Assembly (NCBI RefSeq): GCF_000590885.1
Contig: NZ_JFHN01000018.1
Span: forward strand, 1-64,000
DNA: 64,000 nt
Direction: 5' to 3'
DNA from: Erwinia mallotivora
GTDB taxonomy: Bacteria; Pseudomonadota; Gammaproteobacteria; Enterobacterales; Enterobacteriaceae
Part shown: positions 1 to 64,000 of the stretch, piece by piece
Numbering within the stretch: the stretch's first letter is position 1
Layout: each line of letters begins with the position of its first letter
Translations under genes and position numbers: made by a program
The notes under the pieces: generated by a model
Database searches by the model: none
The model's input: the letters and a program-made list of their open reading frames with translations, nothing else
Told to the model about the DNA's origin: nothing

Positions 1-19
1 CGATTCTGAGGAGAATGTG

Positions 20-415
20 ATGAAGCAATATGTTAAACGTACACAACGCGACTACTCTCTGTCCTTTAAACTGGCCGTCGTTGAGCAGGTTGAAAAAGGT
101 GAGATGACTTATCGTCAGGCTCAGGAGCGCTACGGTATCCAGGGGTGCTCCACCGTTCTGAAGTGGCTGCGTAAATATGGCCAGCTGGACTGGCACTCTT
201 CAAAGCAGCGCAGCGCACGTGGAGGACTCATGAAAAAATCCCTTCCCCTTACGCCTGAACAACGAATCAAAGAGCTTGAGCAGCAGCTGGCTGAATCCGA
301 AGTGAAGGCGCAGTTCTTTGAGGCCGTCGTGAAGGTCATGAACACTGAGTTCGGTGCCACGCTGACAAAAAAGCAGTTAGCTTCGTTATCGCGCAGGCAA
401 AAACACCCGGACTGA
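20..415 (+). CDS. IS3-family transposase OrfA
   Basis: About 131 residues. The N-terminal half (KLAVVEQVEKGEMTYRQAQERY...) is a helix-turn-helix of the IS3 OrfA type, which binds the element's terminal repeats. The C-terminal part (about residues 75-105) is charged and leucine-containing, as expected for the coiled coil that dimerises OrfA and OrfAB. I prefer the ATG at 20 to the GTG at 17 because the GAGGAG ribosome site at 8-13 is then six bases away. The gene ends at 415, shortly after an A6G slippery run used to make the OrfAB fusion transposase. Confidence 0.85.
   Translation: MKQYVKRTQRDYSLSFKLAVVEQVEKGEMTYRQAQERYGIQGCSTVLKWLRKYGQLDWHSSKQRSARGGLMKKSLPLTPEQRIKELEQQLAESEVKAQFFEAVVKVMNTEFGATLTKKQLASLSRRQKHPD
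367..373 (+). other. A_AAA_AAG programmed -1 frameshift site
   Basis: In the orfA frame the codons read ACA AAA AAG, giving the canonical A_AAA_AAG heptamer. A slip of -1 moves ribosomes into the frame of orfB, which is open without a stop from here through the annotated orfB start. This is the usual way IS3 elements make the OrfAB transposase. Confidence 0.8.
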
Positions 416-480
416 CCATCGTCAGGGTCTGCCGGTTTTTAAAAATAAGCCGTCAGGCCTGGTATCAGGGGTGTCAGCGC

Positions 481-1236
481 GTGCAACGTAAGTCAGAGCA
501 GGCCTGCCGCATTACTGAGGAAGTGAAAAACCTCAGGATGCAGCAACCGCGCCTGGGCACGCGCAAGCTGCACCATATCCTTAACTGTCGGGATGCACCT
601 GAACTGCATATCGGGCGGGACAGCCTGTTTACCGTACTCCGGGAGGCCGGGCTGCGGGTACGTCCGGCCAGGGCTTATCATAAAACAACCCACAGCCATC
701 ATCGCTTTTATAAGCATCCAAACCTGCTGAAAGACGGGCCGGGGCGGACCGTCATCTCCGGCCCGGAGCAGGTTTGGGTGGCGGACATTACCTGGCTTCC
801 GGTCAGAACCGGCACGGCTTACGTGAGCCTGGTAACCGACGCATTCTCACGGAAAATAGTGGGTTACCATGTGCATGAAAGTCTTCATACAGAGCACGTG
901 GTGAAGGCGCTACAGATGGCACTGAAAAACCGGCATGGCAGGGCACCGCTGATCCATCACTCCGATCGCGGCATACAGTACTGCTCAGCGATGTACCAGT
1001 CGGTGCATGAAAGACACGGGCTAATCTGCTCAATGACGGATGGGTATGACTGTTATCAGAACGCCATTGCGGAGAGGGTCAACGGAATACTGAAAAACGA
1101 GCTGCTGATAACGCGCCCGGCAGACATCGTTCAGGCAGAAATAATGGTGGCGGAGTCGGTAAGAATCTACAATAGCCAGCGACCGCATCTGTCGCTGAAA
1201 TATAAAACGCCAGATGCAGTACATCAGGCGTTTTGA
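481..1236 (+). CDS. IS3-family transposase OrfB (DDE integrase domain)
   Basis: The catalytic half of the transposase. An rve-type integrase core is recognisable with its three acidic residues: Asp in WVADITW, Asp in HHSDRG, and Glu in NAIAERVNG. The end (YNSQRPHLSLKYKTP) is the typical IS3 OrfB C-terminus. The start at 481 (GTG) is only the first possible initiator; the frame is open upstream to the slippery site at 367-373, so the functional product is most likely the OrfAB fusion. No internal stop or frameshift is seen, so the element could be active. Confidence 0.85.
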   Translation: MQRKSEQACRITEEVKNLRMQQPRLGTRKLHHILNCRDAPELHIGRDSLFTVLREAGLRVRPARAYHKTTHSHHRFYKHPNLLKDGPGRTVISGPEQVWVADITWLPVRTGTAYVSLVTDAFSRKIVGYHVHESLHTEHVVKALQMALKNRHGRAPLIHHSDRGIQYCSAMYQSVHERHGLICSMTDGYDCYQNAIAERVNGILKNELLITRPADIVQAEIMVAESVRIYNSQRPHLSLKYKTPDAVHQAF

Positions 1237-1246
1237 GGGCGTAAAG

Positions 1247-1271
1247 TGTCAACCTATGCCAGGACTAGTCA
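1247..1271 (+). repeat. probable right terminal inverted repeat of the IS
   Basis: This stretch follows the orfB stop and ends in CTAGTCA. Read inward from the end it starts TGACTAGTCC, in the style of IS3-family ends. The left partner lies outside the window, so the boundary is inferred. Confidence 0.5.
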
Positions 1272-1373
1272 CGGTGAACAAAAAACCGTGGTTTAAAAGA
1301 TCCCACTCATCATTTCCCCTACCCCGCTTTTAACGGTTGCAATTCTGAAATGCCATGCGCATAATATTTGTTA

Positions 1374-1388
1374 TGTTATAACATAACT
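1374..1388 (+). promoter_or_regulatory. Zur-like operator upstream of rpmE2
   Basis: TGTTATAACATAACT matches 13 of 15 positions of the Zur core palindrome TGTTATANTATAACA. It lies about 18 bases upstream of the rpmE2 start, where repression would block the promoter or initiation region. Zur control of the zinc-free L31/L36 paralogues is well established in enterobacteria. Confidence 0.75.
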
Positions 1389-1405
1389 AAATTCAACGAG
1401 GATTC

Positions 1406-1663
1406 ATGAAACAAGGTATTCATCCTGGCTACCGAACTGTGGCATTCCACGACACCAGTGCAGATACGTATTTTATCGTTGGTTCCACTATCAAAACTGA
1501 GCGGACAGTTGAACTCAATGGCAAGGTGCTGCCTTACGTGGCGTTGGATGTCTCGTCTGCTTCGCATCCTTACTACACGGGCAAGCAAAAAGAGTTTACG
1601 AAAGAAGGCAGCGCTCACCGCTTCAATCAGCGCTTCGGCCGCTTCTTCACCTCAGCGAAATAA
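1406..1663 (+). CDS. rpmE2: type B 50S ribosomal protein L31
   Basis: An 85-residue protein beginning [16 protein letters not shown] and ending NQRFGRFF..., the pattern of the type B (YkgM) L31 paralogue. It has no cysteines, so it lacks the zinc-binding motif of normal L31. Under zinc starvation such proteins replace zinc-bearing L31 on the ribosome and release zinc for other uses. A Zur-like box lies just upstream and rpmJ2 follows nine bases downstream, so the two form an operon. The metal ABC importer 2 kb away carries a similar operator. Confidence 0.95.
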
Positions 1664-1672
1664 GGATTCAAC

Positions 1673-1813
1673 ATGCAGGTACTCAGTTCACTGGCTTCAG
1701 CCAAAAAGCGCCACAAAGATTGCAAAGTCGTACGCCGCCACGGACGTGTCTACGTTATTTGCAAAAGTAACCCACGCTTTAAAGCCGTACAGGGCAGGAA
1801 GAAAAAGCGTTAA
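1673..1813 (+). CDS. rpmJ2: type B 50S ribosomal protein L36
   Basis: A 46-residue gene. Translation gives [20 protein letters not shown], then an Arg/Lys-rich tail ending GRKKKR, as in YkgO-type L36. It has only two cysteines (Cys18, Cys31), so it lacks the four-ligand zinc ribbon (C-C-C-H) of standard L36. It is separated from rpmE2 by nine bases and is co-transcribed with it, presumably under the same Zur operator. Its role is to replace zinc-containing L36 during zinc limitation. Confidence 0.93.
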
Positions 1814-1830
1814 GTGTTAGTTCAACGGCT

Positions 1831-1863
1831 GCACCAGCTGCTTTAATCCGATACAGCTGGTGC
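1831..1863 (+). terminator. hairpin after rpmJ2, possible terminator
   Basis: A perfect 10-base stem (GCACCAGCTG / CAGCTGGTGC) with a 13-base loop lies 18 bases after the rpmJ2 stop. No T run follows, so intrinsic termination is uncertain; it may instead protect the mRNA 3' end. Confidence 0.45.
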
Positions 1864-2023
1864 GGTGGCTTGCAACACCCTCTCATCACAAGACTTCTAT
1901 ACTCTATCCACAGCGCTAAATGTGCTTCATGTCAGATTTTTAACTTAGCTTGATGCACTACCGTCAATGGCCCAGCCGGTGACACTTTACGTCTTAAAAG
2001 GAGCGTCCCTGCCCCCTTTCTGC

Positions 2024-2902
2024 TTATTTCATACTACTTATCATGGCATTAACGTTATGTTTAAAAGCTGCGACGTAGCTGTCCGCCTCACCACCTTTTT
2101 TAGTCAGTGCCTCCGGAAAGAGTTCGCCTCCCGGCTGAGCACCTGTTGCTGCGGCAATTTGTTTTACCAGCCGCGGGTCGGTCTGATTTTCAATGAAATA
2201 GCTGCGAATATGTTCTTTTTTCAGTTGCGTAATCAATCCCGCAACATCTGATGCGCTGGCTTCTGACTCGGTAGAGAAACCAACCGGTGACAGGAAGCTG
2301 ACGCCATAGCGTTCACCAAAATAGCCAAAGGCATCGTGGCTGGTTAGTACTTTCCTTTTGGCAACCGGCACAGCAGCAAAGCTACTTTGCGCCCATTTAT
2401 CCAGCTTCTCCAACTGCTCCAGATAAGCCGAGCCGCGTTGACGGAAATAAGCGGCATCCTGAGGATCAGCAGCAATCAATGCATTCATCACGTTACTGGC
2501 ATACACCTCGCCGTTTTTCATGCTGTTCCAGGCATGGGGATCGGTAATGGTTTTACCATCTTCTTCCATTTTACGGGTGGTAATCCCGTCTGATGCAACA
2601 ACCACTTTACCTTTGTATTCAGACGCAGAAATCAGACGATCCATCCATCCTTCAAGTCCCAGACCACTGACAAACACCACATCAGCTTTTGAGAGTGCCT
2701 GGCTGTCCTGAGGCGTGGGTTCAAAACTGTGTGGATCGCCATTAAAACCCACCAGGCTTTTCACTCTCACATGGTCACCACCGACCTCTTTAACAATATC
2801 GGCCAGCACCGAAAAGCTCGCTACTGTATCAACCGTTTTTGCCATCACCAGGGGCGTGACGAAAAACGCTGCAACCGCCAGCGCTACAGGTATTTTCTTC
2901 AT
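2024..2902 (-). CDS. zinc/manganese-type ABC transporter periplasmic binding protein
   Basis: A 292-residue cluster A-I metal-binding protein (ZnuA/TroA family) with a signal peptide cleaved near VMA-KTV (residue 21). It captures metal in the periplasm and delivers it to the downstream permease. Likely ligands are His58 (GDPHSFEP), His123 (DPHAWNS), His189 (LTSHDAFG) and an acidic residue near 264. There LFPEALT has Glu where relatives usually have Asp. The long His-rich loop of E. coli ZnuA is absent, making it more like AztC or other short zinc binders. The gene is last in an ATPase-permease-binding protein operon and its ATG overlaps the permease stop (ATGA). A Zur-like box ahead of the operon favours zinc as substrate. 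Confidence 0.88.
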   Translation of the reverse strand: MKKIPVALAVAAFFVTPLVMAKTVDTVASFSVLADIVKEVGGDHVRVKSLVGFNGDPHSFEPTPQDSQALSKADVVFVSGLGLEGWMDRLISASEYKGKVVVASDGITTRKMEEDGKTITDPHAWNSMKNGEVYASNVMNALIAADPQDAAYFRQRGSAYLEQLEKLDKWAQSSFAAVPVAKRKVLTSHDAFGYFGERYGVSFLSPVGFSTESEASASDVAGLITQLKKEHIRSYFIENQTDPRLVKQIAAATGAQPGGELFPEALTKKGGEADSYVAAFKHNVNAMISSMK

Positions 2903-3771
2903 ACTCTCTCCTTACCAACTGAAAAAGGGCGCGTGCGGAAAATTCCGCCCTGAGGCCCAACTAAAACCGAGAAAAAAAACAGTATGGCGGCACTGAGCAC
3001 AACCGCCGGACCGGCAGGAAGTGACCAACAGTAAGAGACGACTAATCCGCAACAGCTGGCAATCACCGCAATAATCATCGCTGAGGCAATCATGCCAGGC
3101 AGTCCGGCAGACCAGAAACGCGCAGCAGCAGCAGGCAGCATCATCAGCCCTACACACATCAACGTACCAAGCACCTGGAAACCAGCAACCAGATTGGTTA
3201 CCACCAGAATGAGAAAAATGCCGTGAACCAATGCAGGCACCCAGCGGCTTTGCGCACGTAAAAATGTGGGATCAAAAGCATCCATCACCAATGGGCGATA
3301 AATCAATGCCAGCACCAGTAAGGTGCACCCGGCAATACCGCTGACCAGTAAAATCGACGGATTATCAACCGCCAGTAGAGAACCGAACAGGACATGCAAC
3401 AGATCCACACTCGATCCACGCAGTGAAACCAGTGTGACGCCCAGTGCCAGCGAGCCCAGATAAAATCCGGCAAAGCTGGCATCTTCCCGTAGCGGCGTGT
3501 AGCGGCTTACCGCACCGGAAAGCAGTGCCACTGATAAACCCGCAATCACCCCGCCCGTGCCCATCGCCACCAACGACAAGCCGGATATCAGGTAGCCGAT
3601 GGCGGCACCGGGAAGCACAGCATGTGATAGTGCATCGCCAACCAGGCTCATTCTGCGCAGCAGCAGGAAAACACCCAGGGGCGTGGCACTAAGCGATAAG
3701 GCAATACAAGCCACTAACGCACGGCGCATAAAGCCAAATTCGAGAAAAGGCTGAACCAGGATAAGGCTCAT
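2899..3771 (-). CDS. metal ABC transporter permease (ZnuB family)
   Basis: A 290-residue, very hydrophobic protein of the ABC-3 family (ZnuB/MntB/TroC). Several membrane helices are visible, and the early RRMSLVGDALSHAVLPG motif is the signature region that contacts the ATPase and lines the metal path. It forms the membrane channel for the binding protein encoded just downstream. Its start overlaps the ATPase stop by four bases and its stop overlaps the binding-protein start by four bases, indicating translational coupling. Zinc is the probable substrate from the Zur-like operator; manganese cannot be excluded from sequence alone. Confidence 0.88.
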   Translation of the reverse strand: MSLILVQPFLEFGFMRRALVACIALSLSATPLGVFLLLRRMSLVGDALSHAVLPGAAIGYLISGLSLVAMGTGGVIAGLSVALLSGAVSRYTPLREDASFAGFYLGSLALGVTLVSLRGSSVDLLHVLFGSLLAVDNPSILLVSGIAGCTLLVLALIYRPLVMDAFDPTFLRAQSRWVPALVHGIFLILVVTNLVAGFQVLGTLMCVGLMMLPAAAARFWSAGLPGMIASAMIIAVIASCCGLVVSYCWSLPAGPAVVLSAAILFFFSVLVGPQGGIFRTRPFSVGKERV

Positions 3772-4454
3772 CTGCCCTCCCTGATATGCGTAAAATTAAG
3801 CCGGGTGATGGGTGCGCCCTGTGCTGACCATTCAGCATGGCTCTGTTTCAGCCGCAGAGTTTGTGGAAAATGCTTCTCAACAGCAGCCATATCGTGCAGT
3901 ACCACAATCAGGGTGCATCCCGCCCGATGCCGCTCTTCCAGTAATGTCATCAGCAATGCCGTCGTCTGACTGTCGATGCCGGTGAAAGGCTCATCCAGCA
4001 ACAAAAGCGCTGCATCCTGGACAAGCAAACGAGCAAACAGCACACGCTGCAACTGTCCTCCAGACAGGGTGCCCGGCTGAGCGGTAGCATAATCCAGCAT
4101 ATTGACCTTCTCCAGCGCACTCATCACCGTCCGGCGCATGTCACGGTTAATTGCCCCGAACCAGCCGCAACGCTTCCAGCCCCCCATGGCCACCAGATCG
4201 AAAACACTGATCGGAAAGGTTCGCTCAATTTCCGATTGCTGAGGCAACCATGCCATGCTGGAGCGAGGTTGATGCTTAATGACCTGTCCCGTGACCGGAG
4301 GCAGCATACCGGCCATTGTTTTAAGCAGAGTAGATTTTCCTGAACCATTGGCCCCAACCAGAGCCGTCATGGTGCCCCGTGAAAATTGACCATTAAGGGT
4401 TGGAGTGACAGCCCTGCCCCGGTAGCCAGCAGTAAGATTGTCGAGCGTAATCAT
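3768..4454 (-). CDS. metal ABC transporter ATP-binding protein (ZnuC family)
   Basis: A 228-residue ATPase that powers the importer. Visible motifs are Walker A GANGSGKST, Q-loop WLPQQSE, signature LSGGQLQR, Walker B ALLLLDEPF and the switch HD in VVLHDMAA. The frame runs upstream to 4646, but the start MITLDNLTAGY at 4454 fits the family; the upstream extension would cross the Zur-like operator. The ATG overlaps the stop of a small hydrophobic reading frame (4451-4591) in an ATGA arrangement, so ATPase translation may be coupled to that frame. Confidence 0.88.
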   Translation of the reverse strand: MITLDNLTAGYRGRAVTPTLNGQFSRGTMTALVGANGSGKSTLLKTMAGMLPPVTGQVIKHQPRSSMAWLPQQSEIERTFPISVFDLVAMGGWKRCGWFGAINRDMRRTVMSALEKVNMLDYATAQPGTLSGGQLQRVLFARLLVQDAALLLLDEPFTGIDSQTTALLMTLLEERHRAGCTLIVVLHDMAAVEKHFPQTLRLKQSHAEWSAQGAPITRLNFTHIREGR

Positions 4455-4591
4455 CCGCAGACAGCCCAGTAAGTCAGGGTCAACAGCAGTAAAATCAGAC
4501 AGCTGGCCAGAGAGAGTCGTAACAGAGCTGACTGTGTCAGCAAAGTTCCCTTGCGAACCAGAGATAAACAGGCAGACATTGCATGAACCAT
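4451..4591 (-). CDS. possible 46-residue (or 42-residue) membrane microprotein
   Basis: A short frame beginning at ATG 4591 (or ATG 4579) with one strongly hydrophobic segment (LASCLILLLLTLTYWAV) preceded by Arg/Lys residues, so it would insert in the membrane. Its TGA overlaps the ATPase ATG as ATGA, the same coupling seen between the other genes of the operon, and it starts just downstream of the Zur-like box. There is no convincing ribosome site before either ATG, and the protein is not one I recognise. It could be a genuine small subunit, a leader peptide that couples translation, or chance. Confidence 0.4.
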   Translation of the reverse strand: MVHAMSACLSLVRKGTLLTQSALLRLSLASCLILLLLTLTYWAVCG

Positions 4592-4594
4592 GGA

Positions 4595-4609
4595 TGTTAT
4601 AACGTAACA
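4595..4609 (-). promoter_or_regulatory. Zur-like operator of the metal ABC operon
   Basis: TGTTATAACGTAACA matches 13 of 15 positions of the Zur core TGTTATANTATAACA. It lies about 140 bases upstream of the ATPase start and directly before the small hydrophobic frame. With the similar box at 1374-1388 it makes this 3.3-kb stretch a local zinc regulon. Confidence 0.72.
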
Positions 4610-4696
4610 ATACTCTACGCTGGCGTTGGTTAATATGCCTGCACAAAGTGTATCTAAGTATGTCCTGCTGTATTGGCGCAGATGTACAAAGATCAT

Positions 4697-5345
4697 ATAA
4701 AAAAATTTTAACTTAAAGACTTTTTCTATCGCAGAAAACGGTTTTATCTACTAAAATAATTAACAATAAAATCATGAAGATAGTTAAATCATAATTTCAG
4801 CCACTTGATAATTTAGCTTTTGAGAACAATTATCTCTATAGCGTTTATTATATCTGTGTAGAAAAAACACTCAGTATTATTACAGTTACGATATAATCTG
4901 ATTGCCGGTGGACGTTTAGAGAGATGAAAATATTCAGCAGATAATTCTCAAAGTATAAATTGCGCAAAAGCTGGTATTGTTAAGGCTTTCACAAAATGCA
5001 CAATATGTTCCCGGGCGTGTTAAATTTATTTTTATAGAATATTTAAATGAATCGCGTTATAAGTCATACATTGTCTGGCGGACATGCTTGGAATACCACT
5101 GTGGTATATTGACCATGAAATGGTAACCTCTGGAACAATAAATTTCGTATCTCAGTTCAACACGTTGATTTTGATTTCGTTACTTCATTTAGATACGTTT
5201 TTTTGGCTAACTGTAACTTTTAGTAAGGATAACAAAAATTCGTTTTTAAGCAGGCTATATTTAATTATGTCTGAGTAGGGTTTTAATATCGCTTCCTGGC
5301 ACACCATTAGCAGAATGCCCAAACTGATGGCACCTCACACTCGCT
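4697..5345. other. AT-rich intergenic region, no gene recognised
   Basis: About 650 bases, clearly more AT-rich than the flanks, with many A/T runs. The only sizeable frame (5084-5278, plus strand) has no ribosome site and no recognisable protein features. The right part must hold the tomB-hha promoter. AT-rich DNA next to hha is a plausible H-NS/Hha-bound silencing region, but this is inference. Confidence 0.5.
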
Positions 5346-5360
5346 ATGGAGGGGAAAAAG

Positions 5361-5741
5361 ATGGACGAGTACTCACCAAAAAGGCATGATATTGCCCAGC
5401 TGAAATTCTTATGTGAAAATTTGTATGACGAAAGTATGGCTACACTGGGTGACAGTCACCATGGTTGGGTTAACGATCCAACTTCAGCCATCAATTTACA
5501 GCTTAATGATTTGATCGAACATATTGCTGCCTTTACGATGAATTACAAAATCAAGCATATTGAAGATAGCGATCTGATTAGTCAGATTGATGAATATCTT
5601 GATGACACATTTATGCTGTTTAGCAATTACGGCATTAATGTTCAGGACCTGCAACGCTGGCGAAAATCAGCAAAGCGGCTGTTCCATATTTTTGCAGAGG
5701 AATGTGCTCATGCTGTAGTTCAGACGAGCCATTCGTTTTAA
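5361..5741 (+). CDS. tomB: Hha toxicity modulator TomB
   Basis: A 126-residue protein matching TomB (YbaJ): MDEYSPKRHDIAQLKFLCE at the N-terminus and LYDESMATLGDSHHGWVNDP following. TomB antagonises Hha and has been described as the antitoxin of the Hha-TomB pair, acting in part through a conserved cysteine. I start at 5361 (MDEYSP) because GGAGGGG lies 5-11 bases upstream; the ATG at 5346 is only an in-frame extension. hha follows after 27 bases, so the two form an operon as in E. coli. Confidence 0.95.
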   Translation: MDEYSPKRHDIAQLKFLCENLYDESMATLGDSHHGWVNDPTSAINLQLNDLIEHIAAFTMNYKIKHIEDSDLISQIDEYLDDTFMLFSNYGINVQDLQRWRKSAKRLFHIFAEECAHAVVQTSHSF

Positions 5742-5768
5742 ACACTCTATTTTTTCAACGGCTTAACA

Positions 5769-5987
5769 ATGACAGATAAAGTTCTGACTAAAACCGATTA
5801 TTTGATGCGTTTAAGAAAATGTCGCTCTATTGATACTCTTGAACGCGTTATAGAAAAGAACAAATATGAATTATCAGACAATGAGCTGGCGGTATTCTAC
5901 TCTGCCGCCGATCATCGTCTGGCTGAACTGACCATGAATAAGCTTTACGATAAAGTACCGGTTTCCGTGTGGAAATTTATACGTTGA
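5769..5987 (+). CDS. hha: haemolysin expression modulator Hha
   Basis: A 72-residue protein nearly identical to E. coli Hha ([54 protein letters not shown] at the end). Hha lacks a DNA-binding domain of its own and binds H-NS to help silence AT-rich, often horizontally acquired genes. The residues of the H-NS-facing helices are preserved. It is downstream of tomB in one operon and precedes the convergent 4.5S RNA gene. Confidence 0.97.
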
Positions 5988-6013
5988 AGAAACAGAAGTG
6001 CAGGGCTTGAATT

Positions 6014-6126
6014 GGTGGAGGCCCTGCCAGCTACATCCCGGCACACACGACGTCTGCTGCGGCTGCTTCCTTCCGGACCTGACCGAGTTCACAGATTAGT
6101 GTTGCGGGAGAACCAACAGGGCCTCC
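6014..6126 (-). ncRNA. ffs: 4.5S signal recognition particle RNA
   Basis: Reading the minus strand, the segment begins GGAGGCCCTGTTGGTTCTCC and ends with the complementary ...GGCAGGGCCTCCACC, forming the long hairpin of bacterial SRP RNA. The apical domain contains the invariant GGTCAGGTCCGGAAGGAAGC, with its GGAA tetraloop and the internal loop that binds Ffh. Length is about 113 nt, like the 114-nt E. coli RNA. With Ffh it targets membrane proteins co-translationally. The position next to atl (ybaZ) is conserved with E. coli. Confidence 0.95.
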
Positions 6127-6290
6127 ATTGACAAACTCCAGTGACTGGAGCGAGGGCATTATCAATGAAGCCCAGGGTAATTGCAAGCCCGCACCTGGCA
6201 ACCGTTTGTTTCTTGCGCAAATCCTTTATCTCTTTGTTTTGCAAGCCAAACTGCATTAATTTTTTTTTGCGGCATAACTGCATGAAATCA

Positions 6291-6331
6291 CTTCAGATGT
6301 TTTCCATTTTCCATTACCCTGGCATCTGAAG
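6291..6331 (+). repeat. inverted repeat ending at the atl ribosome-binding site
   Basis: CTTCAGATG at 6291-6299 is the exact inverted copy of CATCTGAAG at 6323-6331, with a 23-base loop. The second arm ends in the first base of the GAGG ribosome site (6331-6334) used by atl, so the RNA stem would abut that site. Function not shown. Confidence 0.4.
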
Positions 6332-6342
6332 AGGAAAAAACA

Positions 6343-6690
6343 ATGAGCGAACAAGATAATTTTTGTCAGAGAATCTGGCAAATCGTTGCGGCTATTCCCT
6401 TCGGCAGAGTGACTACCTATGGTGAAATAGCCCGACTTGCGGGGTCTCCCCGTGCGGCGCGGCAGGTCGGCGGCGTACTGAAAAGATTACCGCGAGGCAG
6501 TAAATTACCCTGGCATCGGGTGATAAATCGCCAGGGTCAAATTTCATTGTCGGGAGATGATCTTCAACGCCAGCGTCAGGCGCTACTGGCAGAAGGGATT
6601 GAGGTCAGTGCTGAGGGCAAAATCGCCCTCAGCCAATACCGCTGGGATATAAATGCAGACCAGACGGATACCGGAATTACAGTGAGGTAG
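6343..6690 (+). CDS. atl: alkyltransferase-like protein (ATL)
   Basis: A 115-residue relative of O6-alkylguanine-DNA alkyltransferases (E. coli YbaZ). The active-site motif PCHRV is PWHRV here, with tryptophan in place of the catalytic cysteine. It therefore binds and flips alkylated guanines but cannot remove the alkyl group; ATL proteins instead hand lesions to nucleotide excision repair. The N-terminal helix-turn-helix region (IPFGRVTTYGEIARLAGSPRAARQVG) and arginine finger region are intact. The frame ends 14 bases inside the convergent ybaY gene. The start at 6343 has GAGG 8-11 bases upstream. Confidence 0.93.
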   Translation: MSEQDNFCQRIWQIVAAIPFGRVTTYGEIARLAGSPRAARQVGGVLKRLPRGSKLPWHRVINRQGQISLSGDDLQRQRQALLAEGIEVSAEGKIALSQYRWDINADQTDTGITVR

Positions 6691-7234
6691 GCGCAGGCAC
6701 GGAAGATGATGGGCTAACCTGGGTTGGTGAACCAGGAGGCACTGTCGTGGCAGCTCCGCTTTGCGTCGGCACCGCAACCGAAGGAACCGGGACCAGTATC
6801 AACTCCTCCTTGCTTGCGCCATTAGTAATAGCGGGTTTTACTGCCTCAGTAATAAAGGTCATTTTGCCGTCAACGGTAATTGCCGCACTCAACAAAATCC
6901 GCGCACCAGGCTGAATATCGCCCGGAGTGAAAGGCAGTATAAATTTGAATGGAGCCTGCTTTCCGTCAGTTCGAACTGCCCGCTGTGCAATAACTTTAGA
7001 AGGTGCATTGGCAACAGAGGCATCTGAAAGCGTCACGGTCAATACCGCGTCAGGCGGCAGCACTACCTTCTGTCGGATGTACACGGTGCCACTGACATTG
7101 GGCTGGCGCAGCGTAGTTTGTTGTCCCGCCACCTTAGACGCCAGCGTCGCGGTAGGAACATCTTGTCCTTTGTCAGAGCAGCCTGCAAGTGCAACAGCCA
7201 CAGCTGCGCCGGTAAGTAATGGCCAGAATTTCAT
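6677..7234 (-). CDS. ybaY: YbaY family lipoprotein
   Basis: A 185-residue lipoprotein. The signal MKFWPLLTGAAVAVALAGC ends in a lipobox (LAGC) with the lipidated cysteine at residue 19. The mature part has the YbaY-type beta domain (VSGTVYIRQKVVLPPDAVLTVTL, later FKFILPFTPGDIQPGARI) and ends in a Pro/Ser/Thr-rich tail. The molecular role is not known; family annotation as a type III secretion-pilotin-like or surface lipoprotein is tentative. I start at 7234 because AAGGAG lies just upstream; the frame extends to 7264 without a better site. Divergent from tesB. Confidence 0.88.
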   Translation of the reverse strand: MKFWPLLTGAAVAVALAGCSDKGQDVPTATLASKVAGQQTTLRQPNVSGTVYIRQKVVLPPDAVLTVTLSDASVANAPSKVIAQRAVRTDGKQAPFKFILPFTPGDIQPGARILLSAAITVDGKMTFITEAVKPAITNGASKEELILVPVPSVAVPTQSGAATTVPPGSPTQVSPSSSVPAPTSL

Positions 7235-7452
7235 TGATTTATTCTCCTTTTGATCAATGTGCAAGGTTTATCTCATTGAGCCATGAAAGACAGAGGTTCC
7301 CTGTCACGTACCCGTTAAGTCTGGCACAACTTACTGAAATTGCCTGGAAGCCTGTTAAACGCCCACTGTAATTTGAAATCCCAGGTCGCCCATTGACGAA
7401 AACTGGTCGGATCTCGCAAACTGACCTGAAGATGACTTTTGAGGACGCCCTG

Positions 7453-8313
7453 ATGAGCCGCGCATTGCATGACCTGTTAAATTTGTTGGATCTCGAAAAG
7501 CTTGAGGAAGGTCTGTTTCGTGGCCAAAGTGAAGATATTGGACTGCGCCAGGTATTTGGAGGCCAGGTCGTTGGACAGGCTATCTGTGCTGCGAGACAGA
7601 CCATTCCATCCGAACGGATAGCCCATTCTTTCCACAGCTATTTTTTGCGTCCGGGCGACAGTCAGAAAGCGATTATTTATGAAGTTGAAACATTGCGTGA
7701 TGGTCACAGCTTCAGTGCCAGGCGAGTCAGTGCAATACAAAACGGTCAGCCGATTTTCTATATGACCATCTCATTTCAGGCACCGGAAACCGGCTTTGAA
7801 CATCAGAAAACCATGCCAAAAACGCCAGGCCCGGATCATCTTCCAGCCGAAAGTGATATTGCCAGGCAGCTCGCGCATTTAATTCCACCACAGGCACGGG
7901 AAAAATTTCTTGCGGAGAAACCGTTAGAAATCCGCCCGGTAAAATTCCATAACCCGTTGAAAGGCGAGGTCGATCAACCTTTACGCCATGTATGGTTGCG
8001 AGCGAACGGTACGCTTCCACCGGATCAACAGATTCACCAGTATTTACTGGGCTACGCATCTGATTTCAATTTTCTGCCGGTTGCACTGCAACCCCACGGC
8101 AAAGGCTTTCTTGAGCCAGGTATGCAGGTCGCCACTATCGACCATTCAATGTGGTTCCATCGCCCCTTTGATCTGAACCAGTGGCTGCTGTACAGCGTGG
8201 AGAGTACATCAGCCTCCGCGGCCAGGGGATTTGTTCGGGGAGAATTTTTTACTCAGGATGGGACTCTGGTCGCCTCAACGGTACAGGAAGGTGTAATACG
8301 TATGCGTCAGTGA
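7453..8313 (+). CDS. tesB: acyl-CoA thioesterase II
   Basis: A 286-residue double-hotdog thioesterase that hydrolyses medium- and long-chain acyl-CoA to free acid and CoA in the cytoplasm. Near-identical blocks to E. coli TesB include [45 protein letters not shown] and [16 protein letters not shown]. The C-terminal [10 protein letters not shown]-like end is also conserved. The start [12 protein letters not shown] at 7453 aligns with the E. coli N-terminus and has GAGGA about nine bases upstream; the frame is open to 7393 but that part is not conserved. A strong bidirectional terminator follows. Confidence 0.95.
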
Positions 8314-8352
8314 ACCAGATGGCAGGCGGGAATATTTAGTGGAAAATAACAA

Positions 8353-8373
8353 AACGGCCCTCTCAGGGCCGTT
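8353..8373. terminator. bidirectional terminator between tesB and amtB
   Basis: AACGGCCCT-CTC-AGGGCCGTT is a perfect 9-base stem with a 3-base loop, flanked by TTTGTTATT on the plus strand and TTTTGTTATTTT on the minus strand. It sits between the converging ends of tesB and amtB. Confidence 0.9.
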
Positions 8374-8404
8374 TGTTATTATGAACAATGCTTAGAAAGT
8401 GAAC

Positions 8405-9694
8405 TTACTGGTTGTAAGCATTCTCACCGTGACTGTTCACATCAAGACCTTCGCGTTCCTGATCTTCCGGCACGCGCAACCCAACGATCATGTCAGCCAC
8501 TTTGAAAGCAATAAAGGCAACTACGCCAGTCCAGACAATAGTAACGCCCACGCTCAGCAGCTGGATCCATACCTGATGGCCCATCGTCACACCCTGAGCA
8601 TAACCCACACCGCCCAGAGAAGAAGATGCGAAAACACCCGTCAGGATACAGCCCACAATACCGCAAACACCGTGCACCCCGAAGACGTCACAAGGGTCAT
8701 CTACGCGCAGCCATTTTTTCAGGGTGGTGACGCCCCACAGACCAGCAAGACCACCAACGATACCGATAATCAACGCCCCGCCGACACCAACGTAACCACA
8801 GGCTGGCGTAATGGCAACCAGACCGGCAATCACCCCGGAGCAGACACCCAGCAATGAAGGCTTGCCACGTAATGCCCACTCGCCAAAGGTCCAGCTCAGC
8901 ATGGCACCGGCCGTAGCCATAACGGTATTCAGGAATGCCAGACCCGCAATTTCATTAGCCGCACTGGCTGAACCAGCATTAAAGCCAAACCAGCCCACAT
9001 ACAGAATGGCAGTACCGGTGAAAACCATAGGCAGGTTATGTGGTTTAAACGCTTCTTTACCGAAGCCAGCACGTTTACCCACCAGGTAAGCCCCCACCAG
9101 GCCGGCAACCGCTGCGTTAATATGCACCACGGTACCACCAGCGAAGTCCAGCGCGCCATCCTGTGCCAGTAAGCCACCTGACCAGACCATATGGGCGATA
9201 GGCAGATAGGAGAAGGTCAGCCAGATGGCAACAAAAATCAGCACCGCTGAAAAGCGAACACGTTCGGCGATGGAACCTACGATCAGGCCAACCGTGATGC
9301 AGGCAAAAGACGCCTGGAAAGAGACGTGAATATATTGATAAAACGTACCCACCAGCGCAGTGAGCTGAATGTTTTTCAACATCGCCATACTGAAGCCGCC
9401 GAAAAATGCGTTGCCTTCACTGAACGCCAGTGAATAGCCGTAAACCATCCACAACACGCAGACCATCGCAAAAGTAACAGAAACCTGGGTCATCATCGAA
9501 AGGACGTTTTTAGCGCGGATCAGACCGCCATAAAACAAAGCAATACCGGGCAGGGTCATAAACAGCACCAGCGCGGTGCAAATCATCATAAAGGCGTTGT
9601 CAGCTTTATCTGCCACTGGCGGGGTCGCGGCCATCGCAAGCGACGGTAACAGGGCCAGGCTGGCAAGGCCAAATACAGCAAGTTTTTTATTCAT
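8405..9694 (-). CDS. amtB: ammonium transporter AmtB
   Basis: A 429-residue Amt/Rh channel with a cleaved signal peptide (ends SLAMA-ATPP) and eleven predicted membrane helices. The pore twin histidines are in VVHINAAVAG and DVFGVHGVCG, and the substrate-gate phenylalanines are in the usual context. It conducts ammonia/ammonium into the cell under nitrogen limitation. The C-terminal VPEDQEREGLDVNSHGENAY is the GlnK-docking tail. The start MNKKLAVF at 9694 is preferred over the in-frame ATG at 9712. glnK is 30 bases upstream on the same transcript, and GlnK closes the channel when ammonium returns. Confidence 0.96.
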   Translation of the reverse strand: MNKKLAVFGLASLALLPSLAMAATPPVADKADNAFMMICTALVLFMTLPGIALFYGGLIRAKNVLSMMTQVSVTFAMVCVLWMVYGYSLAFSEGNAFFGGFSMAMLKNIQLTALVGTFYQYIHVSFQASFACITVGLIVGSIAERVRFSAVLIFVAIWLTFSYLPIAHMVWSGGLLAQDGALDFAGGTVVHINAAVAGLVGAYLVGKRAGFGKEAFKPHNLPMVFTGTAILYVGWFGFNAGSASAANEIAGLAFLNTVMATAGAMLSWTFGEWALRGKPSLLGVCSGVIAGLVAITPACGYVGVGGALIIGIVGGLAGLWGVTTLKKWLRVDDPCDVFGVHGVCGIVGCILTGVFASSSLGGVGYAQGVTMGHQVWIQLLSVGVTIVWTGVVAFIAFKVADMIVGLRVPEDQEREGLDVNSHGENAYNQ

Positions 9695-9724
9695 TTTATC
9701 CCATCCCATCACAATTCTTCGCTT

Positions 9725-10063
9725 CTACAGCGCAGCTTCGTCAGTTTCGCCAGTGCGAATACGGATCACTCGCTGTAGCTCTGCAACAAAAATTTTGCCA
9801 TCACCGATTTTACCGGTGTAGGCAGCCTTGCTGATTACATCAATCACTTCATCAAGCTGATCTTCTGCAATGGCAATGTCTATTTTTACTTTTGGCAGGA
9901 AGTTCACGCTGTACTCAGCACCGCGGTAAAGTTCTGCATGCCCTTTCTGGCGACCAAAACCTTTTACTTCGGTAACGGTCAGCCCCTGAATGCCGATAGA
10001 AGAGAGCGCCTCGCGCACATCCTCTAATTTAAATGGTTTGATTACCACGGTAACCAGCTTCAT
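9725..10063 (-). CDS. glnK: PII nitrogen regulatory protein GlnK
   Basis: A 112-residue PII protein. The T-loop YRGAEYSVNFLPK carries the uridylylation-site tyrosine (residue 51 in E. coli), and the B- and C-loop motifs (TGKIGDGKIF, VIRIRTGE) for ATP/2-oxoglutarate binding are present. It senses nitrogen and energy state, blocks AmtB when deuridylylated, and modulates NtrB. The start at 10063 (MKLVTVVIKPF) has GGAGGGG upstream; the frame is open to 10105 but that part is not conserved. It is transcribed with amtB from a sigma-54 promoter just upstream. Confidence 0.97.
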   Translation of the reverse strand: MKLVTVVIKPFKLEDVREALSSIGIQGLTVTEVKGFGRQKGHAELYRGAEYSVNFLPKVKIDIAIAEDQLDEVIDVISKAAYTGKIGDGKIFVAELQRVIRIRTGETDEAAL

Positions 10064-10116
10064 ACGATCCCCTCCAGGTATTGAAATAGTTGTTTCACCC
10101 GACACGGAATCAGTTA

Positions 10117-10132
10117 AGCAAAGGCTGTGCCA
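10117..10132 (-). promoter_or_regulatory. sigma-54 promoter of glnK-amtB
   Basis: On the minus strand TGGCACAGCCTTTGCT fits the sigma-54 consensus TGGCAC-N5-TTGCW exactly, including the GG and GC at -24/-12. It lies 54 bases upstream of the glnK start, and two NtrC-like sites lie 110-200 bases further upstream. Confidence 0.88.
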
Positions 10133-10241
10133 TAAATTAAAAAGTGGAATTTTTCAGATGATTAGTCAGACAGGCCCTGAATCAGCCTGTTGCGACAAAA
10201 AAGCTGAGAGTGAGGTGAAAGCAGGCACCGGGCCACATCAG

Positions 10242-10258
10242 TGCACCTTAACAGTGCA
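10242..10258 (-). promoter_or_regulatory. NtrC-like enhancer site 1 for glnK
   Basis: TGCACC-TTAAC-AGTGCA is a dyad differing by one base from TGCACC-N5-GGTGCA, the NtrC palindrome. Its distance (about 110 bases upstream of the sigma-54 promoter) suits an enhancer. Confidence 0.75.
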
Positions 10259-10302
10259 TTGTGACTCAATGGTGTGCAAAACTACTTTTCAACGCGCCTC
10301 TC

Positions 10303-10319
10303 TGCATGATGTTGGTGCA
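10303..10319 (-). promoter_or_regulatory. NtrC-like enhancer site 2 for glnK
   Basis: TGCATG-ATGTT-GGTGCA resembles the NtrC dyad with one perfect half-site. Together with the site at 10242-10258 it could allow cooperative NtrC oligomer assembly. It ends 11 bases before the stop codon of the preceding gene mdlB. Confidence 0.65.
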
Positions 10320-10330
10320 GCGAAGCGGCA

Positions 10331-12097
10331 TTATTGTGCTGTTGCACTCGCTTCTAACTCTTCCCCCACCAGTTGAAGCTGATACATTTGCCAGTAGCGG
10401 CCTTGCTCTGCCAGCAGCTGTCGGTGATGGCCCTGCTCAACCACGCGGCCACGATGCAGTACATAAATGGTATCCGCCTCAATAATGGTAGAGAGGCGGT
10501 GGGCAATAACTATCAGCGTGGTTTGCTGGCGCACCAGCCGCAACGCTTTCTGAATCGCCTGCTCGGTACCGGAATCAATATTAGCCGTCGCTTCGTCCAG
10601 AATAAGAATCTGCGGAGAGTCAACCAGCACCCGAGCCATTGCCAGCAGCTGCTTCTGCCCTGTTGACAAGGTATTCCCCTGCTCACCCAGTCGGGTATGG
10701 ATCCCTTGATCCAGACTTCTGGCCAGTTCTGCCAGTTGGACGGTTTCCAGCGCCTGCCATACCGCATCTTCGCTGATATCCCGTCCCAGCGTCACATTGG
10801 CAAAAAATGTATCGGCCAGCACCACGGGATCCTGCTGAACCAGCACCACCCCCTGTCTTAAAACAGGGTGAGACAGCGTATTCAGCGGCCTGCCATCAAG
10901 GCTAATCTCTCCCTTTATCACCGGGTAGTAGCCCATAATCAGATTGGCCAGCGTACTTTTTCCACTGCCGGTGTGCCCGACAAGTGCCACGAAATGGCGG
11001 GATGGAACGGTGAGATTAATATCACTCAGCACCTGCCGATCTTCACGATAGGCGAAGGCCAGATGACTGATATCAACACGGCCCGAGCACAACGGCCGAT
11101 TGTCGCTGCCATAGGGTTGCCGTGGCGCATCCATCAACTCAAAAATTCGCTCCCCCGCCACCACGGCCTGTTGCAGCATTGACTGCTGCGTGGTCAGCTC
11201 GATTAGCGGTTCATTCAGCCTGCCCAGATAGTTAATAAAGGCATACAGCACGCCGACTTCGATACTTCCCTGTCCGGAAAAACCGAATAACATCATCAGG
11301 CCGCAAAGGATCAATGCGGAAAACAGACTGAGCAGAGGACGTAACAGGAAACCATCCAGCCGCAATGTTTCCATTCTGGCCAGATAATGCGAACGACTGG
11401 CCTCCCCCATCCGCTCGCCAAACCGTGCCTGCTGACGAAATTGCTGGATGACACTCATTCCGTTGATCACTTCATTAAAGCCGTTATTAATGTCGGCCAG
11501 ATAACTGCGCACCCGCCGCACGATGGGTGTACTGAGACGTTGATAAATCAGCATGACGATAATGACCGCCGGGAAGATAGCTACAGCGACCAGCGCCATC
11601 TTCCAGTTGAGGCTGAACATGGCTACCAGCATCGCGCCAATCAGCGCTGCGCTGCGCAACACGGTTGCCACGACCGTCACATAGAGATCGCGTACCACTT
11701 CCGTGTCATTGGTGACACGCGAGATGATTTGCCCCACCGGCTGTGTATCGAAGGCGCTTAGCGGCTGGCGTAACGCAGCATCCATAACATCAGTTCGTAA
11801 GCGCTGAACGACGCCTACCGCAGCCCGGTTAAACAGCAGGGACTGGCAGTAATGCAGCAAACCGGCCAGCATCTGCAACAAAATATAACTGACCGCCAGC
11901 CCGCTGACTAAGCCCAGCGGCATACGATGTTTCGCCACCAGATGGTCGATAAAATAGCTGACCAGCACCGGACCCAGAACTTCAGCAGCTGCCGAAATCC
12001 ACAGCAACAACACCGCCAGACCAAGAGATTTTTTCCAGGGCTTTCCATAGCTCAACAATCTTTTCAGCGTCGGCCAGAATTGAGTCAGATTAGCCAT
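10331..12097 (-). CDS. mdlB: ABC exporter subunit MdlB
   Basis: A 588-residue fused membrane-ATPase half transporter (ABC type I exporter). It has six N-terminal membrane helices, then a nucleotide-binding domain with Walker [11 protein letters not shown]-loop VQQDPVVL, signature LSTGQKQ and Walker B ILILDEAT. It pairs with MdlA to make a heterodimeric multidrug-like exporter whose substrate is not settled. The signature has ST where most exporters have SG, so the two ATP sites of the heterodimer are probably unequal. The start [11 protein letters not shown] at 12097 overlaps the mdlA stop by eight bases, indicating coupled translation. Confidence 0.95.
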
Positions 12098-13859
12098 GAG
12101 GAACACCTTTCTCGGTTTCATCCTCGTCCAGTGCGGCCTCAAGCTGCTGATAGCGATACATGTCCTGATACCAGCCGGGGTGTTCTGTCAGCTCAGCGTG
12201 CTGGCCGCGTTGCACCACCATGCCGTTCTGCATCACCAGGATTTCGCTGGCTTCCTGTAACGCGGACAGGCGATGAGCGCTGATTATTACCGTTCTCCCC
12301 GCTCCCCACTTACGCAAATTCTGCAAAATGAGATGTTCTGTCCGACCATCCACTGCCGACAGCGCATCATCCAGCAACAAAATTTCGGCATCCAGCAGCA
12401 GCGCTCTGGCAATCGAAATACGCTGCTTCTGACCTCCTGACAGCATCACACCGCGCTCGCCCACTTCAGTTGCATAACCCTGCGGCATGCGCAAAATATC
12501 TTCGTGCACGTTTGCCATTCTGGCAGCCTGTTCTATTTCATGCTGACTGGCCGTTGGCCGCCCGAGCGCAATGTTATTCGCCACCGTATCGGAAAACAGA
12601 AAAGGTGTCTGACTGACAACGGCCAGACGGCTGCGCCAGCTGTCCAGATTGATCTCGGGCAGTGGAATACCGTGATAACAAATCTCACCGTTTTCAATAT
12701 CAAAATGTCGCTGGATCAGACGGAGCAGGGTCGTTTTTCCTGAACCGGTCGGCCCGCACACCCCCAGCATTTCACCCGGTTTGAGACTGATATTCACCTG
12801 CCTTAGTGAAGAATGCTGAGTGCCGGGATAACAGAACTCGCCAACACCAATCTGCAACGGCCCTCGCTCTGCGGGTAGCACTTTACTGCCATCTGTCACC
12901 GCAGGCGTTTCAGCCAGCAAAGACTGGATCCTGACCCAGGCTGCACTACCCCGCTCAACAATATTAAACATCCACGCCAGAGCCAGCATCGGCCAGATCA
13001 TCAGCCCCAGATACATGACAAAGCTGGTTAACTGACCAAGCGACATTTGCCCATGCCAGACCAGCCAGCTTCCCCCACCAACGGCCAGCAAATTAGACAT
13101 TCCAATCGCGACGTAGATGGTGGGATCAAAACGCGCGTCAACGCGCGCCACCCGAAGATTTTTTTCTCCGGTATCACGAGCGATATCTGCAAACTGGCCG
13201 GACTGATGGTCTTCCAGTCCAAATGCTTTGATCATGCGGATACTGGTCAGACTCTCCTGAGTTTGATCATTAAGGGATGAGAATGCTGCCTGCGCCAGTT
13301 TAAAGCGGTGATGCAACTGTTGCCCGTAACCTTTGATTATCAGAGCCATCAGCGGCATTGGCAGCAGTGCCAGAAGGGTAAGTTGCCAGCTGATTTGCGT
13401 ACTCATTACCACCAGAACAGCCAGCCCCATCACCAGCGAGTCCACCAGCGTCAGCACCCCTTCCCCGGCGGCAAACACCACGCGATCCACGTCATTGGTG
13501 GCACGGGCAATCAAATCTCCGGTTCGATGACGCAGATAAAACTCCGGATGATGGCGACTTAGCTGGCGATAAAAATCCTGGCGGAGTTCAACCGCCAGTT
13601 GGTAAGACGCACCGAACAATAATACCCGCCAGACGTAGCGCAGCAGATAAATAACCACGGCGGTTGCCAACATCACGCCTGCCCACATCATTAACCGGGA
13701 TCCACTCATCTGCTGATGCGTGACACCGTCAACAATAGTCCCGACCACTTTGGGCGGCAGGAGCTGAAGCAGCGCAATGATAATCAACAGAAACACCGCG
13801 CCAAGGTAGCGCCGCCATTCCCGAATAAAAAACCAGCTTAACTGGCTAAACAGTCGCAC
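12090..13859 (-). CDS. mdlA: ABC exporter subunit MdlA
   Basis: A 589-residue ABC half-exporter matching E. coli MdlA from [11 protein letters not shown] onward. It has six membrane helices and an ATPase domain with Walker [11 protein letters not shown]-loop [10 protein letters not shown], canonical signature LSGGQKQR, Walker [13 protein letters not shown] and H-loop ISAHRLSA. Walker B ends in Asp (LLLDD) where catalytic sites normally have Glu, matching an asymmetric heterodimer with MdlB. The gene lies 46 bases downstream of decR on the same strand, so it may be partly co-transcribed with that regulator. Confidence 0.95.
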
Positions 13860-13905
13860 AGTAAACGTCCTGGTTAAAATTGAGCGAAATTTTCATAAAC
13901 AACCA

Positions 13906-14364
13906 TCAGTTGAGCGGCAATGCCGTGGTGTATTTGATCTCTTCCATCGCGAAGCTCGACGTTACATCCAGTAAACCCGGAACCCCGTTAACCAGACGTT
14001 TATAAAAGGCATCATAGGATTTCATATCCGCCACCTGAATACGCAACAGGTAGTCATATTCTCCGGCCATACGGTAACAGCCCATGACTTCGGGCATTTC
14101 CTTAACAACCATGACGAACTGCTGATACCAGCTGCTGCTGTGTTGCTGCGTTTTAATCAGCATAAAAGCCGTCAGCGGCAGGGAGAGTTTCTCCGCATCT
14201 AACAGTGCCACACGGCCGCGAATATAGCCTTCATCTTCCAGCCTTTTCAAGCGTTTCCAACATGGGGTGGTCGTAAGATGTACCGCATCTGCCAGCGCCT
14301 GCAATGATAATGTGCAGTCATTCTGCAATAGTGCCAGTAACTTCAGGTCAGTTTTATCTGTCAT
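13906..14364 (-). CDS. decR: Lrp/AsnC-family cysteine-responsive regulator DecR
   Basis: A 152-residue feast/famine regulator. The N-terminal helix-turn-helix ([22 protein letters not shown] type) is followed by a RAM effector-binding domain ([16 protein letters not shown]). E. coli DecR (YbaO) activates cysteine detoxification, and the Pantoea ananatis counterpart (CcdR) activates the neighbouring cysteine desulfhydrase gene. The adjacent divergent gene here is exactly such an enzyme. I start at 14364 because AGAGGA directly precedes it. The 111-base divergent region to ccdA is where it should bind. Confidence 0.93.
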
Positions 14365-14475
14365 TCCTCTCCCCACGAGAATAACTTTCTCCAGAAAGAC
14401 GATTATAAAGTAAAAAGAGAAAACTTTTTTCCTGTGTATAGCTTACTCTCTAACAAATTTTACCAGGACATAAAA

Positions 14476-15516
14476 ATGAAAAATCAGTGGGTTTCCCGTG
14501 CAATACAAGAGATTAATGCCGACATTCAACGTTCAGCGGATACTCACCTGATTCGCCTGCCATTACCTGGCTATCCCGGTATCTGGCTCTACCTGAAAGA
14601 TGAAAGTACCCATCCCAGTGGCAGTCTGAAGCACCGTCTGGCACGTTCACTGTTTCTCTATGGTCTGTGCAATGGCTGGATCAAAGAAGGCACACCCATT
14701 ATTGAGGCGTCCTCGGGGAGCACTGCGGTCTCAGAAGCCTATTTCGCCCGGCTGCTGGGTTTGCCATTTATTGCCGTGATGCCAGCCACTACCGCCAGAC
14801 GAAAAATAGAGCAAATTACCTTCTACGGAGGCCGCTGCCACTTTGTCAGCGACCCCTGCCAGATGTATGCCGAATCAGAGCGGATGGCGCGTGATCTTAA
14901 CGGCCATTTTATGGATCAGTTCACCTATGCTGAGCGTGCAACCGACTGGCGTGGTAATAACAATATCGCCGACAGCATTTTTCAACAGATGAAAAACGAA
15001 CCGTTCCCCATTCCAGAAACCATTGTCATGAGTGCCGGAACGGGTGGAACCTCGGCAACTATTGGCCGTTATCTGCGTTACCAGGGCCACTCCACCAGAC
15101 TGATGGTGGTGGATCCTGAAAATTCAGTATTCCTGGATTACTGGCATCAGCGTGACCGGTCACTACGTAACACCACTGGCAGTAAGATTGAAGGAATTGG
15201 CCGCCCACGGGTTGAGCCTTCTTTTATCGTCGATGTGGTCGACGAGATGATGCGAGTGCCCGACGGGGCGAGCATCGCTACTATGCTCTGGCTGGAAAAG
15301 CAGTTGGGACGCAAAGTGGGGGCTTCCACAGGCACAAACGTGTGGGGAGCGCTCCAGGTGGCAAAAAGTATGCTGGCAGCCGGACGCAAAGGCTCAATTG
15401 TTACTTTGTTATGTGACAGTGGAGAGCGCTATCTTGACACTTATTACCATCCGGACTGGGTTGCAGAGCACATTGGTGATATCAGCCAATGGCAGCAGCC
15501 AGATACGCTGGCATGA
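14476..15516 (+). CDS. ccdA: PLP-dependent cysteine desulfhydrase, CcdA-like
   Basis: A 346-residue fold type II PLP enzyme of the cysteine synthase superfamily. The PLP lysine is Lys52 in HPSGSLKHR, the substrate loop is [10 protein letters not shown], and the phosphate-binding loop is [13 protein letters not shown]. Length and context match the enzyme reported from Pantoea ananatis (ccdA next to ccdR), which degrades L-cysteine to pyruvate, ammonia and sulfide. The gene diverges from the Lrp-type regulator decR. I use ATG 14476 rather than 14434 because AGGA lies just upstream and homology begins there. A cysteine synthase role is possible from family membership but less likely from context. 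Confidence 0.8.
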
Positions 15517-15582
15517 GCAGAACTACCCTTCATTGCTTTCAGCAAGTAGTATACCGCGCAGAAAATTAAGAAGGTGAAGAAC

Positions 15583-16278
15583 ATGAAACGTGCAGTAATG
15601 GTTTTCAGTGGCGGTCAGGATTCAACAACCTGCCTGATTCAGGCAGTACAGCAATATGAAGAAGTACACTGTGTCACTTTTGATTATGGTCAGCGGCACC
15701 GTGCAGAAATTGAAATTGCACAACAGCTCAGCCAAAAACTGGGAGCAAGAGCGCATAAGGTACTGGATGTTACCCTGCTAAACGAACTGGCTATCAGTAG
15801 CCTGACCAGAGACAGCATCCCGGTTCCGGCCTGGAATCCCGACGCCAGCGGCCTGCCCAGTACTTTTGTACCGGGCAGAAATATTCTTTTTCTGACTCTG
15901 GCATCCATCTATGCATACCAGGTCGAGGCTGAATCGGTTATTACCGGGGTATGCGAAACAGACTTCTCAGGCTATCCCGACTGCCGGGATGAATTTGTTA
16001 AAGCGCTCAACCAGGCAGTAACCCTGGGGATGGCTCGCCAGCTACGCTTTGAAACGCCGCTTATGTGGCTGAACAAAGCAGAAACCTGGGCGCTGGCCGA
16101 CTACTGGCAGCAGCTCCCGCTGGTACGCGATGAAACCCTGACCTGTTATAACGGCATCAAAGGTAGCGGTTGCGGCAAGTGCGCGGCCTGCAATTTACGT
16201 GCTAATGGCCTGCGTGAATATCAAAACAACACCGCCGCCATTATGCAGAGCATGCAAAGTAAGTCAGGCCTTGATTGA
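15583..16278 (+). CDS. queC: 7-cyano-7-deazaguanine synthase QueC
   Basis: A 231-residue PP-loop ATPase converting 7-carboxy-7-deazaguanine to preQ0 with ATP and ammonia, in the queuosine tRNA modification pathway. The ATP loop SGGQDSTTC is at residues 9-17, and the zinc-binding cysteines are in [16 protein letters not shown] near the C-terminus. The [15 protein letters not shown] block is also conserved. The start MKRAVMVF at 15583 aligns with E. coli QueC and has AAGGTGAAG upstream; the in-frame ATG at 15574 is not needed. It ends 15 bases inside the convergent fadM. Confidence 0.96.
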
Positions 16279-16674
16279 GAACATCTCTTCCATTCTGCGT
16301 TTAAGCTCTCCTTCCACAGGCTGAGCTTTTTGTGTCAGCAAATCGATACAAACAAAGGTGAGTCGCGCATCTGCCACCGCTTCACCACCGGAAGCCAGCG
16401 TGACTGTCTGAGCTATTACGCCACTTTTACCACTCAGTTCCAGTAGCTCACTGTTTATATTCAGCTCGTCGCCCAACACGGCCGGGCGACGATAGTTAAT
16501 ATTGATGTTGACCAGCACAAACGCCAGCCGGTTTTCCGTCATCCAGTTAAAAACGTCCAGCTGCTCAAGCCAGGCCCAGCGGGCTTCCTCAAGAAACTCC
16601 AGATAACGAGCATTGTTGACGTGCTGATAAACATCAAGATGGTAGCCGCGAACCTTTATCGTGGTCTGATGCAT
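16264..16674 (-). CDS. fadM: long-chain acyl-CoA thioesterase FadM
   Basis: A 136-residue single-hotdog thioesterase (YbaW). The signature [20 protein letters not shown] contains the catalytic-region Asp and His-Asn typical of the 4HBT family. In E. coli it cleaves long-chain and unusual acyl-CoA produced during beta-oxidation and is controlled by FadR. I start at 16674 ([10 protein letters not shown]) because AGGAGC lies just upstream and the sequence aligns with E. coli from there; the longer frame begins at 16701. Its end overlaps that of queC tail-to-tail. Confidence 0.93.
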
Positions 16675-16779
16675 GAATCTGCTCCTGTAAACTGAGATCA
16701 CCCAAACTGGTATGACCTCATACAGGCTAGCAGAGTGGTGATGCTCAGGAGCCGCCCGGCAACAGACTCACGAGAGCGA

Positions 16780-19189
<2,410 letters not shown>

Positions 19190-19296
19190 GGTGTGACAAC
19201 ACTCCGCTGTAGTGTGAATGTAAACCTTGAGCTTCGTCCCACATTCCCAGGAACGCTCCACGCCGCTGCGTATCAGGCTCGTTTGTCATTAAACAT

Positions 19297-19326
19297 AAAA
19301 AAGGCACATCAGAATTCTGACGTGCC
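19297..19326 (-). terminator. terminator of hupB
   Basis: GGCAC...GTGCC encloses TCAGAATTCTGA, giving an almost uninterrupted 12-base stem. On the minus strand it is followed by TTTTTT. It lies about 64 bases after the hupB stop. Confidence 0.88.
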
Positions 19327-19389
19327 CTTATGGTACAGGAGAACACCTTAACAGTCCTCACTACAACCCGAGAAATTACTCAGAATGCC

Positions 19390-19662
19390 TTAATTAACGG
19401 CATCTTTCAGTGCTTTGCCCGCACGAAAACCGGGCACTTTGCCAGCAGGGATAGTAATTTCTTTACCTGTTTGTGGATTGCGACCGGTACGCTCTGAACG
19501 CTCACGAACAGAGAAAGTGCCAAAACCGACCAGTGCGACTTCATCGCCCGCTTTCAGAGAATCAGAAACCGAGTCCATGAAAGCATCAAGCACACGTCCA
19601 GCAGCTGCTTTAGAAATATCAGCACTGGCGGCGATTTTGTCGATCAATTGTGACTTATTCAC
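19390..19662 (-). CDS. hupB: DNA-binding protein HU-beta
   Basis: A 90-residue nucleoid protein matching HU-beta throughout, with the beta-arm signature [24 protein letters not shown], including the Pro that intercalates DNA. It forms homodimers or heterodimers with HU-alpha to bend and compact DNA. It starts with GTG at 19662, as in E. coli hupB, with AGGGG upstream. It sits between lon and ppiD in the conserved order. A strong terminator follows. Confidence 0.97.
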
Positions 19663-19812
19663 TCAATCATCCCCTCTTAAATTATCCACCTCGCAATCGG
19701 GTTTACCCCATCACGGATGCGCATCAGTTATATAAGTTTTGTCTGTTGAGCCATAGCAAATATCGCGAGCTCTGGCCTTCACTGGCTAAACAGCACTCTA
19801 AATTAGCGGCAC

Positions 19813-19848
19813 AAAAAAAAGCTGGCAAGCCCGAATTTACCTGCCAGC
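19813..19848 (-). terminator. terminator of lon
   Basis: GCTGGCA and TGCCAGC form a 7-base stem around a 14-base loop, followed on the minus strand by eight T residues. It lies about 30 bases after the lon stop. Confidence 0.88.
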
Positions 19849-19879
19849 GGTGGTTTTAAGGTGTTTTTGTCTTAAATCA

Positions 19880-22234
19880 CTATTTTGCAGTGGCTACCTG
19901 CATGCCATAAGGGGCATTCTGCAACGCCAGCGCCAGCACTTCTTCAATCCGTTTAACCGGATGGATCTCCAGATCGGCAATCACGTTATCCGGGATTTCT
20001 TCCAGATCGCGTTTGTTTTCATCCGGGATCAGCACGGTTTTGATTCCGCCGCGATGTGCCGCCAACAGCTTCTCTTTCAAGCCACCGATAGGAAGAACCT
20101 GACCACGCAGGGTAATCTCACCCGTCATGGCCACATCGGCACGCACCGGATTACCGGTCAGGCAGGAAACCAGCGCGGTGCACATCGCGATACCGGCACT
20201 CGGTCCATCCTTCGGCGTAGCCCCTTCAGGGACATGCACATGGATATCACGCTTTTCGTAAAAATCACCGTTGATACCCAGTTTCTCAGCTCTGGCCCGC
20301 ACGACGGTCAGCGCAGCCTGAATCGATTCCTGCATCACTTCACCCAGCGATCCGGTATAGGTCAGTTTACCTTTACCCGGCACGCAGGCGGTTTCAATCG
20401 TCAGCAGATCGCCGCCGACTTCAGTCCATGCCAGCCCCGTCACCTGACCTACACGGTTTTCGCTATCGGCACGTCCATAATCGTAACGCTGTACACCCAG
20501 ATAATCTTTCAGATTATCGCCATCGATCCTGATGTGTTTGACCGCTTTGTCCATCAGCAATGATTTAACGGCCTTACGACACAGCTTGGACAGTTCACGC
20601 TCAAGGCTACGTACTCCTGCCTCACGCGTGTAGTAACGAATGATGCCCACTATCGCACTGTCATCCACCGTCAGTTCTGTCTGCTTCAGCGCGTTGCGCT
20701 CAATCTGCTTGGGCAGAAGGTGTTGCTTCGCGATATTCAGCTTCTCGTCTTCGGTGTAGCCAGAAAGACGGATAACCTCCATGCGATCCAACAGCGGAGC
20801 CGGAATATTCATGGAGTTTGAGGTTGCAACAAACATCACATCAGAGAGATCGTAATCTACTTCCAGATAGTGATCGTTAAAGGCAATGTTCTGTTCAGGA
20901 TCAAGCACTTCCAACAGGGCGGATGCCGGATCGCCACGCATATCCGACGACATTTTGTCGATCTCATCCAGCAGGAACAGTGGGTTTTTCACCCCGACTT
21001 TTGCCATTTTCTGAATGAGTTTACCCGGCATAGAGCCAATGTAGGTACGGCGGTGACCGCGAATTTCGGCCTCATCACGTACACCACCCAGCGCCATACG
21101 CACATACTTACGTCCGGTTGCTTTGGCAATAGACTGGCCCAGAGAGGTTTTACCCACGCCTGGAGGCCCCACCAGACAGAGGATAGGCCCCCTGATTTTA
21201 CTCACGCGACTCTGTACCGCTAAGTATTCCAGGATACGGTCTTTTACCCGCTCCAGCCCGAAGTGGTCGGTATCCAGTGTTTCCTGCGCCTTGACCAAAT
21301 CCTTCTTGACCTTACTACGCGCATTCCACGGAACCTGCACCATCCAGTCGATATATCCGCGAACGACGGTTGCTTCTGCTGACATCGGTGACATCATCTT
21401 CAGCTTCTGCAATTCGGCTTCCGTTTTTTCACGGGCTTCTTTTGGCATTTTCGCCGCGTCAATTTTGCGTTTCAGCGCTTCATTTTCATCCGGGGCATCA
21501 TCCATCTCTCCCAGTTCTTTCTGAATCGCCTTCATCTGTTCGTTCAGATAATATTCGCGCTGACTCTTCTCCATCTGTTTTTTAACGCGGTTACGGATGC
21601 GTTTTTCAACCTGTAAAAGGTCGATCTCCGATTCCATCATCGCCATCAGATATTCGAGACGCTCGTTGACATCAGACATTTCGAGCACTGACTGTTTATC
21701 GGCCAGTTTCAGCGGCATATGGGCAGCCACCGTGTCAGCCAGGCGGGCCGCGTCTTCAATGCTGTTAAGCGAAGTCAGTACTTCCGGAGGAATTTTTTTG
21801 TTGAGTTTGATGTAGCCCTCAAACTGATTAATCGCCGTGCGCACCAGCACTTCCTGTTCGCGCTCGTCAATTTCCATTGAGGCCAGGTACTCTGCCTGAG
21901 CAGTGAAGTGATCGCCATTATCTGCAAGAGTGGTGATATGCGCACGTTGCAGGCCCTCTACCAACACTTTTACCGTGCCATCAGGCAATTTTAACATTTG
22001 CAGGATGGAAGCTACGGTGCCAACAGAGAAAAGATCGTTAATGCCAGGTTCATCCGTTGAAGCCTCTTTCTGAGCGACCAGCATGATTTTTTTATCATGA
22101 TCCATGGCGGCTTCGAGACAGCGAATTGATTTCTCACGACCAACAAACAACGGAATTACCATGTGCGGATAAACCACTACGTCACGCAACGGCAACACAG
22201 GGATTTCAATGCGTTCAGAACGCTCAGCATTCAT
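19880..22234 (-). CDS. lon: ATP-dependent protease Lon
   Basis: A 784-residue LonA protease, the same length as E. coli Lon. Order: N-terminal substrate-binding domain with coiled coil, AAA+ module (Walker [10 protein letters not shown], Walker B FLLDEIDK), and the C-terminal serine protease with catalytic Ser in [11 protein letters not shown] and Lys in [12 protein letters not shown]. It degrades misfolded and regulatory proteins. The start [18 protein letters not shown] at 22234 matches the family; the frame extends 18 codons upstream without conservation. A heat-shock type promoter lies about 100 bases upstream. Confidence 0.97.
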
Positions 22235-22325
22235 AGAGCTCTCTCTCAGTTTAATTTCCGCCAGGGTGATGGGGACTGCTAAAAACAATGTAAAAGGCAG
22301 TTTTACCCAACAGGTTTCTGAGTAT

Positions 22326-22352
22326 ATGGGGATGGATGCGACACATTCAATG
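22326..22352 (-). promoter_or_regulatory. sigma-32 type heat-shock promoter of lon
   Basis: On the minus strand CATTGAA is followed after 14 bases by CCCCATATA, a good match to the sigma-32 elements (CTTGAAA and CCCCATNT). The arrangement mirrors the known heat-shock promoter of E. coli lon. Confidence 0.8.
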
Positions 22353-22375
22353 TTAAGTGCGCGAGAAAAACAAAA

Positions 22376-22398
22376 GGGAGAAAATTTTCTCCCTTTTT
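22376..22398 (-). terminator. terminator of clpX
   Basis: GGGAGAAAATTTTCTCCC is a perfect palindrome flanked by T runs in both directions (CTTTTT on the plus strand, TTTTGTTTTT on the minus strand). It lies about 30 bases after the clpX stop and separates it from the lon promoter. Confidence 0.82.
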
Positions 22399-22427
22399 GC
22401 GATAACTGACTGGAAAGGTTTGGTTAA

Positions 22428-23702
22428 TTATTCGCCAGAAGCCTGCTGTGCCTCGTGCTTACCATAGATCAACATCGGTTCGGTCTGACCGTCGATCACC
22501 GAATCGTCAATCACCACTTTTTCCACGTCATCCATTGATGGCAGGTCGTACATGGTGTTTAACAATGCGCCTTCAACGATCGAACGCAGGCCACGTGCGC
22601 CGGTTTTGCGGGACATGGCTTTTTTAGCAATTGCCGTCAAAGCTTCATCACGAAATTCCAGTTCCACACCTTCCAGATTGAACAAGGCCTGATACTGCTT
22701 GGTGAGCGCATTCTTCGGTTCACGAAGGATCTGAATTAATGCTTCTTCACTCAGCTCGTTCAGGGTGGCAACCACCGGCAGACGGCCAATAAATTCAGGG
22801 ATCAGACCGAATTTGATCAGATCTTCTGGCTCTACCTGCTCCAGCAACTCACCTTCTGTCGCCTTTTGCGATTTACCTTTTACCGTAGCGCCAAAGCCGA
22901 TTCCGGTACCCGTTTCCACTCGCTGAGAGATGACTTTATCCAGGCCGGCAAATGCGCCACCGCAAATAAACAGAATTTTAGAGGTATCAACCTGCAAAAA
23001 TTCCTGCTGTGGATGTTTACGTCCACCCTGTGGCGGAACGGCCGCAACCGTACCTTCAATCAGTTTCAGTAACGCCTGCTGTACACCTTCCCCTGATACG
23101 TCACGGGTGATGGAAGGATTGTCTGATTTGCGGGAAATTTTATCGATTTCATCGATATATACGATCCCGCGCTGCGCTTTTTGCACGTCATAGTCACATT
23201 TTTGCAGCAGTTTCTGAATAATGTTTTCGACGTCCTCGCCGACATAACCCGCTTCGGTGAGGGTGGTGGCATCCGCCATAGTAAAGGGGACGTCCAGCAG
23301 GCGGGCAAGCGTTTCAGCCAACAGCGTTTTACCACTACCGGTCGGCCCAATCAGCAGAATGTTACTTTTGCCAAGCTCAATGCCATTGCTGGTATCACCA
23401 TTACGTAGACGTTTGTAATGGTTGTAAACCGCAACCGCCAGCACCTTCTTCGCTCTTTCCTGACCGATAACGTAGTCGTCAAGATGATGGCGAATTTCAT
23501 GTGGCGTTGGTAAGGCACTGCGCTCACGATGCGGTGCAACTTCTTTTATCTCTTCGCGAATGATGTCGTTACATAAATCCACGCACTCATCGCAGATATA
23601 CACTGACGGGCCGGCAATCAGCTTACGCACTTCATGCTGGCTTTTGCCGCAAAAAGAGCAGTACAGCAGCTTTCCTGAACCGTCTTTGCGCTTATCTGTC
23701 AT
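22428..23702 (-). CDS. clpX: ATP-dependent unfoldase ClpX
   Basis: A 424-residue AAA+ unfoldase, identical in length to E. coli ClpX. The N-terminal zinc-binding domain has its four cysteines in CSFCGKSQ and CDECVDLC. Walker A is GPTGSGKTL and Walker B is [10 protein letters not shown]; the IGF-type loop that docks ClpP is in [10 protein letters not shown]. It unfolds tagged substrates such as ssrA-tagged proteins and feeds them to ClpP, encoded upstream in the same transcript. The clpP-clpX-lon order is conserved across enterobacteria. Confidence 0.97.
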
Positions 23703-23819
23703 CAGTTAACCTCTTCTGTTATCTTCGTCCGCTTTGTACGCGGCGATGATGCCTTAAGTCGGCATCCTCATTCGTCGCTCATGCCCCTCAATAACTATAG
23801 ACGACAGAGGGGCTATGGC

Positions 23820-24443
23820 TTAGCTGCGATGCGTCAGAATTGAATCGACCAGACCATACTCTACAGCTTCGTTGGCAGACAGGAAACGATCGCGTTCAGT
23901 GTCACGCTCTATTTCTTCAAGAGTTTTGCCCGTATGTTCCGCCATCAGCTCGTTCATTCGCTGTTTGACCTTGAGAATTTCACGCGCATGGATTTCAATA
24001 TCCGTCGCCTGGCCCTGATAGCCCCCCAGCGGCTGGTGGATCATCACGCGTGAATTTGGCAGACAGTAACGCTTGCCTTTTGCACCGGCGGTCAACAGGA
24101 AAGCACCCATTGAACATGCCTGGCCCATACAGATGGTGCTGACGTCTGGTTTAATAAACTTCATGGTGTCGTAAATCGACATGCCTGCGGTGATCACACC
24201 ACCTGGCGAATTAATATAAAGATGGATATCTTTTTCCGGGTTCTCGGCTTCCAGAAACAGCATCTGGGCGACGATGAGATTTGCCATATGATCTTCAACC
24301 TGACCGGTCAGGAAGATGATACGCTCCTTGAGCAGGCGAGAAAAAATGTCGTAAGAACGCTCTCCACGAGAGGTCTGTTCTACCACCATCGGCACTAATG
24401 CCATATGAGGTGCTGTTTGTTCACGTTCGCCACTGTATGACAT
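23820..24443 (-). CDS. clpP: ATP-dependent Clp protease proteolytic subunit ClpP
   Basis: A 207-residue serine protease subunit that assembles into a 14-mer chamber. The catalytic serine is in [11 protein letters not shown], the histidine in VMIHQPLGG, and the aspartate toward the C-terminus (TERDRFLSA). The N-terminal residues ([23 protein letters not shown]) form the propeptide that is autocleaved. It lies 117 bases upstream of clpX and can be expressed with it. Confidence 0.97.
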
Positions 24444-24621
24444 TATCTGTCTCCTGGATAAATTTCACTTGGCCGGACTCCTATCTGGGGATGCTGCCCC
24501 ACTGATTCAAGCATAACAACGTTTTTATCAACTGCTAACCAGGAAAAATAGCTTAGTCGATAATTTGCCGGTTTAATGAGCGAATAACGTCAGGAATGTC
24601 GCTGTGCGCAATGGATAAAAC

Positions 24622-24651
24622 AAAAAGCCCGCGGTTGTCACAACCGCGGGC
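24622..24651 (-). terminator. terminator of tig
   Basis: GCCCGCGGTTG-TCA-CAACCGCGGGC is a perfect 11-base stem. On the minus strand it is followed by TTTTTG. It lies 28 bases after the tig stop and ahead of the clpP promoter region. Confidence 0.92.
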
Positions 24652-24678
24652 TTTTATTTATCCTTGAGAATCAGTGAA

Positions 24679-25983
24679 TCAGGCAGTCTGTACCTGGTTC
24701 ATCAGTTCCTGGAAGTTTGTTGCTTTTTCCGTCACTTTAGCTTTTTCCAGTACGGCTTCAACCGCCTGTTCTTCCAGAGCAACATTACGCATATTGTTCA
24801 TCAGCTCGTTGTTTTTGCTGTAGAACTCGACTACTTCAGAAGGATCTTCATAAGCTGAAGCCATTTCTTCAATCAGTGCTTTAACACGGTCTTCGTCGGC
24901 TTTCAGCTCGTGGGTGCGAATAACTTCACCCAGCAGCAAGCCAACCACGACACGGCGCTTAGCCTGCTCTTCAAACAGCTCACGAGGCAGTTCCAGCGCC
25001 TGCTTCTCGTTGCCACCAAAACGCTGCGCGGCCTGACGCTTGAGCACGTCAATTTCGCTGTCAATCAGAGCAGCAGGCACGTCGATGGCGTTAGCATTGA
25101 CCAGACCATCGATAGCCTGAGTCTTAACACGGTTACGCACAGCGCCTTTCAGCTCGCGCTCCATGTTTTTACGCACTTCAGTGCGCAAACCTGCGACTGA
25201 ACCATCTTCGACGCCGAAACGCTTGATGAATTCTTCAGTGAACTCGGGCAGTTCACGTTCTTCAACTTTTTTCAGCACGATATCAAACTTCGCTGCTTTA
25301 CCTTTCAGGTTTTCAGCGTGGTAATCTTCCGGGAAGTTGACGTCGATAGTGAAACTTTCGCCCGCTTTGTGACCCACAACACCTTCTTCAAAGCCCGGGA
25401 TCATCCGGCCCTGGCCCATGGCCAGAACGAAATCAGAAGCTTTACCGCCTTCAAACTCTTCGCCGTCTACAGAACCGGAAAAATCCAGGGTAGCACGATC
25501 TTCAGCTTCAGCCGCACGGTCGGTCTCTTTCCAGGTCGCCTGCTGTTTACGCAGGGTTTCCAGCATCGTGTCCACATCAGCATCGGTCACTTCTACCAGC
25601 GGTTTTTCAACCTCGATTGCTTCCAGACCTTGCAGCTCGACTTCCGGATAGACTTCGAACTCAACGGCATAGGTGAAATCTTCACCCATTTTGTAATCGC
25701 CCGGAACATAAGAAGGCGCACCGGCTGGATTGATTTTTTCTTTGATGATGGCGTCAACAAAGTTGCGCTGCATCAGGTCGCCCAGAACATCCTGGCGAAC
25801 GGAAGCGCCATAACGCTGTGCAACGACGGTCATCGGCACTTTCCCTTTACGGAAACCGTCGATACGAACTTTTTTTGCTACGTTGACCAGCTCACTTTTC
25901 ACCGCGTTCTCGATTACATCTTTCCCGACGGTAATCGTAACGCGGCGGCCCAGGCCCTGAGTTGTTTCTACTGAAGCTTGCAT
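24679..25983 (-). CDS. tig: trigger factor
   Basis: A 434-residue ribosome-bound chaperone and prolyl isomerase, two residues longer than E. coli. The ribosome-docking signature GFRKGKVP (residues 44-51) is intact. The FKBP-type PPIase domain runs from about 150 to 245 ([34 protein letters not shown]), and the C-terminal substrate-cradling domain follows. It is first in the tig-clpP-clpX-lon series. A hairpin-forming sequence lies in its leader (26070-26092). Confidence 0.97.
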
Positions 25984-26306
25984 CTTAATTACCTCAAAAA
26001 ATCACGTGCTCGGTCAACTTCAGACCCTACCCGCGCTATGAAAAGCGGAGTTAGAGACTAAGAACCGGGGCGGCTTCTGATATCAGAACCGCACTCCCTG
26101 TATCAGAAGCGTCCCGAAGACATTCCGGAAAAAAACAGACGCAGCATTATAGCGGCAACGTCAAAGCGAGTCGAGGCCACACCCACACCCGATTTCAGTA
26201 TCCCGACAAGTTTTGTCTGATAAAACCGTTGAAACCCCAAATCGGGGGGATTTTGTGGCAGGCAGAAAAAAGCGGCCCGCAGGCCGCCAGAGGTAGTGAT
26301 ACGGGA
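25984..26306 (-). other. bolA-tig intergenic region with leader hairpin
   Basis: This 323-base gap holds the bolA terminator at its right end and the tig promoter/leader. The sequence TTCTGATATCAGAA sits inside GCGG...CCGC (26070-26092), making an interrupted palindrome that would fold in the tig mRNA leader. A partial copy (TATCAGAAGCG) occurs about 20 bases further upstream in the leader. No gene recognised. Confidence 0.55.
26265..26287 (-). terminator. terminator of bolA
   Basis: GCGGCC-CGCA-GGCCGC forms a 6-base GC stem followed on the minus strand by TTTTTTC. It lies 20 bases after the bolA stop. Confidence 0.85.
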
Positions 26307-26621
26307 TCACGCCAGAGTACTGGCCCCGCGACAATTGGGTGAGGCCGGAACCGTATCCTGCAACCCCTCCCACTCCTTCCTGGTGTAGGTATGCAGAGCC
26401 AGCGCATGGACGCTGCCAGCCAGTTCATCCGCCAGTACGCCGTAAATAGCACGATGGCGCATCAGAAAACGCTGATTAGTGAAACTGTCGCTGACAATTA
26501 CGACTTTGAAATGGCTTTCTGCACCTGCGGGAACATTATGACGATAGCTCTCGTCATGGACTTCCAGGTGCACGGGAGCAAACGCTGCACTTAACTTTGC
26601 TTCTATTTGTTCGCGAACCAT
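26307..26621 (-). CDS. bolA: BolA family transcriptional/iron-homeostasis protein
   Basis: A 104-residue BolA protein. The class II KH-like fold is marked by [22 protein letters not shown] and the helix [14 protein letters not shown]. The invariant histidine of that last helix is a ligand in BolA-monothiol glutaredoxin [2Fe-2S] complexes. BolA is induced in stationary phase and stress and affects cell shape and biofilm genes. The start [10 protein letters not shown] at 26621 aligns with E. coli; ATG 26636 is an extension. Divergent from yajG. Confidence 0.94.
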
Positions 26622-26788
26622 ACCTTTACTCCTCATGACCGTGAATGACGTGCCTTAACAAGGCGTTACTGGCTGAAAATGCAGGACGATGAATTTACGT
26701 CTTATCAGGGCTTCAACTTGTGAAAAGCGATGTTATGATGACCGCCGTAGTGTCTGCACCACACCTTTAAGTCACCGAGAAAATAAGC

Positions 26789-27367
26789 ATGTTAAAAAAA
26801 ATCATTTTCCCTCTGCTGGCCATCTTCGTTCTGGCCGGTTGTGCAAACAACAGCAACACGCTGACTATTTCCCCAAAAATTCAGTTGCCTCAGCAGGATC
26901 CAAGCCTGGGCGGCGTCACCGTCAGCATTAACGGTGCCGATCAGCGCAGCGATCAGGCGCTGGCAAAAGTGAATCGCGATGGTCAGCTGGTGACGCTGAC
27001 CGCAACCCGCGATCTGCGCTTCCTGCTTCAGGAAGTGCTGGAGAAGCAAATGGGCGCACGTGGCTACATGATTGGACCAAACGGCGCAGTTGACCTGCAA
27101 ATCGTCGTCAATAATCTGTATGCCGATGTCACCCAGGGCAACGTGCGATACAGTATCACTACCAAAGCGGATATTTCTATTATCGCCACCGCCAAAAATG
27201 GCAACAAGCAGGTTAAAAATTACCGTCAGACCTACAGTGTTGAAGGCGCATTTAATGCCACCAACGATAAAATCACCAATGCGGTTAACTCCACCCTCAG
27301 CGACGTAATTTCAGATATGGCTCAGGACACCAGCATTCATCAGTTTATCAGGCAGAATGCCCACTGA
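26789..27367 (+). CDS. yajG: YajG family lipoprotein
   Basis: A 192-residue lipoprotein. The signal MLKKIIFPLLAIFVLAGC ends in a lipobox (LAGC, lipidated Cys18). The mature domain (NTLTISPKIQLPQQ, LRFLLQEVLEKQMGARGYMIG) matches the YajG/LPXTG-free lipoprotein family conserved next to ampG and bolA. Molecular function is unknown; the Asn after Cys (CANNS) does not act as an inner-membrane retention signal (normally Asp at +2), so outer-membrane sorting is likely. ampG follows after 170 bases on the same strand. Confidence 0.9.
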   Translation: MLKKIIFPLLAIFVLAGCANNSNTLTISPKIQLPQQDPSLGGVTVSINGADQRSDQALAKVNRDGQLVTLTATRDLRFLLQEVLEKQMGARGYMIGPNGAVDLQIVVNNLYADVTQGNVRYSITTKADISIIATAKNGNKQVKNYRQTYSVEGAFNATNDKITNAVNSTLSDVISDMAQDTSIHQFIRQNAH

Positions 27368-27537
27368 CAGAGGATAGTTTAGTCCTGTTTAGCCAGCCCG
27401 GGCGGGATATCAGCCGTTACCGCAGTGGGCTTAAGGGATCGTCAGGGATGACGCTTAATCTTTTCAAGTTGCCGTCGCATTCTGAGCCAGTAATCCTGTG
27501 ACGTCTTACGCCTGACGCAGCGTGCTTTAAGGTTCTT

Positions 27538-29016
27538 ATGACCCGTCATTATCTGCAAATTTTTACCCAACGTAATGCCGCCCTGCTGCTGGTGCTGGGC
27601 TTCGCTTCTGGTTTACCCCTTGCACTGAGTTCCGGCACCTTGCAGGCATGGATGGCCGTGGAAAACGTCGATATTAAAACCATCGGTTTTTTCTCGCTGG
27701 TCGGTCAGGCTTATGTTTTCAAGTTTCTCTGGTCGCCGCTGATGGACCGCTATACTCCGCTTTTTTCAGGGCGGCGTCGCGGCTGGCTGTTGGTGACGCA
27801 AATCCTGCTGATAATCGGCATTGCGCTGATGGGGTTTATGCAGCCCTCGCGTGATTTGACGCTGCTGGCCGCGCTGGCCGTGCTGATTGCCTTCTGTTCC
27901 GCATCCCAGGATATCGTTTTCGACGCCTGGAAAACCGATGTGTTGCCCGCAGAAGAACGGGGCAGCGGCGCAGCGATTAGCGTACTGGGCTATCGTCTGG
28001 GCATGCTGTTTTCCGGCGGGCTGGCCTTGTGGATTGCCGATCGTTATCTCGGCTGGCATGCCATCTGGTGGCTGATGGCGTTGATGATGGTTCCGGGCGT
28101 TGTCGCCACCCTTATCGCCAGAGAGCCGGATAGCGCCATCGCCGTACCGGCAACGCTGGAAGAAGCGGTCATCGCCCCGCTGCGTGATTTTTTTAATCGC
28201 AATAATGCCTGGCTGATCCTTTCGTTAATTGTCCTTTATAAGCTGGGAGATGCTTTTGCCCTCAGCCTCACCACGCTGTTTCTGATTCGTGGCATGGGAT
28301 TTGATGCCGGAGACGTTGGCCTGATTAATAAAACGTTGGGGCTGAGCGCGACCATCCTGGGTGCGTTAACTGGCGGTGTGCTGATGCAGCGCATGAGCCT
28401 TTTTCGTGCGCTGATGCTGTTTGGCATCCTGCAAGCCGTCTCTAACCTCGCTTACTGGGGACTGTCGGTCACCGACAAACATCTGTACAGCATGGCTGCG
28501 GCGGTATTTGTGGAAAATCTGTGCGGCGGTATGGGCACGGCAGCTTTTGTCGCCCTGTTAATGACATTGTGCAATAAATCCTTTTCAGCCACGCAGTTTG
28601 CCCTGCTCTCTGCACTGTCAGCGGTGGGCCGGGTGTATGTTGGTCCCCTCGCGGGCTGGCTTGTCGAAGCCTGGGGATGGTCGAACTTTTATGCCTTTTC
28701 AGTGCTTGCGGCCCTGCCGGGTCTGATGCTGTTAGCAGGATGCAAAACCACGCTTACACGGGCACAAAGCGGCGAGGATTTTGCCGTCCGTACGCATTTC
28801 CCCCAGGGCTACCGTTGGGCATTACACGCGCTGAAAACGGGGGCAATGCTGATAGCGGTGGGGCTGATAATGCTGGCACTCAGGGCAACCGGGCTGTTCG
28901 ATGCAGGTAAAGCAATTGGCCTGCTGTGGCAAAGCGGCATGGCGCTGGCAACGCTTGGGATTGTCTGCGGTAGTATGCTGGACTATCTGGCCCTGCAAAA
29001 ACCATCTTCCCGCTGA
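27538..29016 (+). CDS. ampG: muropeptide permease AmpG
   Basis: A 492-residue major-facilitator protein with about 14 membrane helices that imports GlcNAc-anhydroMurNAc muropeptides for cell-wall recycling, and thereby affects AmpC beta-lactamase induction. Strong family blocks include LGFASGLPLALSSGTLQAWM, FKFLWSPLMDRY, SQDIVFDAWKTDVLP and VENLCGGMGTAAFVALLMTL. The ATG at 27538 matches the E. coli N-terminus, although the ribosome site (AAGG) is weak. It converges on the TonB-dependent receptor gene with only 18 bases between stops; in E. coli the next gene would be cyoA. Confidence 0.95.
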   Translation: MTRHYLQIFTQRNAALLLVLGFASGLPLALSSGTLQAWMAVENVDIKTIGFFSLVGQAYVFKFLWSPLMDRYTPLFSGRRRGWLLVTQILLIIGIALMGFMQPSRDLTLLAALAVLIAFCSASQDIVFDAWKTDVLPAEERGSGAAISVLGYRLGMLFSGGLALWIADRYLGWHAIWWLMALMMVPGVVATLIAREPDSAIAVPATLEEAVIAPLRDFFNRNNAWLILSLIVLYKLGDAFALSLTTLFLIRGMGFDAGDVGLINKTLGLSATILGALTGGVLMQRMSLFRALMLFGILQAVSNLAYWGLSVTDKHLYSMAAAVFVENLCGGMGTAAFVALLMTLCNKSFSATQFALLSALSAVGRVYVGPLAGWLVEAWGWSNFYAFSVLAALPGLMLLAGCKTTLTRAQSGEDFAVRTHFPQGYRWALHALKTGAMLIAVGLIMLALRATGLFDAGKAIGLLWQSGMALATLGIVCGSMLDYLALQKPSSR

Positions 29017-29034
29017 ATACCGGGCTGGCAGCGT

Positions 29035-30996
29035 TTAAAAACGGTATTCAATGCCAGCCCAAAATTGCCTTCCCGGTTCGACAAAGCCTTCGGTCAGTTC
29101 ATATTTTCTGTCGAAGACATTTTTAATTGCCGCGTTCAAAGTAACCCCTTTGCCCGTCAGCAGATCCATGCGCAGATGGCTTATCGCATAGCCTGCGGCC
29201 CGACGTGTGCCCCCACTGTCACTGTCGCTGGCAGAGCGCGCTTCTTCGGTCAGCGTCAGGCTCCAGTTATCATTTGGGGCAAAGGTCACCCAGCTGGTCA
29301 GCGTCTGCGCAGGCAGATCGGTGATATTACCCGCTGAACGCTGTTTTACCCGATGATTGATGCCGCCATAATTCAGGCCCACTTTTACTTTTTGCCCGAC
29401 AGCGCCGTGCAGACCGATATCCAGACAGTAATAGTCCACCTCGCCACTGTTGCGGTTCTGGACCGTTTGCGCATCAATATCAATACTGAGAATGGCCCGA
29501 CTCAGGCGTTGGTAACAGGTGCTGAGTTCAAGACGCCACGCCGGTGTAATCACGGCGCTCCAGCTTAAATCAACACCGAGCGCGCGCTCTGGCCTGAGAT
29601 GTGGATTGACTAGCGCACTCAGGGCATAAGCCGGACGCGAGGTGGTATAGCGTTCCTTCAGCGTCGGAAAGCGAGTGCGATCAAACAGCGTAAAGGAGAG
29701 CGCATCCCCACCCGTAAAGTGGTATCTGAACATGCTTTGCCAGTTAAACGCTCGCTGACGGTTAGACGCGTAACGAGTGATGCTGCCGTCACTTTCATGT
29801 TTCAGACCTTCCCGGCTGTCCCGCCAGTCATAGCTGAAGCCCGCCACCACCTCCAGCATCTCCGTTGCTGCCCACTGATATTCCGTCGCCAGCGACCAGG
29901 TTCTGTCGGCATAGCGATCGACCGGCCCTTTTTTAGCGCTTTTTTCCCGGTGAACGTCATCTTTCCAGTGAGCGGCAAAAGAGAGCAAATCGCCGTCACG
30001 CAGTCCGGCAGAGAGCTGTAACGCAGCCCCGTTGCTGTAGTCATCATAATGGCTGTAACTTCCCTGCTTTTTTTGTCGGGCGGCAGCGGAGTTATACATC
30101 AGCAGGGTATTCCTGAAAGTGTCGTGATAAAGGCGACTTTTCAGTGAAAAAACGTCGTTGAGGCGTGAATTTCCCTGATAGTAAAGGCTTTGTTTGTCAT
30201 ATTCCGGCCACTGCCAGTAACGCGACTGAACATTGCCGTTTCCGGCCCAGGGCGGACTGTTTTTTTCACCCTGTTGGTTATTCCAGCTGAAAAGATACTC
30301 ATCACCCTCACGAGGGGTCCACCCGAGCCTGACCAACCCATGATTATCCTCAGAGGCCGAATTATCCCGTCGGCCATTTTTTCCGGCAGTTCGATTGCTG
30401 ATCCCCTGAGGCAGAGCGGTAAAGTCCGTTTTTAACTGGCTGGCGCTGAGTTGCAGAAATCCGCTTTCGCCTTTCATTCCCAGCGAGGCATGACTTTCTC
30501 TGGCATTCGCTCCCGCCCGGCTCCATCCCTGACGAACGCCAACGCGTCCCTCAAGGCTTTTCTCTGGTTTGCGGCTGGCGAGATTAATCGATCCGCCCAG
30601 CTGATTCGGCCCCTGCAATAACGAGGTGTAGCCTTTGGAAACCTCCAGCGAGGAGAGATCGGCGCTCAGGAAGCGTCCCAGATCGAGATTGCCATCGTAG
30701 GGGATATAAACCGGAATACCGTCGAGGTAAACCGGTACCTGGCGGCTGTTGAAGCCCCGAACCCTGACCTGCATTTCGTTACGGTTTCCCGATTTCTCCA
30801 GCGTTACTCCGGCTACGGTCGCCAGTGCTTCCGCAGCATTATGTTTTTCCAGCTGGGTTATGGTCTCTGCGGTCAGTATGTCCCGACTGGCGGCAACCGG
30901 GCTTGACCAGACTTCCAGGGTCGGTTCCGCCGCCAGCAGCCTGCCGAAAGAGGCCAGAGCGAGGATGAGAAACAGATTGAAAAATGACGTTTTCAT
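29035..30996 (-). CDS. TonB-dependent outer-membrane receptor, substrate unknown
   Basis: A 653-residue receptor. The signal peptide (to about LLAAEP, residue 24) is followed by a TonB-box-like stretch (LEVWSS), a plug domain (about 40-150; VRVRGFNSRQVPVYLDGIPVYI, VSKGYTSLLQGPNQLGGSINL) and a 22-strand barrel ending in the usual aromatic GIEYRF. It is not one of the classical ferrichrome, enterobactin, haem or B12 receptors. It is the last gene of a six-gene operon with an Fe-siderophore-type ABC importer, a ModD-like enzyme and a methyltransferase, so it probably brings the same substrate across the outer membrane. A molybdate/tungstate complex or metal chelate is inferred, not shown. ATG preceded by AGGGAAAAG. 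Confidence 0.85.
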   Translation of the reverse strand: MKTSFFNLFLILALASFGRLLAAEPTLEVWSSPVAASRDILTAETITQLEKHNAAEALATVAGVTLEKSGNRNEMQVRVRGFNSRQVPVYLDGIPVYIPYDGNLDLGRFLSADLSSLEVSKGYTSLLQGPNQLGGSINLASRKPEKSLEGRVGVRQGWSRAGANARESHASLGMKGESGFLQLSASQLKTDFTALPQGISNRTAGKNGRRDNSASEDNHGLVRLGWTPREGDEYLFSWNNQQGEKNSPPWAGNGNVQSRYWQWPEYDKQSLYYQGNSRLNDVFSLKSRLYHDTFRNTLLMYNSAAARQKKQGSYSHYDDYSNGAALQLSAGLRDGDLLSFAAHWKDDVHREKSAKKGPVDRYADRTWSLATEYQWAATEMLEVVAGFSYDWRDSREGLKHESDGSITRYASNRQRAFNWQSMFRYHFTGGDALSFTLFDRTRFPTLKERYTTSRPAYALSALVNPHLRPERALGVDLSWSAVITPAWRLELSTCYQRLSRAILSIDIDAQTVQNRNSGEVDYYCLDIGLHGAVGQKVKVGLNYGGINHRVKQRSAGNITDLPAQTLTSWVTFAPNDNWSLTLTEEARSASDSDSGGTRRAAGYAISHLRMDLLTGKGVTLNAAIKNVFDRKYELTEGFVEPGRQFWAGIEYRF

Positions 30997-31035
30997 GATC
31001 TTTTCCCTGATCGATGGCGGCCACCCGCCCAGGCG

Positions 31036-31887
31036 TTATCCGTCTGAGGGTTCCATCACCACAGCAAGATCTGCCGGAGCCGCATGATAAGGCGCCGAAG
31101 TCACCAGCAACCCCACACCGGTCTGCGCCCAGGCTTCAACGTTATCCAGCGTAATCCCCCCCGCAACGGCAAGCCGACAGGAAGGCGCAATTCTTGCCGC
31201 AAGCGGCTGTAGCTGTAATACCTGCTGCGTGGTGAACTTGTCCATTTGCAACACATCCGGCAGAGCCTGCAAGGCCGTCTCTGCCTCCTCCGGGGTGGCG
31301 ACTTCAACAACGATCGCCTTTTCCGGTGCCTGCTGGCGCAGTCTGACCATCATCGCCCCCCAGTCCTGTGGCTGAGGGTAAAAACGGCGATGGTTGGCGA
31401 ACAGCAGCACCGTTTCCGCGCATCCTGCACGATGAATAATGCCGCCACCGTCCAGCACTGCCTGCATCGACAGCAGCCGGGTGCCGGGGATGATTTTACG
31501 GGTACAGGCGATCTGCCCGTGTGCCACATAACGTTGCAGCCGCTGGCGTAGCTGATAAACATAATTTGCCACGCCACAGCTCCACTCGAGCAGATTCTGG
31601 ACTGCTTTCCATCCCTGATGCAGAGCCGCTGCCTGGCCGGTTGCACACAGCAGGCTGGCCCCTGCTGCCACCACCTCACCATCACTGACCGCATATTCAA
31701 TATGCAGATCCAGACGCTTGAGTATGCGTTGTGCCAGAGCCAGCGCACTGACACAGCCGCCCTGCCGGTGAATAAAGGTCATTCTCCCCCGCTGCCCGCC
31801 AATACCCAACGCCCGGCAGGTCAAATCACCCCCCTGGATATCCTCCAGCAACCACAGGTCAAGCTGAGCGTCGGGTATAAAAATCAT
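31036..31887 (-). CDS. modD: ModD-like nicotinate-nucleotide pyrophosphorylase homologue
   Basis: A 283-residue protein of the NadC (quinolinate phosphoribosyltransferase) superfamily in its ModD branch. The N-terminal LLEDIQGGDLTCRAL corresponds to the NadC dimer/substrate region, ACTRKIIPGTRLLSMQAVLDGG to the active-site TRKT..PG..L..K.AV..GG block (ModD-type: TRK-IIPG), and the barrel ends in VAGGITLDNVEAWAQTGVG. ModD is found beside molybdate transport genes, but its reaction is unproven. Its Met starts inside the methyltransferase stop (ATGA), so it is translationally coupled. Its presence is the main reason to suspect molybdenum or tungsten, or a pyridine-carboxylate-type ligand, as the operon's substrate. 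Confidence 0.8.
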   Translation of the reverse strand: MIFIPDAQLDLWLLEDIQGGDLTCRALGIGGQRGRMTFIHRQGGCVSALALAQRILKRLDLHIEYAVSDGEVVAAGASLLCATGQAAALHQGWKAVQNLLEWSCGVANYVYQLRQRLQRYVAHGQIACTRKIIPGTRLLSMQAVLDGGGIIHRAGCAETVLLFANHRRFYPQPQDWGAMMVRLRQQAPEKAIVVEVATPEEAETALQALPDVLQMDKFTTQQVLQLQPLAARIAPSCRLAVAGGITLDNVEAWAQTGVGLLVTSAPYHAAPADLAVVMEPSDG

Positions 31888-32564
31888 TCTGCCTCCCGTA
31901 AAGCACAGCGTTGCGGTTGCCAGGAGAGCACCGCCCAGTCGCGATGCGCAGGGTCGCGGATAAAATCCACCTGCGCCTGAATACCCATCTGCCAGAGCAC
32001 GTTAACCGCATAGATATAGTTGGGCAGCTCATCATCCTTGTTTCCCTCCCCCGCTGAGCACGTCGAACCAAAAAAGCCACTGACGCTGTGAGTGGTAACG
32101 ACCCACAGACGGGCATGTTGATTCAGCTTTAACATGGCCGCACGCAGATCGCCGACCAGCGTGGAGCGCGATGCGACCGCAATATCACACACCGGCACAT
32201 CGTGCCAGCTGTCCTCCCAGGCACGGTGCAGCAAGGTAACGTTGTTTAATCCCATTGCGGCCGCCTTCTGCCTGGCGACCGCCAGCATCCCTGCGCTGTA
32301 ATCGATTCCCCATACCTGCTGCAATCGTGAAGCGACATGCAGGCAGACCGTTCCTGGCCCACATCCCGCATCCAGCAGCGTGGTGGCTCCGGTGAAATCA
32401 ATGCGCGAAAGCAATTGTTGCAGATAGGGACTGTCAGGGCGGGCGCAGCTGACCGCCATTTCTACGGCTCTGCTGTCCCAGTACTGCGGACTTTTTTCGC
32501 TGCGTTTTGCCTGTCGCAGCTGCTGCTGGTAAAGCGCAGCGAAATCAATATTATCAATCAGCAT
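31884..32564 (-). CDS. class I SAM-dependent methyltransferase
   Basis: A 226-residue Rossmann-fold methyltransferase. Motif I (TLLDAGCGPGTVCLHVA, about residues 62-78) binds S-adenosylmethionine; the following VWGIDYSAGMLAVAR holds the acidic ribose-binding residue, and ALVSRST-like motif IV is VCDIAVASRSTLVG. The acceptor substrate is unknown. It is embedded between the ATPase gene (overlap of seven bases) and modD (four-base overlap), so it is expressed with the importer and probably acts on the imported compound or a ligand. Confidence 0.85.
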   Translation of the reverse strand: MLIDNIDFAALYQQQLRQAKRSEKSPQYWDSRAVEMAVSCARPDSPYLQQLLSRIDFTGATTLLDAGCGPGTVCLHVASRLQQVWGIDYSAGMLAVARQKAAAMGLNNVTLLHRAWEDSWHDVPVCDIAVASRSTLVGDLRAAMLKLNQHARLWVVTTHSVSGFFGSTCSAGEGNKDDELPNYIYAVNVLWQMGIQAQVDFIRDPAHRDWAVLSWQPQRCALREAE

Positions 32565-33337
32565 GATATTTTCTCCCGCGGTCGATCGTGCAGATTCAGA
32601 TGCCGGCAGATCTCTTCTGCCTTTACCTGATAAAGATGCGCCAGCGAGGAACTGGTTAACATGACATCCGGCGATCCCACCTGTACGCCTGCCGTGGGAC
32701 TGACAAACGCCACCCGATCGGCAATGATCCGCGCATGAACAGGGTGATGAGTGGCAATCAGCAACGTCATTCCGCTGACTTTCAGCTGACGGATTTTCTC
32801 CAGCAGGGCAATCTGATGACCAAAATCCAGGCTGGAAGCGGGTTCATCCAACAGCATCAGCACAGGCTGCTGCACCAGCGCACGGGCAATCATTACCAGC
32901 TGACGCTGGCCGCCACTCAGGGTGGAATAAAGACGCTGTTCCAGTCCGGCAATCCCCAGCGCGGCGAGGGTGTCACGCGCCTGTTGCCGCTGCTTTGCTC
33001 CGGGCGATGCCAACCTGCCCAGTCCGGCGACGCTCCCCATCATCACCATATCCAGCACGCTGAAAGCAAACGGACTGGTATGCGACTGAGGCACCCAGGC
33101 AACCATCCCGGCCCGCTGTCTGGCTGACCACTCGCGCAGTTTTTTTCCGGCAAGGATAATCTCACCGGCCAGCGGCTTCAGCACACCCGCCACGCTACGC
33201 AACAGGGTACTTTTCCCGCTGCCGTTTCCGCCTAACAGGCAACAGACCTCCCCTGAGCGGATACTGAAATTCACCTCATGCAGGATGCTGACATCCTGAT
33301 AACCCAGGCTTACGCGATCAAACTTAACTAAGGTCAT
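32558..33337 (-). CDS. ABC importer ATP-binding protein (FecE/MolC type)
   Basis: A 259-residue ATPase of the siderophore/B12/molybdate class II importer group. Walker A is GGNGSGKST, Q-loop WVPQSHTS, signature LSGGQRQL, Walker B VLMLLDEPASSLD, and the switch histidine is in IATHHPVH. It pairs with the FecCD-type permease whose stop overlaps its start (ATGA). The Haemophilus MolBC importer for molybdate/tungstate belongs to the same class, which fits the modD neighbour, but the sequence does not separate it from iron-siderophore ATPases. Confidence 0.88.
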   Translation of the reverse strand: MTLVKFDRVSLGYQDVSILHEVNFSIRSGEVCCLLGGNGSGKSTLLRSVAGVLKPLAGEIILAGKKLREWSARQRAGMVAWVPQSHTSPFAFSVLDMVMMGSVAGLGRLASPGAKQRQQARDTLAALGIAGLEQRLYSTLSGGQRQLVMIARALVQQPVLMLLDEPASSLDFGHQIALLEKIRQLKVSGMTLLIATHHPVHARIIADRVAFVSPTAGVQVGSPDVMLTSSSLAHLYQVKAEEICRHLNLHDRPREKISC

Positions 33338-34326
33338 TTTCTCCCTCCCTGAAGCAGCAACAGCAGAAAAAAGGGGGCTCCCACAGCAGAAGTCAGGATC
33401 CCCAGCGGCAACTCTATGGCCCCGATACTTCGTGCCAGGGTGTCAGTCAGCAGCAAAAAAATCCCGCCTGCATACAAAGAAGCCGGAAGCAGCCGCAGAT
33501 AACTGGCTCCCACTATCAGCCGACAAATATGCGGCACCACCAGCCCCACCCAACCGATGATTCCGGCAATGGAAACCGCACTGGCCGTCACCAGGGTGGC
33601 ACTAACGATAAACAGGACGCGCAGGCCAGAGACATTCATTCCCAGCGACTGTGCTTCTTCATCCGGCAGACTGAGCAGGTTGATGCGCCAGCGCAGCAGC
33701 AATAAAGGAAATAATCCGCTGATGATCCCCGCGGCCGCCACGCTCAGATCATCCGGAGTAATCGCCGACAGTCCTCCCAGCAGCCAGAAGGTGATGGTGG
33801 CCAGCTGCGTATAGGGATCGGCAATAATCTTAATCAGCGAAATGGCCGCGCCGCACAACGAGGCCATTGCCATACCGACCAGCACCAGCGACAACACCGC
33901 ATCATGACGGCGAACCGTGCCCGCAATCAGACTGGAGAAGGTGACAGTCAGTAACCCGCCGATAAAGGCCAGCAACTGAACAATCATCATCGGCATCGCC
34001 AGCCAGATAGCCAGACTGGCACCCAGTCCGGCTCCGGCGGCAACGCCGAGAATATCCGGTGAGACTAAAGGGTTGCGAAAGATCCCCTGATAGGCCGCAC
34101 CGGCAGCCGACAAACCCGCCCCAATCAGTAACGCGGCCAACACTCGCGGCAGACGGATTTGCCAGAAAACTACCGCCAGTTGTGGTGGCTGAGTCGTTAC
34201 CTCCGGATTAAAAACCAGGCCGATCATTTGCGTCAGCGTCAGCGGAAATGCCCCGGTCCCCAGCGAAATAGCCAGGCAAAACAGCAGGCCCGCTGCGGCA
34301 GACAGCCAAATCAGAACCCGGCTCAT
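33334..34326 (-). CDS. ABC importer permease (FecCD family)
   Basis: A 330-residue membrane protein with about ten helices of the FecCD/BtuC/MolB family. Family blocks include FWQIRLPRVLAALLIGAGLSAAGA near the N-terminus, NPLVSPDILGVAAGAGLGASLA, and GWVGLVVPHICRLIVG near the end. It forms the inner-membrane channel of the class II importer. I start at 34326 (MSRVLIWLS) because this ATG overlaps the binding-protein stop as ATGA, like the other junctions in the operon; the frame also contains ATGs at 34341 and 34350. Confidence 0.87.
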   Translation of the reverse strand: MSRVLIWLSAAAGLLFCLAISLGTGAFPLTLTQMIGLVFNPEVTTQPPQLAVVFWQIRLPRVLAALLIGAGLSAAGAAYQGIFRNPLVSPDILGVAAGAGLGASLAIWLAMPMMIVQLLAFIGGLLTVTFSSLIAGTVRRHDAVLSLVLVGMAMASLCGAAISLIKIIADPYTQLATITFWLLGGLSAITPDDLSVAAAGIISGLFPLLLLRWRINLLSLPDEEAQSLGMNVSGLRVLFIVSATLVTASAVSIAGIIGWVGLVVPHICRLIVGASYLRLLPASLYAGGIFLLLTDTLARSIGAIELPLGILTSAVGAPFFLLLLLQGGRK

Positions 34327-35354
34327 ACGGTATTCAGCCATTGCTGCCACTGACTGCTCTGCGGCTCAGACTGCCAGAACACCCTGAAAAACAGCGCAAG
34401 ATCCCCGGCAAGCCGGGCTTTTATCTGTGGGTCAAAATGGGCATGTAAACGACGTAATCCCATCAGTCGGTTTACCCCGGGCGGCGCGTCCAGCCAGCCG
34501 AATGGATGATGGGGTAACAGCAACACCTGTTGGTGCTGTACTGCGCTGATCTGCTGCCAGAGGGGATCACGGGTGATGTGTTGCCAGGCCGGACGACTTT
34601 GGGTGATCACCAGCTCCGGTTGCCAGTCCAGCAACTGCTCCATGGATACCTGAGCAAGGCGGGATTGGCCCACCTGTTTTGCGACATTTTCCAGCCCAAG
34701 AAACTCAGCGGCGGCCGTGTGTAATGAGCCTTCCAGCCCGGTTTCCTGCCCTTTCAACCCGCGAGCCGAATAAAATGTGCGCCTGACCGTCTGCCGGGCG
34801 GCAAAATCCGCTGCCTCGTTGAGGAAACGTTCTGCCAGCCGGGCCTGTCTCTCAGCCCTGTCAGCCACCCCAAGTAGCGCGCCCAGCTGTCGCAACTGGC
34901 GTGGGGTGGAGGCCAGACCGCCTTCCACCAACACCCACGGGATACCGGTTTGCGCACTGACCCGCCCCGCCAGAGAGAGATACGTGGCATCGGTCATACC
35001 ACAATCAATAATCACATCCGGCGCGATTGCCATTACCCGTTCCAGTGACAGGGTGCTGGCTCTGCCCGCCAGGCGACCCGTTTTGGGCAACCGGCGCATC
35101 TTCTCTGGCAAAAATTCATTACCCGGCTGTGCCAGTTGATAAAAAGACAATCCGACCAGTTTTTCTGCCGCCAGCGCCAGCAGCAGGGGATCACCGGGCG
35201 CACCGGCGCTCAGCACAGTGTGAATACGTGAAGGAGGAGGAAGCCTGCCAAAAATGAACAGACCAGGTTCAGCGGCCAGGAGGTGTGCGGGCAGAACCGA
35301 AAGCAGGGTGCTGGCAGCGAGAAAGCCAGCGAGTCGACGTCGGGTGATATCCAT
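34323..35354 (-). CDS. ABC importer periplasmic binding protein, Tat-type signal
   Basis: A 343-residue class III (siderophore/B12/MolA-like) binding protein. The N-terminus MDITRRRLAGFLAASTLL has twin arginines in the context of a Tat signal, suggesting export in folded form. The domain then reads as two Rossmann-like lobes joined by a helix (PDVIIDCGMTDATYL in the first lobe, WQPELVITQSRPAW and HPFGWLDAPPGVNRLMG in the second). Ligand residues cannot be assigned. It is the first gene of the operon and its promoter region holds a palindrome and a Fur-like site. Confidence 0.82.
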   Translation of the reverse strand: MDITRRRLAGFLAASTLLSVLPAHLLAAEPGLFIFGRLPPPSRIHTVLSAGAPGDPLLLALAAEKLVGLSFYQLAQPGNEFLPEKMRRLPKTGRLAGRASTLSLERVMAIAPDVIIDCGMTDATYLSLAGRVSAQTGIPWVLVEGGLASTPRQLRQLGALLGVADRAERQARLAERFLNEAADFAARQTVRRTFYSARGLKGQETGLEGSLHTAAAEFLGLENVAKQVGQSRLAQVSMEQLLDWQPELVITQSRPAWQHITRDPLWQQISAVQHQQVLLLPHHPFGWLDAPPGVNRLMGLRRLHAHFDPQIKARLAGDLALFFRVFWQSEPQSSQWQQWLNTV

Positions 35355-35374
35355 ATCAGCTCCAGTAAATCGTT

Positions 35375-35386
35375 CGCTATATAGCG
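35375..35386 (-). promoter_or_regulatory. 12-base palindrome, possible operator of the TonB/ABC operon
   Basis: CGCTATATAGCG is a perfect palindrome 21 bases upstream of the first gene of the operon. Its half CGCTATAT resembles the half-site of the molybdate regulator ModE, but the two halves overlap rather than being spaced as in known ModE sites. The regulator is unknown. Confidence 0.35.
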
Positions 35387-35391
35387 GAATA

Positions 35392-35410
35392 CATAATGGT
35401 AATCACTTTT
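35392..35410 (-). promoter_or_regulatory. Fur-box-like site upstream of the TonB/ABC operon
   Basis: On the minus strand AAAAGTGATTACCATTATG matches 13 of 19 positions of the Fur consensus GATAATGATAATCATTATC. It lies 38-56 bases upstream of the first start codon, a plausible promoter position. Iron control is therefore possible. Confidence 0.45.
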
Positions 35411-36048
35411 GCCTGTTGTCAATGGTGAAATGATAACGGATGTCATCAGAAAGTGATCTCCGCCACAATCCGGATATTGCCGGAGAAATCTGGCTGTACG
35501 CTGCGGTTCCAGCGCGGAAAAATCCGGGCGAAGGACGCGAAATGAAGGACGAATTGGCCTGATGCAGGCTGATATAAAACCTGGCAAATTGCACGCTTTC
35601 TGGTCAGCCAATGTGACCATGCTGACGGGTAATCAGCAATTGTTAACATTTTTCCCGCTGGCGTAATCGGTCGCACGCCAGGTTATTTCTTAAAAGATTT
35701 TACAGTTTTACCCCATTTCAAAGAGAATATTAAAAACCGGTGCGTTATTATTCCGCTTTAATTTTCCCCATTAAATGATGCAGATTTGTTAAATATTTGA
35801 GTGGTAAATTCTCTGGTTATAGCAACCGCTTTTTCATAAAGGGTTTTCACATCATTTTTTGTTATATTCATGCCAACCCCCTGCGTTTATTAATATTTTG
35901 TCACCTAAAGCAACATCTGTGACAGCCTTTGCAAAAGGTGTCTACACGCCGCTGACACAAGTTTCTGCTGGTTTACAGTAATGAAACCTTCCCGTAAAAT
36001 GCCGCCACACTTAAACGACAATAGAGCCCTTGTCATTGAGGTCGTTAA
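35411..36048. other. long divergent region upstream of cyoA
   Basis: Together with the operator region this is about 690 bases between the divergent TonB/ABC operon and cyoA. The left third is GC-balanced and contains short open frames without ribosome sites. The right part (from about 35690) is AT-rich, as expected for the cyo promoter, which in E. coli is repressed by ArcA and Fnr. A weak ArcA-like TGTTAAATA is present at 35787-35795. No gene recognised. Confidence 0.45.
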
Positions 36049-36975
36049 ATGAGACTCAGGAAATACAATAAAAGTTTGGGGATTTTGTCATTAATTGCAG
36101 GCACTTTATTGTTAAGTGGCTGTGATAGTGCATTGTTAAATCCCAAAGGACAGATTGCACTGGAGCAACGTTCGCTGATACTGACAGCCTTCGGCTTGAT
36201 GATGATCGTCGTAATTCCGGCAGTCTTGATGGCCGTGGTCTTCGCCTGGAAATATCGGGCATCGAATACTGAAGCCAAATACAGTCCGAACTGGTCACAC
36301 TCTAATAAAGTGGAAGCCGTGGTCTGGACCGTTCCCATTTTGATTATTCTCTTCCTTGGCGTTCTGACGTGGAAATCAACTCACGCGCTTGAGCCGAGCA
36401 AACCGCTGGCATCCAATGTCGAGCCGGTTGAAATCGATGTGGTGGCACTGGACTGGAAATGGCTGTTCATTTACCCGAAACAGGGTATCGCTACCGTCAA
36501 TCAGATCGCTTTCCCGGCCAATACGCCAGTAAATTTCAAGATCACCTCAAACACCGTGATGAACTCCTTCTTCATCCCAACGCTGGGTAGCCAGATTTAC
36601 GCGATGGCAGGAATGCAGACCAAACTGCATCTGATTGCCAACGAACCTGGTACATTTGACGGTATCTCCGCTAACTTCAGCGGTCGAGGCTTCTCCGGTA
36701 TGAAGTTTAAAGCGATTGCCACCCCGGATCAGGCTGCCTTTGATCAATGGGTTGCAAAAGCAAAACAATCATCCAACACGCTTATGACAATGGATGATTT
36801 TGAGAAACTGGCTGCGCCGAGCGAAAACCATCCGGTTGAGTTCTACTCTGCTGCTAATCCTGAACTGTTTAAACAAGTTATTGGCAAGTTCAAGATGAGC
36901 CACGGGAAAATGGACATGCCCGGACACGAAGGCATGGACATGAGCGAAGCCTCTCACGCGGGAGCCGAGGAATAA
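36049..36975 (+). CDS. cyoA: cytochrome bo ubiquinol oxidase subunit II
   Basis: A 308-residue lipoprotein subunit. The signal ends in a lipobox (LLSGC), two membrane helices follow ([18 protein letters not shown] and [18 protein letters not shown]), then a periplasmic cupredoxin-fold domain that lacks the CuA ligands, as normal for quinol oxidases. The C-terminal tail is Met/His-rich ([19 protein letters not shown]). First gene of cyoABCDE, the high-aeration proton-pumping terminal oxidase. Confidence 0.97.
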
Positions 36976-36979
36976 TACG

Positions 36980-38971
36980 ATGTTGGGAAAATTAACCCTT
37001 GATGCAGTTCCGTACCACGAACCGATTATCGTGGTGACGGTTGCCGCCATCCTACTTGGTGGACTGGCTATTGCTGGAGCAATCACTTATTTCGGTAAGT
37101 GGCAATACCTGTGGTCAGAATGGCTGACGTCTGTTGACCACAAGAAACTCGGTATCATGTATATCATCATGGCCTTCGTCATGCTGCTGCGTGGCTTTGC
37201 CGATGCAGTGATGATGCGTAGCCAGCAGGTGCTGGCTTCTGCGGGTGAGGCCGGATTCCTGCCGCCCCATCACTATGATCAGATTTTCACCGCCCACGGC
37301 GTGATCATGATCTTCTTCGTGGCGATGCCATTCGTGGTCGGCCTGATGAATATCGCCGTTCCTTTGCAGATCGGTGCGCGCGACGTTGCTTTCCCGTTCC
37401 TTAACAACCTGAGCTTCTGGTTCACGGCTGTGGGCGTGGTGCTGGTTAACCTGTCGCTGGGCGTGGGCGAATTTGCTCAGACCGGCTGGCTGGCCTACCC
37501 TCCCCTCTCCGGCGCGGAATACAGTCCGGGGGTAGGCGTTGACTACTGGATATGGAGTCTCCAGCTGTCGGGTATTGGTACGACATTAACCGGGATTAAC
37601 TTCTTCGTTACTATCCTGAAAATGCGTGCGCCAGGCATGACTATGTTCAAGATGCCGGTATTTACCTGGGCATCTCTCTGCACCAACGTATTGATTATCG
37701 CCGCCTTCCCGGTACTGACCGTGACGCTGGCGCTGCTGACTCTTGACCGTTATCTGGGCTTCCATTTCTTCACTAACGAAATGGGCGGCAACATGATGAT
37801 GTACGTCAACCTGATTTGGGTATGGGGTCATCCGGAAGTGTACATTCTGGTGCTGCCGGTGTTCGGTGTGTTCTCCGAAGTAGTGGCAACCTTCTCCAAA
37901 AAGCGTCTGTTTGGTTACACCTCGCTGGTATGGGCAACGATCGTTATTACCATCCTGTCCTTTATCGTCTGGCTGCACCACTTCTTCACCATGGGTGCGG
38001 GTGCCAACGTGAATGCCTTCTTCGGTATTATGACGATGATCATCGCCATTCCGACCGGCGTAAAAATCTTTAACTGGCTGTTCACCATGTACCAGGGACG
38101 CATTCAGATGCACTCTGCCATGCTGTGGACCGTCGGCTTCCTCGTCACCTTCTCCGTTGGGGGAATGACCGGGGTACTGCTGGCAGTGCCAGGTGCTGAC
38201 TTCGTTCTGCACAACAGTTTGTTCCTGATTGCTCACTTCCATAACGTCATTATTGGTGGTGTGGTATTTGGCTGCTTTGCCGGCGTGACCTACTGGTTCC
38301 CGAAAGCCTTTGGTTTCTGCCTGAACGAAAAATGGGGCATCCGTGCCTTCTGGTTCTGGATTATCGGCTTCTTTGTTGCCTTTATGCCGCTGTATGCACT
38401 CGGCTTTATGGGCATGACCCGTCGTCTGAGCCAGAACATTGACCCGCAGTTCCATCCATTGCTGGTGGTGGCTGCCTGTGGTGCCGCGCTGATCGCCTGT
38501 GGCGTGCTCTGCCAGGTGATTCAGTTCTGGGTTTCTGTCCGTGACCGTGAGCAACTGCGCGATCTGACAGGCGATCCATGGGGCGGACGTACGCTGGAGT
38601 GGGCAACCTCTTCACCACCACCGTTCTATAACTTTGCTGAAGTGCCGGTTATCCACGAGCGCGATGCGTTCTGGGAAATGAAAGAAAAAGGTGAAGCTTA
38701 CAAACAGCCTGCTCAGTATGCCGAGATTCACATGCCGAAAAACAGCGGCGCAGGTGTGGTGATCGGTGCATTCAGCCTGGTATTTGGTTTCGCCGCTATC
38801 TGGCACATCTGGTGGCTGGTGGGTCTGTCATTCCTTGGCATGATTGTCTCCTGGGTCATCAAGAGCTTTGATCAGGACGTTGATTACTACGTTCCCGTTG
38901 CCGAAATCGAAAAAATCGAGAATCAGCACTTTGACGAAATTAGCAAAGCAGGTCTGAAAAATGTCAACTGA
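36980..38971 (+). CDS. cyoB: cytochrome bo ubiquinol oxidase subunit I
   Basis: A 663-residue haem-copper oxidase core, the same length as E. coli CyoB. It carries haem b, haem o3 and CuB. The CuB ligands are in [14 protein letters not shown] (with its cross-linked His-Tyr pair) and WLHHFF, and the haem ligands lie in the [10 protein letters not shown] region. It reduces oxygen to water while pumping protons. Spacing of four bases from cyoA and an 11-base overlap with cyoC show one operon. Confidence 0.98.
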
Positions 38972-39575
38972 AACTCTGGCTAAACACCACGACGCCCATG
39001 CGGAGCATGGGCATCACGATGCAGGAGCCAACAAGGTTTTTGGCTTCTGGATCTACCTGATGAGCGACTGCATCATCTTCGCCACCCTGTTTGCCACTTA
39101 CGGCGTAATGGTAAACAGCACGGCGGGTGGTCCCGCAGGTAAAGATATTTTTGAACTGCCCTTCGTTCTGGTCGAAACGGCGCTGCTGCTGTTGAGCTCC
39201 ATTACCTATGGCTTTGCTGTTATCAACATGAACAAAGGCAGCAAAGGGGCGGTTATTGGCTGGCTGGCACTGACCTTCCTGTTTGGTCTGGGCTTTATCG
39301 GGATGGAAATCTATGAATTCCATCATCTGATTATGGAAGGCTTCGGCCCGCAGCGCAGCGGCTTCCTGTCGGCATTCTTCACGCTGGTTGGTACTCACGG
39401 TCTGCACGTAACCTCAGGTCTTATCTGGATGGCCGTGCTGATGTATCAGATTTCCCGTCATGGTCTGTCTGATACCAACCGTACTCGCGTGATGTGCCTG
39501 AGCCTGTTCTGGCACTTCCTGGATGTTGTCTGGATTTGCGTATTCACCATTGTCTACCTGATGGGAGCCATGTAA
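38961..39575 (+). CDS. cyoC: cytochrome bo ubiquinol oxidase subunit III
   Basis: A 204-residue membrane protein with five helices ([22 protein letters not shown] first). The N-terminus is His-rich ([15 protein letters not shown]). The glutamate within [17 protein letters not shown] is the conserved subunit III helix residue. It stabilises subunit I and the bound lipid. It overlaps cyoB by 11 bases and cyoD by one (TAATG). Confidence 0.97.
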
Positions 39576-39904
39576 TGAGTCATTCTGCAAACGAACATGG
39601 TGCATCACACGGTAGCGTGAAGTCTTATATGATCGGCTTTATTCTGTCGATCATTCTGACGGCAATCCCGTTCTGGATGGTGATGGATGGCGGTGCTTCT
39701 AAAGCAACCATTCTTGGTGTGGTGCTGGTGTGTGCCGTGGTCCAGGTGCTGGTGCATCTGGTGTACTTCCTGCACCTTAACACCTCTTCTGAAGAGAGAT
39801 GGAACCTTGTGGCGATTGTCTTTGCCGCAATCATCATCTTGATAGTTGTTGTTGGCTCGCTATGGATCATGTGGAACCTCAACTACAACATGATGGCTAA
39901 CTAA
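39575..39904 (+). CDS. cyoD: cytochrome bo ubiquinol oxidase subunit IV
   Basis: A 109-residue subunit with three membrane helices ([59 protein letters not shown]) matching E. coli CyoD. It assists assembly of the CuB site region. The start at 39575 is the ATG overlapping the cyoC stop by one base; the upstream extension of the frame lies inside cyoC and is not used. Confidence 0.97.
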
Positions 39905-39918
39905 CCGAGCTACCTGTG

Positions 39919-40806
39919 ATGATAAAGCAATACCTGCAAGTAACAAAACCAGGAATTATTTTCGGAAATCTGATTTCTGTTATCGGGGGGTTTCTGCTGG
40001 CCTCTAAAGGCCATATTGATTACGCCCTGTTTCTCTTCACCTTAGTTGGCGTCTCGCTGGTGGTCGCATCGGGTTGTGTTTATAACAACTTTATTGACCG
40101 TGACATCGACGTAAAAATGGAGAGAACCAAAAATCGGGTGCTGGTTAAAGGCCTCATTTCTCCGACAGCATCCCTGGTTTATGCCACCTTTTTGGGTATT
40201 GCAGGATTTGCGCTGCTGTATTTCGGAGCTAACCCGCTGGCCATGTGGCTGGCGGTCATGGGCTTTGTGGTGTATGTCGGCGTCTACAGCCTGTATATGA
40301 AGCGTAACTCTGTTTACGGAACGCTGATTGGTAGCCTGTCAGGCGCTGCGCCGCCGGTCATTGGCTACTGCGCTGTGTCCGGTCAGTTTGATGCCGGTGC
40401 GTTGATTCTGCTGGCGATTTTCAGCCTGTGGCAGATGCCGCATTCATACGCCATTGCCATCTTCCGTTTTAAAGACTATCAGGCGGCCAATATCCCGGTG
40501 TTACCGGTGGTGAAAGGCATTTCCGTTGCTAAAAACCATATCACGCTGTACATCCTGGCGTTTATGATTGCCACGTTAATGCTGACTCTGGTGGGCTATG
40601 CGGGCTACAAATATCTGGTGGTCGCCGCAGCGGTCAGCGTGTGGTGGCTGGGGATGGCGTTGTCAGGCTATAAGACGCAGAACGATCGCGTCTGGGCCAG
40701 AAAGCTGTTTGTCTTCTCAATTGTCGCCATTACTGCTCTGAGCGTGATGATGTCGGTAGACTTTATGACGCCAGCATCAAAAGACCTGCTGACTTACCTG
40801 ATGTGA
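39919..40806 (+). CDS. cyoE: protohaem IX farnesyltransferase (haem O synthase)
   Basis: A 295-residue UbiA-family prenyltransferase with about nine helices that adds farnesyl to haem b to give haem O for the oxidase encoded upstream. The first Asp-rich site is [18 protein letters not shown] and the second is in [20 protein letters not shown]. It may start at GTG 39916 or ATG 39919; I prefer the ATG. Followed by a strong terminator. It uses farnesyl diphosphate, made by IspA, also encoded in this window. Confidence 0.96.
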
Positions 40807-40824
40807 GTTAAATCCTGTTTCAAT

Positions 40825-40849
40825 AAGGGCACCGGGTGCCCTTTTTTTT
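40825..40849 (+). terminator. terminator of cyoABCDE
   Basis: GGGCA-CCGGG-TGCCC with adjacent pairing is followed by TTTTTTTT. It lies about 20 bases after the cyoE stop. Confidence 0.92.
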
Positions 40850-41120
40850 GCCTGAAATCCAGTGAAAAGTGACTTCAGTTTACCCTGAGCCTTGATGATA
40901 AAATATGCCAATGGTTTCTGACAGCAGAAACGTAACCTGCCATTTCACATCATTCGACGACGTTCTGGACGTCCGTCGCTTCCCTTAGTGCCAGTGATTG
41001 TCAGCCATCCGGATCATACGATGCTCACCCCTTTCTTTTTGTTACGACTTTAATTAATAAAAATTTTACCCACCCCGCCCTGCCACATAAAATGCGCATA
41101 ACAGATAATTTGAGGTTGTA
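40850..41120. other. cyoE-yajR intergenic region
   Basis: With the terminator, about 310 bases without a gene. The part after 41040 is AT-rich and should contain the yajR promoter. I see no further structured element. Confidence 0.5.
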
Positions 41121-42482
41121 ATGAACGATAACAAAATGACTCTGGTGGAGCTGCGGGCCACCTGGGGCTTAGGAACCGTTTTTTCTCTGCGTATGTTGGG
41201 CATGTTTATGGTTTTGCCCGTTCTGACCACATATGGCATGGCCCTCCAGGGAGCCAGTGAAGCCTTAATTGGGCTGGCTATTGGCATCTACGGCCTGGCG
41301 CAGGCTGTTTTTCAGATCCCTTTCGGTTTGCTGTCAGATCGCATTGGACGCAAGCCATTGATTGTGGGTGGATTACTGATCTTTGTTTTGGGCAGCGTGA
41401 TTGCCGCCTGTACCACCTCCATCTGGGGTGTAATCCTTGGCCGTGCCCTGCAAGGCTCAGGCGCTATCGCCGCCGCCGTGATGGCGCTACTTTCCGACCT
41501 GACCCGCGAACAGAATCGCACCAAAGCAATGGCATTTATCGGTATCAGCTTTGGCGTGACTTTTGCGCTGGCAATGGTGCTGGGACCTGTCATCACCCAC
41601 GCTCTGGGCCTGCATGCACTGTTCTGGATGATTGCTATCCTCGCCACCAGCGGCATTCTGATTACCCTGTTGGTGGTGCCCTCGACACCCAATCATCTTC
41701 TCAACCGTGAATCCGGCATGGTAAAAGGCAGCTTTAAAGCAGTGCTGATGAACAGCCGTCTGCTGAAGCTGAATGTGGGCATTATGTGTCTGCATATCTT
41801 GCTGATGTCGAGTTTTGTCGCCCTGCCTGGAGAATTTGAACAGGCAGGCTTCCCGGCAGAACAACACTGGAAAGTCTACCTGATTACCATGCTGATCGCT
41901 TTTTGCAGCGTGGTGCCGTTTATCATTTATGCCGAAGTGAAGCGCCGGATGAAGCGGGTTTTTGTCTGCTGTGTCGCGCTGATGTTAATTGCGGAAGTGG
42001 TGTTGTGGGGAGCAGGTAACCATTTCTGGACTCTGGTGGTCGGTGTACAGCTGTTCTTTATCGGTTTCAACCTGATGGAAGCCATATTGCCTTCGCTGGT
42101 CAGCAAAGAGTCACCGGCAGGTTATAAAGGAACGGCGATGGGGCTTTACTCCACCAGCCAGTTTATTGGCGTGGCCATTGGCGGCAGCCTCGGCGGTTGG
42201 ATTTTTGGTCATTTCGATGCGCAGACGGTGTTTCTGGTCGGTGCAATCATTGCGGCCGGCTGGCTGCTGCTCAGCTGGACTATGCAGGAGCCGCCTTATG
42301 TCAGCAGCCTGCGTATTGTCCTGAGGGATGACATCGACATCCCGGCGCTGGAAAAAAGATTAAACGCACAACCCGGTGTCGCCGCCGTCTTTATTGCTCA
42401 GGAAGAGAAAAGTGCTTACGTAAAAATAGACAGTAAGGTGACCAGTCGTCCCGAGCTGGAAGCGCTGGTTGCCAGTTGCTGA
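41121..42482 (+). CDS. yajR: MFS transporter YajR
   Basis: A 453-residue major-facilitator antiporter with 12 helices and a C-terminal cytoplasmic YAM domain (about residues 390-453, VSSLRIVLRDDIDIPALEKRLNAQPGV), the extension that defines YajR. The MFS motif A is in GLLSDRIGRKPLIVGGL after helix 2. A proton-driven efflux role is accepted; the physiological substrate is unknown. In E. coli the next gene is yajQ; here about 9 kb of other genes intervenes. Confidence 0.94.
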   Translation: MNDNKMTLVELRATWGLGTVFSLRMLGMFMVLPVLTTYGMALQGASEALIGLAIGIYGLAQAVFQIPFGLLSDRIGRKPLIVGGLLIFVLGSVIAACTTSIWGVILGRALQGSGAIAAAVMALLSDLTREQNRTKAMAFIGISFGVTFALAMVLGPVITHALGLHALFWMIAILATSGILITLLVVPSTPNHLLNRESGMVKGSFKAVLMNSRLLKLNVGIMCLHILLMSSFVALPGEFEQAGFPAEQHWKVYLITMLIAFCSVVPFIIYAEVKRRMKRVFVCCVALMLIAEVVLWGAGNHFWTLVVGVQLFFIGFNLMEAILPSLVSKESPAGYKGTAMGLYSTSQFIGVAIGGSLGGWIFGHFDAQTVFLVGAIIAAGWLLLSWTMQEPPYVSSLRIVLRDDIDIPALEKRLNAQPGVAAVFIAQEEKSAYVKIDSKVTSRPELEALVASC

Positions 42483-42500
42483 CATCATCAAAGTGTTAAC

Positions 42501-42526
42501 ACAGGCCCAGGTCCGGGCCTGTTTTA
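42501..42526 (+). terminator. terminator after yajR
   Basis: CAGGCCC-AGGTCC-GGGCCTG forms a 7-base stem followed by TTTTAAGT. It lies between the converging yajR and LysR genes and could serve both. Confidence 0.85.
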
Positions 42527-42556
42527 AGTAAAAGTCGCTGGATGTTTTTTGTATTG

Positions 42557-43471
42557 TTAGTCTTTATGCCTGTGCAGCGCTTCAATTACCGCACAAAGTC
42601 GCTGAATGACGTGCTGAGCCGCTCGCGATAACTGTCGGGAAGGTGCGGTGCATAATGCCAGCGTAAGCGGGCGCAACTGGCTGTTTCGGAGGGGGACAAA
42701 ACGCAGATTCCCTCGCCTGACATCCGTCATCACATCCAGGCGACTCAGGACACAGACCCCGGCCTTCTGCATAATCATGTTGCGGATAAGACCAATATCA
42801 TTGCAGGAGATGAAATTATCCGGAAATTGCCCGTTGCGGTGATAAAGCGAGATAACCCGTTCGTGAACCACCAGAGAGGCCTGCGGGATAATATGTCGTT
42901 CACCGCTCAGTTCACTCAGGCTGAGGCTGGTTCTGGTGCTCAGTTGATGATCGACAGGTAGCACGACCCCCATCTCCAGTTCGGCAAAAGCCAGTACTTC
43001 AAGCCCGGTGACAGCACCAGGATCGAGTATCAGACCAAAATCAACCTCAGAATCGCGGATCATCCGGCAAATCTCTGCGCTGTTTTCCACCGCCAGTTTT
43101 AGCGTCAACCATTCATTTTCAACCGCAACCGTTGCCAGTTCCTCAGCAATATCCCCCTCGGTCAGCGCCTGGACCAGCCCTGCACTGACCTGACCACGCT
43201 TCATCCCCTGAATTTCATCAAACCGTTGACGGGTGACGCTGAACTCACGCTGCCAGCGTATCAGGTCGCCATACAGCAGCTCTCCGGCTGTTGTCATCCG
43301 CATTCCTTCCGGCAGACGTTCAAACAGCGCGATAGCGAAACTCTCTTCCGCCTGCAAAATCTGTCGGTTAATCGCCGAGGCGGAGACGTGTAGCTTCTCA
43401 GCGGCCTTCCGCAAACTGCCGCTGCGCGCAACCTCAATAAAATAAACCGCGAAACGGGAAAAGGGACTCAT
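42557..43471 (-). CDS. LysR-family transcriptional regulator (next to Rieske oxygenase)
   Basis: A 304-residue LysR regulator. The N-terminal helix-turn-helix is YFIEVARSGSLRKAAEKLHVSASAINRQI, followed by the linker helix and a periplasmic-binding-type effector domain (RGQVSAGLVQALTEGDI onward). Divergent from the Rieske oxygenase-reductase pair across about 120 bases, so it most likely controls that pair in response to its aromatic or amine substrate. I start at 43471 (MSPFSRFAVYF) where GGCGGG precedes; the frame runs to 43501. Confidence 0.88.
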   Translation of the reverse strand: MSPFSRFAVYFIEVARSGSLRKAAEKLHVSASAINRQILQAEESFAIALFERLPEGMRMTTAGELLYGDLIRWQREFSVTRQRFDEIQGMKRGQVSAGLVQALTEGDIAEELATVAVENEWLTLKLAVENSAEICRMIRDSEVDFGLILDPGAVTGLEVLAFAELEMGVVLPVDHQLSTRTSLSLSELSGERHIIPQASLVVHERVISLYHRNGQFPDNFISCNDIGLIRNMIMQKAGVCVLSRLDVMTDVRRGNLRFVPLRNSQLRPLTLALCTAPSRQLSRAAQHVIQRLCAVIEALHRHKD

Positions 43472-43592
43472 CACCCGCCTATCTCCTTTTTTGCAACACA
43501 ACAGTGAATTAATGCTGATGGATTAGAACACATTAAAGCATTAACAATATCCGGACAAACATAAAGGCAAACTGCTAAGCGAATCACGGGAT

Positions 43593-44630
43593 ATGGGTAT
43601 GAACAAAATAACGCCTCCTGCACACTGTACTTTTGAACCTGACGACTGGCTGCGACTGGCGCAGCAGTGGCATCCCGTTGCCCGTTCATCAGATATCACC
43701 AGTGCGCCATCCAAAGCCGTGCTGCTCGATGAGTCGCTGGTGATTTACCGCATTAACAACAACGTCGTGGTGGCGCGTGATATCTGCCCCCATCGCGGCG
43801 TTCCATTGACGCTTGGCTTTCATGACGCAGAGGGCATTGTCTGTCCTTATCATGGACTTCGCTTCGGTGAAGGTGGCAAGTGCAACCGTATTCCCTCCAG
43901 TCCCAATCAGCCCATCCCGGCGAAACTGAACCTGCTGACCTTTCAGGTTGAAGAACGCTATGGTCTGGTATGGGTCTGCATGATCCCGGATGCGGAGAAT
44001 CCTGCCCTGCTGCCGGTAATGCCCCACTGGACAGACGACGGTTTCCAGCAGATTAACTGTCCGGGATTTGACGTAAACGGTTTTGCCGGACGCCAGGTGG
44101 AAGGATTTCTTGATGTGGCCCATTTTGCCTGGATACATACCGAAACCTTCGCCGACGCCAATAATCAGGTGGTGCCCGCATACAATCCGGTTGAAAAGGC
44201 ATTCGGCTTTGAAGTCGACTACTGGAGCACGGTTGGCAACTATCCGGCCAGCGCACAGCACCAGGCTACGGAAGGATTCCAGTGGCTACGCCATTTTGAA
44301 ATGCATCTTCCCTTTACCGCCACGCTGACTATCCATTTTCCGGGAGACTCGCGGCTGGTCATTATGAACGCCGCTTCGCCCGTTTCAGCGCGAAAAACCC
44401 GCATGTTTGCGCCGATAGCGAGGAACTTTGATCTGCATGTTCCCGTGGAAGAAGTCCATGCCTTCAACCAGCGGGTGTTTGAAGAAGATCGTCTGATGGT
44501 GGAAACCCAGATGCCGGAAAGATTACCGCTTGATCTGACACTGGAGGCGCATATTCCCGCCGATCGCAGCTCGATTGCCTATCGCAGAAGCCTTAAGCGT
44601 ATGGGCTTTGGTGAATTTTTCCTGGTCTGA
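43593..44630 (+). CDS. Rieske [2Fe-2S] aromatic-ring oxygenase alpha subunit
   Basis: A 345-residue Rieske non-haem iron oxygenase. The [2Fe-2S] ligands are Cys65/His67 in CPHRGVPL and Cys84/His87 in CPYHGLRF. The mononuclear iron site is in GFLDVAHFAWIH (two His, with the Asp that links to the neighbouring Rieske centre). Length and cluster spacing resemble VanA-type O-demethylases, but many such enzymes act on other aromatics or quaternary amines, so the substrate is unknown. Its reductase follows after 11 bases and a divergent LysR regulator lies upstream. ATG 43593 or 43599 are both possible starts. Confidence 0.87.
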   Translation: MGMNKITPPAHCTFEPDDWLRLAQQWHPVARSSDITSAPSKAVLLDESLVIYRINNNVVVARDICPHRGVPLTLGFHDAEGIVCPYHGLRFGEGGKCNRIPSSPNQPIPAKLNLLTFQVEERYGLVWVCMIPDAENPALLPVMPHWTDDGFQQINCPGFDVNGFAGRQVEGFLDVAHFAWIHTETFADANNQVVPAYNPVEKAFGFEVDYWSTVGNYPASAQHQATEGFQWLRHFEMHLPFTATLTIHFPGDSRLVIMNAASPVSARKTRMFAPIARNFDLHVPVEEVHAFNQRVFEEDRLMVETQMPERLPLDLTLEAHIPADRSSIAYRRSLKRMGFGEFFLV

Positions 44631-44641
44631 GGGAGATAACG

Positions 44642-45607
44642 ATGACGAACCTGATCAAGGTAGTGGTGGACGGCATATGGCGTCAGGGCGATCGCAATCT
44701 GGGGATCAGCCTGGTTGCAGAGAACGGGCAGGCGCTGCCTGACTGGCAGCCAGGTGCGCACATTGATGTTTATCTCAGGGAGAATCTGATACGGCAATAC
44801 TCACTGACCGGAGCAGCAGGTCATCCCGGTGAGTACCAGATCTGTGTAGCGCGGGAACAGCAGTCGCGCGGCGGCTCAGCCTGGATACATGATGTGCTGC
44901 GTCCTGGGCAGAGCCTCAGTATCTCCGCTCCTCGCAATCTCTTTCCTCTGCAACCCGCCGGTAAGGTTATTCTGCTGGCTGCGGGGATTGGCATCACGCC
45001 ACTGTATGCGATGGCAGAAGCGCTTGAAGCCAGTGGCATCCCCTTTCATCTGCATTATTATGTCCGCAAGCGAAGCGATGCGGCATTTCTTGCACCGTTA
45101 TCGAGAGCTTTCCGCCATGGAACCTGTGAAATCTGGTCCGGCAGCGACGGGCAAAGTCCACGTACCCATACGCCTGCCGCGCTCAGCCAGCCTTCAGCGC
45201 AGACTCATCTCTATCTTTGTGGCCCTGAAGGCTTTATGACACAGATGGCAGATACGGCCGTCGGCGCTGGCTGGCAGGAAGAAAATATCCACATCGAAGC
45301 CTTCAAACCACCGTCATCCGCGACGAGTGAAAGTGGCGATAACTTCACGGTCACCCTCTCTTCCACAGGCCAGCAGTGGGTTGTACCGGCGGAAAAGTCG
45401 ATTGCCTGCGTGTTAATTGAGAACGGCATTGATGTGCCGCTTTCCTGTGAAATGGGCATGTGTGGCGCCTGTCTGACGGCGGTGAAGCAGGGGATGGTTG
45501 ATCACCGGGATACCGTTCAGTCAGAAGGCGAAAAACAAGCAGAGCAGCAATATGTTGCACTTTGCTGCTCGCGAAGCCTGTCGCCAGAGCTGGTGATTGA
45601 TCTTTAG
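44642..45607 (+). CDS. PDR/VanB-family oxygenase reductase
   Basis: A 321-residue iron-sulfur flavoprotein with an N-terminal flavin domain (QYSLTGAAGHPGEYQICVARE; RQYS is the flavin-binding motif), an NAD domain (AAGIGITPLYAMAEAL, LYLCGPEGFM) and a C-terminal plant-type [2Fe-2S] domain (CEMGMCGACLTAV ... CC). This order defines the phthalate dioxygenase reductase class, which passes electrons from NADH to Rieske oxygenases such as the one encoded 11 bases upstream. GGGAG precedes the ATG. It converges on the DUF1543 gene with four bases between stops. Confidence 0.9.
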   Translation: MTNLIKVVVDGIWRQGDRNLGISLVAENGQALPDWQPGAHIDVYLRENLIRQYSLTGAAGHPGEYQICVAREQQSRGGSAWIHDVLRPGQSLSISAPRNLFPLQPAGKVILLAAGIGITPLYAMAEALEASGIPFHLHYYVRKRSDAAFLAPLSRAFRHGTCEIWSGSDGQSPRTHTPAALSQPSAQTHLYLCGPEGFMTQMADTAVGAGWQEENIHIEAFKPPSSATSESGDNFTVTLSSTGQQWVVPAEKSIACVLIENGIDVPLSCEMGMCGACLTAVKQGMVDHRDTVQSEGEKQAEQQYVALCCSRSLSPELVIDL

Positions 45608-45611
45608 CCCG

Positions 45612-46118
45612 TCAGACGCCGATGGGCTGATAGCCCTGCCATTCCGGCACAAACCGCGCACCGGATTCAGACGGGGTGAGATGGATGTAAAGATTGCCGA
45701 GCTTTTCCAGCAGCAGGCAGTCATCGACATCTTTAAGGTTATCTTTGTGCTGTTGCAACGCGCCATTCAGCAGGCTCGCCAGGCCACGGGCTTTCGCTTC
45801 TTTCATGTTTTTTGCCACAAAAAAATCAAAAGCATGTAACTCTGCCAGGCTGGAAGGATGATAACCTCCGGCGTTGACAAACCAGAGTCGCATGGCCTGA
45901 TCATCCGGCGGCGTCGCGCGCAGACTGATCGTGTAACCATCCGCCCATCTCACTCTGGCGTAACCATCGATGTGTATCTTATCGGGGTCGCCAAACCAGG
46001 CTTCACGCAGTGCAGGCCAGGCATCTTCCGGCTTGTCAGCCGCAACAAACTGGATGTCATGAACTTCAATATTCGATTTCCCGGCATTACCACCCAGGTA
46101 AAAAATATACAAATACAC
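45612..46118 (-). CDS. DUF1543 domain protein
   Basis: A 168-residue protein with two repeats of the DUF1543 pattern: YLYIFYLGGNAGKSNIEVHDIQFVAA at the N-terminus and FVNAGGYHPSSLAELHAFDFFVA in the second half. The biochemical role of this domain is unknown. I place the start at the GTG at 46118 because AGGA lies ten bases upstream and the domain begins there; the frame itself extends to 46193, inside the preceding LysE gene. It is the last gene of an operon with a LysE-type exporter and a YqcI/YcgG protein. Confidence 0.78.
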   Translation of the reverse strand: MYLYIFYLGGNAGKSNIEVHDIQFVAADKPEDAWPALREAWFGDPDKIHIDGYARVRWADGYTISLRATPPDDQAMRLWFVNAGGYHPSSLAELHAFDFFVAKNMKEAKARGLASLLNGALQQHKDNLKDVDDCLLLEKLGNLYIHLTPSESGARFVPEWQGYQPIGV

Positions 46119-46132
46119 GTCAGCTTCCTGTA

Positions 46133-46774
46133 TCAGAGGGACCTGTGCGAAATCAGGCTCGCTATTTCGAGTACGTTGTATATCACCCCACATAACGCCA
46201 CGCCAAGTAAAAACAGGGAAGAGGTCAGCTCAATGGTTCTGCCGTGACGGGATGGCATCCACCGTTTAACCGTCAGAATATAGAGCGTAAGAATGGCAAA
46301 ATCGAAGAAAATCCACACCACGCACAGCGTCATGATACTGGTGCTGAAATCACGCGTTACCGCAATAAACTGTGGGAAGAAAGAGACGAAGAACAGAATA
46401 TCTTTCGGATTGGCAATGCCGGTCATGAAGCCGCGAAAGAAGCCGCCGCGGTGGTTTATTGCCGGTTTGACCGTCGGGCCATCCTGTGCTGGGCGGCTCA
46501 ACAGGCTCTGAAGCGCGGTATAGCCAATGTAAAGCGATCCGGCCACGCCGGTCAGCCACAGCCAGACCGGCGAGAGTGAAACAACCCCTTTCAGGGTCAG
46601 CGTAGCCAGTGCAATAAGCACCAGCGATGCGCCGTTAGTGCCCACCGCCGTGGCAAAAGCGCTGCGATAGCCATAACGGGCAGCCGTGCCGGTAATCAAT
46701 GCCACTACCGGGCCGGGCGTCAGCAGCAGCATCATGACCGAAAGAATATACGCCCCCAAAAGAGTGATGTTCAT
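46133..46774 (-). CDS. LysE/RhtB-family amino-acid-type exporter
   Basis: A 213-residue membrane protein with six helices. The start MNITLLGAYILSVMMLLLTPGPVVALITGTAARYG contains the family's conserved PGP motif in helix 1, and GIANPKDILFFVSFFPQF is the helix 4 block. Members export amino acids or their derivatives with the proton gradient. Its start overlaps the stop of the YcgG-family gene (ATGA) and a DUF1543 gene follows after 14 bases, so its cargo may be a product of the YcgG protein. Confidence 0.87.
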   Translation of the reverse strand: MNITLLGAYILSVMMLLLTPGPVVALITGTAARYGYRSAFATAVGTNGASLVLIALATLTLKGVVSLSPVWLWLTGVAGSLYIGYTALQSLLSRPAQDGPTVKPAINHRGGFFRGFMTGIANPKDILFFVSFFPQFIAVTRDFSTSIMTLCVVWIFFDFAILTLYILTVKRWMPSRHGRTIELTSSLFLLGVALCGVIYNVLEIASLISHRSL

Positions 46775-47556
46775 TGCAATTTTTTTTCCTTATGGATGTG
46801 AAGTGGACAGCCGGAAAAACTGGCCGAACCGGGTTCGTTTAACTGATATTGTTTCCATTCCAGACTGCCATCATCGCCATAAAATCCGAGTTCACCAGGC
46901 ACATAGCCCTGATTGTAATCACTGACTCTGGCGCGGATTTTCTCGCGGATTTTGATCCCTTTAGGGTCGCGATGACTGGCAAGAATGTCGAAATGGGGCC
47001 TGGGGTTAATGACAAATACCACCCTTTCGCCGAGATTCCGGCTGCGTAGCCGGGCGTGTCCGGGACAGCTGATGTTGATAAAGAGTTCTGTGCCACCAAA
47101 ACAGAATGACCAGGCACTCTCGTCAGGCGAAGTAGGAATATGTTCCGGCCAGGGACGGGCATCGTGGTCATGCAGCATTTGCAACTGCTGCCATGCGAAC
47201 CGGTGAGCCTCGTCGAGAGAAGAGAATTCGTTCTGCTCAAAGATCAGGATCAACGGGCTGTACAGGCGTTGCTCCTCCGGCAGGGTCTGTGTCCGCCTGA
47301 TAAATAAATTCATCACCGAGAGCATCTCACTGCTGGCCTGTTGCCGGCTGATAAATCCAAACAGCAGGCTTTCAGATTTCCATGCATGACGGGCGAATAA
47401 GCAGGGAAAATGCCGGTCTTCCAGTTTGTCAGCGATATCGCTGAATCCGTCCAGCCTCCAGCCTTTGCGTGCCCGCGCACCCACTATATCTCTGTGCAGC
47501 ATCATTAAATCGGTCTGCCTGAGTATCGCCCCGTTGCTGAGTAACCTGTCTTCCAT
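46771..47556 (-). CDS. YqcI/YcgG-family protein, possible haem-dependent hydroxylase
   Basis: A 261-residue protein recognised from the YqcI/YcgG pattern: HFPCLFARHAWKSESLLFGFI in the first third, FCFGGTELFINISCPGHARLRSRNLGERVVFVINPRPHFD in the middle, and PHxxFDILA-like positions after it. The family is mostly uncharacterised; from memory, DcsA of the D-cycloserine pathway, a haem protein hydroxylating arginine, belongs here, so N-oxygenation of an amino-acid-like substrate is a reasonable guess, not a finding. It starts the operon with a LysE exporter and DUF1543, and diverges from a LysR regulator across about 100 bases. Confidence 0.72.
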   Translation of the reverse strand: MEDRLLSNGAILRQTDLMMLHRDIVGARARKGWRLDGFSDIADKLEDRHFPCLFARHAWKSESLLFGFISRQQASSEMLSVMNLFIRRTQTLPEEQRLYSPLILIFEQNEFSSLDEAHRFAWQQLQMLHDHDARPWPEHIPTSPDESAWSFCFGGTELFINISCPGHARLRSRNLGERVVFVINPRPHFDILASHRDPKGIKIREKIRARVSDYNQGYVPGELGFYGDDGSLEWKQYQLNEPGSASFSGCPLHIHKEKKLQ

Positions 47557-47657
47557 CTCGTTTCTCTGTTAAGCCTGATTGCCGGACGGAATTATTCATT
47601 TCCGGACAGCACTTGAAAAACGGATAAAACTCGCGCTTAATGTGACAAAAAATCAAA

Positions 47658-48581
47658 ATGAGAAAAATGATGTCACTTCCACCGCTCTACGCATTACGCG
47701 CATTTGAGGCAGCAGCAAGGCTCGGCTCATTCAGCAAAGCCGCAGATTTACTCAATGTTACGCCAGGGGCTATCAGCCGACATATCCGTACCCTGGAAGC
47801 CTGGTTTGACTGCGAACTGTTCAGGCGAAACGGTCCCCGAATCATCGTTACCGACGCGGGCCGGGTGCTGGCAAATCAACTGACTGAAGGTTTCTTTTGT
47901 ATCGAACGGGCCTGCTTTGCCTTTCGCAGCAATAATCACAATCTACGGCTGAAAGCGCCCTCCACCCTGACCATGCGCTGGCTTCTAGACGTGCTGAACG
48001 CCTTTCGTGAGAGCAACGCCACGCCGCATGTGGAAATTACCAGCGTCTGGATGGATACCGATGTGGTGGATTTCAGCTTTGAGCCCTATGACTGTGCAAT
48101 CCTGCTGGGCAATGGCAATTTCGGCGAGACAACAGCCAGCAAACTGTTGTTTGATGAGTGGTTAATTCCGGTGTGTACACCGCTGTTGAAGACCGCTGCT
48201 CAGGTCAATCTGGCAGGCTGTGAGCTGATTCACCCTTCTCCCGATCGACGTGACTGGCGAAGATGGCTCAAGAAAACCGGCAAATATCCGGGCCTGAACC
48301 TCTCAGGCGGTAAGGTCTTTGACACCCTCGAACAGGGCAACCTCGCGGCTATCAGCGGGCATGGCGTTTCTGTTGGCGATCTTCTGCTGAGCCTCGAAGC
48401 CATTAATAACGGCCTGCTTTCGCTGCCTTTTGAACAGGCCGTTGCCACCGGCGACGGTTACTATCTGGTCTGGCCAGCTAATTCACCCAGGCTAAAAAAT
48501 ATTGAGTTGCTGTTTGACTGGCTGAAAAAATCGGTGCCTGTCTTACCACAAAAAGGAATCCTTTACAGCGACCCTGTATGA
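47658..48581 (+). CDS. LysR-family regulator (GcvA-like)
   Basis: A 307-residue LysR regulator. The helix-turn-helix is ALRAFEAAARLGSFSKAADLLNVTPGAISRHIR, typical of the GcvA/AmpR branch. The effector domain follows (APSTLTMRWLLDVLNAFRESN). It diverges from the YcgG-LysE-DUF1543 operon and is the likely regulator of it. Three start codons are possible at 47658, 47667 and 47670; none has a strong ribosome site. Confidence 0.88.
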   Translation: MRKMMSLPPLYALRAFEAAARLGSFSKAADLLNVTPGAISRHIRTLEAWFDCELFRRNGPRIIVTDAGRVLANQLTEGFFCIERACFAFRSNNHNLRLKAPSTLTMRWLLDVLNAFRESNATPHVEITSVWMDTDVVDFSFEPYDCAILLGNGNFGETTASKLLFDEWLIPVCTPLLKTAAQVNLAGCELIHPSPDRRDWRRWLKKTGKYPGLNLSGGKVFDTLEQGNLAAISGHGVSVGDLLLSLEAINNGLLSLPFEQAVATGDGYYLVWPANSPRLKNIELLFDWLKKSVPVLPQKGILYSDPV

Positions 48582-48762
48582 CAGCGATAGCCTGCGTTCG
48601 GCATGGCATCCGGACAATATACCCGCAGGTTTTCTGTTAACCCTTTCTGTCATCATCCCTGAGCTGGCGGCGGCGTTCTTATGCCGCCTTAAACACGCTT
48701 AACAGTGATTAATTATCAATCCCCTTCGCTCATCCTTGACTTAAATCATCGTCATCATGCTG

Positions 48763-48781
48763 AGAAATGATAATGATTATC
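48763..48781 (+). promoter_or_regulatory. Fur box upstream of hutW-hutX-chuY
   Basis: AGAAATGATAATGATTATC matches 15 of 19 positions of the Fur consensus GATAATGATAATCATTATC, and the overlapping GATAATGATTATC forms continuous hexamer repeats. It lies 38-56 bases before the hutW start, so iron-loaded Fur should repress the haem-use operon. Confidence 0.85.
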
Positions 48782-48818
48782 TTTTGACTCTCTTCCCTCT
48801 GCCTTATGGAAAAGGACT

Positions 48819-50162
48819 ATGCAAATTGATTTAACCCCGTGGTTTGCACAACCCGGCGTTCAGGCTTTCACTGAACGTCGGACTGCCATGCCGTGGCGTA
48901 ACAAAACGCCATTAGCGGCTGACGCAATTCAATCCGCCTGGCAAAGGTTATTGCAGCAATCCTTGCCGCCCCGTAAACGTCTGCTCTATCTCCACATTCC
49001 GTTTTGCGACACCCGCTGTACATTCTGCGGCTTTTACCAGAATAAATTTCACGCCGATGAGGCCGAAAAATATGTCAGCTATCTGCTACGTGAAATCGAA
49101 ATGGAAGCCGACAGTCCGTTACATCAGTCAGCCCCAATCCATGCAATATATTTTGGCGGCGGCACCCCGACATCACTCTCAGCGCAAGGACTGTACCGTA
49201 TCATCAGCCTGCTGAGGAGCAGGCTGCCACTGGCACCGGACTGTGAAATCACCATCGAAGGCCGGATTCTTAACTTTGATGATGCGCGAATTGATGCCTG
49301 TCTGGACGCCGGGGCCAATCGCTTTTCGATTGGCATACAAACGTTTGACAGCCGTATTCGTAAGAAGATGGCGCGGACATCCGATCGTCAGCAATCCGTC
49401 GCTTTTCTGGAGGCACTGTGCCGTCGTGACCGGGCCGCAGTGGTCTGCGATTTGATGTTTGGCCTGCCCGGACAGACGGCGGAAAGCTGGCAAACCGATC
49501 TCGAAACGGTCAGGGACATTGGCCTTGATGGCGTGGATCTTTACGCCCTGAACCTGCTTCCTACCACGCCGCTGGCTAAAGCCGTGGAAAATCAACGCAC
49601 GGATCTGCCGGATGTCACTGAACGGCGGGATCTTTATCTTCAGGGTGCCGCCCTGCTGGCAGATTATGGCTGGCGACAGTTAAGCAACAGCCACTGGGCC
49701 AGAACGACCCGAGAGCGCAACATGTACAACCTGCTGATTAAGCAGGGTGCCGACTGCCTGGCGATCGGCTCTGGCGCTGGCGGTAACCTCAATGGTCAGG
49801 CGTATATGATGCACCGCCAGCTGGAAAACTATTACCAGGCGCTGGACAACGACCAGAAGCCCATTGGCATGATGACGCCAGCTACAGAGCATCCACAGCA
49901 ATGGCGTCACCAGTTGCAGGGCGGAATTGAGGCAGGACGGCTGGATCTGACGGCGCTCAGCCCGGATGCCGCCACCCTTCAACCCCTTGTTGAGCAGTGG
50001 CATCAGTCAGGGTTGCTGACTGACAATTCGCTCTGCCTGCGTCTTACCGACAGCGGGCGTTTCTGGGCCAATAACCTGATGCAGTCACTGGCAGAAATTT
50101 TTATGCAACTTAACGCCACCCCATCCGAAAAAGGAAGTCATTATGCAACCCACCCTCTCTGA
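48819..50162 (+). CDS. hutW: radical SAM haem-degrading/anaerobilin synthase HutW (ChuW)
   Basis: A 447-residue HemN-like radical SAM enzyme. The [4Fe-4S] cluster cysteines are Cys63, Cys67 and Cys70 in PFCDTRCTFCGFY. The HemN-type TIM barrel follows (AIYFGGGTPTSLSAQGLYRI, FSIGIQTFDSRIRKKMAR, CDLMFGLPGQTAESWQTDL), then a C-terminal HemN_C-like domain. In E. coli O157 ChuW methylates and opens haem without oxygen to release iron (anaerobilin); HutW of Vibrio is its homologue. A Fur box precedes it and hutX begins 20 bases before its stop. Confidence 0.93.
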   Translation: MQIDLTPWFAQPGVQAFTERRTAMPWRNKTPLAADAIQSAWQRLLQQSLPPRKRLLYLHIPFCDTRCTFCGFYQNKFHADEAEKYVSYLLREIEMEADSPLHQSAPIHAIYFGGGTPTSLSAQGLYRIISLLRSRLPLAPDCEITIEGRILNFDDARIDACLDAGANRFSIGIQTFDSRIRKKMARTSDRQQSVAFLEALCRRDRAAVVCDLMFGLPGQTAESWQTDLETVRDIGLDGVDLYALNLLPTTPLAKAVENQRTDLPDVTERRDLYLQGAALLADYGWRQLSNSHWARTTRERNMYNLLIKQGADCLAIGSGAGGNLNGQAYMMHRQLENYYQALDNDQKPIGMMTPATEHPQQWRHQLQGGIEAGRLDLTALSPDAATLQPLVEQWHQSGLLTDNSLCLRLTDSGRFWANNLMQSLAEIFMQLNATPSEKGSHYATHPL

Positions 50163-50637
50163 ATTTATGCAGACAAATCCGGACGGTACGCTGGAAGAGA
50201 TTGCAGAGCGTTATGCCGTGCCGCTCCAGACGGTGATTACGGCATTACCTGTCAGAACATTGATCGACGGTGCGCACTTTGATGCAGTCTGGGACAACAT
50301 CACCCGCTGGGGAGATGTGACCACGCTGGTAAATAATCAGGATATTATTCTGGAGTTTCACGGGGAATTACCTTCTGGTCGTCACGGCCACGGTTATTTC
50401 AACCTGCGCAGCAAACAGGGACTGAGCGGTCACATTCGTGCCAGCCACTGTCAGCACATTGCCTTCGTCGAACGTCCTTTTATGAGCATGGCAACCGCCT
50501 CGGTTATTTTCCTTAACGCGCAGGGCCAGGCTATGCTGAAAATCTTCGTGGGTCGCGACAGCCATCGGCAGTTGCAACCCGACCAGCTCAACGCTTTTCG
50601 CCAACTGGCAGAAGCCCTGCAACAGGGAGAGAATTAA
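50143..50637 (+). CDS. hutX: haem utilisation cytosolic carrier HutX (ChuX)
   Basis: A 164-residue haem carrier protein. The family core FNLRSKQGLSGHIRASHCQHIAFVERPFMSMATASVIF is clear. ChuX/HutX binds haem in the cytoplasm and passes it to the degrading enzyme. AAGGAAG precedes the ATG, which lies inside the 3' end of hutW (20-base overlap), and the stop overlaps the chuY start (TAATG), giving a tight three-gene unit. Confidence 0.94.
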   Translation: MQPTLSEFMQTNPDGTLEEIAERYAVPLQTVITALPVRTLIDGAHFDAVWDNITRWGDVTTLVNNQDIILEFHGELPSGRHGHGYFNLRSKQGLSGHIRASHCQHIAFVERPFMSMATASVIFLNAQGQAMLKIFVGRDSHRQLQPDQLNAFRQLAEALQQGEN

Positions 50638-51284
50638 TGGCAAAGTGGCTGATTTTTGGCGCTGCCAGAGGAACCGGCGCGGAGTTGTTGCACTTTGCCG
50701 TCAGGCATCAACAGCCGGTGGTGATAATGGTGCGTAAACTGGAAGATGCAGAGCGGCTGGCCGCAATGAACAACGTACAGGTATTCGTCGGCGATGCCTG
50801 CGATACCCGCAGCGTGATACAAGCCTGTCAGGCTGCCGGACCTGATGCCGTAATTATTTCTACTATAGGTGGTCATCACGACTATCTCGCCCACCGGAAT
50901 ATCATTGACTGCGCCGAGCTGACCGGCATCAGCCAGATGCTGATGGTGACATCGCTTGGCTGCGGCGACAGCTGGCCGACATTGTCCGAGCGGGCCAGAC
51001 AGGCATTTGGTCAGGCGGTCAGAGAGAAGTCGCTGGCAGAAAGCTGGCTGCAAACCAGTCGGCTGGCCTGGTGCATTATCCGGCCCGGCGGTCTGCTGAA
51101 TGGTGAAGCGACCGGAAAAGGCCAGCTACTGCAAAACAGAGAGGTTCATGGCCTGATACGTCGTGCAGATGTGGCCCTGGCCATTATTTCCCTGCTTGAA
51201 AACCCGCTGGATAATCAAATCTACAGCCTGGTCGAACCGGGGTTAACGCCCGAAAACAAACCAGTCAGCGGCGAAACGAAGTAG
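50637..51284 (+). CDS. chuY: NAD(P)-binding protein ChuY
   Basis: A 215-residue short-chain Rossmann protein of the NAD(P)-binding (SDR atypical) type. The nucleotide-binding loop is GAARGTGAELLHFAV at the N-terminus, VFVGDACDTRSV carries the Asp for adenine contacts, and IIRPGGLLNG is a family block. In E. coli O157 ChuY is reported as an anaerobilin reductase working with ChuW. The start overlaps the hutX stop by one base. The receptor (hutA/chuA) and ABC importer genes usually found with this set are not in the window. Confidence 0.9.
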   Translation: MAKWLIFGAARGTGAELLHFAVRHQQPVVIMVRKLEDAERLAAMNNVQVFVGDACDTRSVIQACQAAGPDAVIISTIGGHHDYLAHRNIIDCAELTGISQMLMVTSLGCGDSWPTLSERARQAFGQAVREKSLAESWLQTSRLAWCIIRPGGLLNGEATGKGQLLQNREVHGLIRRADVALAIISLLENPLDNQIYSLVEPGLTPENKPVSGETK

Positions 51285-51394
51285 CCGCTGCACAAATCCT
51301 GCCTGCCAGGGAATCGGCACCCGGCCCGCATGGAAGCGGCTGAATGCCTGAACCGCGTCCGCAAACAAAGAAAAGCGTGAGTCTGTGACACCGG

Positions 51395-51412
51395 GGGCGA
51401 ATCAGTTCGCCC
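51395..51412. repeat. GGGCGAA-TCAG-TTCGCCC palindromic element, copy 1
   Basis: A 7-base stem with a 4-base loop between the converging ends of chuY and yajQ, eight bases from the yajQ stop. It shares its stem and nearly its loop with the element at 54223-54242. It could terminate either gene, but neither side has a real T run. Confidence 0.6.
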
Positions 51413-51419
51413 TGTTTGC

Positions 51420-51911
51420 TCAGTCGCGGAAGTTTTTGAACTGAAAAGGCTGACCAAGATTACCACCGCGCACCACAGCCATGGCGCTTTGCAGATCGTC
51501 ACGGGACTTGCCGGTAACCCGCACTTCTTCACCCTGAATTTGTGACTGCACCTTCAACTTACTGTCTTTGATCAGTTTCACCAGTTTTTTTGCCACGTCT
51601 GTAGGGATACCTTTTTTCAGCTGGGCATCCACCGCCCAGGTCTTGCCGCTGTGTTCAATTTCTTCCGGGACTTCCAGCGCGCCGCCCTCAATCCCACGCT
51701 TCAGCAATTTTTCACGCAGAATATCCACCAGCTGTTTCACCTGAAAATCAGATTCGCTCAACACCCTGATTGATTCATTTTTCTCGTTCAGTTCGTAACT
51801 GGCGGTCACATTGCGAAAATCGAAGCGGCTGGACAGTTCACGGTTAGCATTTTCAACGGCATTTCTCACTTCCTGCATGTCGATTTCTGAAACAACATCG
51901 AAAGATGGCAT
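51420..51911 (-). CDS. yajQ: YajQ family cyclic di-GMP-binding protein
   Basis: A 163-residue nucleotide-binding protein with two RRM-like ferredoxin folds, matching YajQ from [22 protein letters not shown] and ending [15 protein letters not shown]. In Xanthomonas and Pseudomonas YajQ-type proteins bind cyclic di-GMP and affect virulence gene expression; in E. coli the role is less clear. The start at 51911 has AGGAGA upstream; the ATG at 51944 is not conserved. It resumes the backbone after the accessory block that starts behind yajR. Confidence 0.94.
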
Positions 51912-52049
51912 GATGTATTCTCCTGATTCTAAAGTGACAGGCATAATACCGACTTAGCTGGCTTAAAAAAACCACCCGCGTCTGAAGCTGTAGCAGAAAA
52001 ACCAGGTGCCGGGGGCGGGCCATATTTCACCCGTATGCGGAGAGGATCA

Positions 52050-52970
52050 ATGAAGATTACCGTCTTAGGATGCGGAGCCTTAGGGCAAATCTGGCTGGCT
52101 GCCCTTGCCGCCCGTGGACATGATGTTCAGGGCTGGTTAAGGGTGCCACAGCCCCATTGCGCGGCAGAGGTGGTGACGCCGGATGGCGAAGTCATTAACA
52201 AAACCTTTATCGCCAACAGTGCCACGTTTCTGCGAGCCAGCGAGTTGTTGCTGGTAACGCTGAAAGCCTGGCAGGTATCCGGGGCGGTTAAAAACGTGCA
52301 GTCTCTCCTGCCTGAAGCCTGTCCGGTTCTTTTACTGCATAACGGCATGGGCACCCTGGAAGAGCTGAAATCTCTGCAACAACCGCTGCTGCGCGGCATT
52401 ACCACACATGCCGCCACGCGCGACGGCTCGCGGGTAGTCCATGTTGCAACGGGGATTACGCATATTGGCCCGGTATCCCCGAACGGCGAACGCTTCAGCG
52501 ATCTGGCAGAAATGCTGCACCAGGCCTTGCCGGATGTCGCGTGGCACAACAATGTCGCATCCGCAGCCTGGCAAAAACTGGCGGTCAACTGCGTGGTGAA
52601 TCCGTTAACGGTGAAATATGACTGTCCAAATGGATTACTGCTCAACCATCAGCAGGAAGTGGCAACACTGTGTGATGAAGTGGCCAGCGTAATGGAACGT
52701 GAAGGCCACCATACTTCGCGTGAGGCGCTACTTGATTATGTGATGGATGTCATTAACAGCACCGCAGCCAACACCTCTTCGATGCTACAGGACATCCGCG
52801 CGGGAAGACGGACCGAGATAGACTACATTAACGGCTATGTGATTCGTCGTGCCAGAGCGCAGGGCCTGGTCACACCGGAAAACAACCGGTTATATGAACT
52901 GATTAAGCATAAGGAACAAAATGATGAGCATCAACGCATCGGTACTGGTCTGCCTGGCCGCTGGCAGTGA
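52050..52970 (+). CDS. panE: 2-dehydropantoate 2-reductase
   Basis: A 306-residue NADPH-dependent reductase making D-pantoate from ketopantoate in the pantothenate/CoA pathway. The Rossmann loop is [15 protein letters not shown] at the N-terminus; the catalytic Lys is in [16 protein letters not shown] and the Glu in [15 protein letters not shown]. The start MKITVLGCG at 52050 matches E. coli (AGAGGATCA upstream). The last 50 bases overlap the first codons of yajL in another frame; the C-terminal RIGTGLP is conserved in E. coli, which has the same overlap. Confidence 0.96.
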
Positions 52971-53529
52971 AGAAATGGAGGCGGTGACCACCATCGATCT
53001 GCTGGTGCGGGCAGGCTTATCGGTGACCACCGCCAGCGTAACCGAAGATGGCAGTACGGAAATCCGCTGCTCACGCGGCGTCAGACTGATAGCTGATGCG
53101 CCACTGATTGAGGTCGCTGATAACGATTTTGCGGCCATCGTTCTTCCGGGCGGTCTTAAAGGCGCTGAAGCGTTCCGCGACAGCCCCCTGCTGGTTGAAA
53201 CCGTTCGTCAGTTTCACCTTTCCGGGCGCATCGTGGCCGCTATCTGCGCAGCAGCCGGTACGGTACTGGTGCCGCATGACCTGTTTCCGGTGGGCAATAT
53301 GACCGGATTCCCTGGCCTCAAACACACCATTCCTGAGTCAAAATGGATGGATAAGCGGGTCGTGTGGGATCCCCGCGTTAATCTTCTCACCAGCCAGGGA
53401 CCCGGAACCGCCATTGATTTTGCCCTGAAACTGATCGACCTGTTGTTAGGAAAAGAAACAGCCCATCAGGTTGCCAGCCAACTGGTGCTGGCCGCCGGGA
53501 TTTTTGATTATCGTGAATGGGTGGAATAA
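52921..53529 (+). CDS. yajL: protein/nucleotide deglycase or chaperone YajL (DJ-1 family)
   Basis: A 202-residue DJ-1/PfpI protein. The nucleophile cysteine is in [10 protein letters not shown] (Cys109 from this start) and the partner Glu is in [17 protein letters not shown] near the N-terminus. It protects proteins from oxidative and glyoxal damage; the deglycase activity claimed for this family is disputed. Starts at 52921 or 52924; AAGGA suits both. It begins inside panE, so the two are coupled. Confidence 0.95.
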
Positions 53530-53600
53530 CTGCCGCTGAGGTTTGTTAAGACAAATTTTCAGACCACTAATCCTGTGCAGCCACCATCCGCTTTGTACTC

Positions 53601-53632
53601 AATCCCGATTCTGACCGCAGAGAATCGGGATT
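53601..53632. repeat. 12-base inverted repeat between yajL and the SnoaL-like gene
   Basis: AATCCCGATTCT and AGAATCGGGATT form a perfect stem with an 8-base loop. It lies between converging gene ends, where a bidirectional terminator would be expected, but no T run follows in either direction. Confidence 0.6.
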
Positions 53633-53658
53633 AAATCGCAAAAGCCCCCTCAGTTTTG

Positions 53659-53994
53659 TCAGGGAAAATAAAACCAGGCGGTGCTAATCAGACCGTCGTT
53701 GACCTCGAAGACGGCAACGCTCTCCAGTGGATTGGCAGATAAACCATAAATAAGCTCATGGTCGAACACTTTATTGCCCAGTACGATTCTGGAAATAAGC
53801 TCGGCCTTCAGCTGAGGATTATTAAAACGGTTATTGATGTAGAACTCCCTCAATGCGGCCTTACCCGTTGTTGACGGTGTTTCAGCAGGCATACGATATC
53901 CGCGAAAGTCATCAGCAAAACACGCGATAAAAGCCTCAATATCATGCGCATTGTAAGCAGCAAACTGCGCCTTAACTGGCAAATCGACCGACAT
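53659..53994 (-). CDS. SnoaL-like / NTF2-fold small protein
   Basis: A 111-residue protein with the cone-shaped NTF2/SnoaL pattern: FAAYNAHDIEAFIACFADDFRGYRMP near the start, KAALREFYINNRFNNPQLKAEL in the middle and AVFEVNDGLISTAWFYFP at the end. The family includes isomerases, hydrolases and non-catalytic binders, so no reaction can be assigned. The start at 53994 (MSVDLPVKAQF) is preferred over 54009. It is not part of the E. coli yajL-thiI neighbourhood and looks like a local insertion. Confidence 0.8.
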   Translation of the reverse strand: MSVDLPVKAQFAAYNAHDIEAFIACFADDFRGYRMPAETPSTTGKAALREFYINNRFNNPQLKAELISRIVLGNKVFDHELIYGLSANPLESVAVFEVNDGLISTAWFYFP

Positions 53995-54222
53995 AACACC
54001 CCTCCACATTGACTATTTATTCAAATTAATAGCATTAAAATTCATAATTTAACAGCGTAGTTTGCTGCCGTTTTGCTGTTGCGTCGGAGAGAGTAATCAG
54101 ATTTTTGTCGGTATCGCCGTTCAGGAGAACAATAATGACCCTGTAAAAATGATTTAATTCATATTGTTACAGGAATTGCATTACTGAGGTGAGCATGGCG
54201 GATCATCAATTACTGCGGGCAA

Positions 54223-54242
54223 GGGGCGAATGAGTTCGCCCC
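54223..54242. repeat. GGGGCGAA-TGAG-TTCGCCCC palindromic element, copy 2
   Basis: A perfect 8-base stem with a 4-base loop, six bases beyond the thiI stop. The stem is the same as that at 51395-51412 with one extra base pair. No T run follows, so it looks like a dispersed palindrome that may act in mRNA 3'-end stability. Confidence 0.6.
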
Positions 54243-54248
54243 GGCAAT

Positions 54249-55697
54249 TTATGGACGGTAAACCCTGACGTTGGTAAAACCCTGTTCATGCAGGTACAGA
54301 GCCTGTAAGCGGCTCATCACGCCACGTTCGCAGTAAAGGAGCCAGGTTTTGCTCTGATCGAGATCGCCAAACTGGCTGCTGAGCTTGTAAAACGGCAGGC
54401 TTTTCACCTCGACACCCTCCAGCTCCAGCGGCCTGTCGTCCTGCTCATCGGGGGAGCGGATATCCAGCACCACATCGTTGGGGCTGAAAGACACCACGGT
54501 TTCCACCTCCACCACTTCCTGCTGCGTTTCTTCAGCAATCTGACGAATATCAACATTGGTCGCTTCTGCCACCACCCGGTCCAGAATGGTAAAGTCGAAG
54601 TTTTGCTCTTCCGCCTCAATTTTCGCCTTCACTGCCTTCACCGTCGGGCTTTTTGAAATAACGCCACAGTATTCCGGCATGGTGCGGGCAAAATCTTCCG
54701 TGCCGATTTGCCGCGCAAGGTCAATAATCTGCTCTTTGTCATGGGAAATCAGCGGACGCAGGACGAGGGTGTCAGACGCATTATCGATCAGCCGCAGGTT
54801 GGTCAGCGTCTGGCTGGATACCTGACCAAGCGCTTCCCCGGTAACGATGGCCTGCACACCATAGCGTTCTGCGATGGTTGACGCCGCACGGACCATCATC
54901 CGTTTCAGCACCACCCCCATCTGACCATCCTCCACTTTTTCGAGGATCTCCCCCACCACCGGCTCAAAGTTAATGGCCACGAAACGCACCTTGTGTGAGC
55001 GGCCAAAACGGTGCCACAGATAGTGCGCCACCTGACGGACACCAATCTCATGCGCCGCGCCGCCCAGGTTGAAGAAGCAGTAATGCACACGACAACCACG
55101 ACGGATCAGCATGTAGCTGGAAACGCCGGAGTCAAAGCCACCAGAAATCAGCGACAACACCTCTTCCTGGGTGCCAATAGGGAAACCGCCAATGCCGGCA
55201 AAACGCCCGGTGACCAGCAGCAGACGATCGTCGTCGATCTCCAGATTGACCGTCACTTCAGGATGATTGAGCTTAACCTGAGCGCTGGCAACATGCTGAT
55301 TAAGACCGCCCCCCACATAACGCTCAACGTCCTGCGAACTGAAGGCCTGTTTGCCACGACGTTTAACCCGGACACAGAAGGTTTTTCCTGCAATCCTGTC
55401 GCGATTCAGCTCCAGCGTTTGTTCAAAAATATGATGAATATCGTTATAAGCACGATCTTCCACCGCAAGGATATGATGAATACCGGGAATACGGGTCAGT
55501 TCCGCGACGATATTACCGCGCTGGCTTTCATCTTTCGCCCGCACCTCGATATGGTCCCAGTGACGCACAACGGCGAGGGCCTCGTCGTACTGTTTCAGCA
55601 CGTTGCGGATATTAGTGGTCAGAATTTTAATAAAACGCAGACGAACAGACTGACTTTTAATCGTAATTTCCGGGAAAAGCTTGATGATAAACTTCAT
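54249..55697 (-). CDS. thiI: tRNA 4-thiouridine synthase/thiamine sulfur carrier ThiI
   Basis: A 482-residue enzyme that adenylates U8 of tRNA and transfers sulfur, also supplying sulfur to ThiS. Order: ferredoxin-like and THUMP domains (to about 165), PP-loop ATPase ([20 protein letters not shown]), and a C-terminal rhodanese domain whose catalytic cysteine is in [12 protein letters not shown]. The rhodanese extension is typical of enterobacteria. The start [15 protein letters not shown] at 55697 is the family start; the ATG at 55712 is an extension. Divergent from xseB-ispA-dxs. Confidence 0.97.
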
Positions 55698-56033
55698 GGT
55701 GACAGGGCTCAAAAGGCAATAAGGCGCTGAATATTCAGCACTCAGAGAGTAAGATGATGGTATTAAGCTGGCTTACCCGACTTAATCAGCCAGGCTGACT
55801 GGCGCGGCAGTAAGGCAGCAAATGCACACTTGTCCGAAAGCTCGCTCAGGAAAGTACCGGAATCAATGCAGGGCTTTAAACATGTAGGGTGCATTCTGAA
55901 AACGCGAGTGTATCACAGCTGTCTGTTAACCGCTTCTCCATCTGTTAACGGCAGCATTATTTTGCTAATCATTTTGAGTCAGCTACCATGGACGCCTTCA
56001 TGGTGAAAAAAAACGACTGAGCCGATAGCCATT
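55698..56033. other. thiI-xseB divergent intergenic region
   Basis: About 336 bases that must contain divergent promoters for thiI and for xseB-ispA-dxs. I see no gene and no strong operator; the part near xseB is somewhat AT-rich. Confidence 0.5.
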
Positions 56034-56276
56034 ATGCCGAAAAAAGCCGAACAGCCCGCCAGCTTCGAAAACTCGCTGCAACAGCTGGAACAGATTGTGT
56101 CCCGTCTGGAAAGCGGAGATTTAGCGCTGGAGGAGGCGCTCAATGAATTTGAGCGTGGAGTCCAGCTTGCCCGCCTTGGACAGCAAAAACTGCAACAGGC
56201 AGAACAGCGCGTGCAAATCCTGCTCAGCAACGATCAGGAAAGCGAACTGAAGCCCTTCATGCCGGAAAATGACTGA
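56034..56276 (+). CDS. xseB: exodeoxyribonuclease VII small subunit
   Basis: An 80-residue helical-hairpin protein ([38 protein letters not shown]) that binds XseA and is needed for exonuclease VII activity on single-stranded DNA. The length equals that of E. coli XseB. Its TGA overlaps the ispA ATG by one base (TGATG), and dxs follows, so the isoprenoid genes share its transcript. Confidence 0.96.
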
Positions 56277-57175
56277 TGGAGCTGAGTACTCTTCTCACCG
56301 CGCATTACGCCCGGGTGAATCAGGCTTTGCAACGCTTTATTGCGCCGCTGCCGTTTCAGAGTTCTCCTCTGGTGGAGGCGATGGAATATGGCGCACTGTT
56401 AGGCGGGAAACGATTACGGCCATTTCTGGTTTATGCCACCGGAGAAATGCTGCACGCCGACGATGCGGCCCTGGATGCGCCCGCCGCCGCCGTGGAATGT
56501 ATCCACGCTTATTCGCTTATCCATGATGATTTACCTGCTATGGATAACGACAGCCTGCGGCGCGGGCAGCCAACCTGTCATATAAAATTTGGCGAGGACA
56601 CGGCTATTCTGGCAGGTGACGCCTTACAGACGCTGGCTTTTACCATCCTTGCCGATGCCCCAATGCCCGGCGTTACCCCAGCCGGACGCGTTGCCATGGT
56701 GTCGGAACTGGCTCAGGCCAGCGGTGTGGCCGGTATGTGTGGTGGTCAGGCTCTGGATCTGGCGGCGGAAGGTCGTAATGTGGATTTGAACGCGCTGGAA
56801 CAGATTCATCGCCATAAAACCGGTGCGCTGATCCGCGCTGCGGTGCGGCTGGGCGCATTAAGCGCCGGTGAGCGCGGTTGTGAAGCGATTCCGGCGCTGG
56901 ATCGCTATGCCAACGCAATTGGCCTTGCCTTTCAGGTGCAGGATGACATTCTCGATGTGGTAGGCGATACCGCCATCATTGGTAAGCAGCAGGGTGCTGA
57001 CCAGCAGCTGGGGAAAAGCACCTACCCAGCACTGTTGGGACTGGACGGCGCGCGTGCAAAAACCCGGGATCTGCACCAGCAGGCGCTTAGCGCACTTGAA
57101 ACACTTGCAGCACAATCCTATAACACGACATCGCTACAGCTGCTTGCAAGTTATATAATTGAACGCAATAAATAA
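56276..57175 (+). CDS. ispA: farnesyl diphosphate synthase
   Basis: A 299-residue all-helical prenyltransferase condensing IPP with DMAPP and GPP to farnesyl diphosphate. The two aspartate-rich motifs are [10 protein letters not shown] and [10 protein letters not shown], and the [10 protein letters not shown] block binds IPP. The product feeds ubiquinone, undecaprenyl phosphate and haem O synthesis (cyoE is also in the window). It overlaps xseB and is 19 bases from dxs. Confidence 0.97.
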
Positions 57176-57194
57176 CGCCCACAATGAGTCTCTG

Positions 57195-59060
57195 ATGAGT
57201 TTTGATACTGCAAAATATCCGACGCTGGCGCTGGCCAGCTCGGTACAAGAACTACGTACGCTTCCAAAAGAAAGCCTGCCAAAACTCTGTGACGAGCTGC
57301 GCCAGTATTTACTGGACAGCGTGAGCCGTTCAAGCGGCCATTTCGCCTCCGGGCTGGGCGTGGTGGAGCTTACCGTTGCGCTGCATTATGTCTACAACAC
57401 GCCATTTGACCATTTGGTGTGGGACGTCGGTCACCAGGCTTATCCCCATAAGATCCTCACCGGACGCCGCGATCGCATCGGCACTATCCGTCAGAAAAAC
57501 GGCCTGCATCCTTTTCCCTGGCGGGATGAGAGCGAATATGACGTCCTCAACGTCGGCCACTCTTCTACCTCGATCAGCGCCGGGCTGGGGATGGCAGTAG
57601 CTGCGGAAAAAGAGGGCAAAGGCCGCCGTACCGCCTGCGTAATTGGCGACGGAGCGATCACCGCCGGGATGGCATTTGAAGCGATGAACCACGCCGGTGA
57701 TATCAAACCGGATTTGCTGGTGATACTTAACGACAACGAAATGTCAATTTCCGAAAACGTCGGGGCACTGAACAATCGTCTGGCGCAGATCCTCTCCGGT
57801 AAAACCTATTCGCGGCTGCGCGAAGGCGGGAAAAAAGTGCTGACCAACCTTCCCCCGATCAAAGAGCTGGTCAAACGTACCGAAGAACACCTGAAGGGCA
57901 TGGTGGCCCCTGGCACGCTGTTTGAAGAGCTGGGCTTTAACTATATCGGTCCGGTTGATGGTCATGACGTGCTTTCACTGGTACACACGCTTAAGAACAT
58001 GCGTGAACTGAAAGGCCCACAGTTTCTGCATGTGATGACCCGGAAAGGGAAAGGTTATGCACCAGCCGAGAAAGATCCTATCAGCTGGCACGCCGTACCC
58101 AAATTCGACCCGGCCAGCGGACTGTTGCCTGAAACGGCGGAAGGATTGCCCAGCTACTCGAAAATTTTTGGTCAGTGGCTGAGCGAAACCGCCGCCGATG
58201 ATGCCAGACTGATGGCCATTACGCCCGCCATGCGCGAAGGTTCTGGCATGGTCAGCTTCTCCCGCGATTATCCTCAACAATATTTCGATGTAGCCATTGC
58301 TGAACAACATGCGGTCACTTTCGCTGCTGGTCTTGCTATCGGCGGCTATAAGCCGGTGGTGGCGATTTACTCCACCTTCCTGCAACGCGCTTATGATCAG
58401 TTGATTCATGATGTGGCTATTCAGAAACTGCCGGTGCTGTTTGCCATCGATCGTGGCGGCATCGTGGGTGCGGACGGCCAGACCCATCAGGGGGCATTCG
58501 ATATCGCCTTCCTGCGTTGTATTCCCAATATGGTGATTATGACGCCGGCTGATGAGAATGAATGCCGTCAGATGCTGTACACCGGTTATCACCACGCTGA
58601 AGGCCCCAGTGCCGTACGTTATCCTCGTGGCACCGGGACAGGTGCCGAGCTGCAACCCCTCGCCCCGCTAGCGCTCGGTAAAGGCGTGGTGAAACGTCAT
58701 GGAGAAAAGCTGGCGATCCTTAACTTTGGTACGCTGCTGCCCGAAGCGGCCAGCGTGGCGGAATCACTCAATGCCACGCTGGTGGATATGCGCTTTGTCA
58801 AACCACTTGATGAGGCGCTGATCGTTGAGCTGGCTGCCAGCCATGAGGCGCTGATTACCGTGGAAGAAGGCGCAGTTAAGGGCGGTGCAGGCAGTGGTGT
58901 GATTGAACTCCTGATGGCAAAACGTTGCTGTGTGCCGGTGCTGAATATCGGTCTGCCTGACGAATTTATTCCACAGGGTACGCAGGACGAAATTCGTCAT
59001 GACTACCTGCTGGATGCTGAGGGTATGACCCGACAAATTAATCAGTGGATGGCGCTGTAA
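57195..59060 (+). CDS. dxs: 1-deoxy-D-xylulose-5-phosphate synthase
   Basis: A 621-residue thiamine-diphosphate transketolase-type enzyme joining pyruvate and glyceraldehyde-3-phosphate, the first step of the MEP isoprenoid pathway. The TPP/Mg motif is [20 protein letters not shown]...NDN, and the Glu that activates TPP is in [16 protein letters not shown]. The start [16 protein letters not shown] at 57195 aligns with E. coli; the frame begins at 57159 inside ispA. A terminator follows, after which an unrelated secretion operon replaces the usual yajO. Confidence 0.97.
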
Positions 59061-59070
59061 CGATTATTAC

Positions 59071-59098
59071 GACGCGGAAAGCAATAATTTTCCGCGTC
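59071..59098 (+). terminator. terminator of xseB-ispA-dxs
   Basis: GACGCGGAAA and TTTCCGCGTC form a perfect 10-base stem with an 8-base loop, 10 bases after the dxs stop. The downstream sequence is C/T-rich (CTCCCCATGTTTTG). Confidence 0.82.
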
Positions 59099-59478
59099 TC
59101 CCCATGTTTTGTCTGCCCGTTCCCCCTCCTGTGAAAATACGCAGTATCAATGAAAACCACCTTTTCATTTTTATCACTTTTAAATAACCAGCGTCCCATT
59201 TTATCAGAAAATAAACCGGAACAGCCCGGTGATTAATATTTCCTGTAATTCACCATAACCCACCAGTAAAATAATTACGCTGCAAAATAGTTTTGCAGAA
59301 AAAAATAATCGTGTTAAAAATGCCAAAATAATCTGCAAATTTATTTATATAAATCAGGGGAGATGGCTTTGTTATCCCTTCAACCCCACAGCATCTGAAA
59401 TTTAATAAACATAAAAAAATACATGAAACACAGTTAACCGCATTATTAATTTCAGAAATAAAAAGACCCAATATTTTG
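59099..59478. other. AT-rich promoter region of the secretion operon
   Basis: About 380 bases, strongly AT-rich from 59150 on, with no gene recognised. It should contain the promoter of the type I secretion genes. The drop in GC compared with dxs on one side and the transporter gene on the other marks the junction of backbone and insertion. Confidence 0.5.
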
Positions 59479-61197
59479 ATGATTAAATCTGCAAACGAGC
59501 TGTCCGGTTTTATTCTGTCCCGATATCAGCCATTAATAAAAGTCGCCCTGTTCTCAGCGGTTATCAATCTGCTTATGCTGACGCCGTCAGTTTATATGTT
59601 GCAAATTTATGACAGGGTACTGGGTTCCGGCAATAGCGACACCCTGCTGATGCTTACCCTGTTGGCCGTGCTGATGTTTACCCTGCTGGCAATACTGGAA
59701 TATATCCGCAGCATGGTGGTTATTCGTCTTGGCAATCAGCTGGACAGCCAGTTTGCCGCAAGAGTCTGGCTCGCCGTCAGCCAGTCCAGCCTGCAACAAA
59801 ATAAAACTGATGCAGGACAAATGCTGAATGAGCTGAGTGCGTTACGCCAGTTCCTGACCGGCAGCGCATTATTTATCTTTTTCGATGCGCCCTGGTTTCC
59901 CATTTATCTGCTGATCATTTTTCTTTTTAATCCGTGGATGGGATGGCTGGCAATGACAGGGGCACTGTTGTTGACTGGTCTGGCGATACTCAATGAGCAG
60001 CTGAGCAGACGGTTACTTAAAGATGCGGGACATTTCGCCCGATTATCCGCTCAGAATGCCAGTGCCTGCCTGCACCAGGCGGAGGTCATTGCCGCCATGG
60101 GGATGCTCTCCGGACTGAAAAAACGCTGGTATAACCTGCATCTTCGCTTTGTCTTTTATCAATGCTGCGCCAGTGAACGAGCGGCCCTTCTTACCGCTGT
60201 CAGCAAATCCTGTCGGCTGGCTTTGCAGTCAGTGATGCTGGGACTGGGTGCCTGGCTGGCAATACGTGGTGAAATTACCCCAGGCATGATGATTGCCGGC
60301 TCAATTCTGACCGGTCGCGCTCTGGCCCCGATTGAACAGCTGACTGGCATCTGGAAACACTATCGTTCGGCTCGTCTGTCATGGGGCAGGCTGGTTAATC
60401 TGCTGGATGCTTTTCCACCACCGCCGTTTGCTCTGCCCCTGCCTGCACCTCAAGGGCACCTGTCGGTTGAAAATATCAGCTGTATCCCCACTGGAGCGTC
60501 CATTTCTGTGCTGCAAAATGTCAGTTTCAGCGTGCAGCCTGGCGATCTTCTGCTGATTGCCGGCCCCAGTGCGTCAGGAAAATCCTGCCTGGCTCGCGTT
60601 GTTAGCGGAATCTGGCCGGTAACTGAAGGCAGCGTCCGGCTGGATCAGGCAGATATTCACCAGTGGGATCGACAGAGCCTTGGCCCACATATTGGCTATC
60701 TGCCACAGGATGTGGCGCTTTTTTCCGGCACGGTGGCGGAAAATATCGCTCGTTTTCAGGAGATCGACGCAGAGAAGGTGGTGATCGCTGCGCGCATGGC
60801 TGGGGTACATGAGTTAATCCTGCACTTCCCTGATGGCTACGACACCCATATCAACGACGGAGGCGCAGGCTTGTCTGGCGGGCAAAAGCAGCGCATCGGG
60901 CTGGCCAGGGCATTGTATGGCAATCCCACGCTGGTGGTGCTGGATGAACCGAATGCCAGCCTGGATGATGCCGGAGAGAAAGCGCTGCATCAGGCGCTCA
61001 GAACGTTACGTCAGGGCAAAAAGACCGTGGTGGTGATATCTCATCGTCCCGGACTGCTCTCTCTGAGTAACCACCTACTGATTCTGGATAGTGGCAGAGT
61101 GAAACATTATGGCCCCACTCAGACTTTGCTGAAAACCCTTTCCCGGCAAGGGGCCAGCGATAGGGAAAAGCAGCAGGAGACACATCATGTTGACTGA
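59479..61197 (+). CDS. type I secretion ABC transporter (PrtD family)
   Basis: A 572-residue ABC exporter for type I secretion. Membrane helices occupy the first half (QPLIKVALFSAVINLLMLTPSVYMLQIYDRVLGSGN), and the ATPase half has Walker A GPSASGKSC, Q-loop YLPQDVALFSG, signature LSGGQKQR and Walker B LVVLDEPNASLD. There is no N-terminal C39 peptidase or C39-like domain, so it belongs with PrtD/AprD/HasD transporters that move proteins with C-terminal signals. I use ATG 59479; the TTG at 59476 is in frame. Its end overlaps the adaptor gene by 11 bases. Confidence 0.92.
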   Translation: MIKSANELSGFILSRYQPLIKVALFSAVINLLMLTPSVYMLQIYDRVLGSGNSDTLLMLTLLAVLMFTLLAILEYIRSMVVIRLGNQLDSQFAARVWLAVSQSSLQQNKTDAGQMLNELSALRQFLTGSALFIFFDAPWFPIYLLIIFLFNPWMGWLAMTGALLLTGLAILNEQLSRRLLKDAGHFARLSAQNASACLHQAEVIAAMGMLSGLKKRWYNLHLRFVFYQCCASERAALLTAVSKSCRLALQSVMLGLGAWLAIRGEITPGMMIAGSILTGRALAPIEQLTGIWKHYRSARLSWGRLVNLLDAFPPPPFALPLPAPQGHLSVENISCIPTGASISVLQNVSFSVQPGDLLLIAGPSASGKSCLARVVSGIWPVTEGSVRLDQADIHQWDRQSLGPHIGYLPQDVALFSGTVAENIARFQEIDAEKVVIAARMAGVHELILHFPDGYDTHINDGGAGLSGGQKQRIGLARALYGNPTLVVLDEPNASLDDAGEKALHQALRTLRQGKKTVVVISHRPGLLSLSNHLLILDSGRVKHYGPTQTLLKTLSRQGASDREKQQETHHVD

Positions 61198-62530
61198 AAC
61201 ACACCTCCCCCCGGACGACTTCCCGGTCAGCGAACTGCCTCAAAATGCGCAGCCTTATCTGCGTCTGGGCCTGCTGACCCTGTTCGGCGGCGTGGGATTA
61301 TTTCTGCTGTGGGCGGCGCTGGCACCGCTGGATAAAGGCGTGGTGTCACCAGGCATCGTGATGGTTTCAGGTTACCGTAAGGTCGTGCAGGCTCCGGTCA
61401 GCGGCAGCATCGAAACCATTTCAGTCAGGGACGGGCAGCAGGTAAAAAGCGGGGAGACGCTGATGACCCTTGTCCAGACTCAGGCGCTGGCCCAACTGTC
61501 GGCAATACGTGAACAGTATGCGCTTTCATTGATCATACAGCAGCGTCTGCTGGCAGAACGCGAGCATCACTCGCTGATGGCCCGTCCTTCAGCGGCAGTG
61601 CTGACAGACGAGATTGCCCAGAGCATCAATGTCGCAGAGATAATGAAACAGCAACAACACCTTCTCTGGTCACGAAGACAATCCCTGGAGAGCGAAACCC
61701 AATTATATCAGCAGTCGGTGACGGGCATTCAGCAGCAGATTGCGGCGCTGGATAAGGTCAGAAGCAGCAAAATCACCGGTCTGGCTTATCTGGCGCGCCA
61801 GATAAAAGATTTACAGGCGCTGGTAAAAGACGGCTTTTTCCCCCGCAACCGCTACCTGGAGCTTCAGCGACAGGCAGCGGCCACAGAGAGTGATATTGCC
61901 GCCACGGAAGAGCGCATCAGGGAGTTGCACAGGCAGCGACAGGAAAACCAACAACATATTGTGCTGCGCGAGGCGGAGTATCAGAAAGATGTGGACACAC
62001 AGCTGGAACAGCTCCGCATTGAGATCAGTGAAAGCAGTAAAAAACTGAAACTGGCCACCTTCAGCCTGGCCCAGACGCGCGTTACCGCACCGCAGGACGG
62101 CATTGTTATTGGGCTGAATACCACCACCCGTGGCGGCGTGGTCAGCGCAGGTGAACATCTGATGGATGTGGTGCCGCAAAAAGCCGCGATGATTGTTGAT
62201 GCCGAACTGAAAGTTGGGATGATCGACAAAGTTCACCAGGGAATGCCGGTTACCCTGTCTTTTACCGCCTTTAACCACGTTACGACCCCCAGAATTCCCG
62301 GTCAGGTCACCCTGGTTTCTGCCGATCGTCTGATTAATCCGCGAGACAGCACCCCGTTTTACAAAGTCCAGATTGCCGTCACGCCGGAAGGCATGAGCCT
62401 GCTGCACAACGCAGAAATAAAACCCGGTATGCCTGTGGAGGTGTTTATCAAATCCGGTGAGCGCTCCCTGCTGAATTATTTATTCAAACCCTTTCAGGAT
62501 CGTCTGAATGGTGCTTTCACGGAGGAGTGA
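61187..62530 (+). CDS. type I secretion periplasmic adaptor (HlyD family)
   Basis: A 447-residue membrane-fusion protein. One helix near residues 27-45 (LGLLTLFGGVGLFLLWAALAPLDKG) anchors it; a long alpha-helical hairpin with Gln/Leu-rich coiled coil occupies about 95-290; a barrel domain with the lipoyl-like halves surrounds it (VVSPGIVMVSGYRKVVQAPVSGSIE early and TRVTAPQDGIVIGL later). It links the ABC transporter to the outer-membrane channel. CAGGAGA precedes the ATG, which overlaps the transporter gene by 11 bases. Confidence 0.92.
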   Translation: MLTETHLPPDDFPVSELPQNAQPYLRLGLLTLFGGVGLFLLWAALAPLDKGVVSPGIVMVSGYRKVVQAPVSGSIETISVRDGQQVKSGETLMTLVQTQALAQLSAIREQYALSLIIQQRLLAEREHHSLMARPSAAVLTDEIAQSINVAEIMKQQQHLLWSRRQSLESETQLYQQSVTGIQQQIAALDKVRSSKITGLAYLARQIKDLQALVKDGFFPRNRYLELQRQAAATESDIAATEERIRELHRQRQENQQHIVLREAEYQKDVDTQLEQLRIEISESSKKLKLATFSLAQTRVTAPQDGIVIGLNTTTRGGVVSAGEHLMDVVPQKAAMIVDAELKVGMIDKVHQGMPVTLSFTAFNHVTTPRIPGQVTLVSADRLINPRDSTPFYKVQIAVTPEGMSLLHNAEIKPGMPVEVFIKSGERSLLNYLFKPFQDRLNGAFTEE

Positions 62531-62532
62531 TC

Positions 62533-63891
62533 ATGCAGAAAACAAGGCTCATCATTTTGTCTTTGTTGATAACACTGTCATCTGTTTCGTTACAGGCGCA
62601 GGCCCTCACTCTGGATGAGGCCTGGCATCTGGCACTGAACCATGATCCCGGCTACCTGGCCGCGTTGAAAGAACAGGCGGCCGCCAATGAGGATGCCGCT
62701 ATCGCCACGGCTGGCCTGTTACCTGCCGTATCACTGAGCTGGCAGAACGCCCCCAAAAACTGGCAGCAGCAGAATTATTCACAAACGGACATCCGGGGGC
62801 AGCATCACAACGTTGAGCGTCAGCAGCAATACCAGAGTTACTCCGGCGCGGTAACCCTGGTACAACCGCTGCTCGATTATGAAGCCTGGGCGCGTTATCA
62901 GCAGGGAATCAGGCAGAAAACCGGCTCAGAGCATCGTCTGCGACAACGTTTTCAGGACCTTGCGGTCAGGGTGGTGGAAGCCTATCTGAAAGTGGTTTCC
63001 TGCCGGGAAAAACAGGCGCTGCTCAGCCAGCGAATGACTCTGCTTGAACAACAACGGCTGTTAAACCAACGTCTCTACCGGGCGGGAGAGGCCGCGATTA
63101 CCGAGCTGAAAGAGACGGAAGCTGAATACGCGCTGGCAGTGGCAGAGCATCTTGAGGCCGGAGATGTGCTGGAGGCAGCACGTGGTGAGCTGGAAATGAT
63201 TACCGGGCAGCCACTGGTGACCGATTTGCCTGTCCGACTGACGGATGCCACAACAGCACTCCCCATACCATCAGGTGGCTGGCAGGCGTGGCAGAAAAAT
63301 GCACTGGCTCTCAATCCACAGCTTCAGGCAATGAAACAGGATGTGGAGAGCAGACGCTATGATATTGAACGCAAGCGGGCGGCCTTTTTCCCTCGCGTCG
63401 AATTGTATGCCACCCATTCACAGAGCGATTCTGCTACGGATACATCGGTACATCAGCAATATCGTACCGATTCACTGGGCATCAGAGTGAAAATGGCACT
63501 TTATGCGGGCGGCAGCAACGCGGCCTCCATCCGCCAGGCGACGGCAAAATATGAACAGGCGCAATTCACCCGCGATGCGCAGCGTCTTAAAACAGTCAAT
63601 GAGCTACGGCAATTTTATAATCAGTGTCTGCATGGTCCGGTAAAAATCCAGGCCTGGCTCGCCGCCGTAGCCGCGGCCAGAACACAACTTTCAGCAACCA
63701 GAAAAAGTATTCTGGCCGGGCAGCGTATTAACATTGACCTGCTCAACGCCGGGCAGAAACTGTTCAAATCTCAACTTGATTTGGCTGATGAAAAATTTAA
63801 CTACATGAAAGCCTGGATTAACCTGCTGGATCGTTCAGGGACATTAAGCATTGAGGATCTGGCAACCTTAAATCGCCATCTTATGGAATAA
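62533..63891 (+). CDS. type I secretion outer-membrane channel (TolC family)
   Basis: A 452-residue outer-membrane efflux protein with a signal peptide (MQKTRLIILSLLITLSSVSLQAQA). Two TolC repeats are present (LTLDEAWHLALNHDPGYLAALKEQ and the half beginning near GGWQAWQKNALALNPQLQAMKQDV), with the LRQFYNQ and ARTQLSATRKSILAGQRINIDLLNAGQKLFKSQLDLA blocks typical of PrtF/AprF. ATG 62533 has GGAGGAG upstream; the frame opens at a GTG at 62527. Together the three genes form a complete type I secretion machine. Confidence 0.92.
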   Translation: MQKTRLIILSLLITLSSVSLQAQALTLDEAWHLALNHDPGYLAALKEQAAANEDAAIATAGLLPAVSLSWQNAPKNWQQQNYSQTDIRGQHHNVERQQQYQSYSGAVTLVQPLLDYEAWARYQQGIRQKTGSEHRLRQRFQDLAVRVVEAYLKVVSCREKQALLSQRMTLLEQQRLLNQRLYRAGEAAITELKETEAEYALAVAEHLEAGDVLEAARGELEMITGQPLVTDLPVRLTDATTALPIPSGGWQAWQKNALALNPQLQAMKQDVESRRYDIERKRAAFFPRVELYATHSQSDSATDTSVHQQYRTDSLGIRVKMALYAGGSNAASIRQATAKYEQAQFTRDAQRLKTVNELRQFYNQCLHGPVKIQAWLAAVAAARTQLSATRKSILAGQRINIDLLNAGQKLFKSQLDLADEKFNYMKAWINLLDRSGTLSIEDLATLNRHLME

Positions 63892-63916
63892 ATCACAGCA
63901 AAACTAAGGAGAACGT

Positions 63917-64000
63917 ATGGCAGTTTTTGATTACAACAATGAAAAAAACATCGAATTGTTACAGGACACCATTATTTTAGAAAGCGTCAACCTGAACTCA
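63917..64000 (+). CDS. start of an unrecognised protein after the type I secretion genes (cut by window end)
   Basis: AAGGA precedes an ATG 25 bases after the TolC-like gene, and the first 28 codons read MAVFDYNNEKNIELLQDT and so on without a signal peptide or charge pattern I can place. Type I substrates have no N-terminal signal, and their genes often lie next to the transporter, so this is the prime candidate for the secreted protein. It does not begin like the haemophore HasA. The rest of the gene is outside the window. Confidence 0.5.
   Translation, partial: MAVFDYNNEKNIELLQDTIILESVNLNS

What the first reader, a model, noticed from the sequence alone, without database searches (positions are those of the whole stretch)
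29035..35354. Six-gene TonB receptor/class II ABC importer/methyltransferase/ModD operon with unknown substrate
Seen in the sequence: six genes on one strand with overlaps at four junctions (ATGA three times), encoding a Tat-signal binding protein, FecCD-type permease, ATPase, SAM methyltransferase, ModD-like NadC homologue and a TonB-dependent receptor, inserted between ampG and cyoA, which are adjacent in E. coli. Known: ModD occurs with molybdate transporters, and Haemophilus MolBCA is a class II molybdate/tungstate importer. Inference: this is an outer- and inner-membrane uptake pathway for a chelated metal or oxyanion in which a phosphoribosyltransferase-like enzyme and a methyltransferase process the ligand or the cargo. 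Coupling of ModD and a methyltransferase to a TonB receptor is the least explained part of the window.
Basis: partly seen in the sequence, partly recalled or inferred. Interest (0 to 1): 0.75.

Follow-up and report, generated by a model that had tools for sequence, protein, structure and literature searches.

The report
Molybdenum-controlled TonB uptake operon
A six-gene outer- and inner-membrane import system that has been filed under iron in E. coli and its relatives carries the DNA switch of the molybdenum regulator ModE, so it most likely scavenges molybdenum (or tungsten) bound to small organic molecules.

Summary
The six genes are real and form one operon (29035-35354, minus strand), absent from this ampG-cyoA site in 3 of 3 other genomes of the genus in my draw. 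A ModE (molybdenum regulator) box lies at 35373-35400, 18 bp before the first gene. In 80 named relatives, 98 ModE-like sites (17 or more of 22 positions) occur in 1.57 Mb: 54 labelled before the binding-protein gene, 35 before the TonB receptor, 6 before the methyltransferase, 3 elsewhere. Fur, Zur and NikR patterns show no excess. In a distant relative a modE gene sits beside the receptor. 2,102 of 5,426 complete E. coli genomes have matching DNA; it is the 'prrA-modD-yc73-fepC' cluster, proposed in print for iron uptake. Best reading: a ModE-repressed, TonB-dependent importer of chelated molybdenum/tungsten. The methyltransferase, not ModD, is the constant enzyme: ModD is missing from 9 otherwise complete clusters. 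That the two enzymes break the chelate inside the cell is inference; a methyltransferase-ModD pair also exists without the transporter. Known cluster, new assignment; no experiment was done.

The parts
35373..35400 (.). ModE box: TTCGCTATATA-GCGGAA-TACATAATGGT, 18 of 22 positions of the E. coli consensus ATCGCTATATA-N6-TATATAACGAT; 18 bp before the binding-protein ATG
   Evidence: consensus printed in PMC2700814; only exact match of CGNTATATAN6TAYATAA in the 4.64 Mb genome (pattern recalled and written after seeing the site)
35393..35422 (-). promoter-like TTGACA-18-CATTAT (10 of 12); its second hexamer lies inside the ModE box
   Evidence: 4 such sites in the 801-base region against a mean of 1.9 in shuffles, so weak alone; same element in L082
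34323..35354 (-). class II ABC importer binding protein (Peripla_BP_2), Tat-like signal by eye
33334..34350 (-). FecCD-type permease
   Evidence: PF01032, 4e-81
32558..33337 (-). ABC ATPase
   Evidence: PF00005, 4.3e-32
31884..32564 (-). class I SAM-dependent methyltransferase; the constant partner; lacks about 50 residues near the C-terminus found in 18 of 18 aligned relatives; short (219 aa) also in Pantoea sp. BAV 3049
   Evidence: model pLDDT 87.5, generic class I fold
31036..31887 (-). ModD, divergent relative of NadC; keeps Thr-Arg-Lys, His-Arg, Glu, Asp of NadC but has K94, F163, K217, S264 where own NadC has R, K, N, G
29035..30996 (-). TonB-dependent receptor (plug 34-135, barrel match 217-627); no close solved relative by sequence

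Best explanation
This is a ModE-controlled scavenging system for molybdenum (possibly tungsten) bound to a small organic ligand. Proposed working: when cell molybdate falls, ModE leaves the box at 35373-35400 that sits over the promoter-like element just before the first gene, and the operon is switched on. The TonB receptor brings a molybdenum chelate across the outer membrane, the binding protein hands it to the FecCD-type permease and ATPase, and the chelate enters the cytoplasm. There the methyltransferase, helped in many species by the phosphoribosyltransferase-like ModD, alters donor atoms of the ligand so that Mo(VI), which unlike Fe(III) is not readily released by reduction, is set free. 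Shown here: the operon, its conservation, the ModE boxes at two fixed places, co-occurrence of receptor and methyltransferase. Inferred from family knowledge: the transport route and repression by molybdate-loaded ModE. Pure inference: the cargo as a chelate and the ligand-breaking role of the two enzymes.
For: The box at this operon is the only exact match of the short pattern in the own genome. Of four other matching places in the own genome whose wider surroundings I fetched, three lie before molybdenum-type genes: modABC and moaA (NCBIfam cut-offs passed) and a WtpA-like binding protein (below its cut-off); the window's site scores 18 of 22 against 16, 18 and 19 there. In the 80 named loci, 54 of 63 regions before the binding protein have 17 or more of 22; of 916 regions before other ORFs 29 do, and those 29 loci each have a second site before the receptor. 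Of 98 sites in 1,567,920 bases, 54 were labelled before the binding protein, 35 before the receptor (one of these, L156, is really before a decayed binding-protein gene), 6 before the methyltransferase, 3 elsewhere. All 9 of 9 clusters without ModD, 7 of them Shewanella, keep a site of 18-20. Among 7 loci of distant receptors (30-36% identity) 4 have sites of 16-19, and in L185 a ModE gene (ModE_repress 99.8 bits against 98.5, Mop 116.8 against 55) is divergent from receptor-BP-permease-ATPase-methyltransferase. Fur, Zur and NikR patterns: 0 of 63 above the shuffled 99th percentile. 22 of 22 full-scoring receptor genomes have the methyltransferase. The E. coli copy has a box too, 18 of 22, 22 bp before the ATG.
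Confidence: 0.72

Rival explanations
1. Ferric siderophore (or haem) uptake, as proposed in print for the E. coli 'prrA-modD-yc73-fepC' cluster and as the RefSeq product names suggest.
For: Receptor, binding protein and FecCD families are dominated by iron systems, and the receptor's first solved relative is CirA; cited as possibly mediating iron uptake; labelled 'iron ABC transporter'.
Against: No Fur-like excess in 63 regions; ModE boxes at two places across Enterobacterales and Shewanella; ModD partner.
Confidence: 0.07
2. The enzymes make, rather than break, a ligand: methyltransferase and ModD build a small molybdenum-binding molecule that is secreted and retrieved by the receptor, or kept inside as a carrier.
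For: The enzyme pair has its own ModE box and stands without the transporter in Edwardsiella; biosynthesis and uptake genes often share operons (general knowledge).
Against: Two enzymes of this kind make no chelator known to me; no exporter, ligase or NRPS in the operon; in 9 clusters only the methyltransferase remains.
Confidence: 0.15
3. The cargo is not the metal but an organic compound needed in molybdenum metabolism (for example a pterin or another cofactor precursor) that the enzymes convert.
For: BtuCD-like importers also carry corrinoids; phosphoribosyl transfer and methylation are cofactor-type reactions (family knowledge; weak CpaM and precorrin-methyltransferase hits).
Against: ModE senses molybdate, so the regulation fits metal shortage best; ModD elsewhere sits with molybdate transporters (PMC2700814) or with ABC genes that look like them (L062, L073, L075, no profile run).
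Confidence: 0.06

Closest known systems
E. coli 'prrA-modD-yc73-fepC' cluster (CFT073 island; S-loop#83/OI#55 of O157:H7; GR 9 of BEN2908)
   Same: The E. coli locus between treA and ymgE has the same six genes in the same order, with a ModE box; its methyltransferase is about 59-60% identical to the window's over 90% of the length
   Different: In print it is proposed for iron uptake (passages seen); the window copy sits at ampG-cyoA and has a shortened methyltransferase
MolBCA of Haemophilus influenzae (class II molybdate/tungstate importer)
   Different: MolBCA has no receptor, methyltransferase or ModD in its operon (recalled); sequence match to MolA is partial (5.7e-13, profile positions 156-291)
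ModABC with ModD and ModE
   Same: ModE box; ModD in some species
   Different: ModABC imports free molybdate by a different ABC class and has no outer-membrane receptor (recalled); the own genome has modABC separately
TonB/FecBCD siderophore systems
   Same: Same machine: TonB receptor, binding protein, FecCD permease, ATPase
   Different: ModE-type instead of Fur-type sites; no reductase or esterase in the operon, but methyltransferase and ModD

Membership tests
ModE regulon | ModE-type inverted repeat near the start of the operon | tested here: met
ModE regulon | ModE present in the genome | tested here: inconclusive
   a modE sequence lies beside modABC but reads in two frames in this assembly; ModE_repress 96.6 bits against cut-off 98.5
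ModE regulon | ModE binding and molybdate-dependent expression | not testable with these tools
   experiment needed
TonB-dependent receptor | plug and beta-barrel domains | tested here: met
   both Pfam models over cut-off
class II (BtuCD/FecBCD-type) ABC importer | Peripla_BP_2 binding protein, FecCD permease, ATPase | tested here: met
ModD | TIGR01334 over its cut-off | tested here: met
   360.4 bits against 178.85
NadC (quinolinate phosphoribosyltransferase) | NadC model cut-off and NadC substrate-site residues | tested here: not met
   142.2 bits against 198.4; R120, K187, N238, G282 of own NadC are K, F, K, S in 18 of 18 ModD rows
MolA (molybdate-binding protein) | closer to MolA than to other class II binding proteins | tested here: inconclusive
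   third by profile, fourth by fold and tied with YiuA
iron-siderophore system | Fur box before the operon | tested here: not met
   0 of 63 regions over the shuffled 99th percentile, consensus recalled; the window scores 14 of 19, equal to that percentile

The most novel reading that the evidence does not exclude
A molybdophore uptake system with chemical release: because Mo(VI) is not freed by reduction, the cell methylates (and, where ModD is present, phosphoribosylates) donor atoms of the imported ligand, for example of catechol or pyridine-/quinoline-carboxylate chelators, to break the chelate. This would give ModD and the methyltransferase their first functions and make molybdenum piracy a common trait of gut enterobacteria, including about 39% of complete E. 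coli genomes.
Probability: 0.3. Interest if true: 0.87.

Novelty: new variant of a known kind. Interest (0 to 1): 0.7.

Why it matters
A cluster carried by 2,094 of 5,426 complete E. coli genomes at 80% coverage or more, among the rows listed UPEC 536, Nissle 1917 and O157:H7, is annotated as iron uptake; the regulatory evidence says molybdenum. If true, enterobacteria compete for chelated molybdenum (needed for nitrate, formate, DMSO and TMAO respiration; general knowledge) across the outer membrane, and virulence or colonisation work that counts this locus as an iron system needs re-reading. It also gives a direct test of what ModD, whose function is not established as far as I know, does.

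Tried and rejected
MolA as closest relative: the first profile (A4) put MolA on top at 7.5e-64, but one row was a separate binding protein from L066; without it (A5) MolA falls to third at 5.7e-13. Rejected as evidence.

RNA element upstream: 0 Rfam matches over the gathering score in 26000-37000.

Window DNA in E. coli by megablast: no match, a limit of sensitivity; the E. albertii copy found 2,102 genomes.

Promoter overlap as proof of repression: 10 of 57 loci against 4.8 expected, weak.

Literature: ten searches, (0 papers; 20 of 55 listed; 20 of 72; 20 of 100; 15 of 15; 12 of 8,003; 10 of 82; 8 of 993; 20 of 40), 86 (4 of 4). In the rows shown I saw no title or abstract start that links this cluster to ModE or molybdate uptake; the papers themselves were not read, except passages of PMC4999443, PMC2700814, PMC545781, PMC12928451 and PMC1890555. 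In PMC4999443 'ModE' and 'TonB' do not occur as whole words. The ModE survey paper of 2003 is not held and the 1998 CFT073 paper was seen only as a reference. So I cannot say that the ModE link is unpublished.
Full report
OBSERVATION. Overlaps at four junctions are real. The flanks are ampG and cyoA. In 3 of 3 other genomes of the genus in the draw these two are about half a kilobase apart, and MT and receptor are not found in those genomes. Pantoea sp. BAV 3049 (L082) and Erwinia phyllosphaerae (L091, without ModD) have the operon at the same site. Against L082 the six proteins are 69-78% identical with dN/dS 0.11-0.20, dS near saturation. The host is an enterobacterium of the Erwinia/Pantoea kind by these neighbours; its name is not known to me.

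THE REGULATORY SITE. Just before the BP ATG lies TTCGCTATATAGCGGAATACATAATGGT (35373-35400). It fits the E. coli ModE consensus ATCGCTATATA-N6-TATATAACGAT (printed in PMC2700814, passage; nearly the same in PMC545781, passage) in 18 of 22 positions. A shorter pattern recalled by me, and written after I had seen the site, has one exact match in the 4.64 Mb genome, this one, and 13 further rows with one or two mismatches; the backwards control gave 15 rows at the same tolerance, so two-mismatch rows mean little. Short stretches came with all 14 rows; I fetched wider surroundings of four other places: three lie before modA (16 of 22), moaA (18) and a WtpA-like ABC transporter (19); the fourth (C51, L081) was only searched with the operon's proteins, without a hit. 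The rest were not examined.

CONSERVATION OF THE SITE. I used the MT family to draw 80 named loci from 84,980 species genomes (98 relatives found, best 80 kept). By bit-score thresholds on one strand 51 hold all six genes in order, 9 hold all but ModD, 5 hold MT-ModD only, 3 hold BP-permease-ATPase-MT, 10 hold MT alone, 1 is cut at the contig start (L096) and 1 has MT-ModD-receptor with a box directly before MT (L109). Some rows are cut, decayed or have a receptor below the threshold (L150, L151, L156). 63 have a BP; 54 of 63 show a site of 17 or more of 22 in the 230 bases around its start, 56 of 63 show 16 or more. 916 regions before other ORFs in the same loci gave 29 such sites, and each of those 29 loci has a second site before the TonB receptor. 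Over all 1,567,920 bases there are 98 sites of 17 or more: 54 labelled before the BP, 35 before the receptor, 6 before an MT, 3 elsewhere; one of the 35 (L156) is in fact before a decayed BP gene. Over 57 regions with a site of 16 or more (55 named loci, the window, E. coli) the box ends a median 24 bases before the ATG, 55 of 57 within 0-35 bases. Results against: L112, L135, L137, L142, L150, L157, L159 score under 16; the last three are outside Enterobacterales and Shewanella. In 62 named regions and the window, the reversed ModE pattern is also raised in 32 of 63 because the motif is almost palindromic, but its mean is 15.3 against 18.1 (ModE itself: 56 of 63 over the shuffled 99th percentile), and Fur, NikR and Zur patterns give 0 of 63.

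INDEPENDENT LINK. In 369 genomes of the class, 7 have a receptor at 1e-60 or better: the own and 6 distant ones (351-473 bits). With G230 from the family draw I fetched 7 distant loci. 4 of 7 have ModE-like sites of 16-19 (a lower threshold than above) in or next to the start of the receptor gene, and in L185 a ModE gene is divergent from receptor-BP-permease-ATPase-MT, without ModD. L183, L184 and L186 have none of 16 or more. L184 and L188 lie beside solute-binding proteins with sub-cut-off matches to an aminoethylphosphonate family, so the wider receptor family may serve other cargo too.

WHICH ENZYME IS CONSTANT. In a 295-genome draw of the GTDB family, MT is in 31, the receptor in 23 (22 full-scoring plus distant G230), ModD over cut-off in 34. 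All 22 full-scoring receptor genomes have MT and ModD; 27 of 31 MT genomes have ModD. The 33 ModD neighbourhoods other than the window's are: 18 complete six-gene sets (in one, L074, ModD reads in two pieces); 3 incomplete sets (L052 cut at a contig start; L056 with MT-ModD-receptor and a box before MT; L059 without the ATPase, its full receptor elsewhere in the genome); 5 MT-ModD pairs; and 7 ModD without MT: 2 next to ABC transporter genes (L062, L079), 2 next to proteins that look like Fe-only nitrogenase (L073, L075; my reading, no profile run), 3 distant ModD-like (L076-L078). Together with the named loci, MT is the constant partner of the transporter and ModD optional. The MT-ModD pair stands without receptor beside it in Edwardsiella, in 3 of 4 loci with a box of 17 or more, and no full-scoring receptor was found in the two Edwardsiella-type genomes of the draw (G137, G232), so the pair has a molybdenum-linked role of its own.

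ENZYME DETAIL. ModD keeps the Thr-Arg-Lys, His-Arg, Glu and Asp positions of own NadC but in 18 of 18 rows has Lys for Arg120, Phe for Lys187, Lys for Asn238, Ser for Gly282; in QPRTases the Arg and the Lys hold the acceptor's carboxylates (recalled). So phosphoribosyl transfer is plausible but probably not to quinolinate. MT has a standard SAM-enzyme fold; its gap of about 50 residues goes with a short form in Pantoea too (219 aa), and dN/dS 0.12 argues that the short form works.

E. COLI. The E. albertii copy (L115) finds 2,102 of 5,426 complete E. coli genomes at 80-90% identity; the BEN2908 copy gives the same number, 2,094 of them covering at least 80%; 2,096 genomes keep at least 80% of the 121 bases with the box. 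In BEN2908 the locus lies between treA and ymgE. It is the prrA-modD-yc73-fepC cluster, proposed for iron uptake in CFT073 according to PMC1890555 (passages) and 'possibly mediating iron uptake' in PMC12928451 (passages). In the rows shown by ten literature searches I saw no link to ModE; most lists were capped and most subscription journals are not held.

MECHANISM. See best explanation. ModE with molybdate represses modABC in E. coli (recalled); a box this close to the ATG, over a TTGACA-18-CATTAT element here, fits repression, but over 57 regions the promoter overlap is only 10 against 4.8 expected. That a chelate rather than free molybdate is the cargo follows from the TonB receptor: free molybdate passes porins (general knowledge). 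That MT and ModD act on the ligand is inference.

VERDICT. Known cluster, probably wrong substrate in print; regulatory assignment not seen in print in my limited searches; chemistry open.

Noticed in passing
L164 7979-8750 (G000:C75): modE of the own genome reads in two frames, changing near codon 38; sequencing error or a real lesion, not decided.
   Followed up: partly
L080 8542-10283 (G000:C45): WtpA-like binding protein and permease with a ModE box of 19 of 22; I saw no ATPase gene directly after them.
   Followed up: partly
L066 7216-13575 (G238): MT-ModD pair followed, behind a ModE box of 20 of 22, by a second FecCD-type transporter and an SBP_bac_11 solute-binding protein; the binding protein of that transporter pulled the MolA match.
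   Followed up: partly
L073, L075: ModD between genes that look like Fe-only nitrogenase and a molybdate-type transporter, with exact matches of the 24-base ModE pattern elsewhere in the locus.
   Followed up: no
   Followed up: no
L174 (E. coli plasmid record pMS20655A) and 8 plasmid places: The treA-operon-ymgE stretch also occurs on records labelled plasmids.
   Followed up: no
window 46174-46197: A weaker ModE-like site (2 mismatches to the 24-base pattern, under 16 of 22 of the long consensus) at the start of a 193-codon ORF (45612-46193) whose product resembles, by eye, the protein beside the operon in L156.
   Followed up: no
L184, L188: Distant receptor relatives next to solute-binding proteins with weak matches to an aminoethylphosphonate family.
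   Followed up: partly
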